NCBI RefSeq assembly: GCF_000024085.1
Contig: NC_013166.1
Location: 1,922,001-1,986,000, forward strand
Length of the DNA: 64,000 nucleotides
DNA from: Kangiella koreensis DSM 16069
GTDB lineage: Bacteria; Pseudomonadota; Gammaproteobacteria; Enterobacterales; Kangiellaceae
Direction of reading: 5' to 3'
Position numbers and translations under genes: made by a program. Below are positions 1 through 64,000 of this stretch, in pieces (the first letter of the stretch is position 1; the number at the start of each line of letters is the position of its first letter). The notes beneath the pieces are model-generated. The model had not been told where the DNA came from and did not search any database. It saw nothing but the letters and a program-made list of their open reading frames with translations.

Positions 1-136
1 GATTATCACGTCTTTCTTTTGCATTCCCCAGCCTTATGAACTCAAACGATAATAAGCATTTACAAAAATCATGCGACAGGATCTTACCACTTATGGCATG
101 ATCACGGCATAAATTTCAGAAAAGTAACGCTTCACT

Positions 137-1033
137 ATGGCTTTTATTATGAGCACCCCAGTATTGTACGCCCTATGCGTTCTGATCTGGGGCAGCACCT
201 GGTTTGCAATCGAGTTTCAACTCGGCGTTGTGCCTCACGAATACTCTTCGTTTTATCGCTTCGGACTTGCATCCTTATTACTCTTTGCTTTCTGCTGGTT
301 TAAAAAGCTTCCCATGCGTTATGGCTTATTGCAACACGCCTGGCTTGTCCTGATGGGAATCACCTTTTTCGGCCTTAATTACCTGCTGGTTTACGAAGCG
401 CAGGAGTACCTGACTTCGGCAATGGCCTCAGTCATATTCTCAGCGGTCCTGATCGTGAACATCTTCAATTCGTGGCTGTTTTTCAAAGCCAAAATCACCG
501 CACGGGTCATTATCGGTTCAGCTTTAGGCTTGATCGGCATGGTGATGATTTTCTGGAACGAACTGACTGACTTCACGCTGGAAAATGCCAAACTGTATGG
601 CTTATTAATTGCGCTGCTCGGTGTACTTTGCGCATCGATCGGTAATATGGTTTCGGTCCAGACTCAAAAGTACGACATGCCAGTCATTCAAATGAACGCC
701 TATGCCATGGGTTATGGTTCCCTGTTCAGTTTGATTGTTGGCCTAGTTCAAGGCAAAGCTTTGATCTACGACATGGCGTTGGGCTACTCCATTAGTTTAG
801 TCTACCTGTCAGTATTTGGTTCGGTGTTAGCTTTTGGTGCCTACCTGACTTTACTGCGACGTATTGGTATCCATAAGGCCACTTACGCGGTGGTGCTTTT
901 CCCTGCGGTGGCCTTAATTATTTCGACCTTCTTTGAAGACTTTATCTGGACCTGGATTATCGCCACAGGCATTGTGCTAATTGGACTGGGAAATGTGTTT
1001 GTGATAAACCGAGAAGACATCAAGAAACAATAA
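137..1033 (+). CDS. EamA/DMT-family transporter
   Basis: A 298-residue inner-membrane protein with about ten hydrophobic segments arranged as two EamA repeats. The N-terminal GSTWFAIEFQLG stretch after the first helix is typical of drug/metabolite transporters, which export small metabolites or amino acids. The substrate cannot be told from sequence. A second ATG at 149 is an alternative start, and neither has a strong ribosome binding site. The OsmC gene follows after 10 bases, so the two are probably co-transcribed. Family call is firm; substrate is unknown. Confidence 0.85.
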   Translation: MAFIMSTPVLYALCVLIWGSTWFAIEFQLGVVPHEYSSFYRFGLASLLLFAFCWFKKLPMRYGLLQHAWLVLMGITFFGLNYLLVYEAQEYLTSAMASVIFSAVLIVNIFNSWLFFKAKITARVIIGSALGLIGMVMIFWNELTDFTLENAKLYGLLIALLGVLCASIGNMVSVQTQKYDMPVIQMNAYAMGYGSLFSLIVGLVQGKALIYDMALGYSISLVYLSVFGSVLAFGAYLTLLRRIGIHKATYAVVLFPAVALIISTFFEDFIWTWIIATGIVLIGLGNVFVINREDIKKQ

Positions 1034-1043
1034 GGGAGTCATC

Positions 1044-1496
1044 ATGCTTGAAGACAGCGTACACAAAGCAACCGTCACCAATACATTAGAAGACGGACTC
1101 TTCTGCAATATTGATGCTGATGGTCATAAACTGGTCGGTGATGAACCTGAAGAACGAGGTGGACACGACAAAGGACCGACCCCCTATCATTACTTGGCAA
1201 CAGCATTAGGCACCTGCACCGTCATGACTTTGAATATGTACGCCAATCGCAAAAAGTGGCCTGTAGACCAGATCAAAGTGGACGTTATTCACAAGAAAAT
1301 CAAAGCCGAAGACTGCGAGGACTGCGAAACCGAAAAAGGCTTTGTCGATGTTTTGGAGCGCCAGATTAAAGTGACCGGTGATTTAGATCGTGAGCAGCAG
1401 GAAAGAATGCTGGAAATTGCCAATAAATGCCCAGTGCATAGAACCTTGATGGGCGAACTGAAAATTCGCTCGAAACTAGTTTGTAAGGTTGGCTAA
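1044..1496 (+). CDS. OsmC/Ohr-family peroxiredoxin-like protein
   Basis: 150 residues, the normal length for the family. The two redox cysteines are visible: Cys58 in ALGTCTVMTL and Cys129 in ANKCPVHRTL, the second in the usual NKCPVH context. OsmC proteins reduce organic hydroperoxides in the cytoplasm. The start is fixed by AGGGAG seven bases upstream of the ATG. An extra CxxC (EDCEDC, residues 91-94) in the middle of the protein is not a standard feature. It lies 10 bases downstream of the EamA transporter, likely in one operon. Confidence 0.85.
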   Translation: MLEDSVHKATVTNTLEDGLFCNIDADGHKLVGDEPEERGGHDKGPTPYHYLATALGTCTVMTLNMYANRKKWPVDQIKVDVIHKKIKAEDCEDCETEKGFVDVLERQIKVTGDLDREQQERMLEIANKCPVHRTLMGELKIRSKLVCKVG

Positions 1497-1505
1497 TACG
1501 TTTTT

Positions 1506-1533
1506 GTACGGACAAGTCATGACTTGTCCCTAC
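1506..1533. repeat. TCATGA-centred dispersed palindrome, copy 1
   Basis: A 28-base near-perfect palindrome with flanks GTAC/CTAC around an inner 20-base perfect palindrome centred on TCATGA. It lies in the gap between two convergent genes. A second copy with the same outer frame but different arms is at 14262-14289 in the opposite orientation. It is probably a REP-like element that can also act as a hairpin at the 3' end of transcripts. Confidence 0.6.
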
Positions 1534-1584
1534 CATCTTATTTCATATACAAACCTAAGGTTGGTTTAATGATAAAATTCGAGG

Positions 1585-3474
1585 TTAACTCTTAGGTCGA
1601 CGCACTAATCCAAAAGCACTCAGCAATAGCAGTAACAACCAGTGCAGAGCCCCACCACCACCGCTAGATTGCGGTTCTGATAATGTCAAATTTTGATTCG
1701 ACACTTTGAGGCTATATGAGGAATCTGTGCCCCCGGAGTCCCCTTTTTGCCCGTTGGAGTTTTCATAATTGGTCCATGCTCCAGCACTCCAGTCAACCGC
1801 AGTTCTAGGATCGGCATCCAATGCTAATCCAGCCAAATCTTGCACCCCGATATTAATCTTGAGATCCGTGGTGCCGCTATTTGAACTAACAGGGATATCA
1901 GTTGGTAGTGTAAAGTCGACCTTAAAAGCATCATCGAGATAGTTATCGAAAGTGAAACCCTCAACATCCTCGTTTAACCAATGGTTTCTACTGACACTGA
2001 TTGTACGCGTAAAATTGCCACTTCCTCCATTGCCGCTTATGCTCACAGAAGGCGCCAAGGTTACTGATTGGCCTGTGTATTGACTGATAGCGCCGGAGGC
2101 GTTTCTCACTCGCATGGGCTTACTGAAACTGACATACAAGGAATAGGTTTGCCCCCCTCCAAGTGTATTGTTGGTGGTCACATTCAAGCTTCTGCTTGAA
2201 CCGCTGGTCCAGGCTGCCGCATAAACATCATTAGCTTCACTATCTACCAACCGAACTTTAGTGACATAAGCCGGACCAGCCTGATGATAAAGCATCAGCA
2301 TTTGGGCTGGCGCAAGTTGATCTCGAGTACGTGCAATTTCACCATCCGGCATAATAAAACCTGAATGGCTTGCCCCAGTACCACCATAAAAAGCGCCTCC
2401 ACTAGGTTCGTTAGCAAACCCCTGAGGTGGTTCGAGCTCTAAGGTCCAGGTTGGAATTAAATCAGTAAAGGCAAAATAATCAGCGGTTGATGGAATACCG
2501 TTACCAACCTGACTGATTACCGGGAAGTAATCTGCGCCCTGTGCCTTTGTTGTGCTTTGAAATTTTGAAGCCAAGCTTTTAGTAATTGTATTGAGCCTGC
2601 TGTTGCTGGGTTGTGGTACAAACAATACTCGTGAAAAAGAATGAGTATCCTGATAAAAGCGAAGACGACTCCTTGGACCTAGCTGAGCTGCAGCTAACAG
2701 TGCTTCACTTTCTGCTTCAGACTGTGCTGAAGCCCCACCGTAAATCAAACTGCTAGGACTGCTATTACCAGGCTCAACGCCGAAGAAAACACTGCCATTG
2801 CGATTCAAATCCACGCCTTGAAGGCGATCACTTTCGGTTGATAAAACTTCATCAACATTAGGCATATTTTTGCGCCGCATTCGACCATCTCGAGGCTCTG
2901 CAAACTTCTGCGAAGGCGTTGAGCTTGAATTGGTTCCGGGAGATTGAGTCACTTCAGTAGGGAACCGCTGGGTTTGCAAAAAACCATCGATATTTAGGAC
3001 GGGTAAAATAACGATGTTAGTATTATCCAATAAATATTGGACAACACTCAGGTCGTTTTTCCTTTCCGTTAGTTGCTCCATGAGCTCAGTAACCACTTCT
3101 GGACTCTGCCACTCACGAGCATGGATCGTGCCGTTAATCAGAAAAGCAGGCTCAGGCAAACCATCAACAGTATGGTTATCGCTATCACTGAAGCGATAGA
3201 CGTAAATATCACGATTATTCGCGGTTTGACCAACCACACTACTTCTTACTTCAGCATGAGTTACTGCCAAGGCCTGGTGTTGGCTGTGTAAGCTATCATA
3301 GGTTCTAAATCCATCGACACCGGTTAAAGAATCAACAGGAATAGGAACGGGATAGCCAATTGCTAATTGATTACTTGAATTAGTATTTTCAGTATAGCTT
3401 AAAACCTCTGCTCCAACGCCTGTTGAACCCATGACTAAAGCTGAAGCTATCATGCATCCTGTTAATTTAACCAT
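1585..3474 (-). CDS. Exported M14 zinc carboxypeptidase with GlyGly-CTERM tail
   Basis: 629 residues. A signal peptide covers about the first 22 residues. The M14 domain shows zinc ligands H118-A-R-E121, a later DTHS histidine, the VDLNRN substrate-binding arginine and the TLELEP catalytic glutamate. A beta-rich region follows and the protein ends in SSGGGGALHWLLLLLL plus a basic tail, the GlyGly-CTERM signal processed by rhombosortase and type II secretion. It therefore probably removes C-terminal residues from peptides outside the cell or at its surface. A GGAGG lies eight bases before the ATG. The start overlaps the end of the preceding gene by 13 bases, suggesting translational coupling. 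Confidence 0.9.
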   Translation of the reverse strand: MVKLTGCMIASALVMGSTGVGAEVLSYTENTNSSNQLAIGYPVPIPVDSLTGVDGFRTYDSLHSQHQALAVTHAEVRSSVVGQTANNRDIYVYRFSDSDNHTVDGLPEPAFLINGTIHAREWQSPEVVTELMEQLTERKNDLSVVQYLLDNTNIVILPVLNIDGFLQTQRFPTEVTQSPGTNSSSTPSQKFAEPRDGRMRRKNMPNVDEVLSTESDRLQGVDLNRNGSVFFGVEPGNSSPSSLIYGGASAQSEAESEALLAAAQLGPRSRLRFYQDTHSFSRVLFVPQPSNSRLNTITKSLASKFQSTTKAQGADYFPVISQVGNGIPSTADYFAFTDLIPTWTLELEPPQGFANEPSGGAFYGGTGASHSGFIMPDGEIARTRDQLAPAQMLMLYHQAGPAYVTKVRLVDSEANDVYAAAWTSGSSRSLNVTTNNTLGGGQTYSLYVSFSKPMRVRNASGAISQYTGQSVTLAPSVSISGNGGSGNFTRTISVSRNHWLNEDVEGFTFDNYLDDAFKVDFTLPTDIPVSSNSGTTDLKINIGVQDLAGLALDADPRTAVDWSAGAWTNYENSNGQKGDSGGTDSSYSLKVSNQNLTLSEPQSSGGGGALHWLLLLLLSAFGLVRRPKS

Positions 3475-4538
3475 GAATTCACCTCCGCTTTGATATCTTC
3501 AAACTGAATATAATCCTGCTCAAGAATATCTCTCAGATGGGCTTTAGAGTCACGAGTATTAGCCAGCTTTAGGGCTAACAAGCAATTCGCAACTGCATAT
3601 CGAGAAGAACCATGTTGCCTTAGAAAATCTACGATGTTCGAATAGTCTGAACTCTCTCTAATTAATTCGGATAAGGCAAAAGCACTACTTGAGCCTAAAG
3701 TTTCATCTGCAAGATAAGAGTAAAGAATACTTCTATCAAGTACAGTTTGAGGAAGCTTGCCATACTCAATGAGAGCCTGTGGCGCTAACTCTGTTCGATT
3801 CAAAATTTGCTCTTTTAATAAAGCCTCTCGCTCATGCTCTGAAAAGTACTGCCCAAGACGGCTTAATAGCTGATGTTTTAAATGGGATTTATGTGGCGAG
3901 CTCAATAAGGCTTCAGCTGCTTTGTAACTACCGTTAGTATCAACTATTGACTCTAATAATTGCAAACTATTGGGATTTGCATGAGTTTTATAGCTATCCA
4001 CCAGTAAATCTGCTGTCGGCATAGACAAAGAAGTCGCCTCTTGTAGCGCGCTTTTGGCTGCTTGCAGATTGACTGAATTGTTGGTGCTTATTTCAGCGAA
4101 AAGTATTGGCTGGGTTTGTAGTAAAGTAACAAGCTCTGGCTTCTTAGAATGAACTTCACTCATGAATAACTTATGTTGGGCCAACGATGAAATATCAAAG
4201 ATGGGCACAGCAATAGGGCCCTCAGGATGCTGCTTATAAGCCGTAACTTTATGGATTGTGGCCTGCTTTAAAAAATTAATATCATGCTCAGACAGTTGCT
4301 CCGAATTCATACCACTAATTTTCTTAAAAAGCAGATATTCATTAACTAGGGAATCTTCCCCGCCTCTCTTTAGAACTGCATCACTTTGCCCTTTTACCTG
4401 GGCTATGCGCTCCTCTGTATAGACTTGATTCGAGGGGACTTCTGATATTAACAAGGGGCCAGTTTCAGCCGCACTTAAATTGCTACCATAGGATAACCCG
4501 ATAGCAAAGCAGAGCATAGTTGCTTTAATATTGATCAT
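3462..4538 (-). CDS. Exported protein of unknown function, likely helical repeats
   Basis: 358 residues with a signal peptide (cleavage probably after LSAAE region, about residue 24). The rest is almost entirely amphipathic helices with short repeated leucine/alanine-rich units, resembling HEAT or TPR-like solenoids. No catalytic motif was seen. It is the first gene of an operon with the M14 peptidase, whose start codon lies inside its 3' end, so it may be a chaperone, inhibitor or substrate-presenting partner of that enzyme. This role is inferred only from position. Confidence 0.65.
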   Translation of the reverse strand: MINIKATMLCFAIGLSYGSNLSAAETGPLLISEVPSNQVYTEERIAQVKGQSDAVLKRGGEDSLVNEYLLFKKISGMNSEQLSEHDINFLKQATIHKVTAYKQHPEGPIAVPIFDISSLAQHKLFMSEVHSKKPELVTLLQTQPILFAEISTNNSVNLQAAKSALQEATSLSMPTADLLVDSYKTHANPNSLQLLESIVDTNGSYKAAEALLSSPHKSHLKHQLLSRLGQYFSEHEREALLKEQILNRTELAPQALIEYGKLPQTVLDRSILYSYLADETLGSSSAFALSELIRESSDYSNIVDFLRQHGSSRYAVANCLLALKLANTRDSKAHLRDILEQDYIQFEDIKAEVNSWLN

Positions 4539-4602
4539 TTCAACACCTTACCTTGGCAAGTAGATACCAACTAATGTTTAGACCGCAACTGCCCTACTAA
4601 GT

Positions 4603-5964
4603 TTAAGTGAGCTTCATGGGGTCTAATATTTTCTCCAACTCTTTTTGAGAAAGAGATGTTAATTCAACGGCGACCTCTAATATGCTTCTCTCTTCCTTTC
4701 TAGCTTTATATACAATTTCAGAGGCTTTTTCATAGCCAATTTCGGGAGCTAGAGCTGTTGCCAGAATAGCATTTTTACTTAACTGAGATTCTAAATATTC
4801 TTGATTGACTTCAAAGTGAGTAATAGTCCGTGCTAAATGTTCTGCTGAAGTTGTCGCCAGGTGTAATGACTGCAACAGATTATAAGCAATCACTGGCAAC
4901 ATCACATTAAGCTGAAAATTACCGGACTGAGCGCCGATGGTAATGGTCGTATTGTTTCCCATAATTTGCGCAGCAGCCATCGCCACTGCTTCAGGAATCA
5001 CTGGGTTGACTTTACCTGGCATGATGCTGCTTCCGGGCTGAATCGCTTTTAGCTTTATTTCACCCAGGCCACTGACTGGCCCACTGTTCATCCAGCGCAA
5101 ATCATTGCTGATTTTCATCAAGGCCGTAGCCAAAGTATTTAAAACACCTGAAAGCGCCACGCTGGCATCTTGGCCGGCAATGCTGGCAAAAGTGTTTTTA
5201 GTTTTGCTAAACGGCAGTCCGCTGTGTGATTTTAATTTCTGAGCAAACAAAGTTCGGAATTTTGCAGAGCTATTAATCCCGGTGCCAATTGCCGTACCGC
5301 CTTGAGCGAGTTGTGCAACTGTCGGCACGATTTTTTGACAGGCCTCAACGCTGATCTGAATTTGATGCGCCCAGCCAGACATTTCTTGCTGCAAACTCAA
5401 AGGCATCGCATCCATCAAATGAGTACGACCCGTTTTAATCACTTTCTTGTGCAGCTGTGCCTTATTTTCGATAGTCGATTTAAGTGTTAACAAGGCAGGA
5501 ATTAATTCATGCACTAAAGATTTTGTCGATGAAACAGCAATAGCAGTTGGGATCACATCATTGCTACTCTGCCCCATGTTCACATCATCATTAGGGTGAA
5601 CTTTAAGTTTTGAATTTGAAGCCAGGTGCGCCACCACCTCATTCACATTCATGTTAGTGCTGGTGCCCGAACCGGTTTGGAAAATATCAAGAGGAAAATG
5701 ATGGTGATTAACTAATTGGTCTTTACGAATTTTCTTGATGGCTTTAGTAATCGCCTGGAGTTTATTTTTGGCAAGAAGTCCAAGCTCATGGTTGGTTTCT
5801 GCTGCTATCAGCTTGATATCAAGAATACTGTCGATAAATGCCAAAGGCATTTTAAGATCACTGATCTTAAAGTTGTCCAAAGCGCGCTGAGTTTGTGCAG
5901 CATACAGCGCATCTTCAGCAACCTTAACTTTGCCCATGCTGTCCTTTTCAATGCGAAAGCTCAT
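4603..5964 (-). CDS. fumC: Class II fumarate hydratase
   Basis: 453 residues, close to the 460-467 of typical class II fumarases. It interconverts fumarate and malate in the TCA cycle as a cytoplasmic tetramer without an iron-sulfur cluster. Visible signatures are GSGTSTNMNVNEV, the TGRTHLMDAMP substrate loop and the family motif GSSIMPGKVNP followed by VIPEAV. The GKVNP form favours fumarase over aspartase (normally AKVNP). It is followed by slyX on the same strand but seems to be a separate unit. Confidence 0.9.
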   Translation of the reverse strand: MSFRIEKDSMGKVKVAEDALYAAQTQRALDNFKISDLKMPLAFIDSILDIKLIAAETNHELGLLAKNKLQAITKAIKKIRKDQLVNHHHFPLDIFQTGSGTSTNMNVNEVVAHLASNSKLKVHPNDDVNMGQSSNDVIPTAIAVSSTKSLVHELIPALLTLKSTIENKAQLHKKVIKTGRTHLMDAMPLSLQQEMSGWAHQIQISVEACQKIVPTVAQLAQGGTAIGTGINSSAKFRTLFAQKLKSHSGLPFSKTKNTFASIAGQDASVALSGVLNTLATALMKISNDLRWMNSGPVSGLGEIKLKAIQPGSSIMPGKVNPVIPEAVAMAAAQIMGNNTTITIGAQSGNFQLNVMLPVIAYNLLQSLHLATTSAEHLARTITHFEVNQEYLESQLSKNAILATALAPEIGYEKASEIVYKARKEERSILEVAVELTSLSQKELEKILDPMKLT

Positions 5965-6054
5965 TATTACTCACCTCGTGTTCATCGGAATCCAGTAATA
6001 CTTACAAGGTAACAGGCCAGACAGCAAAAATTCAACTCAATTAATCTTTAATGC

Positions 6055-6282
6055 TTAATAATGCGGTGGGATTTCGTCTGCTGGATTAAAAGGCTTGTCG
6101 GGTAATTGCGAACGCATGTCATCAATTTTTTCACCAAGGTGCATAAACCGACGCTCAAGCATACGGATCACTTCATCTTGCTTAGTGACCATTTTATTTA
6201 AATGGTCGATAGTATCTTCCTGAAAGGCAACCTTAGATTGCAGATCATGGATTTGTTCTTGTAAATCGTCGATAGAACTCAT
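6055..6282 (-). CDS. slyX: SlyX family protein
   Basis: 75 residues, matching the SlyX family length. It is almost wholly a coiled coil (about residues 3-60) and ends in the conserved PPHY tetrapeptide. The biochemical role of SlyX is unknown; it is named from its neighbour slyD in E. coli, and slyD is not present here. A start with GAGACAG upstream is reasonable. Confidence 0.85.
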   Translation of the reverse strand: MSSIDDLQEQIHDLQSKVAFQEDTIDHLNKMVTKQDEVIRMLERRFMHLGEKIDDMRSQLPDKPFNPADEIPPHY

Positions 6283-6344
6283 AGCTGTCTCTTCAAAAAG
6301 GGTATTAAAGAGTGCAGCTTAATGCACTCTTTAATCATCCAATG

Positions 6345-7646
6345 TTATGCCTGCTTCAATTTTAGCATACGGGTTCCGATAAAGAAGGTTACCAGCCCTA
6401 TTGCAGTCAAAATAGCTAGCGGCGTCATCATTTCAACATAACTAAAGTCACGCCAGATAGCGCCTTCGAACGCCAGAATAGCCCACTTTACAGGACTGAC
6501 ATGACTCACCGATTGCATCCAGCCTGGCATAGCGAATAGCGGAATCATGGCACCACCAATCATCCCCATCAGAATCAGGAAGGCATTGGTCATACCGGCA
6601 ACCGATTGTTCTGTTTTGGTTATTGATGCAAAAAACATCATGACACCAACGAAACAAATTCCAGCAGCCAAAACCGCTAACACCAGTTTTATAAAATCAA
6701 AGCGCACATCCAGTATAAAGTAAGCAATAGTAAACAATAGGGTTACCACCATTGCTTGGGCTGCAAAACAACCCAGCGCCTTGCCCGCCAGGATTTGAGT
6801 GCGACTAATTGGCGCCATTGCTAAACGGTCTATAGTACCCAAGGTTTTTTCGCGCACTAGACTGATCGCAAAACCGATCACACAACCCATGATGGCCCAA
6901 ATTACACCCTGCGGAATAGTAATTGAATAAGCATTGCGGGGTCCTGTTTTTTTCACCATCACTTCTTCTTTGGTGATTTTCAGCGGCATCATCGGATTAT
7001 CACCATCAGAACCGAAGCTTAATCCCGCGGTTTCAGAACCTTCAGGTTGCTTAGCAAGTTCCTGCTCGGTTAGCTCTTTAAACTTGGGCAAATAATCGCT
7101 CAACAATGATCTCCACTCTTCTGGCATATCATCACTTTGCTGAATATCATCTATAGAGAAATCCAGTTGTTTAATCATTTCATTAGCATCCGAGAATGCT
7201 AACTCAAAGCGCTTAATACCCAGCTTCATCAAGGAGCCTTCCAAATAGCCAGCTTCGGCTTTTCGTGCCGGATCAATACCAACCAGAATTTCAGGAGGTT
7301 CTCCGCTAAAGATCCCACCGTAATTTTCGCCAAAACCTTCAGGCAAAATAATAAATGCAACTTGCTTACCAGTACGAACTAACTCTTTAGCATTTGCTTC
7401 ATCCGTTTCGGTGACAACAAACTCACTTGCCTCGGTAAGCTGTTGTACAAAAGCTTGCGATTTTTCAGTTTGGTCTAAATCAGTCACAGCAATTTTTAGA
7501 CCTTGAGAACCACCACCACTAGAGAAAATTGAGCCGAAGAAAAAGGCAAACAGTAAAGGGAAAACAAAAGTAAAAAATACTGCCATCTTGTCCTTGAACA
7601 GTAACTTCAAATCTTTTTTCATTAAGGCTATAACAGCTTTCATCAT
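6345..7646 (-). CDS. ABC-2 type transporter permease
   Basis: 433 residues. One N-terminal membrane helix (about 22-42) is followed by a long periplasmic domain (about 45-245) and five C-terminal helices, the topology of DrrB/YhhJ/CcmB-like ABC-2 exporters with an inserted external domain. The stop of the upstream ATPase gene overlaps the start by one base (TAATG), so the two are translationally coupled and form one exporter. The substrate is unknown: drug, lipid or polysaccharide precursors are all possible. Confidence 0.85.
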   Translation of the reverse strand: MMKAVIALMKKDLKLLFKDKMAVFFTFVFPLLFAFFFGSIFSSGGGSQGLKIAVTDLDQTEKSQAFVQQLTEASEFVVTETDEANAKELVRTGKQVAFIILPEGFGENYGGIFSGEPPEILVGIDPARKAEAGYLEGSLMKLGIKRFELAFSDANEMIKQLDFSIDDIQQSDDMPEEWRSLLSDYLPKFKELTEQELAKQPEGSETAGLSFGSDGDNPMMPLKITKEEVMVKKTGPRNAYSITIPQGVIWAIMGCVIGFAISLVREKTLGTIDRLAMAPISRTQILAGKALGCFAAQAMVVTLLFTIAYFILDVRFDFIKLVLAVLAAGICFVGVMMFFASITKTEQSVAGMTNAFLILMGMIGGAMIPLFAMPGWMQSVSHVSPVKWAILAFEGAIWRDFSYVEMMTPLAILTAIGLVTFFIGTRMLKLKQA

Positions 7647-8491
7647 TAATCCCTCAGTTGTTTGCCAGTTAAATTCAAAAAGACGGTTTCAAGGTTGGGT
7701 CGTCGTAAACTTAAATTCTCTACCGTATTCATACCTTTCAAACGCTCCATCAGGTCATTAACCGGATTTGCCGTCATAAAGCTCTCATCACCATGCTCCG
7801 AGCGGATATTGACGCTTGAGTGACCGCCGTGTTGCTCAATGAGCTCATCAACCGTTCCGAGCGCCAACAACTGACCTTTATCAACAACACCAACACGGTC
7901 GCAAAGCTTTTCTGCTTCCTCCATGTAATGGGTGGTATAGATAATCGTTTTGCCTAAATCTTTTAGCTCTAGAACACTTTCAAATAATTTATTCCGTGAC
8001 TGGGGATCGACACCGGCAGTTGGTTCATCCATAAAAATAAAATCGGGATCATGCAACAAGGAGGCTGCTAAATTTAAGCGACGTTTCATACCGCCGGAAT
8101 ATTCACTTACCGTATCTTTGGCGCGATCCTGCAAGCCCACAAACTGCAATGACCATTCCATACGCTCAATCTTGGTCTTTGCAGATAAGCCATATAAATC
8201 CGCAAAAAAGCTCAAGTTGTCTAGTGCCGATAACTCTTCATACAAAGCAATCGATTGTGGGATCAGACCAATCTTGTGTTTAGTCGCTTTATCAGTAGGT
8301 TTTTCACCATTGAGCTGGACAGTGCCCATATCAGGGCTAATAAGGCCGCACATCATTGAAATGGTTGTGCTTTTACCGGCGCCGTTAGGTCCTAACAAAC
8401 CAAATATATGCCCCTTTTCAATGGTAATCGAAAGATTGTCTACAGCTTGCAAATCGCCATAGCGTTTAGAAATACCCCGAACTTCAATCAT
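7646..8491 (-). CDS. ABC transporter ATP-binding protein
   Basis: 281 residues with a full nucleotide-binding domain: Walker A GPNGAGKST, Q-loop, signature YSGGMKRRLN, Walker B FIFMDEP and the switch histidine in TTHYMEE. The C-terminal 60 residues are the extension seen in DrrA-type exporters. It powers the permease encoded next to it, with which it overlaps by one base. It is the first gene of the two-gene unit. Confidence 0.9.
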   Translation of the reverse strand: MIEVRGISKRYGDLQAVDNLSITIEKGHIFGLLGPNGAGKSTTISMMCGLISPDMGTVQLNGEKPTDKATKHKIGLIPQSIALYEELSALDNLSFFADLYGLSAKTKIERMEWSLQFVGLQDRAKDTVSEYSGGMKRRLNLAASLLHDPDFIFMDEPTAGVDPQSRNKLFESVLELKDLGKTIIYTTHYMEEAEKLCDRVGVVDKGQLLALGTVDELIEQHGGHSSVNIRSEHGDESFMTANPVNDLMERLKGMNTVENLSLRRPNLETVFLNLTGKQLRD

Positions 8492-8579
8492 CCCTTCTCC
8501 TAACTTATTGTTTTAGTTGCTTATTAATAGATCGTTAACTTAGTTTAGATGCAGCAAACCAGCAAAAGGTTTAGTGCCA

Positions 8580-9065
8580 TTATAAATTTAAACAACATTT
8601 TTTCGCTTTCTTGCCACTGCCGCAAGGACAGGGATCATTTCTAGAAATCTTTACTACAGTTTTTGGCTTAAATTCACCATCGGTATACAGCCATCGGCCA
8701 GACTGTCTTACAAAGTTAGAAGCCTCGTGCAGACAGTGCAGCTTATCCTTATCCAGGAAATAAGCTTTAAACTCCACCACACCTGAATCGCCATCCTGCT
8801 CCGCTCTGACAACCTCAAGACCACACCATTGAGTAGATTTAGCACTTTGGGTAAAGTCTTCCACCGAAACATTACCTCGAAAATCGGCATGATGCGAATC
8901 ATAAATATACTGACCCAAGCCATAGTAATAAGCGCTGTACCGCGAACGCATCAACTGCTCAGGTTTTTCCGGCAAAGCATTACCTAAATGAAAAGGCTCA
9001 CAACAATCACTGTAAGCCAAAAGTTTAGTGTTTTCTTTTATGCGGCAGGGGCAACTAATGGTCAT
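8580..9065 (-). CDS. YchJ-family SEC-C protein
   Basis: About 161 residues from the preferred start (MTISCPC). The longer frame adds four residues from an ATG at 9077. The N-terminal cysteine cluster (CPCR, then CCEPF) and the C-terminal SEC-C motif NDPCPCGSGKKAKKCC bracket an NTF2-like middle domain, as in E. coli YchJ. SEC-C motifs bind zinc and often tether proteins to SecB or ribosome-associated factors. The role of YchJ itself is not known. Confidence 0.85.
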   Translation of the reverse strand: MTISCPCRIKENTKLLAYSDCCEPFHLGNALPEKPEQLMRSRYSAYYYGLGQYIYDSHHADFRGNVSVEDFTQSAKSTQWCGLEVVRAEQDGDSGVVEFKAYFLDKDKLHCLHEASNFVRQSGRWLYTDGEFKPKTVVKISRNDPCPCGSGKKAKKCCLNL

Positions 9066-9096
9066 AAGCAATACCAAATTTTAATAATTATAGAAT

Positions 9097-9381
9097 TCAT
9101 GCCTTGCCGGCCTTTTCCCGGTGTGGGCAACCTGGCCAGCAACAAGGTCTTCGTTTGCCATTTTTAAGATCATTGGCAACGCGTTCAATTCTACGCTGTC
9201 TAGTTTCGGTTTTTTTGGCATCCTCCACCCAGCAGATCCATTCATTTCGTGCCAGTTCAGTAATATCTTCCCAAAACGTTAGAGCCTCAAGGTTATTCAC
9301 CAAGGTATCCAATAAATCGTTAGGAAGCTTATGAACCACTCCACCGGATACTTTTTTATGGGTGGTTGTTTTTGTAGACAT
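9097..9381 (-). CDS. YdeI/OmpD-associated-like (OmdA) small protein
   Basis: About 94 residues from the preferred ATG (MSTKTTT). A longer frame begins at 9408 but its first nine residues look like leader sequence. The pattern VHKLPNDLLDTL, then FWEDITELARNEWICWVEDAKKTETR, fits the C-terminal helical domain of YdeI/OmpD-associated proteins. The tail ends in a CCWPGCPHR cysteine/histidine cluster that may bind metal. Function is unknown in this family beyond links to cationic-peptide resistance in some enterics. Confidence 0.6.
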   Translation of the reverse strand: MSTKTTTHKKVSGGVVHKLPNDLLDTLVNNLEALTFWEDITELARNEWICWVEDAKKTETRQRRIERVANDLKNGKRRPCCWPGCPHREKAGKA

Positions 9382-9438
9382 ACAAAATTCCATTTCAGCT
9401 ATTGGCAATATATTCGCACTTTAACAGCGAAATAATAT

Positions 9439-10332
9439 TTATCCAATAAACAAGCCGACAGCCAGCAATACAGGTATTAAAAGAGTCACAGCAACATTCA
9501 TGCCCATTGCAGGAATTAATTGAGAGGCATCCACTTTAAAGTTCTTAGCCCCATGAAACGCTTTCCAGCTCAATGGAACTGTTACTAATGCGAGCAAACA
9601 GTACACTGGCAATATTTTTGCCAACACACTTAAAATTACAGTTAGGTAAGCAAGAAGATAAAAGCTACCTAATGCCCAAGCGCTTTTTTCAAAACCTATA
9701 ACAATGGGTAAGTGTTTGCGCCCAATTGATTTATCGGCTTCAACATCGGGGAACTGATTGAGTAACAGTAAACCACTGACTAGAAAAGTTGCAGGTAGAG
9801 ATGCAACGAATGCTACTAAGCTGTACTCACCGGTTAAAGCAAAGTGTGTTCCCATAATCATCAAAATACCAAAACCCAGACCTGGTGCAATCAGACACAA
9901 CCAAGGATTATAAACCCACCAGGTGGTATAAGTGATGAGGAGAAATAATCCCAAAATACCAATCGGTAATAATTTCCAACCAAGTATAGTCGCAAAGTAA
10001 AGGCCAACAATGGCAGTTATGAAAAAAGAAACCCAAGCAAGCCACAAGGCCGCTCTGGCCAGATTAGGATTAGCCTGTAATGCACCACTGCCACCACTGA
10101 AAGGTGTGCGTATGGTTTTAGAATCTAAACCACTCTTGTAATCAAAATATTCGTTGAACACATTGACACTGATATGTGCAGACAAAGCACCAACAACGAC
10201 CAACAGCACATGCAAACCATTTAGCGTACCCATTTGCCAATATGCAGTACCAACACCAACCAATACACATGCTGGCGTCAGCAGGAGAAAAGGTAGGCGC
10301 ATTGTGTTAAGGAGCGTTTTAAGAGTAGTCAA
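9439..10332 (-). CDS. UbiA-superfamily prenyltransferase (MenA-like)
   Basis: 297 residues with about eight to nine membrane helices. The two aspartate-rich motifs are visible: NEYFDYKSGLD in the first cytoplasmic loop and NQFPDVEADKSIGRKHLP in the second. Such enzymes attach a polyprenyl chain to an aromatic acceptor in the inner membrane. The sequence is closer in feel to dihydroxynaphthoate prenyltransferases than to UbiA, but no menaquinone gene lies nearby. The start codon is TTG at 10332; an in-frame ATG at 10299 would remove eleven residues. Confidence 0.75.
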   Translation of the reverse strand: MTTLKTLLNTMRLPFLLLTPACVLVGVGTAYWQMGTLNGLHVLLVVVGALSAHISVNVFNEYFDYKSGLDSKTIRTPFSGGSGALQANPNLARAALWLAWVSFFITAIVGLYFATILGWKLLPIGILGLFLLITYTTWWVYNPWLCLIAPGLGFGILMIMGTHFALTGEYSLVAFVASLPATFLVSGLLLLNQFPDVEADKSIGRKHLPIVIGFEKSAWALGSFYLLAYLTVILSVLAKILPVYCLLALVTVPLSWKAFHGAKNFKVDASQLIPAMGMNVAVTLLIPVLLAVGLFIG

Positions 10333-10410
10333 AGCAAGGTCTCAAATTTTCTATTGGGGAAACCATAAGCTGGCCCCTAAAAGATTGCAATGAAATATTA
10401 AAGCTATGAA

Positions 10411-10440
10411 GAGCAGATCCTGAATCAAGTTCAGGATGAC
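10411..10440 (+). repeat. Dispersed 30-base repeat, copy 1
   Basis: Contains the inner inverted repeat CCTGAATC / GTTCAGG. The exact reverse complement occurs at 10596-10625 and a diverged copy at 18990-19019. It has the form of the short palindromic CCTGAA/TTCAGG elements scattered in intergenic DNA of many proteobacteria. Confidence 0.7.
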
Positions 10441-10595
10441 AAGATATTAGAGTTAATTCTTTAGATTGTAATCTAAATAGTGTCATTGACTGCCGATCCA
10501 AAAATTACTTAACGGAAGTTAGAAAGTATGCTCTTTACAAATTCGTGGGCTACAGATCACAAGCAGTATCAGAAATCGTTTGAACTCACAGATAT

Positions 10596-10625
10596 GTCAT
10601 CCTGAACTTGATTCAGGATCTGCTC
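10596..10625 (-). repeat. Dispersed 30-base repeat, copy 2 (inverted)
   Basis: Exact reverse complement of 10411-10440. It lies 35 bases beyond the stop of the GIY-YIG gene and may fold as that gene's transcript end or form a long stem with copy 1. Confidence 0.7.
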
Positions 10626-10659
10626 TTTCCTTCAGGGTTAAACCTGCCTTCACAACTGA

Positions 10660-10950
10660 CTAAGAGGCGATATCAATCCAAAGGTCTTCCCATTCAGGAT
10701 TAACAGTCTCAATCAGCCCTATCTTCCACTGGCGTTTCCAGCCTTTAAGCTGTTTTTCACGCTCAATACATAATTTTATATCGATGGATGACTCAAAGTA
10801 GACAAGCCGTTTAGTTTTATATTGCTTACTGAATCCATCAACTAAACCTTCTCGGTGTTGATGTACTCTCTTTATGAGATTACCTGTTACACCAATATAA
10901 ATTACACCACCCTTTCTCGACGCCATTATATAGACGTAATATTGCTTCAT
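10660..10950 (-). CDS. Single-domain GIY-YIG nuclease (UPF0213/YhbQ-like)
   Basis: 96 residues. The N-terminal YYVYIMAS and IYIGVTGNL strands form the GIY-YIG core, with Arg in LIKRVHQH and Glu in CIEREKQLKGW as expected catalytic residues. Stand-alone members are widespread, of uncertain role in DNA repair, and often sit in repeat-rich intergenic DNA. That is the case here, with a repeat pair immediately downstream. Confidence 0.8.
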   Translation of the reverse strand: MKQYYVYIMASRKGGVIYIGVTGNLIKRVHQHREGLVDGFSKQYKTKRLVYFESSIDIKLCIEREKQLKGWKRQWKIGLIETVNPEWEDLWIDIAS

Positions 10951-11027
10951 AGTAAGTCCTTTTACTATTGCGTATTTATAATTGTTTATTAATATCTTTT
11001 GAAAAATCCTTCCTTCAGGAAAATCAC

Positions 11028-12452
11028 CTACTTCTCCGGCAATTCACAATAACCAAACATGCAGCGGGCTTTAATTTCATCGCGTATGGGATCCGGTAGT
11101 TGCTTTTCCCAATCTCCTTGCCCTAGCGGGATTTCTTTGGCGATGTTACGCGCGGAGATATGAAGGTTTTCATCGTTCCAGGTTTTGGTAGCGACGAGGT
11201 GTTTGTTTTCGGTCAGGTGTTTTAATAAGTATTGAGTATTGTCTGCAACTTCGACGTTGTCGAGAGTGACTAACTTGCCACCAATTCGAGTTGGGTACAC
11301 ATAGACATTGGTGTTGCCTGAAAATAATTTACCCATGGCTTCGAGAATACCGCCTTCAAGACCATCATAATAGGACTCATTAAATAGCTGATCGAAGTCG
11401 AGGATACTCAATACGATACCAATTCTATTTTGCGTGTAACGGCGCATCCAGGAACGCAAACGGAAGAAACGTAGGTAATCGGAAATCAGTACGTTGTAAC
11501 CAAGTTTATTGAGCAAGTCGACTCGTGCCAGAAAACCCGTATCATCCGTTTCACCATCATTGGCCAGCTCTGCCATGGTGATTTCCGCAACCGTGAACAC
11601 TTCATCGCCCTGCACGCCTTCTTCTTCCAGAAACTGCTTCATGGCAGCCTGAGTCATATCCACATGTACTTTGGTTGGTGGCTTAAAGGATCCACGAATG
11701 ACCAATACGTCTTTTTTACGCAACATGCTGCCAGGAACTTCTGAACTGCCTTTTGCATCGAACATTACCGCTCGGCAACACCAGGAGCGAACCAGGTGTA
11801 AGTTCATCAGACGGTTTTCGACTGTTTCAAAGGTGTGGCCAGCAAAGTGAATGAGATCGACTTCGATACGTTTCTGACCAAAGTCATTGACCAGATTGTC
11901 GAGTAAGGATTCGATAAAAACTTTTGGGTCTTTGTGGTAATGAAAAGCGCCATAAACCACATTAACACCGAAAATACCCAGTGCCTCAGATTGCTCTTTA
12001 TTGGTTTCATCAAGCATTCGAACGTGCATAACGATTTCGCTGGGCGGTGCTTTGGGCTCCAACTGCATGCGAATTCCAATCCAGCCATGACATTCATTCT
12101 TCTGGCTGTAACTGCGGGCAGTTACTGTTGCCGCATAACTGAAATACTGGGTATCTTCAGAGCGCACTTCATCCAGTCGCGAATGCAAAAGATCATATTC
12201 ATGCACCAGCATCTGCTCAACGCGCTCACGACTAACATAGCGCCCCGCCTTACCATAAATATCATCGCTGACCTGCATATCGTAAGCAGACATGGTTTTG
12301 GCAATGGTACCTGCCGCAGCGCCCGCTGAGAAAAACTGACGCGCGACTTCCTGACCCGCGCCAATTTCAACAATGGTTCCGTACTGAGTAGGATTCAGAT
12401 TGACCGCCAGGGCCTTCTGTTCGGTCGTTAGGGTTTTATCGTGTTCAACCAC
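11028..12452 (-). CDS. Large conserved-looking protein of unknown function, next to rdgC
   Basis: 474 residues, soluble, no signal peptide or membrane helix. The sequence begins with a segment containing TIVEIGAGQEVARQFF and AAGTIAKTMSAYD and later has a long mixed alpha/beta region. No known catalytic motif was recognised. I have the impression that homologues exist in many bacteria under misleading names, but I cannot confirm a function. It starts three bases after the rdgC stop, so both are translated from one message. A role linked to nucleoid or recombination maintenance is an inference from that pairing only. Confidence 0.7.
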   Translation of the reverse strand: MVEHDKTLTTEQKALAVNLNPTQYGTIVEIGAGQEVARQFFSAGAAAGTIAKTMSAYDMQVSDDIYGKAGRYVSRERVEQMLVHEYDLLHSRLDEVRSEDTQYFSYAATVTARSYSQKNECHGWIGIRMQLEPKAPPSEIVMHVRMLDETNKEQSEALGIFGVNVVYGAFHYHKDPKVFIESLLDNLVNDFGQKRIEVDLIHFAGHTFETVENRLMNLHLVRSWCCRAVMFDAKGSSEVPGSMLRKKDVLVIRGSFKPPTKVHVDMTQAAMKQFLEEEGVQGDEVFTVAEITMAELANDGETDDTGFLARVDLLNKLGYNVLISDYLRFFRLRSWMRRYTQNRIGIVLSILDFDQLFNESYYDGLEGGILEAMGKLFSGNTNVYVYPTRIGGKLVTLDNVEVADNTQYLLKHLTENKHLVATKTWNDENLHISARNIAKEIPLGQGDWEKQLPDPIRDEIKARCMFGYCELPEK

Positions 12453-12455
12453 AAT

Positions 12456-13361
12456 TTATTCCTTCTCGGTAATCACTTTAAATTCGGTTTTCAGTTCTGC
12501 GATAAATTCTGCCAGCGTCTGGCTCATTAAAACTAAATCGGCGTCCAATCTGGCGTAAGGTTCGATATCGTCGATCTCTTCGTTTTCTTTAAGCAATTCA
12601 TCGTCGAACTTAATGCTTTTTATCAGCATATCAGACTGAATCACTGCATTAAATTGATCTTTATAGCGAATGCCGAGCTTTTCTACCCAGTATCCATCTT
12701 CCAGTAAATCATCAATCAGCGGATTCGACTCTTCGCTGTCCTTGAATTTTGCCACGCGGTCATTCTGTGGATCTTTAAACTCGTACTGTCCGGTTAAGGT
12801 CCAGTCATACGGCAGGCCATCTTTCAACCAACGATTCATAATTGCTGAAGGACTTTCTTCGCCCATCAACCGAACGGCGCCCAGCGTGCCGAGGCTATCA
12901 ATCAATAACTCGATAAAGCTATCCGCAACCGCATTACTGCCTGCGTTGATGACCAATAAATTATTACGCGGGTCAATATAGCCATAAGTATGGCTTGATT
13001 TGCTCAAGGCTTTCGGCTTTAACAAACTGAGAATATCGTCTTTCAGCGCGGTTTTTTCCTTGCCGAACACCTTACGCCCTTCTTCCGCCTCAATCGTTGA
13101 GACACGCTCTTCCAGGGTTTCTTTGACCATGCTGGCCGGAATCACCTTCTGCTCTTTGCGCAGGCACAGCAAGATACAGCCATTGGCTGAATGAACCAGG
13201 TGCTCAAACTGACGATTGAGCGGAGAAATCCAGCCTAAAGTTTCGGTATCCTGCCTGCCAACCGAGCTAAAGCGTTGATTTTCAAGAAGCTCTGCAAGCT
13301 CTTCGGGTGAATGTTGAAACGATGATGTGAGGTGATAAATATAACAATTACGAAACCACAT
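12456..13361 (-). CDS. rdgC: Recombination-associated protein RdgC
   Basis: 301 residues from the MWFRN start, matching the usual length of about 303. RdgC forms a ring-shaped dimer that encircles DNA and limits RecA loading. Family features are the MWFRNCYIYHL start, LGWISPL, SANGCILLCL, VIPASMVKE and the WKK/R-rich linker to a C-terminal acidic region. The open frame extends to 13433, but that extension has no family match, so the internal ATG is preferred. No clear ribosome binding site was seen for it. It is the first gene of a pair with the 474-residue unknown protein. Confidence 0.9.
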   Translation of the reverse strand: MWFRNCYIYHLTSSFQHSPEELAELLENQRFSSVGRQDTETLGWISPLNRQFEHLVHSANGCILLCLRKEQKVIPASMVKETLEERVSTIEAEEGRKVFGKEKTALKDDILSLLKPKALSKSSHTYGYIDPRNNLLVINAGSNAVADSFIELLIDSLGTLGAVRLMGEESPSAIMNRWLKDGLPYDWTLTGQYEFKDPQNDRVAKFKDSEESNPLIDDLLEDGYWVEKLGIRYKDQFNAVIQSDMLIKSIKFDDELLKENEEIDDIEPYARLDADLVLMSQTLAEFIAELKTEFKVITEKE

Positions 13362-13543
13362 GAGGACTACATTTGCGCAAGAATTAGGGGGCGTATTATG
13401 GCGAAGTTCGACCCTATCCGCCAGAGTTAGCAACAGGCAAATTGCTGATTCAGGGGACTCAAATCAAGGAATTGGCCGAAAAGCCTTTAATTTCAACAAT
13501 CCATCCCCACATAGCTAATTGATTCGCAATTTAGGAAATTACA

Positions 13544-14164
13544 ATGTCTACTCCAGACTTCACGTCAACAGAAGCCAAAGCCTCCTACGGTATTGGCCTA
13601 CAAATGGGTCAGCAAGTGAAAGGTGCTTTTGAAGGTGTATCAATCGACGCCGTTGTTAGCGGTATCCAAGACGCTTTCGCTGGCCAAAACCCTCAAATTC
13701 CAGCCGACGACATTAACGCTGCTTTCATGGAAATTCAGGAACGTCTTCAGGCCCAACAAGCTGAAATGGCGAAAAAGTACGCAGCAGAAGGCGAAACCTT
13801 CTTAGCAGAAAATGCCAAGCGCGATGAAGTGACTGTGCTTGAAAGCGGTTTGCAATACGAAGTTATCACTGAAGGTTCTGGCGAAAAGCCAACTGCTGAC
13901 TCAACCGTTCGTACTCATTATGCAGGTACTTTGGTTGATGGTCAGGAATTCGACAGCTCATACAAGCGTGGCGAACCGGCTGAATTTCCGGTCGGCGGCG
14001 TGATTAAAGGCTGGACTGAAGCATTACAAATGATGCCTGTTGGTTCTAAGTGGAAACTTTATGTTCCATACCAGCTAGCTTATGGCGAACAAGGTGCTGG
14101 CGGCGCAATTGGCCCGTTCCAGGCTTTGATATTCGAGATTGAGTTACTTGATATCGTTTCATAA
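13544..14164 (+). CDS. fklB: FKBP-type peptidyl-prolyl isomerase FklB
   Basis: 206 residues, identical in length to E. coli FklB. An N-terminal helical dimerisation domain (about 1-95) is followed by an FKBP domain with VRTHYAGTLVDGQEFDSSYKRG (two overlapping motifs), GWTEALQMMPVGSKW and the YGEQGAGG loop. No signal peptide is seen, so it should catalyse proline isomerisation in the cytoplasm. AGGAAA upstream of the ATG supports the start. Confidence 0.9.
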   Translation: MSTPDFTSTEAKASYGIGLQMGQQVKGAFEGVSIDAVVSGIQDAFAGQNPQIPADDINAAFMEIQERLQAQQAEMAKKYAAEGETFLAENAKRDEVTVLESGLQYEVITEGSGEKPTADSTVRTHYAGTLVDGQEFDSSYKRGEPAEFPVGGVIKGWTEALQMMPVGSKWKLYVPYQLAYGEQGAGGAIGPFQALIFEIELLDIVS

Positions 14165-14215
14165 ACGGCTGTAATTCTCTCTCTCTTTCTTCATTAGCAA
14201 GAAAGCAGAAAGAAA

Positions 14216-14260
14216 CAAAAAAGCCCGCAAGACCATCAGGTTCTGCGGGCTTTTTGTTTT
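14216..14260. terminator. Rho-independent terminator after fklB
   Basis: Stem AAGCCCGCA (14221-14229) with TGCGGGCTT (14244-14252), loop of 14, followed by a T-rich tract and preceded by an A-rich tract. It can work in both directions, serving fklB and the opposing DUF3352-like gene. Confidence 0.85.
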
Positions 14261-14261
14261 T

Positions 14262-14289
14262 GTAGGGGCGATTCATGAATCGCCCGTAC
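14262..14289. repeat. TCATGA-centred dispersed palindrome, copy 2
   Basis: Same outer frame as 1506-1533 (GTAGGG...CCGTAC) with a different inner arm around TTCATGAA. It sits between convergent transcripts next to a terminator, a typical position for REP-like elements. Confidence 0.6.
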
Positions 14290-14314
14290 GTCAATATCAA
14301 TCAAAACTGCCGAA

Positions 14315-16444
14315 TCAAAACCCACACACTCTTTCGCGGAATTTGTAGTCTAGATTAGAGTCACAATTCCAGCCGACAATGATATCTTTCTCAACGATTG
14401 GCTCATACTTCGCATAGACGTCACTATAGCCATTACCAAAAGTCATCGGATTAAGATATATAGTAACCACGCCATCTTCCACATCAACATACTCGATTGC
14501 TTCTGCTGTCGACAAATCAGCACCGATGCCGTGCTTGCCTAAATCCAACTCTTCGAACGACTCACCCATCGCTTGCGCGTAAGCAACCTGACTTTTCAAA
14601 CTATTGGCAGTCACTGTTGCCTGAGCCAGTTTGGCACGCTTGGTGTAGTCCTGATAAGCAGGAATCGCTACTGCAGCTAAAATACCGGTTACCGCAACAG
14701 TTTGCATGCCACCACCCGCAAATAAAATATCGCTGGCGCTTTGCTCGAAAGTCAATTCTACGCCCAAATACTTATCGCTCGAATCCAGTTTGAAACCGAC
14801 AGCGCCATATTCAGCAAAATCCATCTGATCAGCGGTTGGTAAAGCCATGATGTCAAAATCAGCCTCAGTTAGATCCGCCACCATCAGCAAAGCTTCTAAA
14901 TAATAGTGATAAGAGTTACGCGACAAATCGCGAACCGAAGTCGTTGCCGCAAACAGCGAATGAGTCACATCCTGGCCCTGCTTCTCTTTAACCCACTCAG
15001 CTAAAGAAACACTTGGTCTACGACTAGCTCTCTCCATCAAAGGCTGTGGCACAGACGAGTAAATCAGATAGCCGTTTTCAATAGTCCAGTAAAGACGTGA
15101 ATTAATTTTAGAAAGAGTTTTTTCAAAACTTAATGGCGTTGCGTTGGAAAGATCAGCAAACTTATCATTTGTAATTGTTTTAAATTCTAATAAATGGATC
15201 TCTTTACCTTGATGCTTAGTCACTTGATAGTTGCCCTCGGCATTTTTGACCAAGCTATCAATCATCTGTTGCATCAGTTCAGGATCATTAACTTTAGTAG
15301 CGGTAAAACCACCAACGTCATCTCGGAAATAGATCAGCTCTGGCCCAAACACACTGGCCAATTGCTCAACACTAAAGCCCAGTTTCTCAACCACCTGTTG
15401 ATTCAGTTCTTCCAGACTGGCGTTATCGCCTTTGGCTTTGTTGATGCTGTTGAATAAACGCACCTGCTCTTCGTATGTCGGGATCGATAACAGCGCCATA
15501 GTTCGCGGTGTGCCCACGGTCTTTATATCAAAATCATTATTAACCGCAGGAATAAAGTCGCGAATCCCCACCTTTGGCATATCAACCAGCATGGTTAAGC
15601 GCGTTTTGCCTTCGCTGACGCCATAACCAAAACCGATAGCGTTCATCTGATCGAGACCATAATCCTGAAGCTCTGCTAGTTGCTGAGGCGGCAAGCTCAT
15701 AGTCAACATCGGCATAATCTGCTTGGTATTAACCCAGCCGAACAAACCTTTGCCGCTACTATCAATCTGACTTTCAATATCTTGCATAGCATGTTGCGGA
15801 TTGTCTTTTATCGACTCCATAACGTTGCTCAACACGGTAAATGAAGTGGCGAAACCTGTTGCCATCACAAACTGCTGAGTTTTCGCATCATATTGATAAC
15901 GCGCCATAGCGCCCGGCATGGAGAAAGAACCAGTGCCATCATCGTTAGCCGTATGATTAATACCTTGTGCTTTCAAGTCTGCCGTTAAAGCCACCAAAGT
16001 ATCGTTAAATGTCTTGTTGTCTGCAAAGTTAAAACGCGTTGCATACACCATAATCGGCATCGGCTTACCCGCTGACTCTTGAACAAAGGCTACTTCAAGC
16101 GGTGAGGTCATGTGTTCAACAAACAGTTTAGAGATAGCATCCACTGGTGCTTCCAGGTGAGTCAGGATGTTTTGGTTAAGCGCTGCTTGAATGGCTTTAA
16201 CCTGCTCATTATGAGCTTCATTGTTTTGCGCTAACTTAAAACCGTTATCTTGTCCCGTGAACAGGAACCAGGCGGTTGGTACACGCACGTAAGCAACGGT
16301 GCTGTCTGGAAGCGATGACTGCAACCAGGCTGATTGAACTAATGGTTTGTCGGCTGGCTTAACCGTCTCTTTTTTATCGTCCGAACAAGCTACAATAAAA
16401 AACATTAAACTTGCCGTTAGAAAGGCCCCAATAAAACGCTTCAT
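14315..16444 (-). CDS. DUF3352-like lipoprotein with a type IV pilin-like C-terminal domain
   Basis: 709 residues. The N-terminus is a lipoprotein signal with lipobox FIVAC (Cys20). Residues about 30-580 resemble large proteobacterial DUF3352 lipoproteins. From residue about 584 the sequence switches to GILAAVAIPAYQDYTKRAK, the second half of a type IV pilin N-terminal helix, followed by a pilin-sized globular region ending in two cysteines (WNCDSN and ERVCGF). The prepilin peptidase site and the first half of the helix are missing, so it cannot be processed as a normal pilin. No pilus genes are nearby. The function is unknown. The domain join is in frame with no sign of a sequencing break. 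Confidence 0.75.
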   Translation of the reverse strand: MKRFIGAFLTASLMFFIVACSDDKKETVKPADKPLVQSAWLQSSLPDSTVAYVRVPTAWFLFTGQDNGFKLAQNNEAHNEQVKAIQAALNQNILTHLEAPVDAISKLFVEHMTSPLEVAFVQESAGKPMPIMVYATRFNFADNKTFNDTLVALTADLKAQGINHTANDDGTGSFSMPGAMARYQYDAKTQQFVMATGFATSFTVLSNVMESIKDNPQHAMQDIESQIDSSGKGLFGWVNTKQIMPMLTMSLPPQQLAELQDYGLDQMNAIGFGYGVSEGKTRLTMLVDMPKVGIRDFIPAVNNDFDIKTVGTPRTMALLSIPTYEEQVRLFNSINKAKGDNASLEELNQQVVEKLGFSVEQLASVFGPELIYFRDDVGGFTATKVNDPELMQQMIDSLVKNAEGNYQVTKHQGKEIHLLEFKTITNDKFADLSNATPLSFEKTLSKINSRLYWTIENGYLIYSSVPQPLMERASRRPSVSLAEWVKEKQGQDVTHSLFAATTSVRDLSRNSYHYYLEALLMVADLTEADFDIMALPTADQMDFAEYGAVGFKLDSSDKYLGVELTFEQSASDILFAGGGMQTVAVTGILAAVAIPAYQDYTKRAKLAQATVTANSLKSQVAYAQAMGESFEELDLGKHGIGADLSTAEAIEYVDVEDGVVTIYLNPMTFGNGYSDVYAKYEPIVEKDIIVGWNCDSNLDYKFRERVCGF

Positions 16445-16583
16445 TCCATTCCCTCTTCTGTTATTGTCATTAAGTCTTTAATTTGTGATTCAAAAAACAC
16501 GCGTATTCTACCCCATAGCTTAATTAACTGAAACATGGAACTAATTGACGAGTTATTCACTCGAATCGCTTATAGTGGGTAGA

Positions 16584-16609
16584 TTAGTTAACCTCATGAG
16601 GTTAACTAA
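16584..16609. promoter_or_regulatory. Perfect 26-base palindrome upstream of the DUF6279 gene
   Basis: Perfect inverted repeat with half-site TTAGTTAACC around a TCATGA centre, ending 24 bases before the ATG at 16634. A TATAGT at 16571-16576 just upstream could be the -10 box, placing the palindrome around the transcription start. It could be an operator or a 5' UTR hairpin. The regulator is unknown. Confidence 0.45.
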
Positions 16610-16633
16610 CAATAAAACAAACCAAGGAACAAT

Positions 16634-17485
16634 ATGACCAATTTAAATAAAAGCTCACGAATACTTATCGTGCTTTTAGGTGTTTTCTTTATTCAGGCCT
16701 GCGGTATTAAATTCTGGTACAACCGCCTGGACTGGGTCGTGCCCTGGTATCTTGACGATTACGTTGAACTCAACAGCCAGCAGGAAGATACGCTGGAACA
16801 ACTGCTTGAACTGAAAACAGAGTGGCATCGCTCGAATGAACTCCCTAAATACGTTTCAATGCTTAACCGCATGGAAGCTGACATAAAATCAGGCGCTATT
16901 CATCAGACCTATGACCGTTATCAACGTGATATGCGCGGCTTCTACAATACCCTGCTTGATGAAATGAGCGACAATTTAGTCGCACAGACTGCCAGCCTGA
17001 CCGATGAACAGGTTAAGCAGTTAATGGATAACCTCGACAAAGAGGCCAAAAAACAATACGAAGAATTCAAAGAAAAAACCGATGAAGAGCGACAGGAAGA
17101 GAGACTGGAACGACTCGAAGATAGCTTTGATGAATGGATTGGAAGCCTTAACGATGACCAAGAAGAACTGATCAAAGAAATGGCCAGCCTGCTTAAATCA
17201 TCAGGAGAAGTAACCTACCAATATCGAGCCAAATGGCGCGATGCTTTTAGAACAGCGCTAGCAGAAAGAAAAACCGAAGGCGGCAAAGCAGCCATTAAAA
17301 GCCTGATCACCGATCCCTATCAAGTAGGTGGCGAAGAACTTAACAAGATTCGCGAGTACAACGGCAATATCTACAAAGAATATCAGCTCAAAATCTTCCG
17401 CACATTAAGCGCTAAACAAAAACGCCATTTGCTCGAAGAAATTGCAGACTACCGCGAAGACTTTGAAGATCTGATAGATGATTAA
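16634..17485 (+). CDS. DUF6279-type lipoprotein
   Basis: 283 residues with a lipoprotein signal (lipobox IQAC, Cys23). After CGIKFWYNRLDWVVPWYLDDYV the protein is highly charged and helical, with a long Glu/Lys-rich coiled coil (about 120-190). This layout fits the DUF6279 family of envelope lipoproteins, whose role is unknown. The promoter region carries a 26-base palindrome. The stop overlaps the convergent DUF3307 gene by four bases. Confidence 0.7.
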   Translation: MTNLNKSSRILIVLLGVFFIQACGIKFWYNRLDWVVPWYLDDYVELNSQQEDTLEQLLELKTEWHRSNELPKYVSMLNRMEADIKSGAIHQTYDRYQRDMRGFYNTLLDEMSDNLVAQTASLTDEQVKQLMDNLDKEAKKQYEEFKEKTDEERQEERLERLEDSFDEWIGSLNDDQEELIKEMASLLKSSGEVTYQYRAKWRDAFRTALAERKTEGGKAAIKSLITDPYQVGGEELNKIREYNGNIYKEYQLKIFRTLSAKQKRHLLEEIADYREDFEDLIDD

Positions 17486-18219
17486 ATCAGGTACAAATAG
17501 GCTAAGCCAACCGCTATTGCTAAACCAAAGCTAATCAAAGTACCAATCAAAATATACTCAGTCAGCTTGCGATCATGCGCCTCTTTTAAGTCGCCAAAGC
17601 GGAATACCGATTTGGCGGCAAGCAGGAAGCCAATGCCATGCCAGTTACCCGAAAGAATAAAGACGAATATAAACAGACGTTCCAACATACCGATAAAGCT
17701 ACCCGCATTAGCCAGCGAATGATCACCATCGTAAACATTCAATGGCGCCCAGCGTGAAATCAGCACTTTGATGATAATCGATGAAACGCGAGTTAAAAGA
17801 AGAACCGCAATGATAAGCGCCAGAATTTTTTCCTGTGGAATAACCCACTCGCTTATACCGGTAAAATACAACGACACCACAAAGGCAATAATCGCCAGAT
17901 GTAATACCTGATCGATAACAAAGAAAGTACGGCGATTGATAAATGACTCGGGAAGACTGTAGTTATCAGCATAACGCCCTGCCATGCACTTAAAACCATC
18001 AATCAGATAGTGAGAAACCACCAAAATAGCAAAGCCTAACCAGTAATCAGGATTGAATGAAAAAGCAATGGCGTAGAGCACAGCATGAACGCTCGCATGC
18101 AAGATTAATCCAGTCGAAGCAAAAGCTTTTTGCTCCTTATCCTTAATCCACTTTAACGGTTGGATAACAAAATCCGCGACCAGGTGCGCGAGCAATAATT
18201 TTAAGAAGAGTAATGTCAT
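17482..18219 (-). CDS. DUF3307 membrane protein
   Basis: 245 residues with about six to seven membrane helices. The N-terminal LLAHLVADFVIQP and later HASVHAVLYA and VSHYLIDGFK motifs with membrane-embedded histidines and aspartates are typical of DUF3307. The gene follows a SatD-type gene on the same strand with a 34-base gap, a pairing seen in other bacteria. The biochemical role is unknown. Conserved polar residues in helices suggest transport or membrane catalysis. Confidence 0.75.
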   Translation of the reverse strand: MTLLFLKLLLAHLVADFVIQPLKWIKDKEQKAFASTGLILHASVHAVLYAIAFSFNPDYWLGFAILVVSHYLIDGFKCMAGRYADNYSLPESFINRRTFFVIDQVLHLAIIAFVVSLYFTGISEWVIPQEKILALIIAVLLLTRVSSIIIKVLISRWAPLNVYDGDHSLANAGSFIGMLERLFIFVFILSGNWHGIGFLLAAKSVFRFGDLKEAHDRKLTEYILIGTLISFGLAIAVGLAYLYLI

Positions 18220-18253
18220 AGGCTTCCCACAAATTCCTTAGAATACGGTGAAA

Positions 18254-18883
18254 TTACAGGTGTCGCTTAATCAGCTTTTGACTGTAAGCCAACATCTCCA
18301 TAATAGCATCGAACCCCGACCGATTCTGTCGCTCACTGACCCGACTTTGAGTAACACCTAACATTTCAGCAATTTCAGTCTGCGTCGCATTGGTATTTTG
18401 CATACTGGCGCGCACCACCTCGGCAACTGTCACCGACCAGCCATCCATCGTCAGCAAAGCCAACTTCAGATTCAGATTCAACAGCTCATCCACCTCATCC
18501 CACGGCGTCTTAATTGCTAAAGTACGTTTTTTCAGCTCATCAAACAGATCGCCGGAATTCACAAAAGCCGAACCATTCGACTCCAATACCGAATCCGCCT
18601 TATGGGTCATATCACCGATCCCCACCGCCATACGCACATCCAACCCCTTTGTCGAACGCACAACCGCCTTCAGCCAGACCGCAATATCCAACGCATATTC
18701 AGGCTTATCCAACCGCAGCTGAAAACTGTCTCCACGATAGACCTGCCACTGACGAGGCGATTCCCCAAGCGTAGCCAACGCCTTTTTTAAAGGCTCAAGC
18801 CAATCCTTAGAGTCCTTCTTGGCCCTGGAATTGATTATGTCACCGGTAATAACCGCGACAGTCGGTATATTTTTTGTACTCAT
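18254..18883 (-). CDS. SatD-like protein with C-terminal helix-turn-helix
   Basis: 209 residues. The start TVAVITGDIINSR, then WQVYRGDSFQLRLD and MAVGIGDMTHK, match the SatD family, whose fold is related to nucleotide cyclases. The last 50 residues (TQTEIAEMLGVTQSRVSERQNRSG) form a clear helix-turn-helix, so it probably senses something in its N-terminal domain and binds DNA. It is the first gene of a pair with the DUF3307 membrane protein. Confidence 0.7.
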   Translation of the reverse strand: MSTKNIPTVAVITGDIINSRAKKDSKDWLEPLKKALATLGESPRQWQVYRGDSFQLRLDKPEYALDIAVWLKAVVRSTKGLDVRMAVGIGDMTHKADSVLESNGSAFVNSGDLFDELKKRTLAIKTPWDEVDELLNLNLKLALLTMDGWSVTVAEVVRASMQNTNATQTEIAEMLGVTQSRVSERQNRSGFDAIMEMLAYSQKLIKRHL

Positions 18884-19301
18884 AAATCAATTTATACGCC
18901 TTAAAGTGTATATTGTCAATTATACGCATTATTCAAAATATCTGTAGGTTGGTTATGAGCGCTATTTGAGAGCGCCTTACACAAGGCATGTCATTCTGAA
19001 CTGGATTCAGAATCTGCTCTTATGTGATTCAGACGACCGAAGGAAGTACCTTTAGGTGATCTGATCTTTGGCATTTTAAGCTTTACCCCATCGGCAACCA
19101 ATCCCACAAACCCATTGCAATCACCAAAAACCTAACTATTATAAGACCTTATGGTTTCTCAACAGCCAATAACTGACTGTAAAGTGAAGCAGATACCAGA
19201 ACAAAAATGTCCGGTTTTATATGGTATTAGCCGAAAAAACGGACATTGAAAATAATTAATTTAAAATCAAAAGGTTATCGGCGTTGTCCGGTAATATAAT
19301 G
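18884..19301. other. Intergenic left flank of the cassette array
   Basis: 418 bases without a gene. It holds a diverged dispersed repeat (18990-19019), an inverted repeat AATGTCCG/CGGACATT (19206-19213 and 19240-19247), and a long imperfect inverted repeat from ACCTAAC (19130) to the array edge (19301). A TATAAT at 19295-19300 ends one base before the first cassette and may be a promoter for it, although no good -35 box was found. Confidence 0.5.
18990..19019 (-). repeat. Dispersed 30-base repeat, copy 3 (diverged)
   Basis: Same length and layout as 10596-10625, with a few paired substitutions that keep the hairpin (TTCTGAA / TTCAGAA arms). Compensated changes suggest that the structure is what is conserved. 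Confidence 0.6.
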
Positions 19302-19315
19302 TTAGGCATTCTGAA

Positions 19316-19375
19316 GTGAGGACGACCTCACCTCTCAATTTCGTTAGGGGACGGCCCCCAGAGCTAATTGAGAGG
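19316..19375 (+). promoter_or_regulatory. Guanidine-II (mini-ykkC) riboswitch, copy 1
   Basis: Two hairpins with the diagnostic ACGR tetraloops: GTGAGG-ACGA-CCTCAC (19316-19331) and GGGG-ACGG-CCCC (19347-19358). The linker CCTCTCAATT (19331-19340) is exactly complementary to AATTGAGAGG (19366-19375), which contains the ribosome binding site of gdx. Guanidine binding should lock both hairpins and free the site, switching translation on. A run of five C's closes the second hairpin here, against four in copy 2. Confidence 0.9.
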
Positions 19376-19380
19376 TGTTT

Positions 19381-19698
19381 ATGAGTTGGGTAATTTTGTT
19401 TGTAGCTGGTCTTTTGGAGATTGGCTGGGCCATTGGATTGAAGTACACAGACGGCTTTACGAAGCTTTGGCCTACTATTGGTACGGTGATTTCGTTGGTT
19501 GCAAGTTTTCTATTGCTCGGTTTGGCTTTGAAAACGTTGCCTGTCGGTACAGCCTATGCGATATGGGTGGGTATTGGTGCAGTAGGCACGGCGCTTCTAG
19601 GAATATTGTTGTTCGGCGAGTCAGCTGACGTCCTTAAATTAGTCAGTTTAGGGCTGATTTGCGCGGGTATTGTTGGTCTTAAATTGGCCCATGCCTAA
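19381..19698 (+). CDS. gdx: Guanidinium exporter, small multidrug resistance family, copy 1
   Basis: 105 residues, four membrane helices. The sequence [20 protein letters not shown] with Glu13 and the later [17 protein letters not shown] are diagnostic of the Gdx/SugE branch, which exchanges guanidinium for protons, rather than QacE-type drug exporters. The upstream guanidine-II riboswitch supports this assignment. The ATG at 19381 has GAGAGG five to ten bases upstream; a GTG at 19375 is part of that site. The stop codon lies inside the attC R'' box, as is common in cassettes. Identical by eye to the copy at 22089. Confidence 0.93.
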
Positions 19699-19764
19699 CA
19701 AGGCGCTGCACTCGGATAAATTACTCGCTGTGCTCCCAATTTACCGGTGAGCGCGGCGTTATAG
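19693..19764 (+). other. attC site of cassette 1
   Basis: R'' GCCTAAC at 19693-19699, imperfect inverted arms AAGGCGCTG... / ...GAGCGCGGC, and the core G-TT at 19758-19760. The R' seen here (GTTATAG) belongs to the next cassette. In the circular form it would be GTTAGGC, a perfect partner of R''. Confidence 0.85.
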
Positions 19765-19797
19765 GGTAAGGATAGTTCTGCTATTACGCCTGCAGTA

Positions 19798-20688
19798 TTA
19801 ATCCAATCCACTACGCAAAAAATCAACAACCCAATTATGCAAGGGGTCATTGTTCGAGCGTGGATGCCAAGCTGTTATTACATCAAAACTTACAGGGCTC
19901 TCCCTCAAGTCGATGATAGATAAACCACTATCGTCCAATGCTCGTGAGGGTAAAAAGGCAATCGCATCGGTGGCGTTCAAGTACAACGGCACGATCGAAA
20001 AGCAGGGAGCTGAGATCACTACGTTGCGCTTAAGGCCGAACTCCTCAAACCATGAATCAATTGAGCCACGAAAATTGGGTCTAGACGGTGAGGTAATAAT
20101 CTGTGGGTGATGTGCAATCGCTTCGAGGCTTAGTTTTTTTCCTGCTAGGGGTGAATCTTTAGGCGCAACACATACGTGGTGTTCGGTAAATAAAGTGAGG
20201 CAAGGATAGCTGTTAGGTACAAAGTCTGGGAATGCCACTACCAGGTTAATTTTCCCGGCTGCCATAGCGTCAGCCAAATTATCAATATCCAAGTCTTGAA
20301 TAATAATCCTCAATTTCGGTGCTTGCTGTCTCATCTTAGAGAGAAGCTCGGGTAGGACAACCTGCTGAGCATAGTCTGTTGCTGCGATGACATAGGTACT
20401 ATCAATAAGGCTAGGTTCGAATGACTCTGGTACCAATAGTTGCTCAAACCCTTGCAGTAATGTGTCGACCTTATCACCTAGTTGTAGGGCCAGCGGTGTT
20501 GGTATCAGGCCATTGCTTTTACGCAAGAATAGGCGATCATCAAAAATATCTCGCAGCTTTCTCAACTGATCGCTAACTGCTTGCTGGGTTAAGCCTACCT
20601 GTTGTGCGACACGGGAGACATTCTGTTCGCGTAATAGCGCCTGAAGTAACCTTAACTGGCGTATTTCCAATCTATCAATCTTGCTCAT
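19798..20688 (-). CDS. LysR-family transcriptional regulator in cassette 2
   Basis: 296 residues. The N-terminal winged helix (about 1-65) contains QNVSRVAQQVGLTQQAVSDQLRKLR, and the rest is a LysR effector domain. It is divergent from the SDR gene (110-base gap), the usual LysR arrangement in which the regulator controls its neighbour. It lies on the strand opposite to the other cassette genes, which is unusual and implies its own promoter. LysR control by an unknown small molecule is inferred. Confidence 0.88.
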   Translation of the reverse strand: MSKIDRLEIRQLRLLQALLREQNVSRVAQQVGLTQQAVSDQLRKLRDIFDDRLFLRKSNGLIPTPLALQLGDKVDTLLQGFEQLLVPESFEPSLIDSTYVIAATDYAQQVVLPELLSKMRQQAPKLRIIIQDLDIDNLADAMAAGKINLVVAFPDFVPNSYPCLTLFTEHHVCVAPKDSPLAGKKLSLEAIAHHPQIITSPSRPNFRGSIDSWFEEFGLKRNVVISAPCFSIVPLYLNATDAIAFLPSRALDDSGLSIIDLRESPVSFDVITAWHPRSNNDPLHNWVVDFLRSGLD

Positions 20689-20797
20689 ACTTGTATCTCT
20701 AACAAGTGATATCTGTTTCTAATTGTATCTCCTTATCTCTACTATAGCCACTGAAACGTCGAGAGACACAATCATTGATAAAAACAGGGTATTTTAA

Positions 20798-21406
20798 ATG
20801 AAGAAAGTTATTGTTATTGGCGCATCAGGAAAAATCGGTCAGGCGGCATTAAGTGGGCTGGGGCACCATGACATAGTTACCGCTAGCGGCTCTGGAAAGG
20901 GCGCTGATTATCAGGTCGATATTGGCAGTGAAGAGTCGATCAGAGAACTGTTCAAGCAAGTAGGGTCTTTTGACGCTGTAGTGAATACCGTGGGTGTTTG
21001 CGAGTACGCCGACTTTAGTGACATGACCGAGCAGCAGTGGATGACGACGGTATTGAGCAAGATGATGGGGCAGATCAATTTAGTACGTATTGGGCAAGAA
21101 TACGTCAATGATGGCGGTTCATTCTCACTGATCACAGGTATTCTCAGCTCCAAGCCAATTCCGATGGCAATTGCAGATGCGACTACCAGTGGAGCTATTG
21201 ATACCTTTGTGAAATGCGTAGCCTATGAATTACCACGAGGGATTCGCGTGAATTCAATTAACCCAACGGTTATTGAAGAAGCTTGGGATGTATATGGTGA
21301 GATGATGTCGGGCTTTCAACCTGTGCCGGGTAGTTTGGTAGGTAAGGCCTTTGCTCGCTCTGTTGATGGCTTTATTACCGGTGAGGTCATTACAGTCGAC
21401 GCCTAA
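20798..21406 (+). CDS. Atypical short-chain dehydrogenase/reductase in cassette 2
   Basis: 202 residues. The Rossmann signature GASGKIG near the start (residues 8-14) and NTVGV (NNAG position) show an SDR fold of the short DUF-like type. At the catalytic site, where YxxxK or YxxxN is expected before the GALEAF-like helix, the sequence reads ADATTSGAIDTF. The Tyr appears replaced by Asp and the Lys by Ser. The protein may bind a nucleotide without normal dehydrogenase activity or use a shifted site. It is divergently transcribed from LysR. The attC begins 88 bases downstream. Confidence 0.8.
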   Translation: MKKVIVIGASGKIGQAALSGLGHHDIVTASGSGKGADYQVDIGSEESIRELFKQVGSFDAVVNTVGVCEYADFSDMTEQQWMTTVLSKMMGQINLVRIGQEYVNDGGSFSLITGILSSKPIPMAIADATTSGAIDTFVKCVAYELPRGIRVNSINPTVIEEAWDVYGEMMSGFQPVPGSLVGKAFARSVDGFITGEVITVDA

Positions 21407-21493
21407 TGATTTCTGTAAAACTCTAGGCTACGATTGGCACCGGGAATTTTTATGTCCTTGCTGACAAATCTCCATATCTCCGCGTGTTACCCC

Positions 21494-21553
21494 CTATAAC
21501 AATTTAAGCAAGCGGGACTGCCTTACAGGCAGCCCCTTCTTAAGGCGTTAAAT
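21494..21553 (+). other. attC site of cassette 2
   Basis: R'' CTATAAC (21494-21500), arms TTAAGCAAGCGGGACTGCC / GGCAGCCCCTTCTTAAGGCG with single unpaired bases on one side, as in folded attC sites, loop TTACA, and the core G-TT at 21547-21549. The cassette's own start GTTATAG at 19758-19764 is the exact partner of this R''. Confidence 0.85.
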
Positions 21554-21557
21554 AACT

Positions 21558-21989
21558 ATGTATAGAAAAGTCGCTACAGTCTTCTTCGCAGCAATACCTG
21601 GCACGGTGCTATGTATACCTGCGGCATCATTTGGTGTGGCTGGCGTGGAAAAATTGTTTGGTGCATACCAATACCCATTGGAAGGTGTTTTGGGTATAGC
21701 TATATCACTACTTGCATTTTTGGGTACTGCTGGCCTATGGCTTGTATCATTCAAAGAACATTATAAAACGGCTTTAAACTTTGCCCTCATAAGTTGCAGC
21801 GTCCTAGTAGCGAGCATTGTTCTTATTTGGACCCTAATTGAAAAGTCTTCATGGTTTTTACCAACTAGTTTAGGTAAAGATGCCTTGGAGTTAATGGTAA
21901 TATCAAGTGTATTTTTAATAGGGCTTTATTATTGGGTAACAATATCAAGCTCGTTATTTAACAAGGCAAAGCAGGCATGGACGCGCTAA
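21558..21989 (+). CDS. Small membrane protein of unknown function in cassette 3
   Basis: 143 residues with four predicted membrane helices (about 5-27, 40-62, 72-95, 112-132) and short loops. No family was recognised. The gene starts ten bases into the cassette and its stop lies within the attC, so it fills the whole 463-base cassette. This is typical of unknown-function cassette genes. No strong ribosome binding site was seen. Confidence 0.7.
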   Translation: MYRKVATVFFAAIPGTVLCIPAASFGVAGVEKLFGAYQYPLEGVLGIAISLLAFLGTAGLWLVSFKEHYKTALNFALISCSVLVASIVLIWTLIEKSSWFLPTSLGKDALELMVISSVFLIGLYYWVTISSSLFNKAKQAWTR

Positions 21990-22016
21990 CGCGCGCGCCT
22001 GTTTGCAGCGTTAGGC
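21956..22016 (+). other. attC site of cassette 3
   Basis: R'' ATTTAAC (21956-21962), arms AAGGCAAAGCAGGC / GCCTGTTTGCAGC around ATGGACGCGCTAACGCGC, core G-TT at 22010-22012. The last residues of the cassette 3 protein are encoded in this site. The R'' is exactly complementary to the cassette's own start GTTAAAT (21547-21553). Confidence 0.87.
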
Positions 22017-22024
22017 ATTCTGAA

Positions 22025-22083
22025 GTGAGGACGACCTCACCTCTCAATTTCGTTAGGGGACGGCCCCAGAGCTAATTGAGAGG
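22025..22083 (+). promoter_or_regulatory. Guanidine-II (mini-ykkC) riboswitch, copy 2
   Basis: Same structure as copy 1: ACGA-loop hairpin at 22025-22040, ACGG-loop hairpin at 22056-22067, and a linker complementary to the gdx ribosome binding site. It has one fewer C after the second hairpin, the only difference noticed between the two cassettes. Confidence 0.9.
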
Positions 22084-22088
22084 TGTTT

Positions 22089-22406
22089 ATGAGTTGGGTA
22101 ATTTTGTTTGTAGCTGGTCTTTTGGAGATTGGCTGGGCCATTGGATTGAAGTACACAGACGGCTTTACGAAGCTTTGGCCTACTATTGGTACGGTGATTT
22201 CGTTGGTTGCAAGTTTTCTATTGCTCGGTTTGGCTTTGAAAACGTTGCCTGTCGGTACAGCCTATGCGATATGGGTGGGTATTGGTGCAGTAGGCACGGC
22301 GCTTCTAGGAATATTGTTGTTCGGCGAGTCAGCTGACGTCCTTAAATTAGTCAGTTTAGGGCTGATTTGCGCGGGTATTGTTGGTCTTAAATTGGCCCAT
22401 GCCTAA
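22089..22406 (+). CDS. gdx: Guanidinium exporter, small multidrug resistance family, copy 2
   Basis: 105 residues, apparently identical to the protein at 19381-19698, including Glu13 and the Gdx-type [12 protein letters not shown] motif. Having two copies in one array, separated by two unrelated cassettes, points to recent duplication or separate insertion of the same circle. The stop codon again lies in the attC R'' box. Confidence 0.93.
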
Positions 22407-22472
22407 CAAGGCGCTGCACTCGGATAAATTACTCGCTGTGCTCCCAATTTACCGGTGAGCGCGGCGTTAATA
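22401..22472 (+). other. attC site of cassette 4
   Basis: Identical to the cassette 1 attC up to the core G-TT (22466-22468). The bases after the core, TTAATA, belong to the DNA that was there before insertion. No matching TATTAAC R'' box was found downstream, so the following DNA is not an intact cassette. Confidence 0.83.
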
Positions 22473-22481
22473 AGAATCAAT

Positions 22482-22838
22482 ATGAATAAACCAGCAAAAA
22501 ATGGAGCTTTAATCCACTCCAACGATATTAAAGCTCTAACAAACTTTTATAAGGAATTATTCTCGATGGAAGTCACTCGAGAAATATCAGATTTTATTAG
22601 TTTGGAAAGAGATGGATTTAATATCATTATTCACATCCCACCAATTGAAATGCCGCAAACCAATTTCAATCCGATTAAGCTGTTTATGACAGTCGATAAT
22701 CTTGATACAGCAAAAGTAAGAGCTCAAGAGTTAGGCGGTCAATCATTTGAAGGCGAATGGTCAAATCCACTATTCACTGTTTGCAACATTGCAGACTCAG
22801 ACGGCAATCATATTCAGTTAAGAGAGTTTAAGGAATAA
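22482..22838 (+). CDS. VOC/glyoxalase-like protein
   Basis: 118 residues from the ATG at 22482. A longer frame opens at a GTG (22455) inside the attC, which is an unlikely start. The pattern IHSNDIKALTNFYKELFSMEVT, LFMTVDNLDTAKVRAQELGG, and DSDGNHIQLREF is the vicinal-oxygen-chelate fold used by glyoxalases, dioxygenases and antibiotic-binding proteins. It has a single domain and probably dimerises. Metal ligands cannot all be assigned. It lies 2 bases before the excalibur gene, likely co-translated. Confidence 0.8.
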   Translation: MNKPAKNGALIHSNDIKALTNFYKELFSMEVTREISDFISLERDGFNIIIHIPPIEMPQTNFNPIKLFMTVDNLDTAKVRAQELGGQSFEGEWSNPLFTVCNIADSDGNHIQLREFKE

Positions 22839-22839
22839 A

Positions 22840-23094
22840 ATGACGAAACTCCCTTTGCTTCTATTGGTTATTTTTCTGCTATTCACTTCTGAAATAAGTG
22901 CGGCGAAGTATTGTAAGTATTACCGCTCATGCGCTGAAGTTATTGCGGATCATCCTGATGGCAAGTTCGGAAAAAGAGATGGTGATAATGACGATATTCC
23001 CTGCGAGAACGTTTGTCGTTCAAGACAACAGGTTGAAGATTTGCTCAACCAAATGGCACGATCCAAAAAATCAAAAACGGGTAAGAATCAATAA
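22840..23094 (+). CDS. Small exported protein with excalibur calcium-binding motif
   Basis: 84 residues. A signal peptide (about 1-21, cut near SAA) precedes a 40-residue excalibur-type region with paired cysteines (CKYYRSC, PCENVC) around the calcium loop DGDNDDIPCE. Excalibur domains bind calcium and are found on exported nucleases and envelope proteins. This one lacks a catalytic domain. It ends with a basic tail. One-base spacing from the VOC gene suggests an operon. Confidence 0.75.
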   Translation: MTKLPLLLLVIFLLFTSEISAAKYCKYYRSCAEVIADHPDGKFGKRDGDNDDIPCENVCRSRQQVEDLLNQMARSKKSKTGKNQ

Positions 23095-23147
23095 CTCGAT
23101 CGGTCATTTAACACAACTCTAAAGTCATTATTATTTTCGAGGAAGTC

Positions 23148-23888
23148 ATGATTGTCACTTCAGTACCGATTAACGAAGTCATCAAAGTTAACCAAGTCGC
23201 CACATTACAAGAGCCGCTCAATCTTTCGTTTGGGTTACATAAAATCTCCTCAGACCTACAACAGAACCTATCCGGACCTGGTTTATACTTAATACGATTT
23301 GATGACGAAGTGATTTACTTAGGTAAGTACCAACCCATTGGTGGGAAAATCCTTGGAGATCGCTGGTTAAGACACCTTGAGACCATTACGCTACGTGGTT
23401 CTAGGGTAGGATTCGGAGCATAGAAAAATCCGGCAAATAAACTTCAAACCATTTTCAAGCAGGTTAGCCACCCTCACCTTCAGAGGTCATTAACTGACAT
23501 CTTCACCAACAACTCTGAACAGCGCGTTAAAGATACAGGTGTGGTGACCGGCAAAAACCGAATTGGATTTTCCGATGAGTATTGGGATTATCTTTCCTCT
23601 CGCTCAGACAATTCTATTTTGGAGAGGTTTTCCTTCAATCTTCTGCGCTTGGCAGGCTCGTTCGAGCAGAATGAAGCCAAGACGATAGTATCTGCATTAG
23701 AGAAACAGGCGTTAGTCAATATTAAGCCTCGATGTAACAAGGAATTTTCTCTAAACAAGCATCAAGCTCTTAGAGCAAACAACACGATTGATAACGTAAT
23801 AGAAACCCTACGAAATATCGCCGAAGAGCATTCAGCATCCTATTCGCACTTCACACAACTTATTGGTAACAATCACCGCAACTTTTGA
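23148..23888 (+). pseudogene. GIY-YIG-like protein gene interrupted by an in-frame TAG
   Basis: One frame runs from ATG 23148 to TGA 23886-23888 and is broken only by TAG at 23421-23423. Reading through gives about 246 residues. The first part has SGPGLYLIRFDDEVIYLGKY and DRWLRHL, resembling a GIY-YIG fold. The second part, from KNPANKLQTIFKQV, is helical and ends near HSASYSHFTQLIG. The frame after the stop is intact and protein-like, so the stop is recent or a sequencing error. Suppression is less likely because TAG is used as an ordinary stop elsewhere (der). Confidence 0.65.
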
Positions 23889-23953
23889 TTTCATGCTTTT
23901 TTGACGAGCTAACCCTCACAATGGCTTATCAATTAACAACAATATAATTCAGC

Positions 23954-24202
23954 ATGAAAGAAAGTGATGTATCACGAGTCATTGAGATGGCTTGGGAAGA
24001 TCGAACGCCTTTCGAGGCTATTGAAACCTTATACGGCTTACCGGAACAGGCAGTCATAGAGTTAATGCGAAAAGAGTTAAAACCTTCAAGTTTTCGTCTA
24101 TGGCGCAAACGAGTTTCTGGAAGGAAAACGAAACATCTAAAACTACGCAGTCCAGAAGTTGACCGTGGGTACTGCCCTACTCAATATAAGCAGCAAATGT
24201 AG
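23954..24202 (+). CDS. TIGR03643-type small protein
   Basis: 82 residues with the strongly conserved pattern IEMAWEDRTPFEAIE, then VIELMRKELKPSSFRLWRKR and VSGRKTKH. This is the signature of a small uncharacterised family I know as TIGR03643. The sequence is basic at the C-terminus and predicted helical, and might bind nucleic acid. It is a single gene, downstream of the interrupted GIY-YIG-like gene. Confidence 0.75.
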   Translation: MKESDVSRVIEMAWEDRTPFEAIETLYGLPEQAVIELMRKELKPSSFRLWRKRVSGRKTKHLKLRSPEVDRGYCPTQYKQQM

Positions 24203-24263
24203 CCTCGAACGAACGATAGTGACTTCGAGGTTTTGTAAACCTACCTCCATCACGATTGAAGTA

Positions 24264-24304
24264 AGCAGGACACGCTGAAGCGTGCCCTGCTTGAGGTGTT
24301 AGTC
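24264..24304 (+). other. attC-like hairpin remnant
   Basis: AAGCAGGACACGC and GCGTGCCCTGCTT form a 13-base stem with one mismatch around TGAA, followed by GAGGTGTTAGTC, which looks like an R' box (GTTAGTC). There is no T-run, so a terminator is unlikely, but no matching R'' with AAC was found at the expected place. It may be a decayed attC marking an older right edge of the cassette region. Confidence 0.3.
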
Positions 24305-24314
24305 GATCTAGGAT

Positions 24315-25142
24315 CTAGAATAGATAAATAAATCCAACGCTTACTTCGGCTTCGTAGTTGCTGCGAGCGATTGGGCTATCCTGAACGTCGCTGCTGAAAT
24401 GCTCATAGAGTGCTTCGCCGAAAATCTGCCAGTTATCGTTGAGGTAATAGCGATAAGTGTAATCAATCCCAATCGAACGGAATCCGCCACTTAAGTTGGT
24501 TTCGGGCAATCCCGATGCAGCCGACTGCTCTGCGTTGATACCGAAACCTTTATTGGCATATTCACTATCGTGAAATACCCCAACCAAGTTAATTTCAGAG
24601 CCGGTTCCATCAAGTTGATCGCCGAAGCGGTACCCTACTCCGAATAGACCTAGATTTCCGCTGCCTCCAGTCACTACTCGACCAACCAGCCAATAGCGCC
24701 AATCGGCGTCGAGAGCGTAACGTGTTTGAAGAACTAACTCAGTATCCTCTTCTTGATCACCGAGTCCATCCAAATAGCCGTCATCGGAATCACCTTCTTC
24801 ACGCCCTTCGTCGAAGGCCACAGCGGCATCGAATAGCCAGGTATCAGCGCGGAGACCACGCCAACCCAGCGCTTCACCCGCAAAGTAGAAAATATCATCA
24901 CCACTGCGCCATTGTACGGCACCAGCAGGCTGGGCTTCGAAACCAAATTCGTCCGAACCTTCGTAGGCAGACTCGTACTCAATACCAAGGCCAAGCCCGA
25001 AAGCCCAGCCATCTTCACCCTTGGTGAAGTCATCGACCGAAGGTAAAGGTACTAAAGCCGTTTTTTCATCTTGCGCCAGTGCGGTTTGATAGAAAAGACC
25101 CTGTATGAACATAATTGACAATAAACTGGTAAGCTTTTTCAT
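24315..25142 (-). CDS. MipA/OmpV-family outer membrane protein
   Basis: 275 residues with a signal peptide (to about residue 23, ALA-Q). The mature part has alternating beta strands and the family-like start WAFGLGLGIEYESAYEGSDEF, with a C-terminal aromatic strand ending GFIYLF suited to barrel insertion. MipA/OmpV proteins are outer membrane barrels. Some scaffold murein enzymes and others act as porins. No operon partner is evident. Confidence 0.8.
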   Translation of the reverse strand: MKKLTSLLSIMFIQGLFYQTALAQDEKTALVPLPSVDDFTKGEDGWAFGLGLGIEYESAYEGSDEFGFEAQPAGAVQWRSGDDIFYFAGEALGWRGLRADTWLFDAAVAFDEGREEGDSDDGYLDGLGDQEEDTELVLQTRYALDADWRYWLVGRVVTGGSGNLGLFGVGYRFGDQLDGTGSEINLVGVFHDSEYANKGFGINAEQSAASGLPETNLSGGFRSIGIDYTYRYYLNDNWQIFGEALYEHFSSDVQDSPIARSNYEAEVSVGFIYLF

Positions 25143-25321
25143 GGGGAAACTCTTTCAAGAATGTGTTTGTATAAGGTTAGTTTGGGTGGGCAGTCGTGAA
25201 ACTTTCGTCAAGAGATCGCATTTTAGCGATTTTTTTATGTTAGGTTCGTACTGATTTTTTGAAGTCCCTATGCATTACCACTCTCTGGCAATGCATAGAA
25301 AATAAAACCTTCGGTGATTCC

Positions 25322-25972
25322 TTAATAATTCTTATTCAATGACTCATTCACAATAGTTGCGATCTTATTGTATTGCTCTTTGGTTAAACTCTGCTTAAGC
25401 CCTCGTCCGTCGCTAATCGCAATTGTCCAACCTTTGTCTGACTTAACCCCTATCTCATAACCAACGGTAGTGGTTGAGGTTTCTTTTTTAAAGGCAGGAA
25501 AGTCGAGTCCTTCATAATCCTCATTTATTTCCGAACCAAACCCAGTGCTCATTCGGTGATAAGAATTTTCTCCAAAAAAGACGGTAACCGATGGACCATT
25601 CCAGGAGCAGGCAGCCTTTGGACCAAATGAGGCATTTTCTCTCACTCTGCCACCGCTATATTCTTTATTAAAAACCTTCCCTACCTCAGCAAGCTGAGTA
25701 CAAAAAGTTTCAGCGTCTACCGACACTTTAGGCGTTTCATTAACCACTTGGCTGGGTTGCGTTGTTTGTTCGGAAATGTCTTGTTTTAAGCTTTCTTGCT
25801 TCGATAATTCGGTGCTTTTCGCAACACTGATATTATCCATTTCCGGTGAGCTGTCATTACTGAGTGCATAGTAGGTAACGCCTGCACCAATTGCGGCAAC
25901 TGCAATGATAGTGATAATAGCTGAAGAAGATATACCGGATTGCTTATTTATAAAACGATTGTATTTCGTCAT
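25322..25972 (-). CDS. Membrane-anchored protein of unknown function
   Basis: 216 residues. One N-terminal helix (about 16-38, SSAIITIIAVAAIGAGVTYYAL) after a short basic cytoplasmic tail anchors a periplasmic domain of about 130 residues. A Ser/Gln-rich linker lies between. The domain has two cysteines (ETFCTQLAEVGKVF and KAACSWNG) that could form a disulfide. It somewhat resembles DUF3558-like lipoprotein domains that start with a Cys-containing helix, but I do not claim that family. Confidence 0.6.
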   Translation of the reverse strand: MTKYNRFINKQSGISSSAIITIIAVAAIGAGVTYYALSNDSSPEMDNISVAKSTELSKQESLKQDISEQTTQPSQVVNETPKVSVDAETFCTQLAEVGKVFNKEYSGGRVRENASFGPKAACSWNGPSVTVFFGENSYHRMSTGFGSEINEDYEGLDFPAFKKETSTTTVGYEIGVKSDKGWTIAISDGRGLKQSLTKEQYNKIATIVNESLNKNY

Positions 25973-26268
25973 AGTTAAACTCCTTTTTATTATAGGCTTG
26001 GTTGTTTACGTCTATATTTCTATACTTAATTTCGGGCTTGATTTTATCATAAAACTGCAGGCTAACGATGTGCCGTTGTTTGCACAAAATTAGAACATCC
26101 CTCAGTGCAATACCCTAGTAGGGGGTTATCAGGCTGAATCAATAGTATTATATGAGTCTTTGTACCTGTTTTTGAGGTTCTATTTTGATAGGTTATGGGT
26201 TGTCTTAGAGCCTTAAGTTTTGGACAAATCAAGAATAAAGAACGGAATTAGCGTAAAGGAGTCATGAA

Positions 26269-27261
26269 ATGATACGTATATTTGCAATAACCCTAAGTAT
26301 ATTATGCTGGACAGTTGGAAGCCATGCAGCTGATGTTGAGAATGCTCAAGATCACCCCTTAACAGGACGTTTTGAAGGCGCTGAAATCATTGAATATAGC
26401 TACAGTAATTTTGATGAATTTCAGTTTATTGTTGAACCTTTAACGTCACGAGTAAAGAAAGACAATGCTAAGCATATGGTCACCAAGGAAGGAAAATTAA
26501 CACGAATAACTTACCGGGCTCCGAAAGGAACCAGTAGTCTGGCAGTCTTTCGGGCGTATAAAGATGCTCTAACGAATAACAATGCCGACATCGTTTTTGA
26601 GTGTAGCGGTAATAGTGGGCCAGAATCCTGCACCACTCAAGGCAGTGGTAATAATTTCAAATATGTTGCTCCCGGCTATAGTGTTTTCACCCTGATTTTT
26701 GGTAATGCTCAGAATGATAAAACTCGTTATTTAGTGGCTAAAATTTCACGCCCAGAAGGCGATGCTTATGTCTCACTACATGTCATCCATAATGCTCGTA
26801 CTAACAGCGAGGACACCAGTGAACGAGTGTTTGCGCAAGTTGATGTGGTTGAGGAAAAAGCACAAGAAAGTAAAGTGGTTATGGTAAAGGCCAGTGAGAT
26901 GGCACAAGAGATAGACTTGAACGGAAAAGTCGCCTTGTATGGCTTGTACTTCGATACGAATAAGGCAAGCATTAAAGCAGAATCCAAGCCGACTTTAGAT
27001 GAAATCGCCAAACTATTGAAAGACAACCCTGACTTAAAATTATTAGTCGTTGGCCATAGCGATAACCAGGGAGATTTCGACTATAACATTGACTTATCGA
27101 AGCGCCGCGCAGAATCCGTTAAACAAGCTTTGGTTAGTGATTATGGTGTTAATGCTGCTCGCTTAAAGCCTTGGGGAGTTGGCTATGCCGCACCTGTGGC
27201 GAGTAATAAAGCGGAACAGGGACGCGCGAAAAATAGACGAGTGGAACTTGTTAAGCAATAG
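26269..27261 (+). CDS. OmpA-family protein with DUF4892-like N-terminal domain
   Basis: 330 residues. The signal peptide ends near SHAAD (about residue 20). The middle part (about 30-180), with DHPLTGRFEGAEIIEYS, resembles DUF4892. The C-terminal part (about 225-330) is an OmpA peptidoglycan-binding domain with LYFDTNKASIK, VVGHSDNQGD and NIDLSKRRAESVK holding the Asp and Arg that grip diaminopimelate. It probably links the outer membrane or periplasm to the wall. AAGGAG upstream of the ATG fixes the start. Confidence 0.8.
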   Translation: MIRIFAITLSILCWTVGSHAADVENAQDHPLTGRFEGAEIIEYSYSNFDEFQFIVEPLTSRVKKDNAKHMVTKEGKLTRITYRAPKGTSSLAVFRAYKDALTNNNADIVFECSGNSGPESCTTQGSGNNFKYVAPGYSVFTLIFGNAQNDKTRYLVAKISRPEGDAYVSLHVIHNARTNSEDTSERVFAQVDVVEEKAQESKVVMVKASEMAQEIDLNGKVALYGLYFDTNKASIKAESKPTLDEIAKLLKDNPDLKLLVVGHSDNQGDFDYNIDLSKRRAESVKQALVSDYGVNAARLKPWGVGYAAPVASNKAEQGRAKNRRVELVKQ

Positions 27262-27292
27262 CAATTTTCACAAGTAAAAAAAAAGAAACAAC

Positions 27293-27333
27293 AAAGGTCA
27301 CCAGCTTCTTAAGCAATTCTAGGTGGCCTTTTA
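27293..27333. terminator. Terminator after the OmpA-family gene
   Basis: Ten-base stem AAAGGTCACC (27293-27302) with GGTGGCCTTT (27322-27331), loop of 19, T-rich on the plus side and A-rich before. It lies between convergent genes and can serve both. Confidence 0.65.
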
Positions 27334-27342
27334 TCTTTGCGC

Positions 27343-29250
27343 TTAAGGGGAAGAGGAAAAGTAAACCAGATTCCCACCAGCGGCTTTAGCTTTATACAGC
27401 TGTTGGTCAGCGCGCTTAATAGCCTGTTGCGGTGAATCGTTGGCTGCTATAACTGCGGCTCCGATGCTGATCGAAAGAAAATCACCGCCTTTCTTGCCGT
27501 AGTCATGTTTGATCTGCAGATCATTAATACCGTGAACGATTGACTCCAACTCTGACTCAATGTCTTCAAGCTGACCCAGCTTCAACAAGATTGCCAGCTC
27601 TTCCCCACCATAGCGATAGCACTTACCGCTTGATTTATTGATCAAGAATGCAGCAACCGCTTTCAATGCATTGTCACCTGCTTCATGGCCGTAGTTATCA
27701 TTGTAGAGTTTAAAGTCGTCGATATCGGCAATGGCCAGTACGTAGCGTTCTTCCGGTGTCCTGATAACTTCGTCAAGATCCCGGTCGAAGGAACGGCGAT
27801 TGAGTAAGCCTGTCAGTCCATCCGAATGAGCCAGCTCTTCCAATCTTCGATTAGCCTGTGCCAACTCTGCTGTTCTTTGCTCAACTTTAGCTTCGAGTTC
27901 ATGTTGGGCTCCGATAAATCGCTGGGCCATGGTCTTGAATGCTTCGATAGCTCTTCGCACTTCACCATGTGTTTTCGAGTCGGCGATATCGCTAGAAACA
28001 ACATCTTCATAGTTTTTTGAGCCCATCATTGAGGCGACCTTTGCCACCATACGCAAAGGCTTTGAAACCTCCGCCCTAATCCGCCAATAGACCATTAATA
28101 AAATCAATCCGACGAGTGCGATGCCAGCCAGAGTTAACTTGAGTGGGAAGATAATCGCCTGTTTCTGAATTTCTGATCGTGGGTAGACGGTGAAGTACCA
28201 CCAATTAAGACTTTCGGTCTTATTGACGATAACAAGATGCTCTTCAATCCCTTCATCTAAAACCATACCGTCTTTTAAATCCGGTTGTTCCTGTAGTAGC
28301 CGAAAAATAGCTTCATACAATGGTTCCTGATAGTTATCCGGTGTCAAAACCTGATGGGTATTCAGCGCACTCATAGACATGTTTGATGCAGCAATTAATC
28401 CGCCGTTGTTGTTCAACACAAGGTGCTCTGAATTGGGTTGCTTCTTTTCAATAAGCTCTTGCAACAAATTCGAGAGCCCTACATCAAAGCTGGCATTGAC
28501 CAGATGCTTACCATTCAAATCTACCGGCTTTTGATAGGTTATGGCCCAGAAGTCAGCAGAAATGTCGTAATACAAGCCCGTCCATAAAGACTCACGGTCA
28601 GGATTAAATTCCTGCAAGGTTGATTTCACCACCGAAAAGTCAGTTATCACCAAATCTTTATCAGCGAGCAGACCCCATGGCTCTTTTTGCGAATACATGA
28701 CGATGATATTTTCTGGGAAAGAAAAATGACTGTTAGCAACCTGGTGCTGCCAAGCTGGGCCTAATTCATTCAGGGTATATTGGGCGGCAATGATGCGAAC
28801 TTTCAGCTCATCGTCAATTGGATGCTTGCGAAGGCCTGCAAACGTGGAAATATCTTCGAACAGGTCAAAATCAACAGCCCTACCACGATTGAACTCAGCT
28901 TTAAGACGCAAAACACCGGGTGAGGTTTCTTCATACCACTTATCAAAAGCAGCAATACTTGCCTCCGGGTTTGCCATTAGTTGTTGGTAGCGCTCTAAAA
29001 ATTGTTCGCCGAGAATATCTGCCTGGGATTGCACCTGATCAAACTGCCAGCGCTTCTTTTCAAGCTTAGGCGCTATACCCTGCTTTAATAACTGGATGTA
29101 TTGTTCGCGAGTAGATTGGTAGGTAGTAAGAAAGGTCACGATAGATGCCAGAATCACAATCGACAGCGCCCATAAACTGATATGAACCAGAAGCGCGGTT
29201 GTCAGCTTCTCGCGTGCTCTTAATCGCCTGTCTTGATTCCGTCTATCCAT
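27343..29250 (-). CDS. Membrane diguanylate cyclase with periplasmic sensor
   Basis: 635 residues. Helices at about 20-42 and 375-395 enclose a 330-residue periplasmic dCache-like sensor. A HAMP-like region and a coiled coil (about 440-475) lead to a GGDEF domain whose active site reads RYGGEELAIL (548-552). Glu replaces Asp, which is tolerated, and Leu replaces the usual Phe. The RxxD inhibitory site expected just upstream is absent (KSSG region). It should make cyclic di-GMP from GTP in response to an external signal, with no product inhibition at the I-site. It is a single gene. Confidence 0.88.
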   Translation of the reverse strand: MDRRNQDRRLRAREKLTTALLVHISLWALSIVILASIVTFLTTYQSTREQYIQLLKQGIAPKLEKKRWQFDQVQSQADILGEQFLERYQQLMANPEASIAAFDKWYEETSPGVLRLKAEFNRGRAVDFDLFEDISTFAGLRKHPIDDELKVRIIAAQYTLNELGPAWQHQVANSHFSFPENIIVMYSQKEPWGLLADKDLVITDFSVVKSTLQEFNPDRESLWTGLYYDISADFWAITYQKPVDLNGKHLVNASFDVGLSNLLQELIEKKQPNSEHLVLNNNGGLIAASNMSMSALNTHQVLTPDNYQEPLYEAIFRLLQEQPDLKDGMVLDEGIEEHLVIVNKTESLNWWYFTVYPRSEIQKQAIIFPLKLTLAGIALVGLILLMVYWRIRAEVSKPLRMVAKVASMMGSKNYEDVVSSDIADSKTHGEVRRAIEAFKTMAQRFIGAQHELEAKVEQRTAELAQANRRLEELAHSDGLTGLLNRRSFDRDLDEVIRTPEERYVLAIADIDDFKLYNDNYGHEAGDNALKAVAAFLINKSSGKCYRYGGEELAILLKLGQLEDIESELESIVHGINDLQIKHDYGKKGGDFLSISIGAAVIAANDSPQQAIKRADQQLYKAKAAGGNLVYFSSSP

Positions 29251-29529
29251 GCAGTTAGCTACTCATAAAGATTGAAACTAAATTAGCATGTTCTAAATCA
29301 TAATGCAGTTAGTTTCTGAGCTGGTGGTTATCGAATGGCTTTTAGAGTCCTGAAGTTCATAAGTGCATTGGCAAATACTCTTCCACTTCCCACTATATTA
29401 ACTCATCTAATTTCAATTCTGCTCCGAACCAATTTTTTACGAAATGAGTCCTGTGTCTGTTCGAAAAACAACCAGAATAGTTCTATACTGAACAATAGCT
29501 AGGATGCTTATTGTTAACTGGAGTTTGTT

Positions 29530-31242
29530 ATGTGGTTTTGGCCGTTGGGTTGCATTAGACGCTGTTACTTTTATATTAAAGTATCCGTTTTCTGTGTAGC
29601 GGGTATTTACTGCCAGACGCTATCAGCTGAAACGCCTCCGTACCTATTGTTAGAACCTGACATTAACGCTGCTTATGACTCCACTGCCGACACGGAGATT
29701 AGAGCCAAGCTTGAGTTCCACAAACAAAATGGGCACCTGCCTCAATTGGGTGTTGCGCTTGTTAATAGCACCACTCTCTATAATTTCTACAGCTTCAGAG
29801 GCTTTAGGCGTCTTTGGAATCCGCTATATCGCGACCAGGATCCATTGCAGGAGCTTTTGGCCTATTTACAGCAGATTCATTGGCACGGTCTGTTAGCCAA
29901 TGATTACCACTTTCAGACCTTGATGGAGCGCTGCCAAATTCCCACACTTGAATTGGTGGCCGAATGCGATTTGCTGCAAAGCGATGCAATTCTAACACTG
30001 TCTCAACACCTGCAAATTGGAAAAGTTAACCCAAACCTCATTTTCAAGGATACTGAAGTCACCAAACCTGCTATCAATCTTTCTGAGCTTCTATCCAAAG
30101 CAGTCAATATGCCGAACCTTTTTGACTACTTCAGAGCGCTTGCACCCAGCTCCCAGGAGTACATTGAGCTTAGAAAATATCTAGCAGAGTTGAGAAGTCG
30201 CACCGTATCGCCTTGGCCTGCGATTGACTTACAACCTTCAATTAAACCGCAGATGGCAGATCCTCGCTTAGAGGCCATCGCTGTACGATTGATGTTTTGG
30301 GGCGATCTGCCCGCAGACTGGGCATATTTAGCGCCCTTCCCAATGAGATATGAGGATGGCTTAATCCGTGCAGTTGAGCATTTTCAGTTACGCCACGGAC
30401 TGGTAGCAGATGGTGTTCTGGGTAAAAAGACCATAGCGGCCTTAAATATCACACCACAGCAACGGATCGAGCAGCTGGTGGTCAATCTAGAACAAATACG
30501 CTGGCATGAACTTAAGCCAGCCAGCCGATTAATTAAAGTGAACATTCCCAGCTTTGAACTATTAGCCCTAGAGAATGGCGAAGTCAGACTCAGGATGCCT
30601 GTAATCGTGGGACAGCTCAAACGTAAAACCCCGATATTTGAAGAAAAAATTCAGTACCTGGTACTGAATCCAACCTGGGTGGTGCCCTGGGAACTGGCAA
30701 CCAAAGATAAGCTGCCGCTAATCCAGCAAAACCCTCAATACCTGCTCGATAACCAATTTAGTGTCTATTTGCAGGACTTCAAAATCGAAGATCCTACCCG
30801 AATTGACTGGGCTCAGGTCACAAGAGCAAACTTTCCCTATCGTTTAGTGCAGGCTCCGGGAAGCGGAAATGCACTCGGCCAGGTTAAGTTCATGTTCCCC
30901 AATCCATATGAAGTTTACCTCCATGACACACCTGATAAGTCATTATTTAACAATGAGTTAAGAGCATTTAGCTCAGGCTGCATTCGGATTCAGAGACCTT
31001 TAGATTTATTATGGTGGATCCTACGAACTAATGGATTCAGCGATATCGATATAGAAAATCAATTGAACAAAAAACATACAAATACGATAAGCTTAACGTC
31101 GCCTGTGCCAATAAGACTGGAATATCGAACCGCTTATTGGGGGCTGGATCAGACGATTCAGTTCAGAGCAGACATATATCAACGTGATACAAAACTGTAT
31201 CAAGCACTACAGCAACCAGCGACAAGAATTCTCTTGCGCTAA
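29530..31242 (+). CDS. YcbB/LdtD-type L,D-transpeptidase
   Basis: 570 residues with an N-terminal membrane anchor or signal (about 13-35). It has a YcbB-like scaffold, a PG_binding_1 domain (about 275-315, EHFQLRHGLVADGVLGKKT) and a YkuD catalytic domain with HDTPDKSLF and the nucleophile Cys484 in SSGCIRI. Such enzymes make 3-3 crosslinks in peptidoglycan in the periplasm. The neighbour at 31338 is an M15 peptidase, the same pairing as ycbB-ycbK (ldtD-mepK) in E. coli. The SSG instead of the more usual SHG before the Cys also occurs in YcbB proteins. Confidence 0.88.
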   Translation: MWFWPLGCIRRCYFYIKVSVFCVAGIYCQTLSAETPPYLLLEPDINAAYDSTADTEIRAKLEFHKQNGHLPQLGVALVNSTTLYNFYSFRGFRRLWNPLYRDQDPLQELLAYLQQIHWHGLLANDYHFQTLMERCQIPTLELVAECDLLQSDAILTLSQHLQIGKVNPNLIFKDTEVTKPAINLSELLSKAVNMPNLFDYFRALAPSSQEYIELRKYLAELRSRTVSPWPAIDLQPSIKPQMADPRLEAIAVRLMFWGDLPADWAYLAPFPMRYEDGLIRAVEHFQLRHGLVADGVLGKKTIAALNITPQQRIEQLVVNLEQIRWHELKPASRLIKVNIPSFELLALENGEVRLRMPVIVGQLKRKTPIFEEKIQYLVLNPTWVVPWELATKDKLPLIQQNPQYLLDNQFSVYLQDFKIEDPTRIDWAQVTRANFPYRLVQAPGSGNALGQVKFMFPNPYEVYLHDTPDKSLFNNELRAFSSGCIRIQRPLDLLWWILRTNGFSDIDIENQLNKKHTNTISLTSPVPIRLEYRTAYWGLDQTIQFRADIYQRDTKLYQALQQPATRILLR

Positions 31243-31337
31243 CCCCCAAAGGACTACACTTCAAAGGGCCAACTGGACGGTCTAGGGCATAATTTTGTTT
31301 TTATATTTAGTTCACTGTAATCAGTGAAGGAGTTTAT

Positions 31338-32333
31338 GTGCCAAAGATTTTACTGAATGACTTGTACAAAGGGCGATTGATGATGGCGTTATTGCTAATC
31401 GCTAGCCTAATCATCTTAACCCCGAATCTAAGCCAGGCAGTTACCCAGGTAAAGGACTATCAAAGCGGTAAAGCCCAGTTTGATCTAACCGTTAATAACA
31501 AAGGTATTCCCTACAACATATTTTTTCATACCGTAATGCCGGAACAAACATTACAGTTAAAGTCGAGCCGTGAGCAATTGTCCAGCCGAGTTCAGGTTGA
31601 GCAACAGTGGTTGACACTAAACTGGAACAAAGGTGATTTAAAGTGGAAGGCTCCCAAAGCTCCGGGGCTTTATGCATTGGAAACCACTGACGCAGAAACT
31701 GGTCATCAGATTTCAGTATCCGTTTTTGTATTGCGCCCTGCTTCTGAAATGAAAAATGGCGTACTCAACGGCTACAAGATTGGTACTTACCCGAAGCCAT
31801 TAAAAGGCTTGCCTACCTACGCAGCGCCGAAAGGTTTCATTGAAGTCACAGCAGAGAACATGGCCACCAAAATCACCCCGCACTTTACGCTGGGACAATT
31901 TCTATGCAAGCAGCCAGGTGGCTTCCCCAAGTACATGGTACTAAGACAGAACCTGCTGGAAAATTTGGAAAACCTACTGACCGATGTGAATGATAAAGGA
32001 ATCCGTACCGATAGCTTTGTCATTATGAGCGGCTACCGCACACCAGCCTATAACAAAGCCATCGGCAACGTCGCCAACAGCCGCCATGTTTACGGTGATG
32101 CATCGGATATTTTTATTGATACTCTGGCCAACGGTAGAATGGATGACATCAATGGCGATGGCAAAGTGAATGAAAAAGATGCGTTTCGCCTATATGAGTT
32201 TGCTAATAACCCAGAGACTCACGACCATCGCGATGATCTTATTGGCGGCATCGGCGTCTATAAGCCTAACGCCGTACGCGGCCCATTCGTACACGTTGAT
32301 GTGAGAGGCACCAAAGCGCGCTGGGGAATCTAG
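31338..32333 (+). CDS. M15-type murein endopeptidase, YcbK/MepK-like
   Basis: 331 residues. The start is GTG with AAGGAG six bases upstream; a later ATG at 31380 is possible. A signal or anchor spans about 14-34. The C-terminal peptidase M15 domain shows SGYRTPAYNKAIG, SRHVYGDASDIFID (metal His and Asp) and FVHVDVRG. Compared with MepK (about 180 residues) it carries an extra N-terminal beta domain of about 110 residues. It also has an insert NGDGKVNEKDAF resembling an EF-hand loop. Together with the transpeptidase upstream it probably edits crosslinks in the wall. Confidence 0.82.
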   Translation: MPKILLNDLYKGRLMMALLLIASLIILTPNLSQAVTQVKDYQSGKAQFDLTVNNKGIPYNIFFHTVMPEQTLQLKSSREQLSSRVQVEQQWLTLNWNKGDLKWKAPKAPGLYALETTDAETGHQISVSVFVLRPASEMKNGVLNGYKIGTYPKPLKGLPTYAAPKGFIEVTAENMATKITPHFTLGQFLCKQPGGFPKYMVLRQNLLENLENLLTDVNDKGIRTDSFVIMSGYRTPAYNKAIGNVANSRHVYGDASDIFIDTLANGRMDDINGDGKVNEKDAFRLYEFANNPETHDHRDDLIGGIGVYKPNAVRGPFVHVDVRGTKARWGI

Positions 32334-32350
32334 TTATAATTGGTTAATTT

Positions 32351-32379
32351 AAAGGCCATCAGTTGATGGCCTTTTTTAT
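32351..32379 (+). terminator. Terminator after the M15 peptidase
   Basis: AAAGGCCATCA and TGATGGCCTTT form an 11-base stem around GT, followed by a T-run. A strong Rho-independent terminator. Confidence 0.9.
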
Positions 32380-32532
32380 TGCAAGAACAGTTGCGAAGTT
32401 TGCTGGTGTCCAATATTTCTATTAACCATATTCACTCTCATCCGGTAAGTTTGTGGAAAGCCAATGCTTTGTGGTATGTATAAAGTAACTTGATGACAAT
32501 CATTATTACCGACACTTATTCAAGGATATTGA

Positions 32533-33531
32533 ATGCCTGATGCAGATCGACAATTAAAATCACCGCCCTGGCTTGAGAATGCCGATGGCGATGCCCGTCG
32601 CATTGGCGTAGAGCTTGAAGTGAGTGGGCTTGAACTTGACGAAATGGCTTCACTGGTTGCCAGTCACTTTAATCTCACGACCTCCTCTGATGGTCGCTAT
32701 GTGCGAACTTTAGAGGGCGATAGTGCTGGTGAGTGGACTGTCGAATTAGACTACGCTCTGATAAAAAAAATGGGCCGCGAACAGCTGTCTGACGAAACAT
32801 TTGCAGACAAGGTCAATCGCTCATCGGAAGAGTTATTGGCATGGGCGGCAAAAGCGCTGGTGCCGGTAGAAATCATCAGCCCACCTCTGCCTTTGGACAG
32901 ATTAAAAGAAGTTGAAGAGCTGGTTATATTTTTACGCGGTAAAGGTGCTAAAGGTACAGCGGATAGTCCTGTCAATGCTTTCGGTATGCAACTTAATCCT
33001 GAGTTGGCCAGTCACGAAGCACAACATATTACCGCTTGTTTGAAAGCTTTTATGTGCCTTTATGACTGGCTGTACAAGCGTGCAGATATTGACCTTACGC
33101 GATGGATAACCAGCTATGTCGATCCCTTTCCTGCGGCCTATGTTAAGAAAGTCATCAAAACCGATTATTGGCCTGATCGTGCGGATCTGATTGACGACTA
33201 CCTGATTGATAACCCCACTCGTAACCGTGCCCTGGATATGTTGCCGTTGTTTAAGCTTCTCGATAAGCAGCGGGTACTGGATAAAACGAACGATGAACTG
33301 ATTAAGGCGCGCCCTACTTTCCATTATCGATTACCTGACTGTGACATTGATAACCCGAAATGGGGAATATATATAGCATGGAACGATTGGGTTGAAGTTG
33401 AACGGCTGGCTGCCGATGAAAGCCGCTTGCAAGCTTGCTGCCAGGCTTATAGCAATTATCTGCGTAGCCCCTGGAAGCGACTCTTTAGTGATTGGTATAA
33501 GACAGTGGAGGAACAGTGGCTAAACCGGTAA
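32533..33531 (+). CDS. Amidoligase-family enzyme
   Basis: 332 residues, cytoplasmic. RRIGVELEVSGLEL, SDGRYVRTLEGDSAGEWTVELD and the later MQLNPELASHEAQH fit the amidoligase (COOH-NH2 ligase) family, ATP-dependent enzymes distantly related to glutamine synthetase and glutamate-cysteine ligase. The substrate is unknown. The next gene, encoding a class I glutamine amidotransferase-like hydrolase, overlaps its end by 16 bases, a pairing described for this family and thought to build and trim peptide-like tags or metabolites. Confidence 0.8.
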   Translation: MPDADRQLKSPPWLENADGDARRIGVELEVSGLELDEMASLVASHFNLTTSSDGRYVRTLEGDSAGEWTVELDYALIKKMGREQLSDETFADKVNRSSEELLAWAAKALVPVEIISPPLPLDRLKEVEELVIFLRGKGAKGTADSPVNAFGMQLNPELASHEAQHITACLKAFMCLYDWLYKRADIDLTRWITSYVDPFPAAYVKKVIKTDYWPDRADLIDDYLIDNPTRNRALDMLPLFKLLDKQRVLDKTNDELIKARPTFHYRLPDCDIDNPKWGIYIAWNDWVEVERLAADESRLQACCQAYSNYLRSPWKRLFSDWYKTVEEQWLNR

Positions 33532-34199
33532 TTGCGATTACAGGACCCAATAAAGGGGCTTTTGGTCCCAGATTACTGGTTGCCTGGGCAGTTCGCTTCT
33601 ATGGTGGGCGCCCGCTACAGCTACGCCCGGGTGACGAACAAGCTCAACATGAATATGATGGAGTGGTGATCACTGGCGGGCATGATGTTGAGCCTGTGTT
33701 GTATGCTACCGAGCCGGAAGTCGAACCCAAATACGATAGCGCTCGCGATGCCTTTGAAATGAAAATCATTAAAGATGCCTTGAAGCGAAACCTGCCGTTG
33801 CTAGGAATATGCCGGGGAGCGCAACTGCTTAATGTTGCTTGTGGCGGAACACTGTTTCAGCAGCTGCATCTGCATCGAAAAAAAACCTCAAACAGATGGA
33901 CCATTTTTCCACTTAAAACGTTATATAAAGCAGATACCGAAGAGGCAAGCGACAGCTTGCTCCTTTCAATTACCGGAAGTGATCCTTCTAAAATTAACAG
34001 CCTGCACAATCAGGGTATTGATAAGATCGGTGATAATTTGATCGTTACCGGCAGAGATGCGGATGACATTGTTCAGGCGATTGAAGCACCTGCTATACCT
34101 TTTGTGCTGGGGGTACAATGGCACCCCGAGTTTTTGATTTATATGAAATCACAGCGAGCTTTCTTTAAAGCCGTGGTAAAAAATGCCGTTAACAATTAA
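33516..34199 (+). CDS. Peptidase C26-type glutamine amidotransferase/gamma-glutamyl hydrolase
   Basis: 227 residues. The nucleophile is Cys99 in GICRGAQLLNVACGG, with His203 and Glu205 in VQWHPEF completing the triad, and GGHDVEP forms the oxyanion region. It is close to gamma-glutamyl-GABA hydrolases (PuuD-like). It is translated with the upstream amidoligase (16-base overlap), so it may cleave or supply the amide group handled by that enzyme. No putrescine pathway genes are nearby. Confidence 0.85.
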   Translation: MAKPVIAITGPNKGAFGPRLLVAWAVRFYGGRPLQLRPGDEQAQHEYDGVVITGGHDVEPVLYATEPEVEPKYDSARDAFEMKIIKDALKRNLPLLGICRGAQLLNVACGGTLFQQLHLHRKKTSNRWTIFPLKTLYKADTEEASDSLLLSITGSDPSKINSLHNQGIDKIGDNLIVTGRDADDIVQAIEAPAIPFVLGVQWHPEFLIYMKSQRAFFKAVVKNAVNN

Positions 34200-34276
34200 C
34201 CCTGACACTCCAAAAAATAACGACAGAAACCTCTCGATATTAAACAAGGCTGCTGCTTGTAAATAATTCATCCAGA

Positions 34277-34303
34277 CAAAAAAAAGGCAGCCGAAGCTGC
34301 CTG
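34277..34303 (-). terminator. Terminator after the DUF4785-like gene
   Basis: AGGCAGC / GCTGCCT stem with a short TTCG-type loop, followed on the minus strand by seven T's. Confidence 0.85.
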
Positions 34304-34324
34304 AATTAATCAAAACATAAGTTA

Positions 34325-35464
34325 CTATTTTAGAATTGCCATCTGGCTTTGATCTCGTAGCTCAACATTTCTCAGCTCATAAGGTGCGCTCAAGCCACTC
34401 TTCGCTAAGATACTTGAGTCGAACTCCATCGTGATTTGACCGGCACCACGGCTTAGGTTATCCGCAGTATGCGTCACCATGATAGGTTTCATATTGCCCA
34501 CTTTATCAGTACCGTATAATACGCCACGCACTTCAAAACGGCTGTCTTTTTTGACACTAACAGGAACCATAGCTTTAAGGTTCTTGTCGCCACCGACGAC
34601 TTGTACATTGCTGCCTGCTGATGCGGTCATCTGGTCATAAGAGAAAGGTACGCGACCATTACGTTGAACCAATTTCCCGTTTACATGAGCTTTGACTTCG
34701 GTGTGTAGCTCCCATAAAGCACCAGGAACATTATCCACCGCCATTTTCATAGGCATTTTGACCTGATAGCCATCGCCTGATTTTTTGAAAATCACTGGAT
34801 AGCTTTGACCGGTTGGTGAGACTAGCTGTCCTTTAATGTTGCGGATAGTTTGCGCCTGACCTTGGTCGAAAACTTGAGCATCAACCTTCAAAGTTTCGCC
34901 TTTGAAGTAGCTGCCACTTTTTGATTTAAGATATAAAGCAGTGTCGCTATTTTTCTCGAACACATTGATGAGGTATTTGCCATTCGGGTTGATCTTTTGA
35001 TTAGTTTGCAAAGTAAATTCACCTTTACCTAACTCATCAGCGAGCTTAAAGCCGGTTGTTCCACGTTGGAAACCGATACCTTGAGCTTGCATGGAGTTGC
35101 TATCGACCAGCATGTCGAAACCGCTACCCTTTGCGAAGCTTTTGCCCCCCTTCTGGCTGATGTTCATCATCTGTGGCTCAACGGCTGAGCGGCCATCTGC
35201 GGCTGAGATACGAACCAAAGCACCTGGCGCGCTGGTGGTTAATGACACACCGCGTTGTAATGATTGACCATTGACGTCCAGACTGTATTCGCGGCTTTGC
35301 GTTGCAGGGATATGCTGGCTTTGAGTGATGGCAAACTTGCTATCTGCACCAATGGAAAAGCTGTAGCTTGCGGCATCAGTATTTCTGGTATTAGTGTTGG
35401 CGTTAACCGCTGAACTCAAGACAAGAGCCAGCGTTGTTGAAGTAATTAATACGATATTCTTCAT
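34325..35464 (-). CDS. Exported DUF4785-like protein
   Basis: 379 residues with a signal peptide (cut near VNANT, about 22). The mature part is beta-rich and appears to have two or three immunoglobulin-like segments, for example SDTALYLKSKSGSYFKGETLKVDAQVFD. I recall similar proteins as DUF4785, but this is unverified. It follows the lipase-like gene by 10 bases and may act as its periplasmic partner. Confidence 0.6.
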   Translation of the reverse strand: MKNIVLITSTTLALVLSSAVNANTNTRNTDAASYSFSIGADSKFAITQSQHIPATQSREYSLDVNGQSLQRGVSLTTSAPGALVRISAADGRSAVEPQMMNISQKGGKSFAKGSGFDMLVDSNSMQAQGIGFQRGTTGFKLADELGKGEFTLQTNQKINPNGKYLINVFEKNSDTALYLKSKSGSYFKGETLKVDAQVFDQGQAQTIRNIKGQLVSPTGQSYPVIFKKSGDGYQVKMPMKMAVDNVPGALWELHTEVKAHVNGKLVQRNGRVPFSYDQMTASAGSNVQVVGGDKNLKAMVPVSVKKDSRFEVRGVLYGTDKVGNMKPIMVTHTADNLSRGAGQITMEFDSSILAKSGLSAPYELRNVELRDQSQMAILK

Positions 35465-35474
35465 GGCGGGCTCC

Positions 35475-36353
35475 TTAAATACGGTTACGTAGGTATGAAT
35501 CTAAGTAGAAACAATTGCGACGGCTTTGCGCGTGACTGAGCGGCTCACCACCTTTGGTGTACCATTTGTCATAGAACCAAACTGAACCGGCTGCACTTTG
35601 TGAACTGCAATTCAGGAAACCGTCAGAACAGCTATCTAGCCAATTTTGCGTGAATTCAAGACCCACATTTTGCGAGTAGCCTCCGCAATAGCTGTCACCA
35701 TCCCAGATCGCTGACTCAACATCGGTGCCCACAACATTAACAAAAGGCTTAGGTAGGCTTGGACGCCCTGCTGTACCGTATAACCAGTTAGCGTTATAAC
35801 TCGCCATCCAGGACTCCTGCTGCATACGAACCGCATCATTCTGGTAGCCTAACAACCAGCCAAGCGATTGCTCGAAAGCATTACCGCTTAATACTGCTTC
35901 GGCTAAAGGCGTGCCGCCACTTGATGGAGCTAAGGCAATCACCTCTTTAGTCTTATTGATGATATTGGGGAAACGGCTATCCCAGGTTGGATTGGACAGA
36001 ATCCAGCGAACCACATTACCACCATTAGAATGGGTGATCAGGGTCATCTGGGTGATGCCTTTATTGTTGATGAAGTTAGTGAGTTGGCCGGCCAAACAAC
36101 CTGACGCACGGCTGTCCCACATGTATTGAGTGAAGTCACAGTTAATGACGGTGTAATTACTTGAGTTTGGAAGCCCCTGAATGACCGATTGAATCATCGA
36201 GCCGGTCCAGTAATCGTTATAGGCATCGCTTTGCTGGCCTGTGCCATGAACAAAAGCAACGCCGACATTGGCACTCGCGGAAGCTGCCATAAAGGAACCG
36301 CCAATCAAAGACGCCCCCAACAACAACTTGTTTAGGAAAGATATCTTCAGCAT
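35475..36353 (-). CDS. Exported alpha/beta-hydrolase, lipase-like
   Basis: 292 residues with a signal peptide (about 1-27, ASASA). The oxyanion motif VAFVHGTGQ, the nucleophile elbow THSNGGN and a C-terminal LSHAQSR histidine region give an alpha/beta-hydrolase triad. Five or more cysteines near the C-terminus suggest disulfides in the mature enzyme. It may be an esterase or lipase acting outside the inner membrane. It is the first gene of an operon with the DUF4785-like protein. Confidence 0.75.
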   Translation of the reverse strand: MLKISFLNKLLLGASLIGGSFMAASASANVGVAFVHGTGQQSDAYNDYWTGSMIQSVIQGLPNSSNYTVINCDFTQYMWDSRASGCLAGQLTNFINNKGITQMTLITHSNGGNVVRWILSNPTWDSRFPNIINKTKEVIALAPSSGGTPLAEAVLSGNAFEQSLGWLLGYQNDAVRMQQESWMASYNANWLYGTAGRPSLPKPFVNVVGTDVESAIWDGDSYCGGYSQNVGLEFTQNWLDSCSDGFLNCSSQSAAGSVWFYDKWYTKGGEPLSHAQSRRNCFYLDSYLRNRI

Positions 36354-36806
36354 ATGCTACCCCCTAGGTTTTTAAGCTGACTGCACACTTATAGCCTTTT
36401 TATAGTTAGTGCAGGGCTACAAGCATTCCTCTCTTTGCCTTGAATTAGTTTTTATAAGGCAAGAAGGTTATAGCATCAGTTTTACTAATTGTAAAAAACA
36501 CTAGTTTTAAACACGGAGATACGAAGTGAGGCAAGACTTTCATACCGAAAGATAGATATAACTCATTGTTACTTAACGGGATTCCAGCCAATTTCAAACG
36601 GCCGATTAAAATAATCGCGACCATATTCAAACAACTAATTTAAATTAATAAGCCATTAGCAGAAGTAACTCGCTCGAAAAGCGTTATAGCAAGTCATTAA
36701 TGACTTATGAATTTGATCATTTTGTGATTTGGGTCACTAATCATATGGACAAAAAAACCGCGCATAAGCACGGCTTCTTCGTTGGAGCTGTAAAACTTAA
36801 GTGGTA
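36354..36806. other. Intergenic region between lipase and M6 protease genes
   Basis: 453 bases. The right part holds the terminator of the M6 gene (36750-36777). The rest is AT-rich and should contain the lipase promoter, but I see no clear box pair, repeat or gene; a 61-codon frame at 36445-36630 has no support. Confidence 0.5.
36750..36777 (-). terminator. Terminator after the M6 protease gene
   Basis: On the minus strand GCCGTGC and GCGCGGT form a 7-base stem (two G-U pairs) with loop TTAT, then seven T's. Confidence 0.75.
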
Positions 36807-39800
36807 TTAACGTCTTCTGTATAAAACTAAGCCTAGCAACATAAGCAGCAACCAGTTAATGCTACCACCACCGCCACCACTTGATGGGGGCGAAGTTACT
36901 GTGACCGATTTAGTTATTTCCTTTTCTACACCGGCTCCATCAGTTGCCTTAAAAGTCACGTCATAGGTACCTGCCTCAGAATAGTCATGCGAAGGCTCTT
37001 TCGCTGTACTGCTACTGCCATCACCAAAGTCCCACTCATAGGTATAGCTACCGTCACCACCTGTTGCTGTGCTTGAAAATGCTACAGTCAGGTTATTTCG
37101 GTTAGATGTAAAGTTCACATTTAGAGGCGCTACAATGCTAACTTGCTTACTTGTTTGAGCTTGCTGATTATCATCACTGGTGACTGTCATGCTGATAGTA
37201 TAGGTTCCGGTTAATCCGTAGGAGTGGTTTACACTCCCCCCCGTTCCTTGATTGCCATCGCCAAAATCCCACTCTACAGTGTAATCTTCCACACCACCTG
37301 CAATAACAGCCTGTAGATCAATTGAGGCGTTGCTAATGGTTTCGTTAAAGTCAACAGAAAGCTCTTCAGCTATGGTTACCTCTTTCTCAGTCTGGGTAAC
37401 AGTGCTGTCCTGATCAGTAACGGTCAATGTAACTGTATAGCTTCCACTTGTAGCGTAAGTATGAACTGGAGATTGTTCAGAAGAGATTGCAGAACCATCA
37501 CCAAAGTCCCACTCGTAAGTATAATCAGGAGTTCCGCCCGCAGTTTGATTAATAAAAGAAACTTCTCGGAAATTGCGTTGATATTCAAAACCCGCTGTTA
37601 ACTCTAGAGGCGCAACACTTAGTTTAACCGTTGCGGTGCTAGAGTTAGATGCTAGCTCAATCACTTCCATCTTGAAACCGTGCTCAGGCAACACAAGCCC
37701 TGAAGCTGGCTGCTCTGGAGATGAGTAATCATTTGAGTCATAAAATACTGGATTCGCGCTTAAATGATTATCGCTACTAGTCGACTTTTGATTATAAATG
37801 CTAAATGCCGCATCTCGAATTTGAGTCAGGGTGCTACCTGGATTTGAGCCATCCATAATAATATTTTGATCAGCGTCAACAACACCTGTGAAGCCATAAC
37901 CAGGGTGGCCGTCTTCAGTATCTCCGACCTTGTTGTCGCTGTAATTTTCATTACTAAACCAAACTAAAACACCCGGGCTGTTAAATGTATTGTCAAAACC
38001 TGCATCACGCCCATTGTGGCTTCTTAGCTGAATCCAATAGTTTTGTGGCAAGCCAGGAGCTTTATCAGACGCTCGAGAAAAACCGTCCATAGTTACAGCG
38101 TTATCTGTTTCTGCACCATCGGTATAGATCGTAGCACTAGATTGTTTAACAGCGATATCATCGGCAACGAAACCATAACCACCAACACTTTGGTCTGTTT
38201 CATAGTTCAAACTGAAAGTTACACTCTGACCGGCGTAGGCTGTCACGTCAAAAATCAAGTTAACCCAGCCCTCAGTGCCCTCAGCACCAGCAACATCGAG
38301 AGATGTTCCAGTGATAAAGTTAGTAACACTTGGATGTTCAGAATTAGTCACCTTTGTATGATTACCAGCCAGCGCATTACCATTGGCTTTTACTAGAAGG
38401 TAGTCCCAATCAACCTCAATATCCCAATGAGCCTTCATGCTCAGCTCAAGAGTTCCGGTTGTTGGTAAGTCAACGGTAAAGCTCATACTGTTGGACTTCA
38501 TATCACCTTTGCCTGAGTAATACTGATATGAACCTGTATACGGGGGCATAAAGTCAAGAAGAGGGGCTGGAAGATCGACTCTGATTTGATTATAAGTTCC
38601 AGAATGATCAGAGGCTTCTACTAAATCAACATCTTGCGAAGCACCCATTAGTTCATCAAGGTTCACAGCCAATTCATCGATCCAGTTACCACCATAAGTT
38701 GCTTGTAGGAATGAGCGAGCATAGGGGCTAAAACCAGTAGGCTTGGTACCGGCAGGGCTTCCCACCCAGCTACCCGAGGCCATAACTGACCAGATACCGA
38801 CCGGTGAACCCTCTTCAGAACCGTCTATGTCATATTCATCAGGCAGGCCTAGGTCATGACCGAACTCATGGACTACAACACCGGTAGCTGCATCAATTGG
38901 TTGAATAGTGTAACCAAATAAGTTTTTACTAGTACCAGGAATGGGATAACCGCCTTGCTGTCCATCAACAAAGAAACGGTGCGACCAAATAGCATCATCT
39001 CCTAATACACCACCACCGGCTTCTTCACCAACACTTGAGTGATAAATCATGACGTGATCAATAAGGCCGTCCGCCTCTGCAATATTACCGTCACCATCTA
39101 AGTCATAAGGATCTTCTAAGTCATAGTCAGCAAGATTAATTCCATGCTCCTGCACAGCCTTGGTAACCGCCTCTTTAACGAGTGCTGTAACATTCTTATC
39201 ATTCTCAGTATCCACATCATTTTCACCATAATGAGCGGCATTATTATCAGCAGTTACCCAGCCATAGGTCGTCCCTTCGAAGTAGAAAGTGCCGCCAGAT
39301 TCATCCTGGTAAAAGTTATAACCTGATTCCAAGTTTTGACCAGAAGGCCCTGTAAAGCCTGATGGTGAAAACATTAAATTTTGGTAGTGCGATACTGGGT
39401 ATGAACTGTAGAACATATCTGTATCGTCAGAACTTAGTTGATTATCATCATGTGCTAAGTCTGGAAAGTCGATTAATACGGCAAGAACTTTAACAGTTTT
39501 GTTGTTAATCGTTTTTTGCTCCGTAGTAACACCTTTAATAACCGACTGGCGTTTTTGCTTTAAGCTGTTAACCACCAAAGCGGGCTGCTTGGGCCGAATA
39601 CTCAAACTGTTGCCCAGGTACTGTTTCACAGCCAGTTCTTTTTCAGACTCGCTGGCATTAGCCTTAATCTCACCACGCTTTTCAAGCCAGTATAAAATTC
39701 TTTCATGATTAACCAAAGCTGGATCTTTTGGTGTAGCTGACTCCTTGGCGGCTTGAGCCATTGGAGTGGCAAGCGCAAGAGCAAATAAACTATAAATAAC

Positions 39801-39812
39801 TGAGTGCTTCAT
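36807..39812 (-). CDS. Exported M6-family metalloprotease with three PKD domains and GlyGly-CTERM
   Basis: 1001 residues. A signal peptide (1-21) and propeptide precede an M6 (immune inhibitor A-like) catalytic domain with the zinc site HEFGHDLGLPDEYD (His315, Glu316, His319). An EF-hand-like loop LDGDGNIAEADG lies before it. A beta domain follows, then three PKD repeats (about 740-985, each with EWDFGDG) and a C-terminal SSGGGGGSINWLLLMLL with RRR, the GlyGly-CTERM signal. It should be exported by type II secretion and processed by a rhombosortase, then digest proteins outside the cell. A small lipoprotein gene ends one base upstream. Confidence 0.92.
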   Translation of the reverse strand: MKHSVIYSLFALALATPMAQAAKESATPKDPALVNHERILYWLEKRGEIKANASESEKELAVKQYLGNSLSIRPKQPALVVNSLKQKRQSVIKGVTTEQKTINNKTVKVLAVLIDFPDLAHDDNQLSSDDTDMFYSSYPVSHYQNLMFSPSGFTGPSGQNLESGYNFYQDESGGTFYFEGTTYGWVTADNNAAHYGENDVDTENDKNVTALVKEAVTKAVQEHGINLADYDLEDPYDLDGDGNIAEADGLIDHVMIYHSSVGEEAGGGVLGDDAIWSHRFFVDGQQGGYPIPGTSKNLFGYTIQPIDAATGVVVHEFGHDLGLPDEYDIDGSEEGSPVGIWSVMASGSWVGSPAGTKPTGFSPYARSFLQATYGGNWIDELAVNLDELMGASQDVDLVEASDHSGTYNQIRVDLPAPLLDFMPPYTGSYQYYSGKGDMKSNSMSFTVDLPTTGTLELSMKAHWDIEVDWDYLLVKANGNALAGNHTKVTNSEHPSVTNFITGTSLDVAGAEGTEGWVNLIFDVTAYAGQSVTFSLNYETDQSVGGYGFVADDIAVKQSSATIYTDGAETDNAVTMDGFSRASDKAPGLPQNYWIQLRSHNGRDAGFDNTFNSPGVLVWFSNENYSDNKVGDTEDGHPGYGFTGVVDADQNIIMDGSNPGSTLTQIRDAAFSIYNQKSTSSDNHLSANPVFYDSNDYSSPEQPASGLVLPEHGFKMEVIELASNSSTATVKLSVAPLELTAGFEYQRNFREVSFINQTAGGTPDYTYEWDFGDGSAISSEQSPVHTYATSGSYTVTLTVTDQDSTVTQTEKEVTIAEELSVDFNETISNASIDLQAVIAGGVEDYTVEWDFGDGNQGTGGSVNHSYGLTGTYTISMTVTSDDNQQAQTSKQVSIVAPLNVNFTSNRNNLTVAFSSTATGGDGSYTYEWDFGDGSSSTAKEPSHDYSEAGTYDVTFKATDGAGVEKEITKSVTVTSPPSSGGGGGSINWLLLMLLGLVLYRRR

Positions 39813-39813
39813 C

Positions 39814-40134
39814 TTAACTACCTTTTAAACATTGATCGTATGCTGAATTTTTCTTTTTAATATATTCTCTAATGACAGTTTCCCGTTGTTCCTTATCCAT
39901 ACTCTCAGTAATTAAGCCCTTATCAATAAGCATCGGCTCAAGTTTCCAGATATCTTGAATTGGAGCGGGAGCGCTACAGATAGGTTGAACGGGGCCTTTG
40001 TGTGGATTGAATTGTAGTTTCGAGTCAGTAGCTTGCTGCTCTTCAAGCACCTCAACTTCAGACTGAACATCACTCTTGCAAGCCACAAGGTTCAAGGCTA
40101 GCAATAAACAAATTAGAGGCAAATAAGTACGCAT
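39814..40134 (-). CDS. Small lipoprotein upstream of the M6 protease
   Basis: 106 residues with lipobox LVAC (Cys19). The mature part is about 87 residues, helical, with one more cysteine pair (QPICSAPAP and YDQCLKG). No family was recognised. It ends one base before the protease start, so the two are co-translated, and it may help fold, anchor or inhibit the protease before export. Confidence 0.7.
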   Translation of the reverse strand: MRTYLPLICLLLALNLVACKSDVQSEVEVLEEQQATDSKLQFNPHKGPVQPICSAPAPIQDIWKLEPMLIDKGLITESMDKEQRETVIREYIKKKNSAYDQCLKGS

Positions 40135-40283
40135 TTGTCTACCTAAATATAAACTAAGCTAAGTATTAGAAAGTAGTTTAGCCAAGGCTTCAAGTAGATT
40201 TACCAAACTCAGCAGCTTGGATACAAATGCATACAGTTTCGATACTTTTAGAGGATTTTATACGCAAAAAGAGACAATAAAAG

Positions 40284-40312
40284 AAAAAGCCCTTGTAAAA
40301 ACAAGGGCTTTT
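40284..40312 (-). terminator. Terminator after tRNA-Leu
   Basis: AAAAGCCCTTGT / ACAAGGGCTTTT gives a 12-base stem with a 4-base loop, immediately after the tRNA 3' end on the minus strand, followed by T's. Confidence 0.9.
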
Positions 40313-40316
40313 GATG

Positions 40317-40403
40317 TGGTACCAGAGGCCGGACTCGAACCGGCACGCTTTTAAGGGCGCGGGATTTTGAATCCCGTGTGTCTACCAATTTCACCACTCT
40401 GGC
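40317..40403 (-). tRNA. tRNA-Leu (anticodon CAA)
   Basis: An 87-base class II tRNA. Acceptor GCCAGAG pairs with CTCTGGT, followed by A and an encoded CCA. The D-arm has GGTGAAATTGGTAGAC, the anticodon loop is TTCAAAA with CAA in the centre, reading UUG, and a long variable arm precedes GTTCGAGTC. All arms are complete. Confidence 0.95.
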
Positions 40404-40676
40404 GTTAAACCTGCTTGTAAGCTTCGAAGTTGTTCTGAAGCATTTTGTAGCGCTTTGCGCTACTCCCGTGTGCACTACTCCTAGCATCTGACTCACATGG
40501 ATGTGAGGAATACAAAACTATATCGGGAATATAGTTTGCCTACTAGTCGGTCACTCTCGGACTCCTGTCCTTCGTGACACTTGTACATCCTGTACTTCGT
40601 CGTACCAATTTCATTCTCTCAAATGAGCATCTGGCGTTAAACTTTTTATTGAGGCAGCGCCCCAAAAGTGAGGCGC
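40404..40676 (-). ncRNA. Hairpin-rich leader between promoter and tRNA-Leu
   Basis: Five hairpins in a row: GTAGCGC/GCGCTAC (40447-40463), TCACAT/ATGTGA (40492-40505), AAACTATAT/ATATAGTTT (40515-40537), GTCAC..GGAC/GTCC..GTGAC (40550-40578) and GTACA/TGTAC (40583-40595). They lie downstream of a promoter at 40677-40704 and upstream of the tRNA. The leader is far longer than usual for a tRNA gene and may be a REP-type insertion or a stable RNA processed away from the tRNA. Confidence 0.45.
40603..40643 (-). pseudogene. Partial tRNA-Leu 5' half copy
   Basis: The plus-strand text ACCAATTTCA...CTGGCGTTAAAC repeats the 5' end of the tRNA-Leu plus its upstream bases (40384-40409), with about ten extra bases in the acceptor/D-arm junction. 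The 3' half is absent. It looks like a remnant of a second tandem tRNA-Leu gene interrupted by the hairpin element. Confidence 0.5.
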
Positions 40677-40704
40677 ATTATAAACTAACAGACTGTTTTT
40701 GCAA
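40677..40704 (-). promoter_or_regulatory. Promoter of the tRNA-Leu unit
   Basis: TTGCAA and TATAAT separated by 16 bases, followed by GCGCC, a GC-rich discriminator typical of stable-RNA promoters. Confidence 0.65.
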
Positions 40705-40720
40705 TACTACCGGACAGCAT

Positions 40721-42136
40721 TTACTCTACATTCTTTAATATCCATTCCGAAATAGTGTTTAAGGCCACCGGAGAAAAAGTTTGTTCAATCCTAGCGTACT
40801 CATTCATTTGACCCGTATCAGCTTCTTGAAACAGATGGTTCAACCCAGGGAATTTCACAATCGCATAACGTGTATTCCCGCCCTCTTTTAAAGCTTGCTC
40901 TATTGCAGTTAAATTACTATCAGCTAAAACCTGGAAGTCTTTTTCACCATTGATAGCCAATACCGGTGACTTAACTTTCCGTAACCACTCTTGGGGTTTA
41001 TGGAAAGCAAAATAACGATACCAAGGCGATAATAATAGCTCAAACTGCTGCTCAGTTAATTGAAGACCGCCCATCGCCTTTAACTCTTCTTTTACAGATG
41101 GACTTAATTCTTGCCAGGCAAGGTCAAAAGAACCCTGAATCATTTCCTTTGTGGCACTTTCATCCAATAGCGTTTCTATATAAGCACGATTCAAACTAAC
41201 AGCCCCATCAATCCCAGCTTCAGACAAGCCTGAAGCTGACAATATAGCTCTAGCCTGAGCTAACGAAATGTCCATACCACTGATTCCTGGTCCTGCCATT
41301 AGCACGGAATAAGCAACGTCTTGGTTATTTGCTGCAACTATAGGAGCAATAAGTCCGCCCTCACTGTGTCCGATCAAGCCAATTCGTTTGGCATCAATAA
41401 ACTGTTGGCTTTGCAAAAACTTTAAGCCTGCCTCAACATCTGTTGAGAAATCCAGACTAGTCGCTTGGCTAAAGTCACCAGTGGACTCTCCGACACCTCT
41501 GTCATCAAATCTCAACACTGCAATCCCCTGACGTGTCAGATGATCAGCCAACACTAAAAATGGCTTATGTCCCATAATCATTTGGTTACGATCTTGAGGA
41601 CCTGATCCAGAAATTAAAATCGCCGCTGGGAATGGCCCCTTGCCTTGAGGGATAGTCAAGGTACCCGCTAAAGTAATACCGGCTTCAGTGTTTGGGTAAG
41701 ACACCTCCTGCGACTTATAAGGATATGGCTTTTTAGGCTCCTGAGGTCTTTGCGGTACTTTTAGCTCTTGATTCTTCTTTAAGACCAGCGGAAAATTATG
41801 ACCCTGAACCCAGCTTCCCTCTATAGATTTTCCATCAGAACTTAATTTTCCTTCAAAAAAGCCTTGAGCAATAGCAACCTCAAGTCTCACCACATTATTA
41901 TTAAAATCTACCTTTGATACCTGGATACCACTCGCACCTTGATCAGGACTATCCATAGTAGCGGTATATTCATTATTGTTTTCTTGTTTGATATGGAAGA
42001 CCAAACTCATTGGAGTACCTTGAATATCCAAAGTCCCCGACCAATCACCTACAATAGATTCTTTAGCCAGTAGCGCTTTAGATCCCAACATGGTTAATAA
42101 AATAATTGTCATTAATACTTTATACGTACGTCTCAT
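40721..42136 (-). CDS. Exported alpha/beta-hydrolase (dienelactone/S9-like)
   Basis: 471 residues. A signal peptide (to about 23) is followed by a 100-residue beta domain (GDWSGTLDIQGTPMSLVFHI) and an alpha/beta-hydrolase domain with ILISGSGPQDRN (oxyanion), nucleophile in GLIGHSEGG, Asp in NGEKD and His in FPGLNHLFQ. The layout is common in proteobacterial exported esterases/peptidases. The substrate is not known. It is a single gene, just upstream of the tRNA-Leu promoter on the same strand. Confidence 0.82.
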   Translation of the reverse strand: MRRTYKVLMTIILLTMLGSKALLAKESIVGDWSGTLDIQGTPMSLVFHIKQENNNEYTATMDSPDQGASGIQVSKVDFNNNVVRLEVAIAQGFFEGKLSSDGKSIEGSWVQGHNFPLVLKKNQELKVPQRPQEPKKPYPYKSQEVSYPNTEAGITLAGTLTIPQGKGPFPAAILISGSGPQDRNQMIMGHKPFLVLADHLTRQGIAVLRFDDRGVGESTGDFSQATSLDFSTDVEAGLKFLQSQQFIDAKRIGLIGHSEGGLIAPIVAANNQDVAYSVLMAGPGISGMDISLAQARAILSASGLSEAGIDGAVSLNRAYIETLLDESATKEMIQGSFDLAWQELSPSVKEELKAMGGLQLTEQQFELLLSPWYRYFAFHKPQEWLRKVKSPVLAINGEKDFQVLADSNLTAIEQALKEGGNTRYAIVKFPGLNHLFQEADTGQMNEYARIEQTFSPVALNTISEWILKNVE

Positions 42137-42297
42137 CAGGTCCTCCGGATGAATTGTTTAGGTCCTAAAGTAATCATCTAGGACATTTTTTAAGCACACC
42201 AATCCCGTTAAGCCATATTTTTTGATGACTCTATATTGGTAGCTTTCTATTAGGTATAACGCTAAAGCGTCAAGAAAATTCCTCTGAAGCTTAGTGC

Positions 42298-42510
42298 TTA
42301 AGCTTCAGATTTAAGAATGAATACTTCTTCAACAGGGACTTTAAAGTACTCCGCAATTTTAAGGGCTATAATGGTTGAAGGAACGAATTTTCCAACCTCA
42401 ATGGTGCTGATGGTTTTTCTTGAAACACCAATTGCTTCGGCTAATTCACCCTGGCTCATTCGATGCTCAGCTCTAAACACACGGATTCTATTATCGAGTT
42501 CGGGATGCAT
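42298..42510 (-). CDS. Small XRE-family regulator
   Basis: 70 residues, almost entirely a helix-turn-helix (MSQGELAEAIGVSRKTISTIEVGKFVPSTIIALKIAEYFKVPVEEVF). This is the YozG-like class of short XRE regulators usually paired with a small membrane protein gene. Here that partner ends three bases upstream, so the regulator probably controls its own operon. Confidence 0.88.
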   Translation of the reverse strand: MHPELDNRIRVFRAEHRMSQGELAEAIGVSRKTISTIEVGKFVPSTIIALKIAEYFKVPVEEVFILKSEA

Positions 42511-42513
42511 AAT

Positions 42514-42984
42514 CTACTCCTCCATGTTTTCCAGATCATCCTCACGAGTAAGCCAGAAGAAGCTGAGGCTAGCAGAAAGAACTGCAATGGCAAATAATGA
42601 AGTAAAGTAGAACCTTAAGGGCAGTTCCAGCAGCTCAAGTCGAGAGGAGAAACTTAATAATATTGTGATGCTTAATGTTGTCACTATCCAACCATTCTTG
42701 AAACTTACTAGCATTGCCCCCGACACAAAACCTTCTGGTTCCTTTGGTCCAATAAGTTGTCCACCGAGTTTTTGTTTTAGGGCGGGCCACATCGCAACCA
42801 GGGTGACTGCCATAGTAATGACGACCCCTCCCATGGTAATCATATCCAGTACATTGTTGAGTGTACCCTTAGGAGTTAACTCTTCTGCAATGATGAATAA
42901 ATAGGTAATACCACATAGCAGCATGCCCCAGGCAACACCTCGTTGCATCCTATCGACCGTTTCCGCACAGTTATTTTGTTTCAT
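42514..42984 (-). CDS. Membrane protein of unknown function, partner of the XRE regulator
   Basis: 156 residues with four membrane helices (about 14-34, 44-66, 88-110, 118-142) and an acidic C-terminal tail ending TREDDLENMEE. This arrangement with a following short XRE gene is widespread, and the membrane protein may sense a signal or sequester the regulator. No known motif. Confidence 0.7.
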   Translation of the reverse strand: MKQNNCAETVDRMQRGVAWGMLLCGITYLFIIAEELTPKGTLNNVLDMITMGGVVITMAVTLVAMWPALKQKLGGQLIGPKEPEGFVSGAMLVSFKNGWIVTTLSITILLSFSSRLELLELPLRFYFTSLFAIAVLSASLSFFWLTREDDLENMEE

Positions 42985-43107
42985 TGATCATTTCTCCATA
43001 ATGTTGAATTGAAAGTGTCAAAAGGATAATCAAGCAACCCTTTTTGATACCCATAGGTGTCATTATGGTAATTTTGACGCCCAAGTCAAGTATTTTTCAT
43101 TGCTCAT

Positions 43108-43137
43108 AAAAAAACCCAGCTTTTAAAGCTGGGTTCT
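43108..43137 (-). terminator. Terminator after the DUF885 gene
   Basis: AACCCAGCTTT / AAAGCTGGGTT forms an 11-base stem with a two-base loop; on the minus strand it ends in T's. Confidence 0.85.
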
Positions 43138-43171
43138 GAGGTTACAGATTACGGCTGATGATAATGGTCGC

Positions 43172-44968
43172 CTATTTCGAATGGTTTTTCTCTATTAACA
43201 CTTTCTCATCCTTAATAAACTGCTCTATTTGATCTTCCAGGACACTTAATGGAATTGAGCCATTGGCTAACACAGCATCATGGAATTTGCGGAGATCAAA
43301 GTCTGACCCCAACTCTTTCTCGGCTTTTGCTCGCAATTCCAGAATTTTCAGCTCGCCCAACTTATAAGACAGTGCTTGCGCCGGCCAGCTGATATAGCGG
43401 TCTATTTCGGTGCGCACATTATGAGTTGAAAGCGCGGTATTTTCTTCCATCATTTTGATGGCTTGTTCACGTGTCCAGCCTTTAGTGTGCATACCGGTAT
43501 CAACAACTAGGCGTATTGCACGCCACATTTCATAGGTTAAACGCCCGAAATTGCTATAGGGATCTTGGTAAAAGCCAGCTTCAAGTCCTAACTTTTCGCT
43601 GTATAAACCCCACCCTTCGCCAAAAGCTGAAATATAAGTGTTCTGGCGGAAGCTTGGTAAGTGCTCGAGCTCTTTAGCTAATGCGGTTTGTAAATGGTGT
43701 CCCGGCACAGCTTCATGCAAGGTTAGCGCTTCAAGGTTATACAAAGGACGCTTATCCAATGCATAAGTGTTCACCCAGTATTCGCCTGCGCGAGTGCTGT
43801 CTAGAGGCGCGCCAGAATAACGGCCGGTAGTATATTTTGGTGCAATCGCTTCTGGCACTGGTACAACGCCGTAGGGTTGACGCGGCAGTTTGCCAAAAAA
43901 TTGCGGCAACTTATGATCCATGCGTTTTGAGATATAAGAGGCTTCCTTGATCAGCTCTTCTGGAGTTTTAGCGTAAAACTGCGGATCGGTGCGTAAGAAG
44001 TCCAGAAACTCGGCAAAAGTACCTTCGAAACCACTGTCCTTTATAACTTGCTCCATTTCAGCACGAATACGCTTAACCTCTGACAGACCAATCTCATGAA
44101 TTTCATCAGGCGTCATATCCAAAGTGGTATAGAGTTTTAACTGATTCTGGTAATAGGCTTTACCCTCAGGAAAATCGTACGCAGCAATGGTTTTCTTGGC
44201 GTTTGGATAATAGTCTTCTTCGAAGAACTTCAGATAGTTTTGATACTCTGGTATCACCACCTGACCGATGATAGTGGTCACCCTTTTGATCAAACCCTGC
44301 TTCTGCTCTTCAGTGAAGTGCTTGGGGAAATTATTGAAGGGTGTAAACCAGGCTGTGTCGGAAGCACTATCTTTAATGTATGCCTTAATTCCATCGCTAT
44401 AACCTTCCAGCACAGCTTTTGACACGCTGAAACCTCGTGCCTGACCAGCTTTCATGTTGCTGATATTTTGCTGGAAGAAACCTGGAATTTGCGTCAACAA
44501 TGTCAGGTAATTTTCGTAATCCTCATAGGTTCTGAAACTCACTCGCTGCGCCAGACCTGCTGCTTCAATATGAAAGCCCCATTCTGAATTAAGTGGCATT
44601 TCATAAGTCTTAAAATCAATTTCAGCAACCTGCTGTTCAAGTTGCGACTTCATCATGTCGTAACTGATTTGATCCTCGGCGGAAAGATCAAAGCGCTTAA
44701 TGCTATTCAACTCATCTATCAGCTCATGCAACTGCTGCTTGCGCGCCTCATAGGCTTCAGGACTCACATCACGCAGTTTGCCTTTGGCCGATTCATCGCC
44801 ACGACTGGCGGCCCATAGAGGATTCTGCTTAAGATTGTATTCTTCAACCTTATCAAAAAACTCATGTAACCACTGGGTGTAATCTTCGCCAGCATTAACG
44901 GCCATACTGCTGACTAGCAAACTGCTGGAGATTATGGTTGAAATAAAAAGGGCTTTAATTAGTTTCAT
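43172..44968 (-). CDS. Exported DUF885-family metallopeptidase-like protein
   Basis: About 598 residues from the ATG giving MKLIKALFIST, a normal signal peptide start. A longer frame opens at a GTG (44995). DUF885 proteins resemble zinc carboxypeptidases. The metal site HEAVPGHHLQ and the downstream FGEGWGLYSEKLG glutamates are visible. It probably degrades peptides in the periplasm or outside the cell, in keeping with the peptidase-rich character of the window. Confidence 0.85.
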   Translation of the reverse strand: MKLIKALFISTIISSSLLVSSMAVNAGEDYTQWLHEFFDKVEEYNLKQNPLWAASRGDESAKGKLRDVSPEAYEARKQQLHELIDELNSIKRFDLSAEDQISYDMMKSQLEQQVAEIDFKTYEMPLNSEWGFHIEAAGLAQRVSFRTYEDYENYLTLLTQIPGFFQQNISNMKAGQARGFSVSKAVLEGYSDGIKAYIKDSASDTAWFTPFNNFPKHFTEEQKQGLIKRVTTIIGQVVIPEYQNYLKFFEEDYYPNAKKTIAAYDFPEGKAYYQNQLKLYTTLDMTPDEIHEIGLSEVKRIRAEMEQVIKDSGFEGTFAEFLDFLRTDPQFYAKTPEELIKEASYISKRMDHKLPQFFGKLPRQPYGVVPVPEAIAPKYTTGRYSGAPLDSTRAGEYWVNTYALDKRPLYNLEALTLHEAVPGHHLQTALAKELEHLPSFRQNTYISAFGEGWGLYSEKLGLEAGFYQDPYSNFGRLTYEMWRAIRLVVDTGMHTKGWTREQAIKMMEENTALSTHNVRTEIDRYISWPAQALSYKLGELKILELRAKAEKELGSDFDLRKFHDAVLANGSIPLSVLEDQIEQFIKDEKVLIEKNHSK

Positions 44969-45121
44969 TATCATTACCAAGAAATGTTCGTGCACCTTTT
45001 ATAGCAAGATTTGCTGGCTGGATAAAGCAGATACAACCACGAATGTTAGATATGGAGTCAAAGTGTAGCTTTTGATAGACTAGCGCCACTTTAAATAGGT
45101 ATCACCGACGAGCCTTTTACT

Positions 45122-45607
45122 ATGTCCAAACCCAAGTCTACATCAGCATCAGAACCATTAGTCACGACACCAGCACCGCTGACCAAGAAATTAGGAGCTT
45201 GGCTTTATGATGCGCTTATTTGTGTGGCCATCTGGTTTTTATGGGGTTTGTTTACTTTCCCGTTGATCCGCTGGTTGCTGGGCGTTGAAGACATGCAAAT
45301 TGATACCGGCTGGCAGGATACACTGACCTATAAAATCTACTCAGTTCTACCAACCTTCTTAATTCTATTTTACTTTGTCGGTTCACACGTCCGTTTTGGC
45401 CAAACTGTTGGCATGAGTTCGTGGAAACTGATGCTGGTACAAAATAATGGTAAACCGGTGACACTGGGGCAAGCGATGCTTCGTGATGTCACGGCCGTAT
45501 TTGGCATTGGCATGTTACTTAGTCTGTTTAATAGTAAAAAGCTCGGTTGGCATGACATGCTCAGTGGTACTCGAGTTGTTGCCTTGCCTGACAAGCAAAA
45601 AGACTAA
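45122..45607 (+). CDS. RDD-family membrane protein
   Basis: 161 residues. After LTKKLGAWLYDALICVAIWFL the Arg is Lys/Gly-shifted but the Asp of the RDD motif (YDALI) is present. Three helices follow, with GQTVGMSSWKLMLV and GWHDMLSGTRVV at the end, all family features. Function is unknown. The stop overlaps the convergent methyltransferase by four bases. Confidence 0.8.
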   Translation: MSKPKSTSASEPLVTTPAPLTKKLGAWLYDALICVAIWFLWGLFTFPLIRWLLGVEDMQIDTGWQDTLTYKIYSVLPTFLILFYFVGSHVRFGQTVGMSSWKLMLVQNNGKPVTLGQAMLRDVTAVFGIGMLLSLFNSKKLGWHDMLSGTRVVALPDKQKD

Positions 45608-46266
45608 CTCCGCTCGTAGCGTAGAACCTGACCTTTATAGCCTTTGGCGACGGCTTCATTGGGTATCGCGGCAGTTTGGGTGTGCTGATAACCTAAGCCA
45701 ACCATTTTGCGGCTAAATTTCGCATGATGACCACGGCCCGGATCGATCAATATCACTTCACACTGTAGCTTGGCATGTTGATCAATAAAGTCTGACAAAA
45801 GCTCAACATGTTCATCTTCATATAACAAATCACTGCCAATAATCAGATCAAACTGCCCTATTCCACAGTCATCATCGGCCCAGCCAGTGCGTACAAAAGG
45901 AATCACTGCATCATTATTCAATAAGGCATTGGTATTAAGAAAGTTCTCAACTTCAGGGTGATAATCGGTTGCGGTGATGTTAGCGCGACGTTTATTCAAA
46001 ACCAAACTTGCCAAGCCAATACCACACCCCACTTCCAGTATGCGTTTACCCTGAATATCAAAGTCATGCATGATATCGGCCAACACGCGGCTTGAATCCC
46101 AGACCACTCCGAAGATCGGCCAGCTTGCTGAGCTAATCCCAAGATTTTCAGCAACTTGTTGTCGATCGGAAAATTGTTGTTTGTCACGCAAGGTTCGCAA
46201 GTGAATATCCATTTCACCACGATCACCAAATTCAATCGTTTGGTAACGAAAACGTAAGGAAGGCAT
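45604..46266 (-). CDS. SAM-dependent methyltransferase (protein methyltransferase-like)
   Basis: 220 residues. Class I motif I is ILEVGCGIGLASL, motif II ATDYHPE and motif IV LIIGSDLLYEDEH. The D-L-L-Y-E variant is typical of METTL/nicotinamide N-methyltransferase-like PF10294 proteins, which methylate lysines of proteins or small molecules. The substrate is unknown. It lies downstream of the lptFG pair on the minus strand but is separated from it. Confidence 0.78.
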   Translation of the reverse strand: MPSLRFRYQTIEFGDRGEMDIHLRTLRDKQQFSDRQQVAENLGISSASWPIFGVVWDSSRVLADIMHDFDIQGKRILEVGCGIGLASLVLNKRRANITATDYHPEVENFLNTNALLNNDAVIPFVRTGWADDDCGIGQFDLIIGSDLLYEDEHVELLSDFIDQHAKLQCEVILIDPGRGHHAKFSRKMVGLGYQHTQTAAIPNEAVAKGYKGQVLRYERS

Positions 46267-46380
46267 AATAAGGTCTCAGTAGGAAGGTCTGGTGACCTTT
46301 GCAGTTACTTTAACCGATCTTCAGCACAATAACGATAAAAACTCTTTGTATAGAGTTGAGGAGGAAGGAAAAATTCAGAG

Positions 46381-47445
46381 CTAGCCTGCCTTTCGAAGCA
46401 GATACCAGGCACCAGCCGCAAATATCGCCGGTGGCAAAATAGCCCCAAAAAAGGCGGGCATACCGAATACCAAGCTAACTGGACCAAAGGTTCTCACTGC
46501 AAAAAAGTAAGCCATTCCGGTTAGCACGCCAACTAAAACTCTGGCGCCCATAGAAACACTGCGCATCGGTCCAAACACAAACGAAGCGGCCAGCACAATC
46601 ATAATAGCAGTGCTCAACGGTTGAATAATTTTGCGCCAAAAAGCCAGATCATAACTCTGGGTATCCAGACCATTGTTGGCCAGATATTCACGGTAACGAT
46701 ATAAACTCATAATATCCAGAGTTTCCGGGTCATCGCTTAAAACCGATAAGTTATCCATCTGAATATTGGTGCGCCACTCCATAGCATCGAAGCGTTCTCG
46801 ATTGATGCCAGTGTCAGTCAGGTAGGACTGGTAACCATTTTGTAGTCGCCACACACCTTCCGAAATCAGTGCGCTTGGAGCATGGATAATCGACTCAAGC
46901 TTTTGTTGAGAATCGAATTGATATATTGACACACCATCCATCCGATCACTTCCCAGCATTTCATCGATATGAACCATTTTGCTCCCGTCTTTAACCCAAA
47001 CCCCTTGCTCGGCTTTAAGCAACTGCTCACCTAAAATGGCACGATTTCGAATGTCTTCCGCCATACGGGTGGTTTTTGGTGCGACGTATTCACCGAGAAA
47101 AATTGCAAAAGCGATTAGGATCAAACCATAACTCAAAGCAGAGCCAACGATTTGCATGGTCGTCTTGCCTGCGGCACGCATAACCGTCAACTCACTATGA
47201 GAAGCCAGTAAGCCGAGGCCAGCGATTGAGCCAATCAAAATCGCCATCGGGAAAAACTCATAAATATACTGGGGCGAAAGTAATAACGAATACGCTAACC
47301 CATCGACAAATTGATAACTGCCTTTACCGAAATCGCCGCTCTCATCAATCAATGAAAACAATACACGAATGATCGCCAAGGTGAACAAGGTCATCACTGA
47401 GGTGGCTAATATGGTTTTACCAATATAAAAGCGAAGAATATTCAT
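46381..47445 (-). CDS. lptG: LPS export permease LptG
   Basis: 354 residues, about the 360 of E. coli LptG. Helices 1-3 lie at the N-terminus, a beta-jellyroll periplasmic domain at about 130-260, and helices 4-6 at the C-terminus with FGPMRSVSMGARVLVGVLTG. With LptF and the ATPase LptB it extracts lipopolysaccharide from the inner membrane. It starts one base after the lptF stop. Confidence 0.92.
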   Translation of the reverse strand: MNILRFYIGKTILATSVMTLFTLAIIRVLFSLIDESGDFGKGSYQFVDGLAYSLLLSPQYIYEFFPMAILIGSIAGLGLLASHSELTVMRAAGKTTMQIVGSALSYGLILIAFAIFLGEYVAPKTTRMAEDIRNRAILGEQLLKAEQGVWVKDGSKMVHIDEMLGSDRMDGVSIYQFDSQQKLESIIHAPSALISEGVWRLQNGYQSYLTDTGINRERFDAMEWRTNIQMDNLSVLSDDPETLDIMSLYRYREYLANNGLDTQSYDLAFWRKIIQPLSTAIMIVLAASFVFGPMRSVSMGARVLVGVLTGMAYFFAVRTFGPVSLVFGMPAFFGAILPPAIFAAGAWYLLRKAG

Positions 47446-48558
47446 TTATTTCGCCACCTCATCATTGGTTTCCTGGTTTTTGGCTTTGGGAGAATTAGAC
47501 CTGCCATGCAGATAGAGCAACCTTGCCGCTAAAAATGCCATCACCAAATAAATGGGGATAAAGCCGAGCCAGCCAGGAATTTGTTCGGATTCAAGTGCGC
47601 GTCGGAAAACAACAATCAGCACGATATAACCAATGTATACCATTAGTGCGGGAAGCATTTTGGCGAACTTGCCCTCTCTTGGGCGCACACGGCTTAGCGG
47701 AATAGCCAGAAACATAAATAATGGTACTGAGATGGGAACGGCCAAACGCCAATGAAACTCAGCCCAACTGGCGCCATCACCACTGGCTAATAGCTCCGGA
47801 GTGGAAGTTGCACTGATTTTACGACGAGAAACAATACTGCGCTCAGCATCAAGACGGGCAAAATAGCGCTCGAAGCGGGTTACCTTGCTTACTTGCTGAT
47901 TGCCATCAAGCTCATACACATGCCCATCATTCAGCTGCAGGAAGTTTTTATCGAGTGACTCATCATAAAAACGCTCGGCGCTTTGCGCTGAGATAATACG
48001 TGTATTGGGATTCATTTCACTTGGCATTTCAGCCAGAAAAAAGTTACCTAACTTGGTTGAGCGCTCCGAAGAATCGGCATATACCACCCCTTGACCTTGC
48101 TGGAACATCTGAAAGTGGCCTGGTGTCAACATACTGAGTTCTAACTTGCTGGCGTGCTCATCACGAATTTGGTAGGTCAGCTCATTGGCTTGAGGCGATA
48201 GCCATAGAGTGACGGCGCCCCCAACGACGGCAATAAAAAGAGCAGCTGGCGCAAGCATCCTGATTAAAAAACGTTCGCTAACACCAACCGAACGTAACAC
48301 TGCCATTTCGCTGTCGACATATAAGCGGCTGAACGCCAGTAAGCAACCGAGGAAAAAAGCCAGTGGTAACAGGAAACCGATCAAGATCGGACTATATAGA
48401 CCAACCATTTGCCAGACCATTGAGCCAGAAATATCACCAGCCGCTGCCTGCGCCAGATATTTCACGATGCGCTGACTCATAAAAATGGCGAAGAGCACCC
48501 CCAGAATGGCGGTGGTGCTGGTTAACACTTCGCGATTTAAATAACGACTTAAAATCAA
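47446..48558 (-). CDS. lptF: LPS export permease LptF
   Basis: 370 residues (E. coli 366). It has the same three-helix, periplasmic jellyroll, three-helix layout. The MILSRYLNREVLTSTTAILGVLF start and FLAIPLSRVRPREGKFAKMLP near the end are family features. It is the first gene of lptF-lptG, divergent from pepA as in E. coli. A TATAATGCGCC on the minus strand in the gap (about 48650-48670) is a probable -10 region. Confidence 0.92.
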   Translation of the reverse strand: MILSRYLNREVLTSTTAILGVLFAIFMSQRIVKYLAQAAAGDISGSMVWQMVGLYSPILIGFLLPLAFFLGCLLAFSRLYVDSEMAVLRSVGVSERFLIRMLAPAALFIAVVGGAVTLWLSPQANELTYQIRDEHASKLELSMLTPGHFQMFQQGQGVVYADSSERSTKLGNFFLAEMPSEMNPNTRIISAQSAERFYDESLDKNFLQLNDGHVYELDGNQQVSKVTRFERYFARLDAERSIVSRRKISATSTPELLASGDGASWAEFHWRLAVPISVPLFMFLAIPLSRVRPREGKFAKMLPALMVYIGYIVLIVVFRRALESEQIPGWLGFIPIYLVMAFLAARLLYLHGRSNSPKAKNQETNDEVAK

Positions 48559-48695
48559 AGGGAATCCTTGGTTTTACTGGCGATGCTGGAACTTTAATAC
48601 CCTGCCAAACAGCAAGATGCCGTGCTGGTATTAATTCTCATATCGGTTAAACTATGGCGCATTATAAACCAAAATCAACGATTTGCAGGTGATCT

Positions 48696-50186
48696 ATGGA
48701 ATTCTTTGTAAAAAGTGGCAGCCCAGAAAAACAAAAAACCGGTTGTCTTATTGTTGGCGTGTTTGAATCACGCAAATTATCCGCTCAAGCGCAGCACATT
48801 GACGAAATCAGTGACGGCTATATCAGTGCCATCGTTCGTCGTGGCGACATGGAAGGAAAATTTGGCCAAACCCTTTTACTGCACAACGTCCCTCACACCA
48901 GTTGTGAGCGTGTTTTACTCGTTGGTTGTGGCAAAGAGCGCGAATTCGATGGTTCTCAATACAAAAAACTCTCCAGCAAAACCATCAAGTTTTTGCACGA
49001 GACTGGCACCACAGATGCCATTAGCTGCCTACCATTATTAAATGTTAAAGGTCAGGATTTATATTGGAAAGTTCGTTTTGCTGTCGAAGCAGCTAACGAC
49101 AGCCTGTACCAATTTGAAGAGCTGAAAAGCAAGAAGTCCGAAACGCGTCGCCCTCTTCGTAAAATTACTCTATTTGTTGAGTCTCGCGCTGACCTGCCTG
49201 AAGGCGAAAAAGCGATTTTACACGCACAAGCGATTAGTATTGGTCAGTCACTAACCAAAGACCTCGCCAACCTGCCCGGCAATATTTGTAACCCAAGCTA
49301 TCTTGCAAAGCGTGCTGAAGATTTAGCTAAGCACTATAGTGCGATGAAAACCACTATATTGGATGAGTCTGAATTGGAAGACATGGGTGCAGGCGCTTTC
49401 GTATCGGTTTCACAAGGCTCAGACCAACCTGGCAAGCTGATTTGTATGGAATATATGGCTGGCGGTAAAGATGAAAAGCCGGTGGTTTTTGTCGGTAAAG
49501 GTATTACCTTTGATACAGGCGGTATTTCAATCAAGCCATCGGCATCTATGGATGAAATGAAGTTTGATATGGGCGGAGCCGCTTCTGTATTTGGTGTGAT
49601 GCAAGCTATCGCCGAAATGAACCTTCCAGTGAATGTAGTGGGCGTAGTAGCTGCTGCAGAAAACATGCCTAGTGGTCGCGCGACTCGTCCTGGCGACGTA
49701 GTGACATCCTTGTCTGGTCAGACTATCGAAATCTTAAATACTGATGCAGAAGGTCGTCTGGTTTTATGTGATGCGCTAACCTATATCGAGCGTTATGACC
49801 CTGACATTGTGATCGACATTGCAACTCTTACTGGCGCAGTGATTATTGCTCTTGGTCATGAGGCGTCTGGCATGATGAGTAATCACAATGGCCTGGCCAA
49901 TGAAATTGAATCGGCCAGTGAAGTGACCAATGATCGAGTATGGCGTTTACCGATTTGGGAAGAATATCATCAGCAACTTAAGAGTCCCGTAGCAGACTTT
50001 ACCAACCTTGGTGGTCGTGCAGCAGGTTCGATTACTGCGGCCTGTTTCTTAGCTAAATTCACCAAGAAATATCGCTGGGCGCATTTGGATATCGCTGGTA
50101 CTGCCTGGAATAGCGGTGCGAAAAAAGGCGCTACAGGTCGTCCTGTACCACTACTATCCCAAATCGTTCTAAATCGTAGTAAATAA
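48696..50186 (+). CDS. pepA: Leucyl aminopeptidase (M17)
   Basis: 496 residues (E. coli 503). The C-terminal catalytic domain shows [15 protein letters not shown], the Arg of the [10 protein letters not shown] signature, and the metal ligand Asp/Glu set in that motif. It is a hexameric two-metal aminopeptidase that in E. coli also binds DNA. The position between lptF (divergent) and holC-valS is conserved among gammaproteobacteria. Confidence 0.95.
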
Positions 50187-50189
50187 ACA

Positions 50190-50618
50190 ATGACCCAGGT
50201 CGAGTTTCATATACTTGAAAGCCAACCAGGCGAAGAAGCTTATCTTCGTTTGGTTGGCCAATGTGTCAAAAGCCTTTATAAACAAGGCCGAAAAGTTTAT
50301 ATCCATGCTCATGATGAAAAGCAGGCGCATGCCGTTGACGAATATTTATGGGCATTGGATCTAAATGAGTTTATTCCTCATAACATGGTAGGCGAAGGTC
50401 CTGCAAAAGCACCGCCGGTTCAGATAGGTTTTAACCAGCCTCCCGAGGAACAACATGACTGTCTGATCAATCTTTCGCGTGACGTGCAGCCATTTTTCAG
50501 TTATTTTCTGAAGTGCTACGAAATAGTCCCGAACGAAGACGAGCATAAAGAAAGCGCTAGAGAGCGTTACAAATACTATCGCGGCCACGGCTATCCTTTG
50601 CAGCATAAAAAACATTAG
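50190..50618 (+). CDS. holC: DNA polymerase III subunit chi
   Basis: 142 residues (E. coli 147). VEFHILES, KGRKVYIHAHDEKQA-like region, LWALDLNEFIPHN and PVQIGF are family features. Chi links the clamp loader to single-strand binding protein. It starts three bases after pepA, in the usual pepA-holC-valS order. Confidence 0.92.
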   Translation: MTQVEFHILESQPGEEAYLRLVGQCVKSLYKQGRKVYIHAHDEKQAHAVDEYLWALDLNEFIPHNMVGEGPAKAPPVQIGFNQPPEEQHDCLINLSRDVQPFFSYFLKCYEIVPNEDEHKESARERYKYYRGHGYPLQHKKH

Positions 50619-50689
50619 TGATTCACTGTTCGACTTAATAGGTCACTGAATTAAATAATAACTCTAATAATTTAAACGAGATTATTGAT

Positions 50690-51229
50690 ATGAACGGGTT
50701 TACCCGATACGCCCTGAAAAATTTGAAAAGTACAGGAAGCATTGCGCCGAGCTCCCGCTTTCTGGCTAAAAAAATTGCCAAAAGTATTCCACCCACAGCT
50801 AAAACCCTGATTGAGTTAGGTGCAGGTGACGGTGTTATTACTCGCCATTTATTAGCTACCATGAATCCTGATGCTCAGCTGACTGCCTACGAACTATCAG
50901 ACCAATTACTCCCTCTACTCCAGGGAATTCAACATCCTGGCTTTAGCATCAACAATCATTCCGCCCTTGAGCTAACCAATGACTTTGCCGCAGACAGCGT
51001 CGATTTTGTGCTTTCCTGTCTGCCAATTGCTTTGTTCGATGAAAAAATGAAGCGCGACCTATTGCAGCAGATTCATCAAGTGCTGTCGCCGAATGGATTG
51101 TTTGTGCAATATCAGTACCTGCCCAAAGATAGGAAACTGATCAGAGAGTATTTCCCAGAGACGAAGTCCAAGTGGACTGCACTCAATATCCCGCCCTCAT
51201 TCGTCTATATCGCCAAACCGGCAAAATAA
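50690..51229 (+). CDS. Class I methyltransferase, phospholipid N-methyltransferase-like
   Basis: 179 residues. The N-terminal FTRYALKNLKSTGSIAPSSRFLAKKI is the motif of PmtA-like enzymes, followed by motif I LIELGAGDGVITRHLL and a DFVLSCLPIALF region. Members methylate phosphatidylethanolamine or rRNA-related substrates. Which applies here is open. It is inserted between holC and valS, which are adjacent in E. coli. Confidence 0.75.
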   Translation: MNGFTRYALKNLKSTGSIAPSSRFLAKKIAKSIPPTAKTLIELGAGDGVITRHLLATMNPDAQLTAYELSDQLLPLLQGIQHPGFSINNHSALELTNDFAADSVDFVLSCLPIALFDEKMKRDLLQQIHQVLSPNGLFVQYQYLPKDRKLIREYFPETKSKWTALNIPPSFVYIAKPAK

Positions 51230-51241
51230 CACCTCAATTCC

Positions 51242-51285
51242 AGGATTTGTTGTCATAAAAACCCTCCGAAAGTTCAACAAATCCT
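51242..51285. repeat. Inverted repeat upstream of valS
   Basis: Arms AGGATTTGTTG (51242-51252) and CAACAAATCCT (51275-51285) form a perfect 11-base stem with a 22-base loop. There is no T-run. It lies in the valS leader, 74 bases before the ATG, and may be a weak terminator of the methyltransferase gene or a leader element. Confidence 0.5.
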
Positions 51286-51358
51286 AGATATCTAAGCTAC
51301 AGACGCTATAATTCAGGGCTTCACTTCGAATTACGTTCAACCGGCTAAGACCAATATC

Positions 51359-54130
51359 ATGGAAAAAGCATACGACCCGAAATCGATCGAACAAAACTTG
51401 TACAAAACTTGGGAAGAAAGCGATTACTTTTCCCCGAAAGGTGGTGACGATAGCTACTGCATAATGATCCCACCGCCCAATGTCACGGGTAGTTTGCACA
51501 TGGGTCATGCTTTCCAGCATACGATTATGGATGCGCTGACTCGCTATCACCGCATGAAAGGCGACAATACCTTGTGGCAGCCTGGTTCTGACCATGCAGG
51601 TATTGCGACTCAGATGGTGGTCGAACGCTTACTGGATAAGGAAGGTAAAAGCCGTCATGACTTAGGTCGAGAAGCTTTTATCGACAAAGTCTGGGAATGG
51701 AAAGAAGAATCTGGTGGTACCATTTCCCGCCAAATGCGTCGCTTGGGCGACTCCTGCGATTGGTCACGCGAAGCATTCACTATGGATGACGACCTTTCCA
51801 ATGCCGTTTTAGAGGTTTTTGTTCGTCTGCACGAAGAAGGTTTAATTTACCGCGGCCAACGTCTGGTCAACTGGGATCCTAAACTGCTCACCGCAGTATC
51901 CGATCTGGAAGTAGAGTCCCACGAAGAAGATGGTCACTTGTGGCACCTCAAGTACCCACTGTCTGATGGTTCCGGTCATTTAGTGGTTGCGACCACCCGC
52001 CCAGAAACCATGTTAGGTGATACCGCTGTTGCGGTTCATCCGGAAGATGAGCGCTATCAACATTTGATTGGCAAAACGATTAAACTGCCTTTGACCGATC
52101 GGGAAATACCAATCATTGCCGATGATTATGTTGAAAAAGATTTTGGTTCTGGCTGTGTAAAAATCACGCCGGCTCATGACTTTAATGATTATGAGATGGG
52201 TCAACGCCATAATCTAGAAATGATCAATATTCTTACACCAACCGCTCACATTAGTGATGCCGCACCAGAAGCTTATCGCGGCATGGATCGCTATGAAGCG
52301 CGTAAGAAAATCGTTGAAGATTTTGAGCAACTAGGCTTACTGGAAAAAATCGAGCCTCATAAATTAAAAGTGCCACGTGGCGACCGAAGCGGTGTTGTCA
52401 TTGAACCTTATCTAACGGATCAATGGTACGTCAAAATTGCACCACTGGCTGAACCTGCTCTAAAAGCGGTTAAAGATGGCGATATCAAATTCGTTCCGGA
52501 TAACTGGTCTAACACTTATTACCACTGGATGGAAAACATTCAGGACTGGTGTATCAGTCGCCAGCTTTGGTGGGGACATCAAATCCCGGCCTGGTATGAC
52601 AAAGACGATAATGTTTACGTCGGACGCAGCGAAGAAGAAGTTCGTCAGAAACATAACCTTGGTGATATCGAATTACGTCGCGACGAAGACGTGCTTGATA
52701 CCTGGTTCTCCTCTGCCCTTTGGCCATTCGCTACATTAGGTTGGCCACAGGAGACTCCAGAGCTTAAAACCTTCCTGCCGACCAGTGTTCTGGTAACCGG
52801 TTTCGACATTATTTTCTTCTGGGTTGCCCGCATGATTATGATGGGCTTGAAGTTTACTGGCGAAGTGCCTTTCAAAGAAATCTATATCACTGGCCTGATC
52901 CGTGATGAACACGGCCAGAAGATGTCAAAATCTAAAGGCAATGTACTCGACCCTATCGATATCATTGATGGCATTGATATCGATTCATTGGTGGCAAAGC
53001 GCACTACCGGCATGATGAACCCTAAAGATGCCGAGAAAGTTTCCAAACGTACCCGCAAACAATTTCCAGAAGGCATTGCTCCTTATGGCACAGACGCGAT
53101 GCGTTTTACTTTCTGCGCCATGGCCTCCACTTCACGCGATATCAACTTTGATCTTAATCGTGTAGAGGGTTACCGTAACTTCTGTAACAAGATCTGGAAT
53201 GCTGCCCGCTATGTTCTGATGAACACTGAGGAGCAGGATACTGGCGTTAATGGTGGCGAGATAACTTTAAGCGTTGCAGACCGTTGGATTCAAAGCGAAC
53301 TCCAAAAGACCATTACCGAATATGAAAAAGCTATTGTTAATTATCGTTTCGACCTGGCCTCTAACGCGCTTTATGAATTCACCTGGAATACTTATTGTGA
53401 CTGGTACTTAGAGTTATCAAAGCCAATCCTTTATGGCGATGAATACAGTGAAGCTGAAAAGCGTGGCACCCGCCATACTTTAGTTTCAGTGCTCGAAAGC
53501 CTGATGCGCTTGCTGCATCCTTTCATGCCATTTATCACTGAAGAAATCTGGCAGCGCGTCGCACCATTGACAGGTATCAATACCAAAGAACAGACTAGTA
53601 TAATGTTGCAACCATTCCCTGAAGTTCAGACCAACTTGGTTGATGAACAGTCTGATCAAGATATCGAATGGTTAAAAAAGATTATTGTTGGCGTGCGTAA
53701 CATTCGTGGTGAAATGAATATTGCACCAGGTAAGCCACTTACAGTTTTATTCCGCAATGGTTCAGAACAAGACAAAACACGCTTAGAAAGCTATCAGAAC
53801 TTCCTAAGCAAACTGGCAAAACTAGAGTCAATTGAATGGCTCCAAGCGGGCCAGGAAGCGCCAATGTCAGCCACTGCTCTAGCCGGAAAAATGGAAATAT
53901 TGATTCCAATGGCTGGTTTGATTGATGTTGAGCAGGAAATGGCTCGCCTCAATAAAGAGAAAGAAAAACTTGGGAAAGAGCAGCAACGTATCAGTGGCAA
54001 ACTGTCTAACAAAAACTTTACCGACAAAGCACCTGAAGCAGTAGTCAACAAAGAGAAGGAAAAGCTTGAGGACATAGAATCAACCTTGAGCAAAGTCGCT
54101 GAACAAATGAAACAACTGGAGTCATTATGA
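51359..54130 (+). CDS. valS: Valyl-tRNA synthetase
   Basis: 923 residues (E. coli 951). [16 protein letters not shown] is the HIGH region, the editing domain has [29 protein letters not shown] is the KMSKS loop and a C-terminal coiled coil (about 860-923) binds tRNA. It charges tRNA-Val in the cytoplasm. The stop overlaps the next start by four bases (ATGA). Confidence 0.96.
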
Positions 54131-54483
54131 AATCACTAACTTTTTCTCTTCTTACTGTCTTCGCCCTAATTAGTACAACAGCTTTGGCTACTAATGAACC
54201 ACAAAAACATTTTGGGTATTTTCAAGTGGGCAAAGCTCAAATCGGCGAAGCCTGCCCAGAACTTAAAGTAGGACAGCAATTAACTTACAAGGTTAAAAGT
54301 AATAAACCTATTCAATTTAACTTTCATTTTCATCAGGGTGAAGAAGTCACCTACCCGGTAGAAGAGCATGAAACACAGTTAATTGAGAAAACCTTTATCG
54401 TCGAAATAGACGAAACCTATTGCTTAATGTGGACGGGCCTGGAGGATAACTCCACAGTTGAGATGGAGTATTTCATACATTAG
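54127..54483 (+). CDS. Small exported protein of unknown function downstream of valS
   Basis: 118 residues with a signal peptide (about 1-21, ALA-T). The mature part is beta-rich with two cysteines (GEACPELKV and ETYCLMW), probably a disulfide-linked small beta-sandwich. No family recognised. ATG overlaps the valS stop (ATGA), so it is translated by re-initiation, an unusual partner for a synthetase gene. Confidence 0.7.
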
Positions 54484-54513
54484 TGGTGCTCACATTAAAC
54501 AACTACGAAACAT

Positions 54514-54542
54514 AAAAGGCGCTTATAAATAGCGCCTTTTTC
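54514..54542. terminator. Bidirectional terminator
   Basis: AAAAGGCGCT / AGCGCCTTTT with a short loop, A's before and T's after. It lies between convergent genes and can stop transcripts from both sides. Confidence 0.9.
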
Positions 54543-54564
54543 ATGAGTATTGAGACATAAACTG

Positions 54565-54990
54565 TCAGAATAAACTCGGGCGATACTTGAAATGTTTTTT
54601 AACGGTTTCGATAATTTGTGTTTCTGTCATTTTATCGGCCGCTTCAATTTCAACTTTTAGCTTACTGTTGTTCTGGTGACTTTCGAGGTATTTAGCAAAC
54701 TCTTTCTTTGCTTCTGCTGGCCCAAAAATATACAAGCTTTCAGCATTACTAATTCCAGAAGCCACTTCGGAGTAAAACTGATTGAGTATTTGCTGGTCAC
54801 GCCTGTCAGCTTTATCTTCAGCAAAAACGCCCTGTGGCCCATAAGGTGTTGCAGAGCGGGAACCACGTTTTTCGTCAATATGCTCTTCCACACCCGACTG
54901 AAAAAAACGTGTGCTGATTCCTTTTTCACTAACGCCAACCAGCACAGCTTCTCTATGATCTATCCAAACACCCATTTGAGAGTGAGCCAT
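54565..54990 (-). CDS. Protein of unknown function, host-attachment/eRF1-like fold
   Basis: About 141 residues from MAHSQMGVWIDH. A longer frame starts at an ATG (55002) that is part of the GGAGG ribosome binding site, so the inner ATG is preferred. The pattern GVWIDHREAVLVGV ... LYIFGPAEAKKEFAKYL ... VKKHF resembles the small archaeal eRF1 domain 3-like/host-attachment proteins found in bacteria, often linked to stress. No function is established. Confidence 0.65.
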   Translation of the reverse strand: MAHSQMGVWIDHREAVLVGVSEKGISTRFFQSGVEEHIDEKRGSRSATPYGPQGVFAEDKADRRDQQILNQFYSEVASGISNAESLYIFGPAEAKKEFAKYLESHQNNSKLKVEIEAADKMTETQIIETVKKHFKYRPSLF

Positions 54991-55080
54991 AAACACCTCC
55001 ATATCTCATGACATACTCTCATCATACTACTCAGCAAGAATTTTTAAAGTCGATCTCATCAAGATCTAACACCTGATTAA

Positions 55081-57642
55081 TCATGGTAAACACACCTCCT
55101 CGGCAGGTGCTCGCATATTGTAATGGGTCGACATTACATGTCCATAAGCACCTGCATTTTCAATCAGTATCAGATCACCTTCAAAGGTGTCAGGGAAAGG
55201 AATTTCAATACCTAGCTTATCGGTACTTTCGCAAATCGGCCCAACAACTGTTGCTAAATGGTTTTTACTTTCAGTCATCCTGCTTAAATTTACAATGTTA
55301 TGGTAAGAACCATAAAGTGCAGGCCGCATCAGTGAATTCATACCAGTATTAATACCTACGTAGTAATAATTCTGTTTTTGTTTGACCTGCGTGACTTTAG
55401 AGACAAGAACCCCTGTATTGGCCACGATATAACGCCCAGGCTCGATCCATAATTGATGGTCAGGATATTGTGCTTTTACTTCTAACAGGCTTTGGTTAAT
55501 TTGCTCCATCGTTAGCTCTGTTTGTTGTGCTCGCTCTTTAATCCCGAAACCGCCTCCCAGGTTGAGATATTTCACATCAGGGAACTGCTTCGCAACACTT
55601 GCCAGAAGACGAGCGTGCTCAGCCCAATGTTCATTCGTTAAAATCCCACTTCCGGCATGAGCATGCAAGCCGAGCACTTTAATATTATGCTCTTTAATAA
55701 TGGGCAGCAATTCTTCTAACTCCTGAATGGGAATACCAAACTTCGAAGTAGCCCCGGCTGTCCGAACATTCTCATGGTGACCTTTGCCAACATTAGGATC
55801 AATACGAAGGAAAATAGTCTTATTAGCAAAAGTCTTCGCCCAGTATTTCAAGGGATAACTACTATCAAGTGACAGCATGACTCCATAATCCAGTGCCTTT
55901 TGATATTCGTTATGGCTGGCAAAGTTAGGCGTAAAAAATATTCGGTTAGTATCAATAGCTGGGAACAATTCTTTAATTCGCTCCACCTCAAAGATCGATA
56001 CAGTTTCAAAGCCAATACCTTGCTCATAAGCGGTGGTTAACACTTGTGGGTGATTATTTGCTTTTACCGCAAAGAAAATTTGATCGACTGCACTGATGCT
56101 TTGTAAATTTTTAATATTCTCTGCCACAGCGGCTAGATTATAGATATACGCATTTTCTCGTGATTCAAGACACTGCTCGATTTCACCGCGTCGCTGCTGC
56201 CACCATTTTTCTACAACAACTTCTGTAGCTGGCTTTTTAAGTTCTTTAGCAGTCGGTCCAAGAATTTCACTGTTTGGGTTATTGCTGATGAGTAACTCAT
56301 GCAGAGCCGCGATAACCTTATCGCAATGCTCATCGTCGATAACAAAGGTTAGATTCAGATCCGATGCAGCCTGCGATAACAGATACACTTTGTAGGTTTC
56401 AAAGATCGCAAAGGCGGGGGCAATTTTATGCAGTATAGCTCGCACGTTCTGACCAACAATAGAAACTGCTGAACAGTTTTTCATTACATTGACTCGACAG
56501 ATGGTCGCCAGTTCTTCAACCAGATTTTTAAGTCTTCGCTCACTGACCACCTGAGTCAAACTGTCCAAACTAATAGTCACGTTAGTCTCAGACGTCGACA
56601 CTAAATCCACTGACACCTGATGCTTTTTAAAGATAGCAAATAAGTCAGCCAAAAAACCCGCCTGCTGCCACATGCCCTGGCTTTCCATGGATATTAAGGT
56701 GATACCATTCTTAGCTGTAATTGCTTTAACCATGCCCCAACGGTTGTCAAAATGATGGATCTGAGTTCCAGCCAACTCGGAGTCAATGGTCGATCGAATA
56801 AAAATGGGGATATCCGATAATTGCGCCGGACGTATTGCTCTGGGATGCAAGACCTTGGCTCCAGCCGATGCCATCTCCTGTGCTTCATCATAATTAAGAT
56901 GATTCAGCAAGCGGGCATTAGGTACATGGTTTGGGTTTGCCGTAAAAATACCCGGCACATCTGTCCAGATTTCAAGCCTTGAAGCAGCCAACTTGGCTGC
57001 AAAATAAGCTGCAGAGGTATCAGAACCACCACGCCCAAGTAGCACTGTATCCTGCTCATCATTGCTGGCAATAAAACCTTGTGTAATGACCACTGGCGCA
57101 GCTTGAGTTGCGCTAATTAAGTCTTGATCAAGATCGCAAACACAACCCGCGGACAGATAATCATTCTGGCTGTGTGGGTTAGCGTATAAATAATTCCGAG
57201 CGTCCAACCACAATGGTTTATCATCAAGCACTTCCGATAGGTAATCAGCCCCAATTTTAGTTGCCCAAAGCTCACCCTGAGCCATAATCAGGGCGCGAGT
57301 GCGATCACTCACCTCGCCCAGTAAATTGATCCCATCTAACAGCCTCTTTAAATACAGATACTCTTCTTCAAGCAGATTCTCAGCTACCCCTAAGGAGTCA
57401 ATGAGCTGATTATGGAGTGTTACGATCGCCTGGTAACCCTCAACATAGTCACCACCAATAGCTTGGGCGATCAATTGTTCGAGACGATTAGAGACAGTGC
57501 TTATTGCCGAATGAACAATAAACACCTTGATGCCTTTAGCACGTTTACGTTTGACAATCTTGGCAATGGTGTCCCAATTACTGCGTGATGAGACGCTGGT
57601 ACCACCAAATTTCAAAACGTGCACTGTGCTAGTTGTTGTCAT
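55081..57642 (-). CDS. lysAC: Bifunctional aspartate kinase/diaminopimelate decarboxylase
   Basis: 853 residues, a fusion of the first and last enzymes of lysine synthesis. Residues about 5-465 are aspartate kinase: KFGGTSVSS, GRGGSDTSAAYFA, WTDVPGIFTANP and two ACT segments for feedback control. Residues about 490-853 are PLP-dependent decarboxylase: FAVKANNHPQV (PLP lysine), HAHAGSG, LNLGGGFG, WIEPGRYIV and the GAYG(H)VMS end. It makes aspartyl phosphate and converts meso-DAP to lysine. Upstream are a promoter, a lysine-rich leader frame and a terminator, consistent with attenuation. Such fusions are known in Xanthomonas-like and Kangiella-like bacteria. Confidence 0.95.
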   Translation of the reverse strand: MTTTSTVHVLKFGGTSVSSRSNWDTIAKIVKRKRAKGIKVFIVHSAISTVSNRLEQLIAQAIGGDYVEGYQAIVTLHNQLIDSLGVAENLLEEEYLYLKRLLDGINLLGEVSDRTRALIMAQGELWATKIGADYLSEVLDDKPLWLDARNYLYANPHSQNDYLSAGCVCDLDQDLISATQAAPVVITQGFIASNDEQDTVLLGRGGSDTSAAYFAAKLAASRLEIWTDVPGIFTANPNHVPNARLLNHLNYDEAQEMASAGAKVLHPRAIRPAQLSDIPIFIRSTIDSELAGTQIHHFDNRWGMVKAITAKNGITLISMESQGMWQQAGFLADLFAIFKKHQVSVDLVSTSETNVTISLDSLTQVVSERRLKNLVEELATICRVNVMKNCSAVSIVGQNVRAILHKIAPAFAIFETYKVYLLSQAASDLNLTFVIDDEHCDKVIAALHELLISNNPNSEILGPTAKELKKPATEVVVEKWWQQRRGEIEQCLESRENAYIYNLAAVAENIKNLQSISAVDQIFFAVKANNHPQVLTTAYEQGIGFETVSIFEVERIKELFPAIDTNRIFFTPNFASHNEYQKALDYGVMLSLDSSYPLKYWAKTFANKTIFLRIDPNVGKGHHENVRTAGATSKFGIPIQELEELLPIIKEHNIKVLGLHAHAGSGILTNEHWAEHARLLASVAKQFPDVKYLNLGGGFGIKERAQQTELTMEQINQSLLEVKAQYPDHQLWIEPGRYIVANTGVLVSKVTQVKQKQNYYYVGINTGMNSLMRPALYGSYHNIVNLSRMTESKNHLATVVGPICESTDKLGIEIPFPDTFEGDLILIENAGAYGHVMSTHYNMRAPAEEVCLP

Positions 57643-57694
57643 CGCTAATCTCCAAGTCTGTTATGCGAATTGTGTTAAATAAAATCATGAGCCA

Positions 57695-57728
57695 TAAAAA
57701 AACCCGCAGAGGATGTCCTGTGCGGGCT
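57695..57728 (-). terminator. Attenuator terminator upstream of lysAC
   Basis: On the minus strand GCCCGCA and TGCGGGT form the outer stem, with AGGA/TCCT continuing inside after a C-C mismatch, then seven T's. It lies 30 bases after the leader-peptide stop and 52 bases before the lysAC start. The 5' arm plus loop (57714-57727) can instead pair with 57760-57779, so the terminator has a competing structure. Confidence 0.85.
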
Positions 57729-57757
57729 TTGGAATAGAAAACAATTTAACTTTTCTT

Positions 57758-57832
57758 TCACCCACAATCATAAAGGACACGTTTTTTAAGTGCCTTCTTG
57801 GTATGTTTCTTGAAAGAAAAAGTCATATTCAT
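57758..57832 (-). CDS. Lysine-rich leader peptide for lysAC attenuation
   Basis: A 24-codon frame, or 22 codons from a second ATG at 57826, ending TGA at 57758-57760. The short form reads MTFSFKKHTKKALKKRVLYD plus Cys-Gly, so it has three Lys-Lys pairs and one Arg. The first ATG is seven bases after the -10 box, so the message may begin at the ATG itself (leaderless); no ribosome binding site is visible. Region 1 (57811-57822) can pair with 57750-57760, region 2 (57760-57779) with the terminator arm (57714-57727). Stalling at Lys codons would free region 2 and block the terminator, turning lysAC on when lysyl-tRNA is low. Confidence 0.8.
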   Translation of the reverse strand: MNMTFSFKKHTKKALKKRVLYDCG

Positions 57833-57839
57833 AATGCGG

Positions 57840-57867
57840 AATATAAGTGATTTAGCGGATAAGTCAA
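57840..57867 (-). promoter_or_regulatory. lysAC promoter
   Basis: TTGACT (57862-57867) and TATATT (57840-57845) on the minus strand with 16 bases between. Transcription should start near 57832, at or next to the leader ATG. The promoter lies in the 12-39 bases beyond the tadA stop. Confidence 0.75.
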
Positions 57868-57878
57868 ATAATAACTGG

Positions 57879-58358
57879 TTATTTATTATCCTTGCCCGCT
57901 CTTTTGTTACGGAAGAAACGCTTTAATTGCTCACTGCAATCTTCCTGCAATAATCCAGATTCAACAACACATTGGTGATTAAAGCTTGGATTCTGCAAAA
58001 TATTCAGTACAGAACCAGCAGCACCCGTACGTGGATCAGTTGTAGCAAAAACCACCCGCGACACTCTTGCATGAACCATTGCCATCGCGCACATTGCGCA
58101 GGGCTCAAGAGTCACATATAGCGTGGTATCCACTAGACGATAATTATCGAGTTTTTGCCCAGCAGCTCGCAAGACAACCATTTCAGCATGAGCCGTAGGA
58201 TCATGGTTAAAAATGGGTTGATTAAAGCCTTCCGTTTTTATCTCACCATCTTTTGCTAGCACAGCACCCACAGGCACTTCGCCCTTCTCTTCAGCGATAG
58301 ACGCCAAATCAAAAGCTCGTTGCATACAGTGTTGGTCAAAATCAGTAAAGTCAGTCAT
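57879..58358 (-). CDS. tadA: tRNA-specific adenosine deaminase TadA
   Basis: 159 residues (E. coli 167). Zinc site HAEMVVLRAAG and PCAMCAMAMVHARV, with the catalytic Glu in HAE. It converts A34 to inosine in tRNA-Arg(ACG). It lies downstream of guaBA on the same strand with a 353-base hairpin-rich gap between, and the lysAC promoter begins right after it. Confidence 0.93.
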   Translation of the reverse strand: MTDFTDFDQHCMQRAFDLASIAEEKGEVPVGAVLAKDGEIKTEGFNQPIFNHDPTAHAEMVVLRAAGQKLDNYRLVDTTLYVTLEPCAMCAMAMVHARVSRVVFATTDPRTGAAGSVLNILQNPSFNHQCVVESGLLQEDCSEQLKRFFRNKRAGKDNK

Positions 58359-58468
58359 AAATGATAATGCAGTACTTTTGATGGTTAAATGTCGCTAAGA
58401 GCGGTGCGTTATGGCGCACCCGCAATGCCTACACAAAAACCTTTATAAATTAGCGAGAAGAAATATTG

Positions 58469-58571
58469 GATTTTTCTACTACTGCAAGGCGTAAGTTCAC
58501 GCAAAGAGGGAGTGGACATATATTCCATGACCGATTGAGCAAACTTACAACACAGCAGAAGAAGAAAAAGG
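58469..58571. repeat. Long imperfect inverted repeat
   Basis: Outer arms GGATTTTTCTACTACTGC and GCAGAAGAAGAAAAAGG, middle arms GTAAGTT and AACTTAC, core GGGAGTGGACATATATTCC. It would fold into one long broken hairpin, as in MITEs or structured RNAs. Confidence 0.5.
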
Positions 58572-58625
58572 CTTATTTATTCCGCTCAACCTGTAGACGC
58601 AGGATTTTTGCGATCTCTACGCGGC

Positions 58626-58683
58626 AAAAACAGATTGTAGCGCGGAATGGACACCTAGTCCCTGAGCACTACAATCTGTTTTT
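58626..58683. terminator. Hairpin after guaA
   Basis: Perfect arms AAAAACAGATTGTAG (58626-58640) and CTACAATCTGTTTTT (58669-58683) with a 28-base loop that contains a smaller GGAC/GTCC stem. On the minus strand it lies 29 bases after the guaA stop and ends in T's, so it can terminate guaA transcripts. Confidence 0.6.
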
Positions 58684-58711
58684 AACAAAGTAGAATCGCA
58701 AAAAGACAAGT

Positions 58712-60295
58712 CTACTCCCATTCGATGGTAGCTGGGGGTTTACTCGAAATATCATAAGTAACTCGCGATATCCCATCCACCTCATTAATAATTCGACCGG
58801 ACACATGCTCCAGGAACTCATACGGCAAGTGTGCCCAACGTGCTGTCATGAAATCTATCGTTTCTACTGCACGAAGCGCTACCACATAATCGTATTTTCT
58901 GCCGTCGCCCATAACGCCTACCGAACGCACAGGCAGGAACACGGTAAATGCCTGGCTGGTTTTGTTGTAGAGGTCATGTTTGTACAGCTCTTCTATGAAG
59001 ATAGCATCAGCACGACGAAGTAGATCGGCGTATTCTTTTTTCACTTCTCCAAGAATTCGTACACCTAAGCCTGGACCTGGGAATGGATGGCGATAGAGCA
59101 TGTCGTATGGCAGACCTAGTTCTAAACCAATTTTACGAACTTCATCTTTAAACAGTTCGCGTAATGGCTCAACCAGCTTTAAATTCATTTTTTCAGGTAG
59201 ACCACCAACGTTGTGGTGTGACTTAATGACATGCGCCTTGCCAGTTTTAGCACCCGCTGATTCAATCACATCTGGATAGATAGTACCTTGTGCTAACCAT
59301 TGTGCATTAGTTAATTTTTTAGATTCTTCATCGAAAATATCAATAAACACTTTACCAATGATTTTGCGTTTTGCTTCAGGTTCATCAGTACCTTTTAACT
59401 CATCTAAGAAGCGATCTTCTGCATCAATGCGAATAATGTTCAAACCAAAGTTATCACCAAACATGGCCATAACTTGATCGGCTTCATTTAGACGCAACAG
59501 GCCATTATCGACAAACACACAGGTTAACTGTTTGCCGATGGCACGGTGCAACAACATCGCAGTTACAGATGAGTCAACACCACCGGATAAACCTAACACA
59601 ACTTCATCATCACCGACCTGCTCTTTAATTTGCTCAATAGCGTCGTCAATAATGTTTTCAGCCGTCCATAATTTTTCACAATTACAAATATCATCAACAA
59701 AACGCTCAAGTATACGACCACCTTGTTTGGTGTGGGTTACTTCGGCGTGGAATTGAATGCCATAGAAAGGTTTTTCTTTATGCGCAATGGCCGCAATAGG
59801 CGCATTGTCACTAGATGCGATGACCACAAAATCCTCTGGTACTGAAAGAACTTTATCGCCATGACTCATCCAAACATCAAGTACGGGATGGCCTTCTTTG
59901 TTGAAGCGATCTTCTATTCCTTCAAACAAAGCACTATGGGTTTGAGTAAACACTTCAGCGTAGCCAAATTCGCGTTTCTCCGAGCCACCGACGCGGCCAC
60001 CAAACTGATGCGCCATAGTTTGCATGCCGTAGCAAATACCTAATACAGGAACACCTTGTTCAAATACACACTGCGGTGCGCGAGGCGTATTTTCAGCAGC
60101 TACTGACTCTGGGCCGCCTGATAAGATAATTCCTTTAGGATTAAACTCACGAATGAACTCCTCTTCAACATCGAATGGTACTAACTCACAATAGACACCA
60201 ATCTCGCGCACACGGCGGGCAATTAGCTGAGTATATTGCGAACCAAAATCCAAAATAAGAATTCGATGTTCATGAATATTTGCTTGCATTGTCAT
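58712..60295 (-). CDS. guaA: GMP synthase (glutamine-hydrolysing)
   Basis: 527 residues (E. coli 525). The N-terminal glutaminase shows [12 protein letters not shown] (Cys) and FHAEVTHT (His, Glu). The ATP-pyrophosphatase has LSGGVDSSV, and the C-terminal dimer domain has [14 protein letters not shown] and ends TIEWE. It turns XMP to GMP. guaB lies upstream on the same strand with a terminator between. Confidence 0.96.
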
Positions 60296-60343
60296 TACCT
60301 TTAATCAAGTTAGGTATAAAGAAACACTTTAATAAAAAAATCA

Positions 60344-60372
60344 AAAAGCCGCAGACTGATTCTGCGGCTTTA
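60344..60372 (-). terminator. Terminator between guaB and guaA
   Basis: AAGCCGCAGA / TCTGCGGCTT stem with a short loop and, on the minus strand, T's after it. It suggests that guaA is partly or wholly transcribed apart from guaB, or that read-through sets their ratio. Confidence 0.85.
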
Positions 60373-60442
60373 AATCTATCCATCTCTTTTTAATCTCGAG
60401 ACACTGAGGGTTGGTTATAAAGACCAACTTTCAGAATGTAGA

Positions 60443-61918
60443 TTATTTCACACGATAGTTTGGCGCTTCTTTTGTAATCGCAACATCATGCACATGACTC
60501 TCGTTCATGCCCGCATTAGTTACTCGTACAAACTCCGCTTTGTTCTGCATTTCTTCAATGGTTGAACAACCCGTTAGGCCCATGCTAGAACGTAAGCCAC
60601 CCATCATCTGATGAATAATCTGTGTCATTGAACCTTTATAAGGAACACGACCCTCGATACCTTCTGGAACCAATTTGTCAGCGGCGTTTGAGCTTTGGAA
60701 ATAACGGTCACTTGAGCCCTGTTTCTGTGACATGGCGCCTAATGAGCCCATACCACGATAAGACTTGTAAGAACGTCCCTGGAATAGCTCAACTTCGCCC
60801 GGAGCTTCTTCAGTTCCTGCAAGCATTGAACCAACCATTACGCTGTAAGCTCCAGCAGCTATCGCCTTACAAATATCACCGGAGAAGCGTATTCCGCCGT
60901 CTGCAATAAATGGGATACCTGAGCCTTTAAGCTCTTTTGCAACACTGGCTACCGCAGAGATTTGTGGGACGCCAACACCAGTTACGATCCGTGTTGTACA
61001 GATTGAACCAGGGCCGATCCCCACTTTGACACCATCCGCACCAGCATCAACCAAAGCGCGAGCGCCTGCAGCAGTAGCAACATTACCACCCATCACTTGT
61101 TTGTCCGGGTAGTTTTGCTTAATCCATTTGATGCGGTCTAATACACCTTGCGAATGACCATGCGATGTATCAACTAAGATAATATCGACTCCAGCGGCAA
61201 CAATCGCAGCGACGCGATCTGGTGTTTCAGTGCCAGTTCCCACGGCAGCTCCAACACGCAAATGGCCATAGCGATCTTTGCAGGCATTAGGCTTAGTTTC
61301 AGCATTATTAATGTCTTTAACTGTGATCAGCCCTTTCAATTCAAAGTTGTCGTTTACCACTAACAGTTTTTCAATGCGAAATTCATGCAGCTTGTCGTAA
61401 ATTTCTTCTTGGCTAGCTTCTTCTTTAACAGTCACTAAACGCTCTTTGGGCGTCATGACTTTCGATACAGGCTTATCAAGATTGGTTTCGAATCGAATGT
61501 CGCGGTTAGTCACAATACCCACGAGCTGATTGCCATCAACTACCGGCATACCTGAGATACCATGCTCACGGGTCATTTGCTTGACTTGGCCGATGGTGAT
61601 ATCTGGAGTGATCGTAATTGGATCACTGACAATTCCGCTCTCGAATTTTTTAACGCGGCGAACATGCTCAGCTTGTTGCTCGATGGTCATGTTCTTGTGA
61701 ATAAAGCCCATACCACCTTCTTGTGCTAAAGCAATAGCTAAACGCGATTCAGTGACCGTGTCCATTGCAGCAGAAACAAGGGGGATGTTGAGGGTATACT
61801 CGCTGGTAATCTTAGTGCGCAGGTCTGCGTCAGCAGGCAAAATGTTGGAGTGTGCCGGCACTAATAAAACGTCGTCAAAGGTAAGAGCTTCCTCTATAAT
61901 GCGCATATTGTGTTCCAC
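60443..61918 (-). CDS. guaB: IMP dehydrogenase
   Basis: 491 residues (E. coli 488). The catalytic loop [20 protein letters not shown] has the Cys, the two CBS repeats lie at about 95-210 ([21 protein letters not shown]), and GGIRFSGDI and [14 protein letters not shown] match the phosphate-binding and flap regions. It oxidises IMP to XMP with NAD. It is divergent from xseA, as in E. coli. Confidence 0.96.
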
Positions 61919-62017
61919 GTATTATTCCGCCAATGCGAAAGGCACTGGCTTGATGAAGCGCGTTATTATAACGCCTTAGCCATTGCAAGGTAAATAACTA
62001 TTTAATTCGATTTGTCT

Positions 62018-63373
62018 ATGATTAAACCCATTCTTGAGCCCCAACAAACAGGCGAAACCCGCAAAATTTACTCTGTGAGCGAATTAGCCTTCAAAGTTCG
62101 AAAACAACTAGAAGATGCTATTGGGCAAATCTGGATTACTGGAGAGATATCAAACCTTGCCTTGCCTGCTTCTGGGCACTGGTACTTCACCTTAAAAGAT
62201 AACGGTGCTCAACTACGTTGCGCTATATTCAAAAACCGCAATCGTAGCGCACGTTTCACGCCCGAAGATGGCCAGCAGGTTTTGTTACGAGCCAAGTTGA
62301 GCTTGTACGAGCCTCGTGGCGATATTCAGCTAATCGGAGAATATATAGAGCCAGCGGGCGAAGGGGCGCTACAAATTGCTTTCAACCGCCTGAAAGAAAA
62401 ATTACAGGCCGAAGGCTTGTTTGCTCCAGAATTAAAACGCCCTATTCCTAAATTCCCAAACAAGATAGGGATTATCACCTCGCCAAGTGGTGCAGCGATA
62501 AGAGACGTGTTAACCGTGCTCAAGCGCCGCATGCCACAAATTCCTGTCATTATTTACCCAAGCCAGGTTCAGGGTGAAAAAGCCGCAAAAAGCCTTATTA
62601 AGCAGTTAGAGGTCGCCAACCAGCATAACCAATGTGATGTGCTGCTAGTCACGCGTGGCGGTGGCTCATTGGAAGATATGTGGTGCTTTAACGACGAAAC
62701 GCTGGCTCGCAACATTCGCGACAGTCGTATACCCGTGGTGTCAGCAGTAGGTCATGAAGTTGATACCTCTATCAGTGACTGGGTAGCTGACTTAAGAGCA
62801 CCAACACCTTCTGCAGCAGCGGAACTTCTGGTTCCGGATCAAGCCGAGTTACAGCACAAACTGGTGCAGCTTGAACGTCGTTTAACAGGCGAGTTTGAAC
62901 ACAGACTACAAGTCGCGCAATCCAAGCTGGATACGCTAATCGCTCGTATTATTCATCCAAAGCAACAACTCAACAGCTATAAAGTTGAACTTCAGTCGCT
63001 CAATAAAAGCTTGCTAGGCACACAAAAATATTTGTTACAGAGTAAGCAAGCTGAATATAAAGAATTAGATTCTAGACTGCATAGCTACAACCCTAAATTA
63101 CAGCTTAGCCAGGCTAAAAACTCATTAAAACAAACTAACAAAAGCTTGATGCAATCATGGAAGTATTTACTGAAACAGAAACAACAGATGTTGGCACTAA
63201 AGGCACAAAAACTGAATAACATCAGTCCATTAGCAACACTCGAAAGAGGTTATACGATAACGGAAGATGAAACGGGGAAAGCCATCACTTCAATGAAACA
63301 GGCTCAAAAATCACAAGAATTAACTACTCGTTTTGTGGATGGTAAAGTGAAAAGTAAAATTTTTAAAAACTAA
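62018..63373 (+). CDS. xseA: Exonuclease VII large subunit
   Basis: About 451 residues from ATG 62018; a TTG six bases earlier is possible, and neither has a good ribosome binding site. An N-terminal OB fold (about 20-120, GHWYFTLKDNGAQLRCAIF) precedes the catalytic region with ITSPSGAAIRDVL, TRGGGSLEDMWCFNDE and VSAVGHEVDTSISDWVAD. A long coiled coil follows (about 270-400). It degrades single-stranded DNA together with XseB. The stop overlaps the convergent lipoprotein gene by four bases. Confidence 0.94.
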   Translation: MIKPILEPQQTGETRKIYSVSELAFKVRKQLEDAIGQIWITGEISNLALPASGHWYFTLKDNGAQLRCAIFKNRNRSARFTPEDGQQVLLRAKLSLYEPRGDIQLIGEYIEPAGEGALQIAFNRLKEKLQAEGLFAPELKRPIPKFPNKIGIITSPSGAAIRDVLTVLKRRMPQIPVIIYPSQVQGEKAAKSLIKQLEVANQHNQCDVLLVTRGGGSLEDMWCFNDETLARNIRDSRIPVVSAVGHEVDTSISDWVADLRAPTPSAAAELLVPDQAELQHKLVQLERRLTGEFEHRLQVAQSKLDTLIARIIHPKQQLNSYKVELQSLNKSLLGTQKYLLQSKQAEYKELDSRLHSYNPKLQLSQAKNSLKQTNKSLMQSWKYLLKQKQQMLALKAQKLNNISPLATLERGYTITEDETGKAITSMKQAQKSQELTTRFVDGKVKSKIFKN

Positions 63374-63882
63374 TTACTAAGCTTTGTTTTTTTTATTTCC
63401 ACTAAAGCCTGAGTGCTTTCAACTTCTTCTAATGTCACAGCAGCAGTAGCCCCTTTGACTGGAACTACCATATTACCAACAACCTCAATGGTTGCTCCAT
63501 CACCACCAGATAACATTATCATTTTATAAAATTTTGGCTCGCCCGCTACCATACGAAGATCAAACGCGTAAGGGGCAGGTGCCCAATTCCAATTGCTATC
63601 AGGACCATCAAGACTCCCCAGTGTTACTTCATAGTTCCCCTCAGGGAGGTGAAAATACAAATATCCGCCCGTTTTTAACTTTCCTTTATATTTACCGTCA
63701 ATATAAATATATGGAGAAGCAGCGGAACCTAGAGCACTGTAAACCCTGTAAAAGTATACTGTCCCTTGATTAACCTCTGTTGCTGTTTGCTGCTGAAATG
63801 CTGGCCCGCTCGCTGCACAGCCCGTCAGTGCTATCAGACCAACAAAAAAAACAGTTCTTAAAAATCTAATCACGAACTCCAT
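63370..63882 (-). CDS. DUF2846-like lipoprotein
   Basis: 170 residues with a lipoprotein signal (lipobox LTGC, Cys22). The mature part has GTVYFYRVYSALGSAASPYIYIDGKYKGKLKTG-type beta strands and YFHLPEGNYEVT, which fit DUF2846, a PEGA-like fold. The role is unknown. It lies between xseA (convergent, four-base overlap) and der on the same strand. Confidence 0.7.
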   Translation of the reverse strand: MEFVIRFLRTVFFVGLIALTGCAASGPAFQQQTATEVNQGTVYFYRVYSALGSAASPYIYIDGKYKGKLKTGGYLYFHLPEGNYEVTLGSLDGPDSNWNWAPAPYAFDLRMVAGEPKFYKMIMLSGGDGATIEVVGNMVVPVKGATAAVTLEEVESTQALVEIKKTKLSN

Positions 63883-63891
63883 CTTTTATTA

Positions 63892-64000
63892 CTACCTTCC
63901 ACCCCATTTTTTGATTGCGCGTTTACGCTTTAGGCGTTGACGGCGTGTGATTTCGTTTTTCTTGCCTTTGAAAGGATTATCACCCTCTTTCAGCTCTAAT
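63892..64000 (-). CDS. der: GTPase Der, C-terminal end (partial)
   Basis: The last 35 codons of a gene that continues beyond the window edge. The translation contains GDNPFKGKKNEITRRQRLKR and ends with a basic tail before TAG at 63892-63894, matching the C-terminal KH-like end of the ribosome-assembly GTPase Der/EngA. The frame is short but distinctive. Confidence 0.8.
   Translation of the reverse strand, partial: LELKEGDNPFKGKKNEITRRQRLKRKRAIKKWGGR

Follow-up and report, generated by a model that had tools for sequence, protein, structure and literature searches.

The lysAC gene of Kangiella koreensis DSM 16069 is preceded by a conserved leader that is very probably a classical ribosome-mediated transcription attenuator sensing the charging of tRNA-Lys. 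It was analysed in a window of 64,000 nucleotides (the whole stretch of DNA studied), where it lies on the minus strand between tadA, whose stop codon ends at 57879, and lysAC, in the order promoter, 24-codon frame and terminator. A first-pass annotation of this DNA had described a promoter and a frame of 22-24 codons with three Lys-Lys pairs, and had read the element as a classical attenuator. Both features are present, the frame having 24 codons, and the attenuator reading is now supported by the conservation of the leader, a compensated hairpin and clade-specific regions 1 and 2. We infer the start site of the leader, its translation, the stalling of ribosomes on it and its response to lysine. 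The element and its target gene comprise the following features.

57840-57867, minus strand: sigma-70-type promoter, TTGACT-N16-TATATT, 11 bases past the tadA stop codon
57832-57833, minus strand: predicted transcription start, on or beside the A of the leader ATG, which follows the -10 box after 7 nt
57758-57832, minus strand: leader peptide frame MNMTFSFKKHTKKALKKRVLYDCG with its stop codon, 24 codons, six Lys codons in three pairs
57812-57823, minus strand: region 1, outer part, ACTTTTTCTTTC, pairing with 57759-57749 in folding
57776-57794, minus strand: inner hairpin of regions 1 and 2, GGCAC-N9-GTGTC, enclosing Lys codons 16-17, covarying
57760-57780, minus strand: region 2 (GTGTCCT ... 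TGTGGGT), 5' side of the antiterminator
57749-57759, minus strand: region 2, outer part, GAAAGAAAAGT, partner of the outer part of region 1
57714-57727, minus strand: region 3, GCCCGCACAGGACA, 3' side of the antiterminator and 5' arm of the terminator
57696-57726, minus strand: intrinsic terminator, CCCGCACAGG-ACAT-CCTCTGCGGG followed by T7, stem 57726-57703
57640-57655, minus strand: putative ribosome-binding site (GGAG) and lysAC start codon
55081-57642, minus strand: lysAC, bifunctional aspartate kinase / diaminopimelate decarboxylase, 853 aa

The gene downstream of the leader makes the amino acid to be sensed: the lysAC product scores 1307 bits against NF006515 (cut-off 802) and contains the Pfam domains AA_kinase, ACT_9, Orn_Arg_deC_N and Orn_DAP_Arg_deC. 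Three proteins of the genome match PF02784, namely the lysAC product, an exosortase-associated decarboxylase (TIGR03099) that scores under the lysA cut-off, and speA; among them, only lysAC is assigned as a diaminopimelate decarboxylase. Other genera of the family have lysAC close behind a threonine synthase gene (L020, L021, L023, L024 and L027, the identity of the latter gene being tested with TIGR00260 for L024 and taken from translation likeness for L020, L021, L023 and L027), so that Kangiella lysAC seems to be under its own promoter instead.

The leader frame runs from an ATG at 57832 to a TGA at 57760-57758, and its Lys pairs occupy codons 8-9, 12-13 and 16-17. Among 409 frames of 15-40 aa that begin with ATG in the six reading frames of the window, it alone contains at least two Lys-Lys pairs. 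The first-pass annotation had suggested aligning the leader in related genomes, and this comparison found lysAC in 19 of 20 Kangiella genomes, with the leader frame, its Lys codons and the terminator in the same 19 (in G012 the leader is divided over two contigs, L003 and L075). The conserved start is the first ATG of the leader, not the second. The remaining genome, G017, is 99% complete and carries neither lysAC nor leader. Its sole PF02784 match is a 416-aa frame encoding an exosortase-associated decarboxylase (TIGR03099, 557 bits) below the lysA cut-off, so G017 is possibly a lysine auxotroph and, judged from its sequence, may need external lysine.

Lysine makes up 114 of 482 residues (24%) of the 19 leaders, with 3 to 8 per leader, compared with 5.9% across four long window genes. 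At least two Lys-Lys pairs occur in 16 of the 19 leaders and a single pair in two (G011 and G013). The G015 leader has three isolated Lys residues and no pair; these three leaders count against the attenuator reading. In general the element contains a short frame in which codons for the pathway's amino acid are clustered. Such a poly-basic, A-rich frame could also slow ribosomes whatever the charging state, in which case the leader would sense slow AAA/AAG translation, or translation speed in general, and not lysine. The AAAAAA runs among the Lys codons and the scarcity of pairs in G015, G011 and G013 are compatible with this explanation. We nevertheless regard it as unlikely, because Lys residues are retained through swaps between AAA and AAG among the Kangiella leaders, because the regulated gene serves lysine synthesis, and because similarly built Kangiella leaders carry Trp before a DAHP synthase gene and Thr before thrA.

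Folding places the outer pairing, the inner hairpin and additional pairs, for example CACAGC:GCTGTG in several loci, in one long helix between regions 1 and 2 (described for 14 of 18 folded loci). The first-pass annotation had paired 57811-57822 with 57750-57760; this pairing is real, but it is shifted by one base (57823-57812 with 57759-57749) and is merely the base of the longer helix. The hairpin formed by 57794-57790 and 57780-57776 around the last Lys-Lys pair was absent from that annotation. In an alignment of 19 sequences (A1, with L003 lacking its 5' end), 95 of 95 cells of this inner hairpin are paired, and two-sided changes are found at four of its five pairs, in 14 cells. Its covariation score was reached by 0 of 500 shuffles, and six slid versions all scored lower; its number of pair types is not above that of the shuffles, 180 of 500 reaching the native value, in a control that ignores relatedness. 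The compensated changes that the first-pass annotation had proposed to look for in the competing stems are therefore present in the inner hairpin, and regions 1 and 2 are complementary in a clade-specific manner. The nearly invariant terminator pairs hold little covariation information.

The two regions have changed together in the clades L014-L016 and L017-L019. When they were swapped between clades, the mean energies of the native 1:2 pairings were -24.6, -20.2 and -16.5 kcal/mol, compared with cross-clade means of -11.1 to -15.8 kcal/mol; the 2:3 pairing was not clade-specific. Under synonymous recoding of the leaders, with codon usage drawn from four genes of the window, the native fold energy was reached by 0-18 of 300 recoded versions per locus (z -1.7 to -5.5, 18 loci). 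Covariation, clade swap and recoding thus point to a 1:2 pairing that competes with the 2:3 pairing. The same changes bear on whether the frame encodes a functional small basic peptide, the terminator merely ending its own transcript. Conservation of the leader peptide would fit this explanation, and the peTrpL peptide of S. meliloti, as described in part of PMC7298713, can be adduced for it. It is nonetheless very improbable, given that the N-terminus of the peptide is variable, that its C-terminal codons shift together with the RNA pairing between clades, and that the element precedes lysAC and is missing along with it in G017. A peptide function could be added to attenuation instead of replacing it.

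The terminator, a CCCGC...CGGG stem with a T-run, is found in 19 of 19 loci, with an energy of -13.6 to -20.4 kcal/mol for the RNA not covered by a ribosome at the stop codon (14 of 18 folded loci). It was recognized by folding; a simple terminator scan listed none at the lysAC leader, probably because its rule demands an uninterrupted stem. The last base of region 2 is also the first of the leader stop codon. With a modelled ribosome at this stop codon, its footprint being assumed to extend 12 nt past the A-site base, the terminator remains and the 2:3 pairing does not (14 of 14 loci, of the 18 folded). When the stalled ribosome sits on a Lys pair and region 4 is left out, the 2:3 pairing forms in all 13 of those 14 loci that have a Lys-Lys pair. 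The 2:3 pairing proposed in the first-pass annotation was likewise reproduced by folding without the 3' arm of the terminator and with the ribosome on the second Lys pair. In folding, an antiterminator therefore excludes the terminator when the ribosome is stalled and region 4 is not present. Once region 4 is included, the terminator is favoured at equilibrium in nearly all stalled cases examined, and antitermination must accordingly be kinetic, the switch acting during transcription.

Under the proposed mechanism, RNA polymerase would begin transcription on the leader AUG or right beside it, and a ribosome would load on the leaderless 5' end. With plentiful Lys-tRNA, the ribosome would reach the stop codon at the end of region 2 and cover this region; region 3 would then pair with region 4, and transcription would stop ahead of lysAC. 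With scarce Lys-tRNA, the ribosome would stall on a Lys-Lys pair and cover region 1, so that regions 2 and 3 would pair before region 4 is made, no terminator would form and lysAC would be transcribed. If the leader is not translated, the 1:2 pairing would form and the terminator would follow.

Lysine genes are a textbook case of riboswitch control. No lysine riboswitch (RF00168) was found in the window at the gathering score, nor in 57640-57880 at E values up to 10, and this identity was rejected for the lysAC leader; a T-box leader was rejected likewise (no match in the window at the gathering score or in 57640-57880 at E up to 10). The search for RF00168 found none in 37 genomes of Kangiella's family, in comparison with 13 of 24 genomes of other families in the order; with its stricter filters, at most 35 candidates scored per genome and some of the 37 genomes incomplete, weak or missing lysine riboswitches are possible. 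The Rfam families His_leader, Leu_leader and Trp_leader score 20.8, 19.4 and 16.9 bits on the same stretch and strand as the element, all well below their gathering scores of 49, 50 and 41, so membership in these families was rejected. Elsewhere in the window, two Guanidine-II (mini-ykkC) riboswitch matches were found at 19314-19358 and 22023-22067 (41.7 bits each).

A metabolite- or protein-binding attenuator, such as a riboswitch or the target of an RNA-binding protein, in which the short frame would be incidental, would also account for the conserved RNA pairing and terminator. We give it little credence: all Rfam matches at the element stay below their gathering scores, lysine riboswitches were not found in the 37 family genomes, the frame is unique among the 409 of the window and retained in every one of the 19 lysAC-bearing genomes, and region 2 stops at that frame's stop codon. 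A ribosome-mediated attenuator remains our preferred reading.

The promoter and the frame also share a fixed geometry. The promoter agrees with the consensus at 10 of 12 positions. By itself this match is weak, since shuffled versions of the region contain 1.1 such sites on average, but it is conserved. Of the 19 Lys leaders, 18 have a TTGAC motif 34-36 nt ahead of the ATG (17 of the 18 complete loci, plus G012 with 35 nt), and a transcription start 6-7 nt beyond the -10 box would coincide with the ATG, suggesting that the leader mRNA is probably leaderless. The exception is G008, where the ATG stands 61 nt past TTGAC and the leaderless rule does not hold. As a control, TTGAC occurs 33-37 nt ahead of 1 of 37 long frames and of 17 of 2148 ATGs in the window, the lysAC leader being included in the 17. 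The first-pass annotation had suggested that the leader may be leaderless, and the spacing in 18 of 19 loci is consistent with this suggestion.

Other leaders in Kangiella show the same arrangement in part. All 20 Kangiella genomes encode two Trp-rich leader peptides in tandem ahead of a DAHP synthase gene (L101-L120; the gene identity was tested for L101); in the source genome these leaders lie on contig 1 at 1784938-1785522, outside the window. A simple stem-plus-T-run rule detects a terminator behind the first Trp leader in 19 of 20 genomes and behind the second in all 20. The first leader has TTGAC 33-37 nt ahead of one of its in-frame ATGs in every genome, the second in none of the 20; from this spacing, the first is probably leaderless and the second probably not. 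Additionally, leader peptides with a run of Thr precede thrA at L123-L129, and TTGAC lies 36 nt before the ATG in six of these seven loci. A thrA match (E <= 1e-200) is present in 8 of 20 Kangiella genomes and missing from the source genome; the eighth thrA locus has no Thr run. No Leu leader was recognized before leuA in the 20 Kangiella loci.

We then considered the distribution of the Lys leader beyond Kangiella. In a sample of 369 genomes of the class, lysAC (E <= 1e-120) is present in 14, one of them the source genome, and a Lys-rich frame with a terminator precedes it in one of the other 13 (G593). In the order of G593, 3 of 19 genomes have lysAC (E <= 1e-150), all of one genus, and all three carry a leader, MRSMTSKCKRVKQEADSKKLFPAR, MRFISKCKPAIKEAGSDVLFIAR and MIGMCAKRKVEKKEVSKKLGSAR. 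Of these, MRFISKCKPAIKEAGSDVLFIAR contains only three Lys and begins 412 nt ahead of the matched lysAC start. These leaders fold into a terminator and alternative forms, and by eye they show no sequence likeness to the Kangiella leaders. No Lys-rich frame with a terminator was seen by eye in the 420 nt upstream of lysAC in seven loci of other genera of the order (L020, L021 and L023-L027, leaving out L022, which lies at a contig end). The same was true of the class-sample loci L079-L091 other than L087 (12 of 13), for which 500 nt upstream were taken and the last 300 inspected, a second partial match in G488 (L092) being left out. L081 has a terminator, CCCGCC...GCGGG with a T-run, before lysAC, and no Lys-rich frame was found there.

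Inspection by eye of 17 places with weak matches to our leader model (R1) gave no further Lys leader. L075 is the 5' half of the G012 leader and not a new locus. At L061-L063, which precede what we take to be a thrA-like gene, the Lys-containing frame continues through the terminator. L068, L069 and L077 presumably precede leuA-like genes, L070 and L074 are Trp leaders, and the other matches inspected look in part like gene ends. On balance, we favour the view that leader control by Lys-tRNA charging before lysAC arose at least twice in Gammaproteobacteria, in Kangiella and in one genus of another order. In Kangiella, where no lysine riboswitch was found, it would be part of a lineage-wide leaderless design in which the leader begins 34-36 nt past a TTGAC box (Lys 18 of 19, first Trp 20 of 20, Thr 6 of 7), with ribosome and polymerase beginning together at the first nucleotide. 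Descent of the leaders of both groups from a common lysine attenuator is possible.

In the available portions of the open-licence literature, no lysine leader-peptide attenuator was found beyond a suggested Thr/Lys leader in Sinorhizobium, and an earlier report may exist elsewhere; no paper on Kangiella leader peptides was found in this literature. The excerpts of PMC2659441, PMC2965389 and PMC1262725 contain no lysine leader peptide. A survey of Actinobacteria from 2005 places lysine under riboswitches and describes His, Thr and Phe attenuators in other species, in the sections available (PMC1262725). The lysine riboswitch (RF00168, L-box) is likewise a 5' RNA element on lysine genes, but it binds lysine itself. 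A conserved lysine attenuator would mean that control of the lysine pathway can respond to tRNA charging in place of free lysine.

The nearest case is SEP5 of S. meliloti, a proposed leader whose codons include six for Thr and three for Lys, located upstream of a gene for aspartate dehydrogenase. It shares with the Kangiella leader the Lys codons and the aspartate family, but it mixes Thr with Lys, precedes another gene and is given no alternative RNA structures in the relevant part of the report (PMC10117765). S. meliloti trpL (rnTrpL) is, according to parts of PMC7298713 and PMC10117765, an attenuator leader without a 5' untranslated region, starting at the ATG. The Kangiella leader would probably share this leaderless design, as an extension and not a first case; trpL senses tryptophan and belongs to an alphaproteobacterium. 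The probable leaderless start, common to Trp and Thr leaders of Kangiella, may offer a simple system for studying how ribosome loading is synchronized with transcription without a 5' UTR. The attenuators of trp, his, leu, thr, ilv and pheA are listed, with lysine unmentioned, in the available text of a 2005 modelling paper (PMC1183508). These classical attenuators have the same plan of a frame with regulatory codons, 1:2, 2:3 and 3:4 pairings, a terminator and the amino acid of the pathway. In comparison, the Kangiella element uses lysine, targets lysAC and probably has a leaderless 5' end, and its novelty would lie in being a lysine-specific, conserved and probably leaderless member of the classical attenuators.
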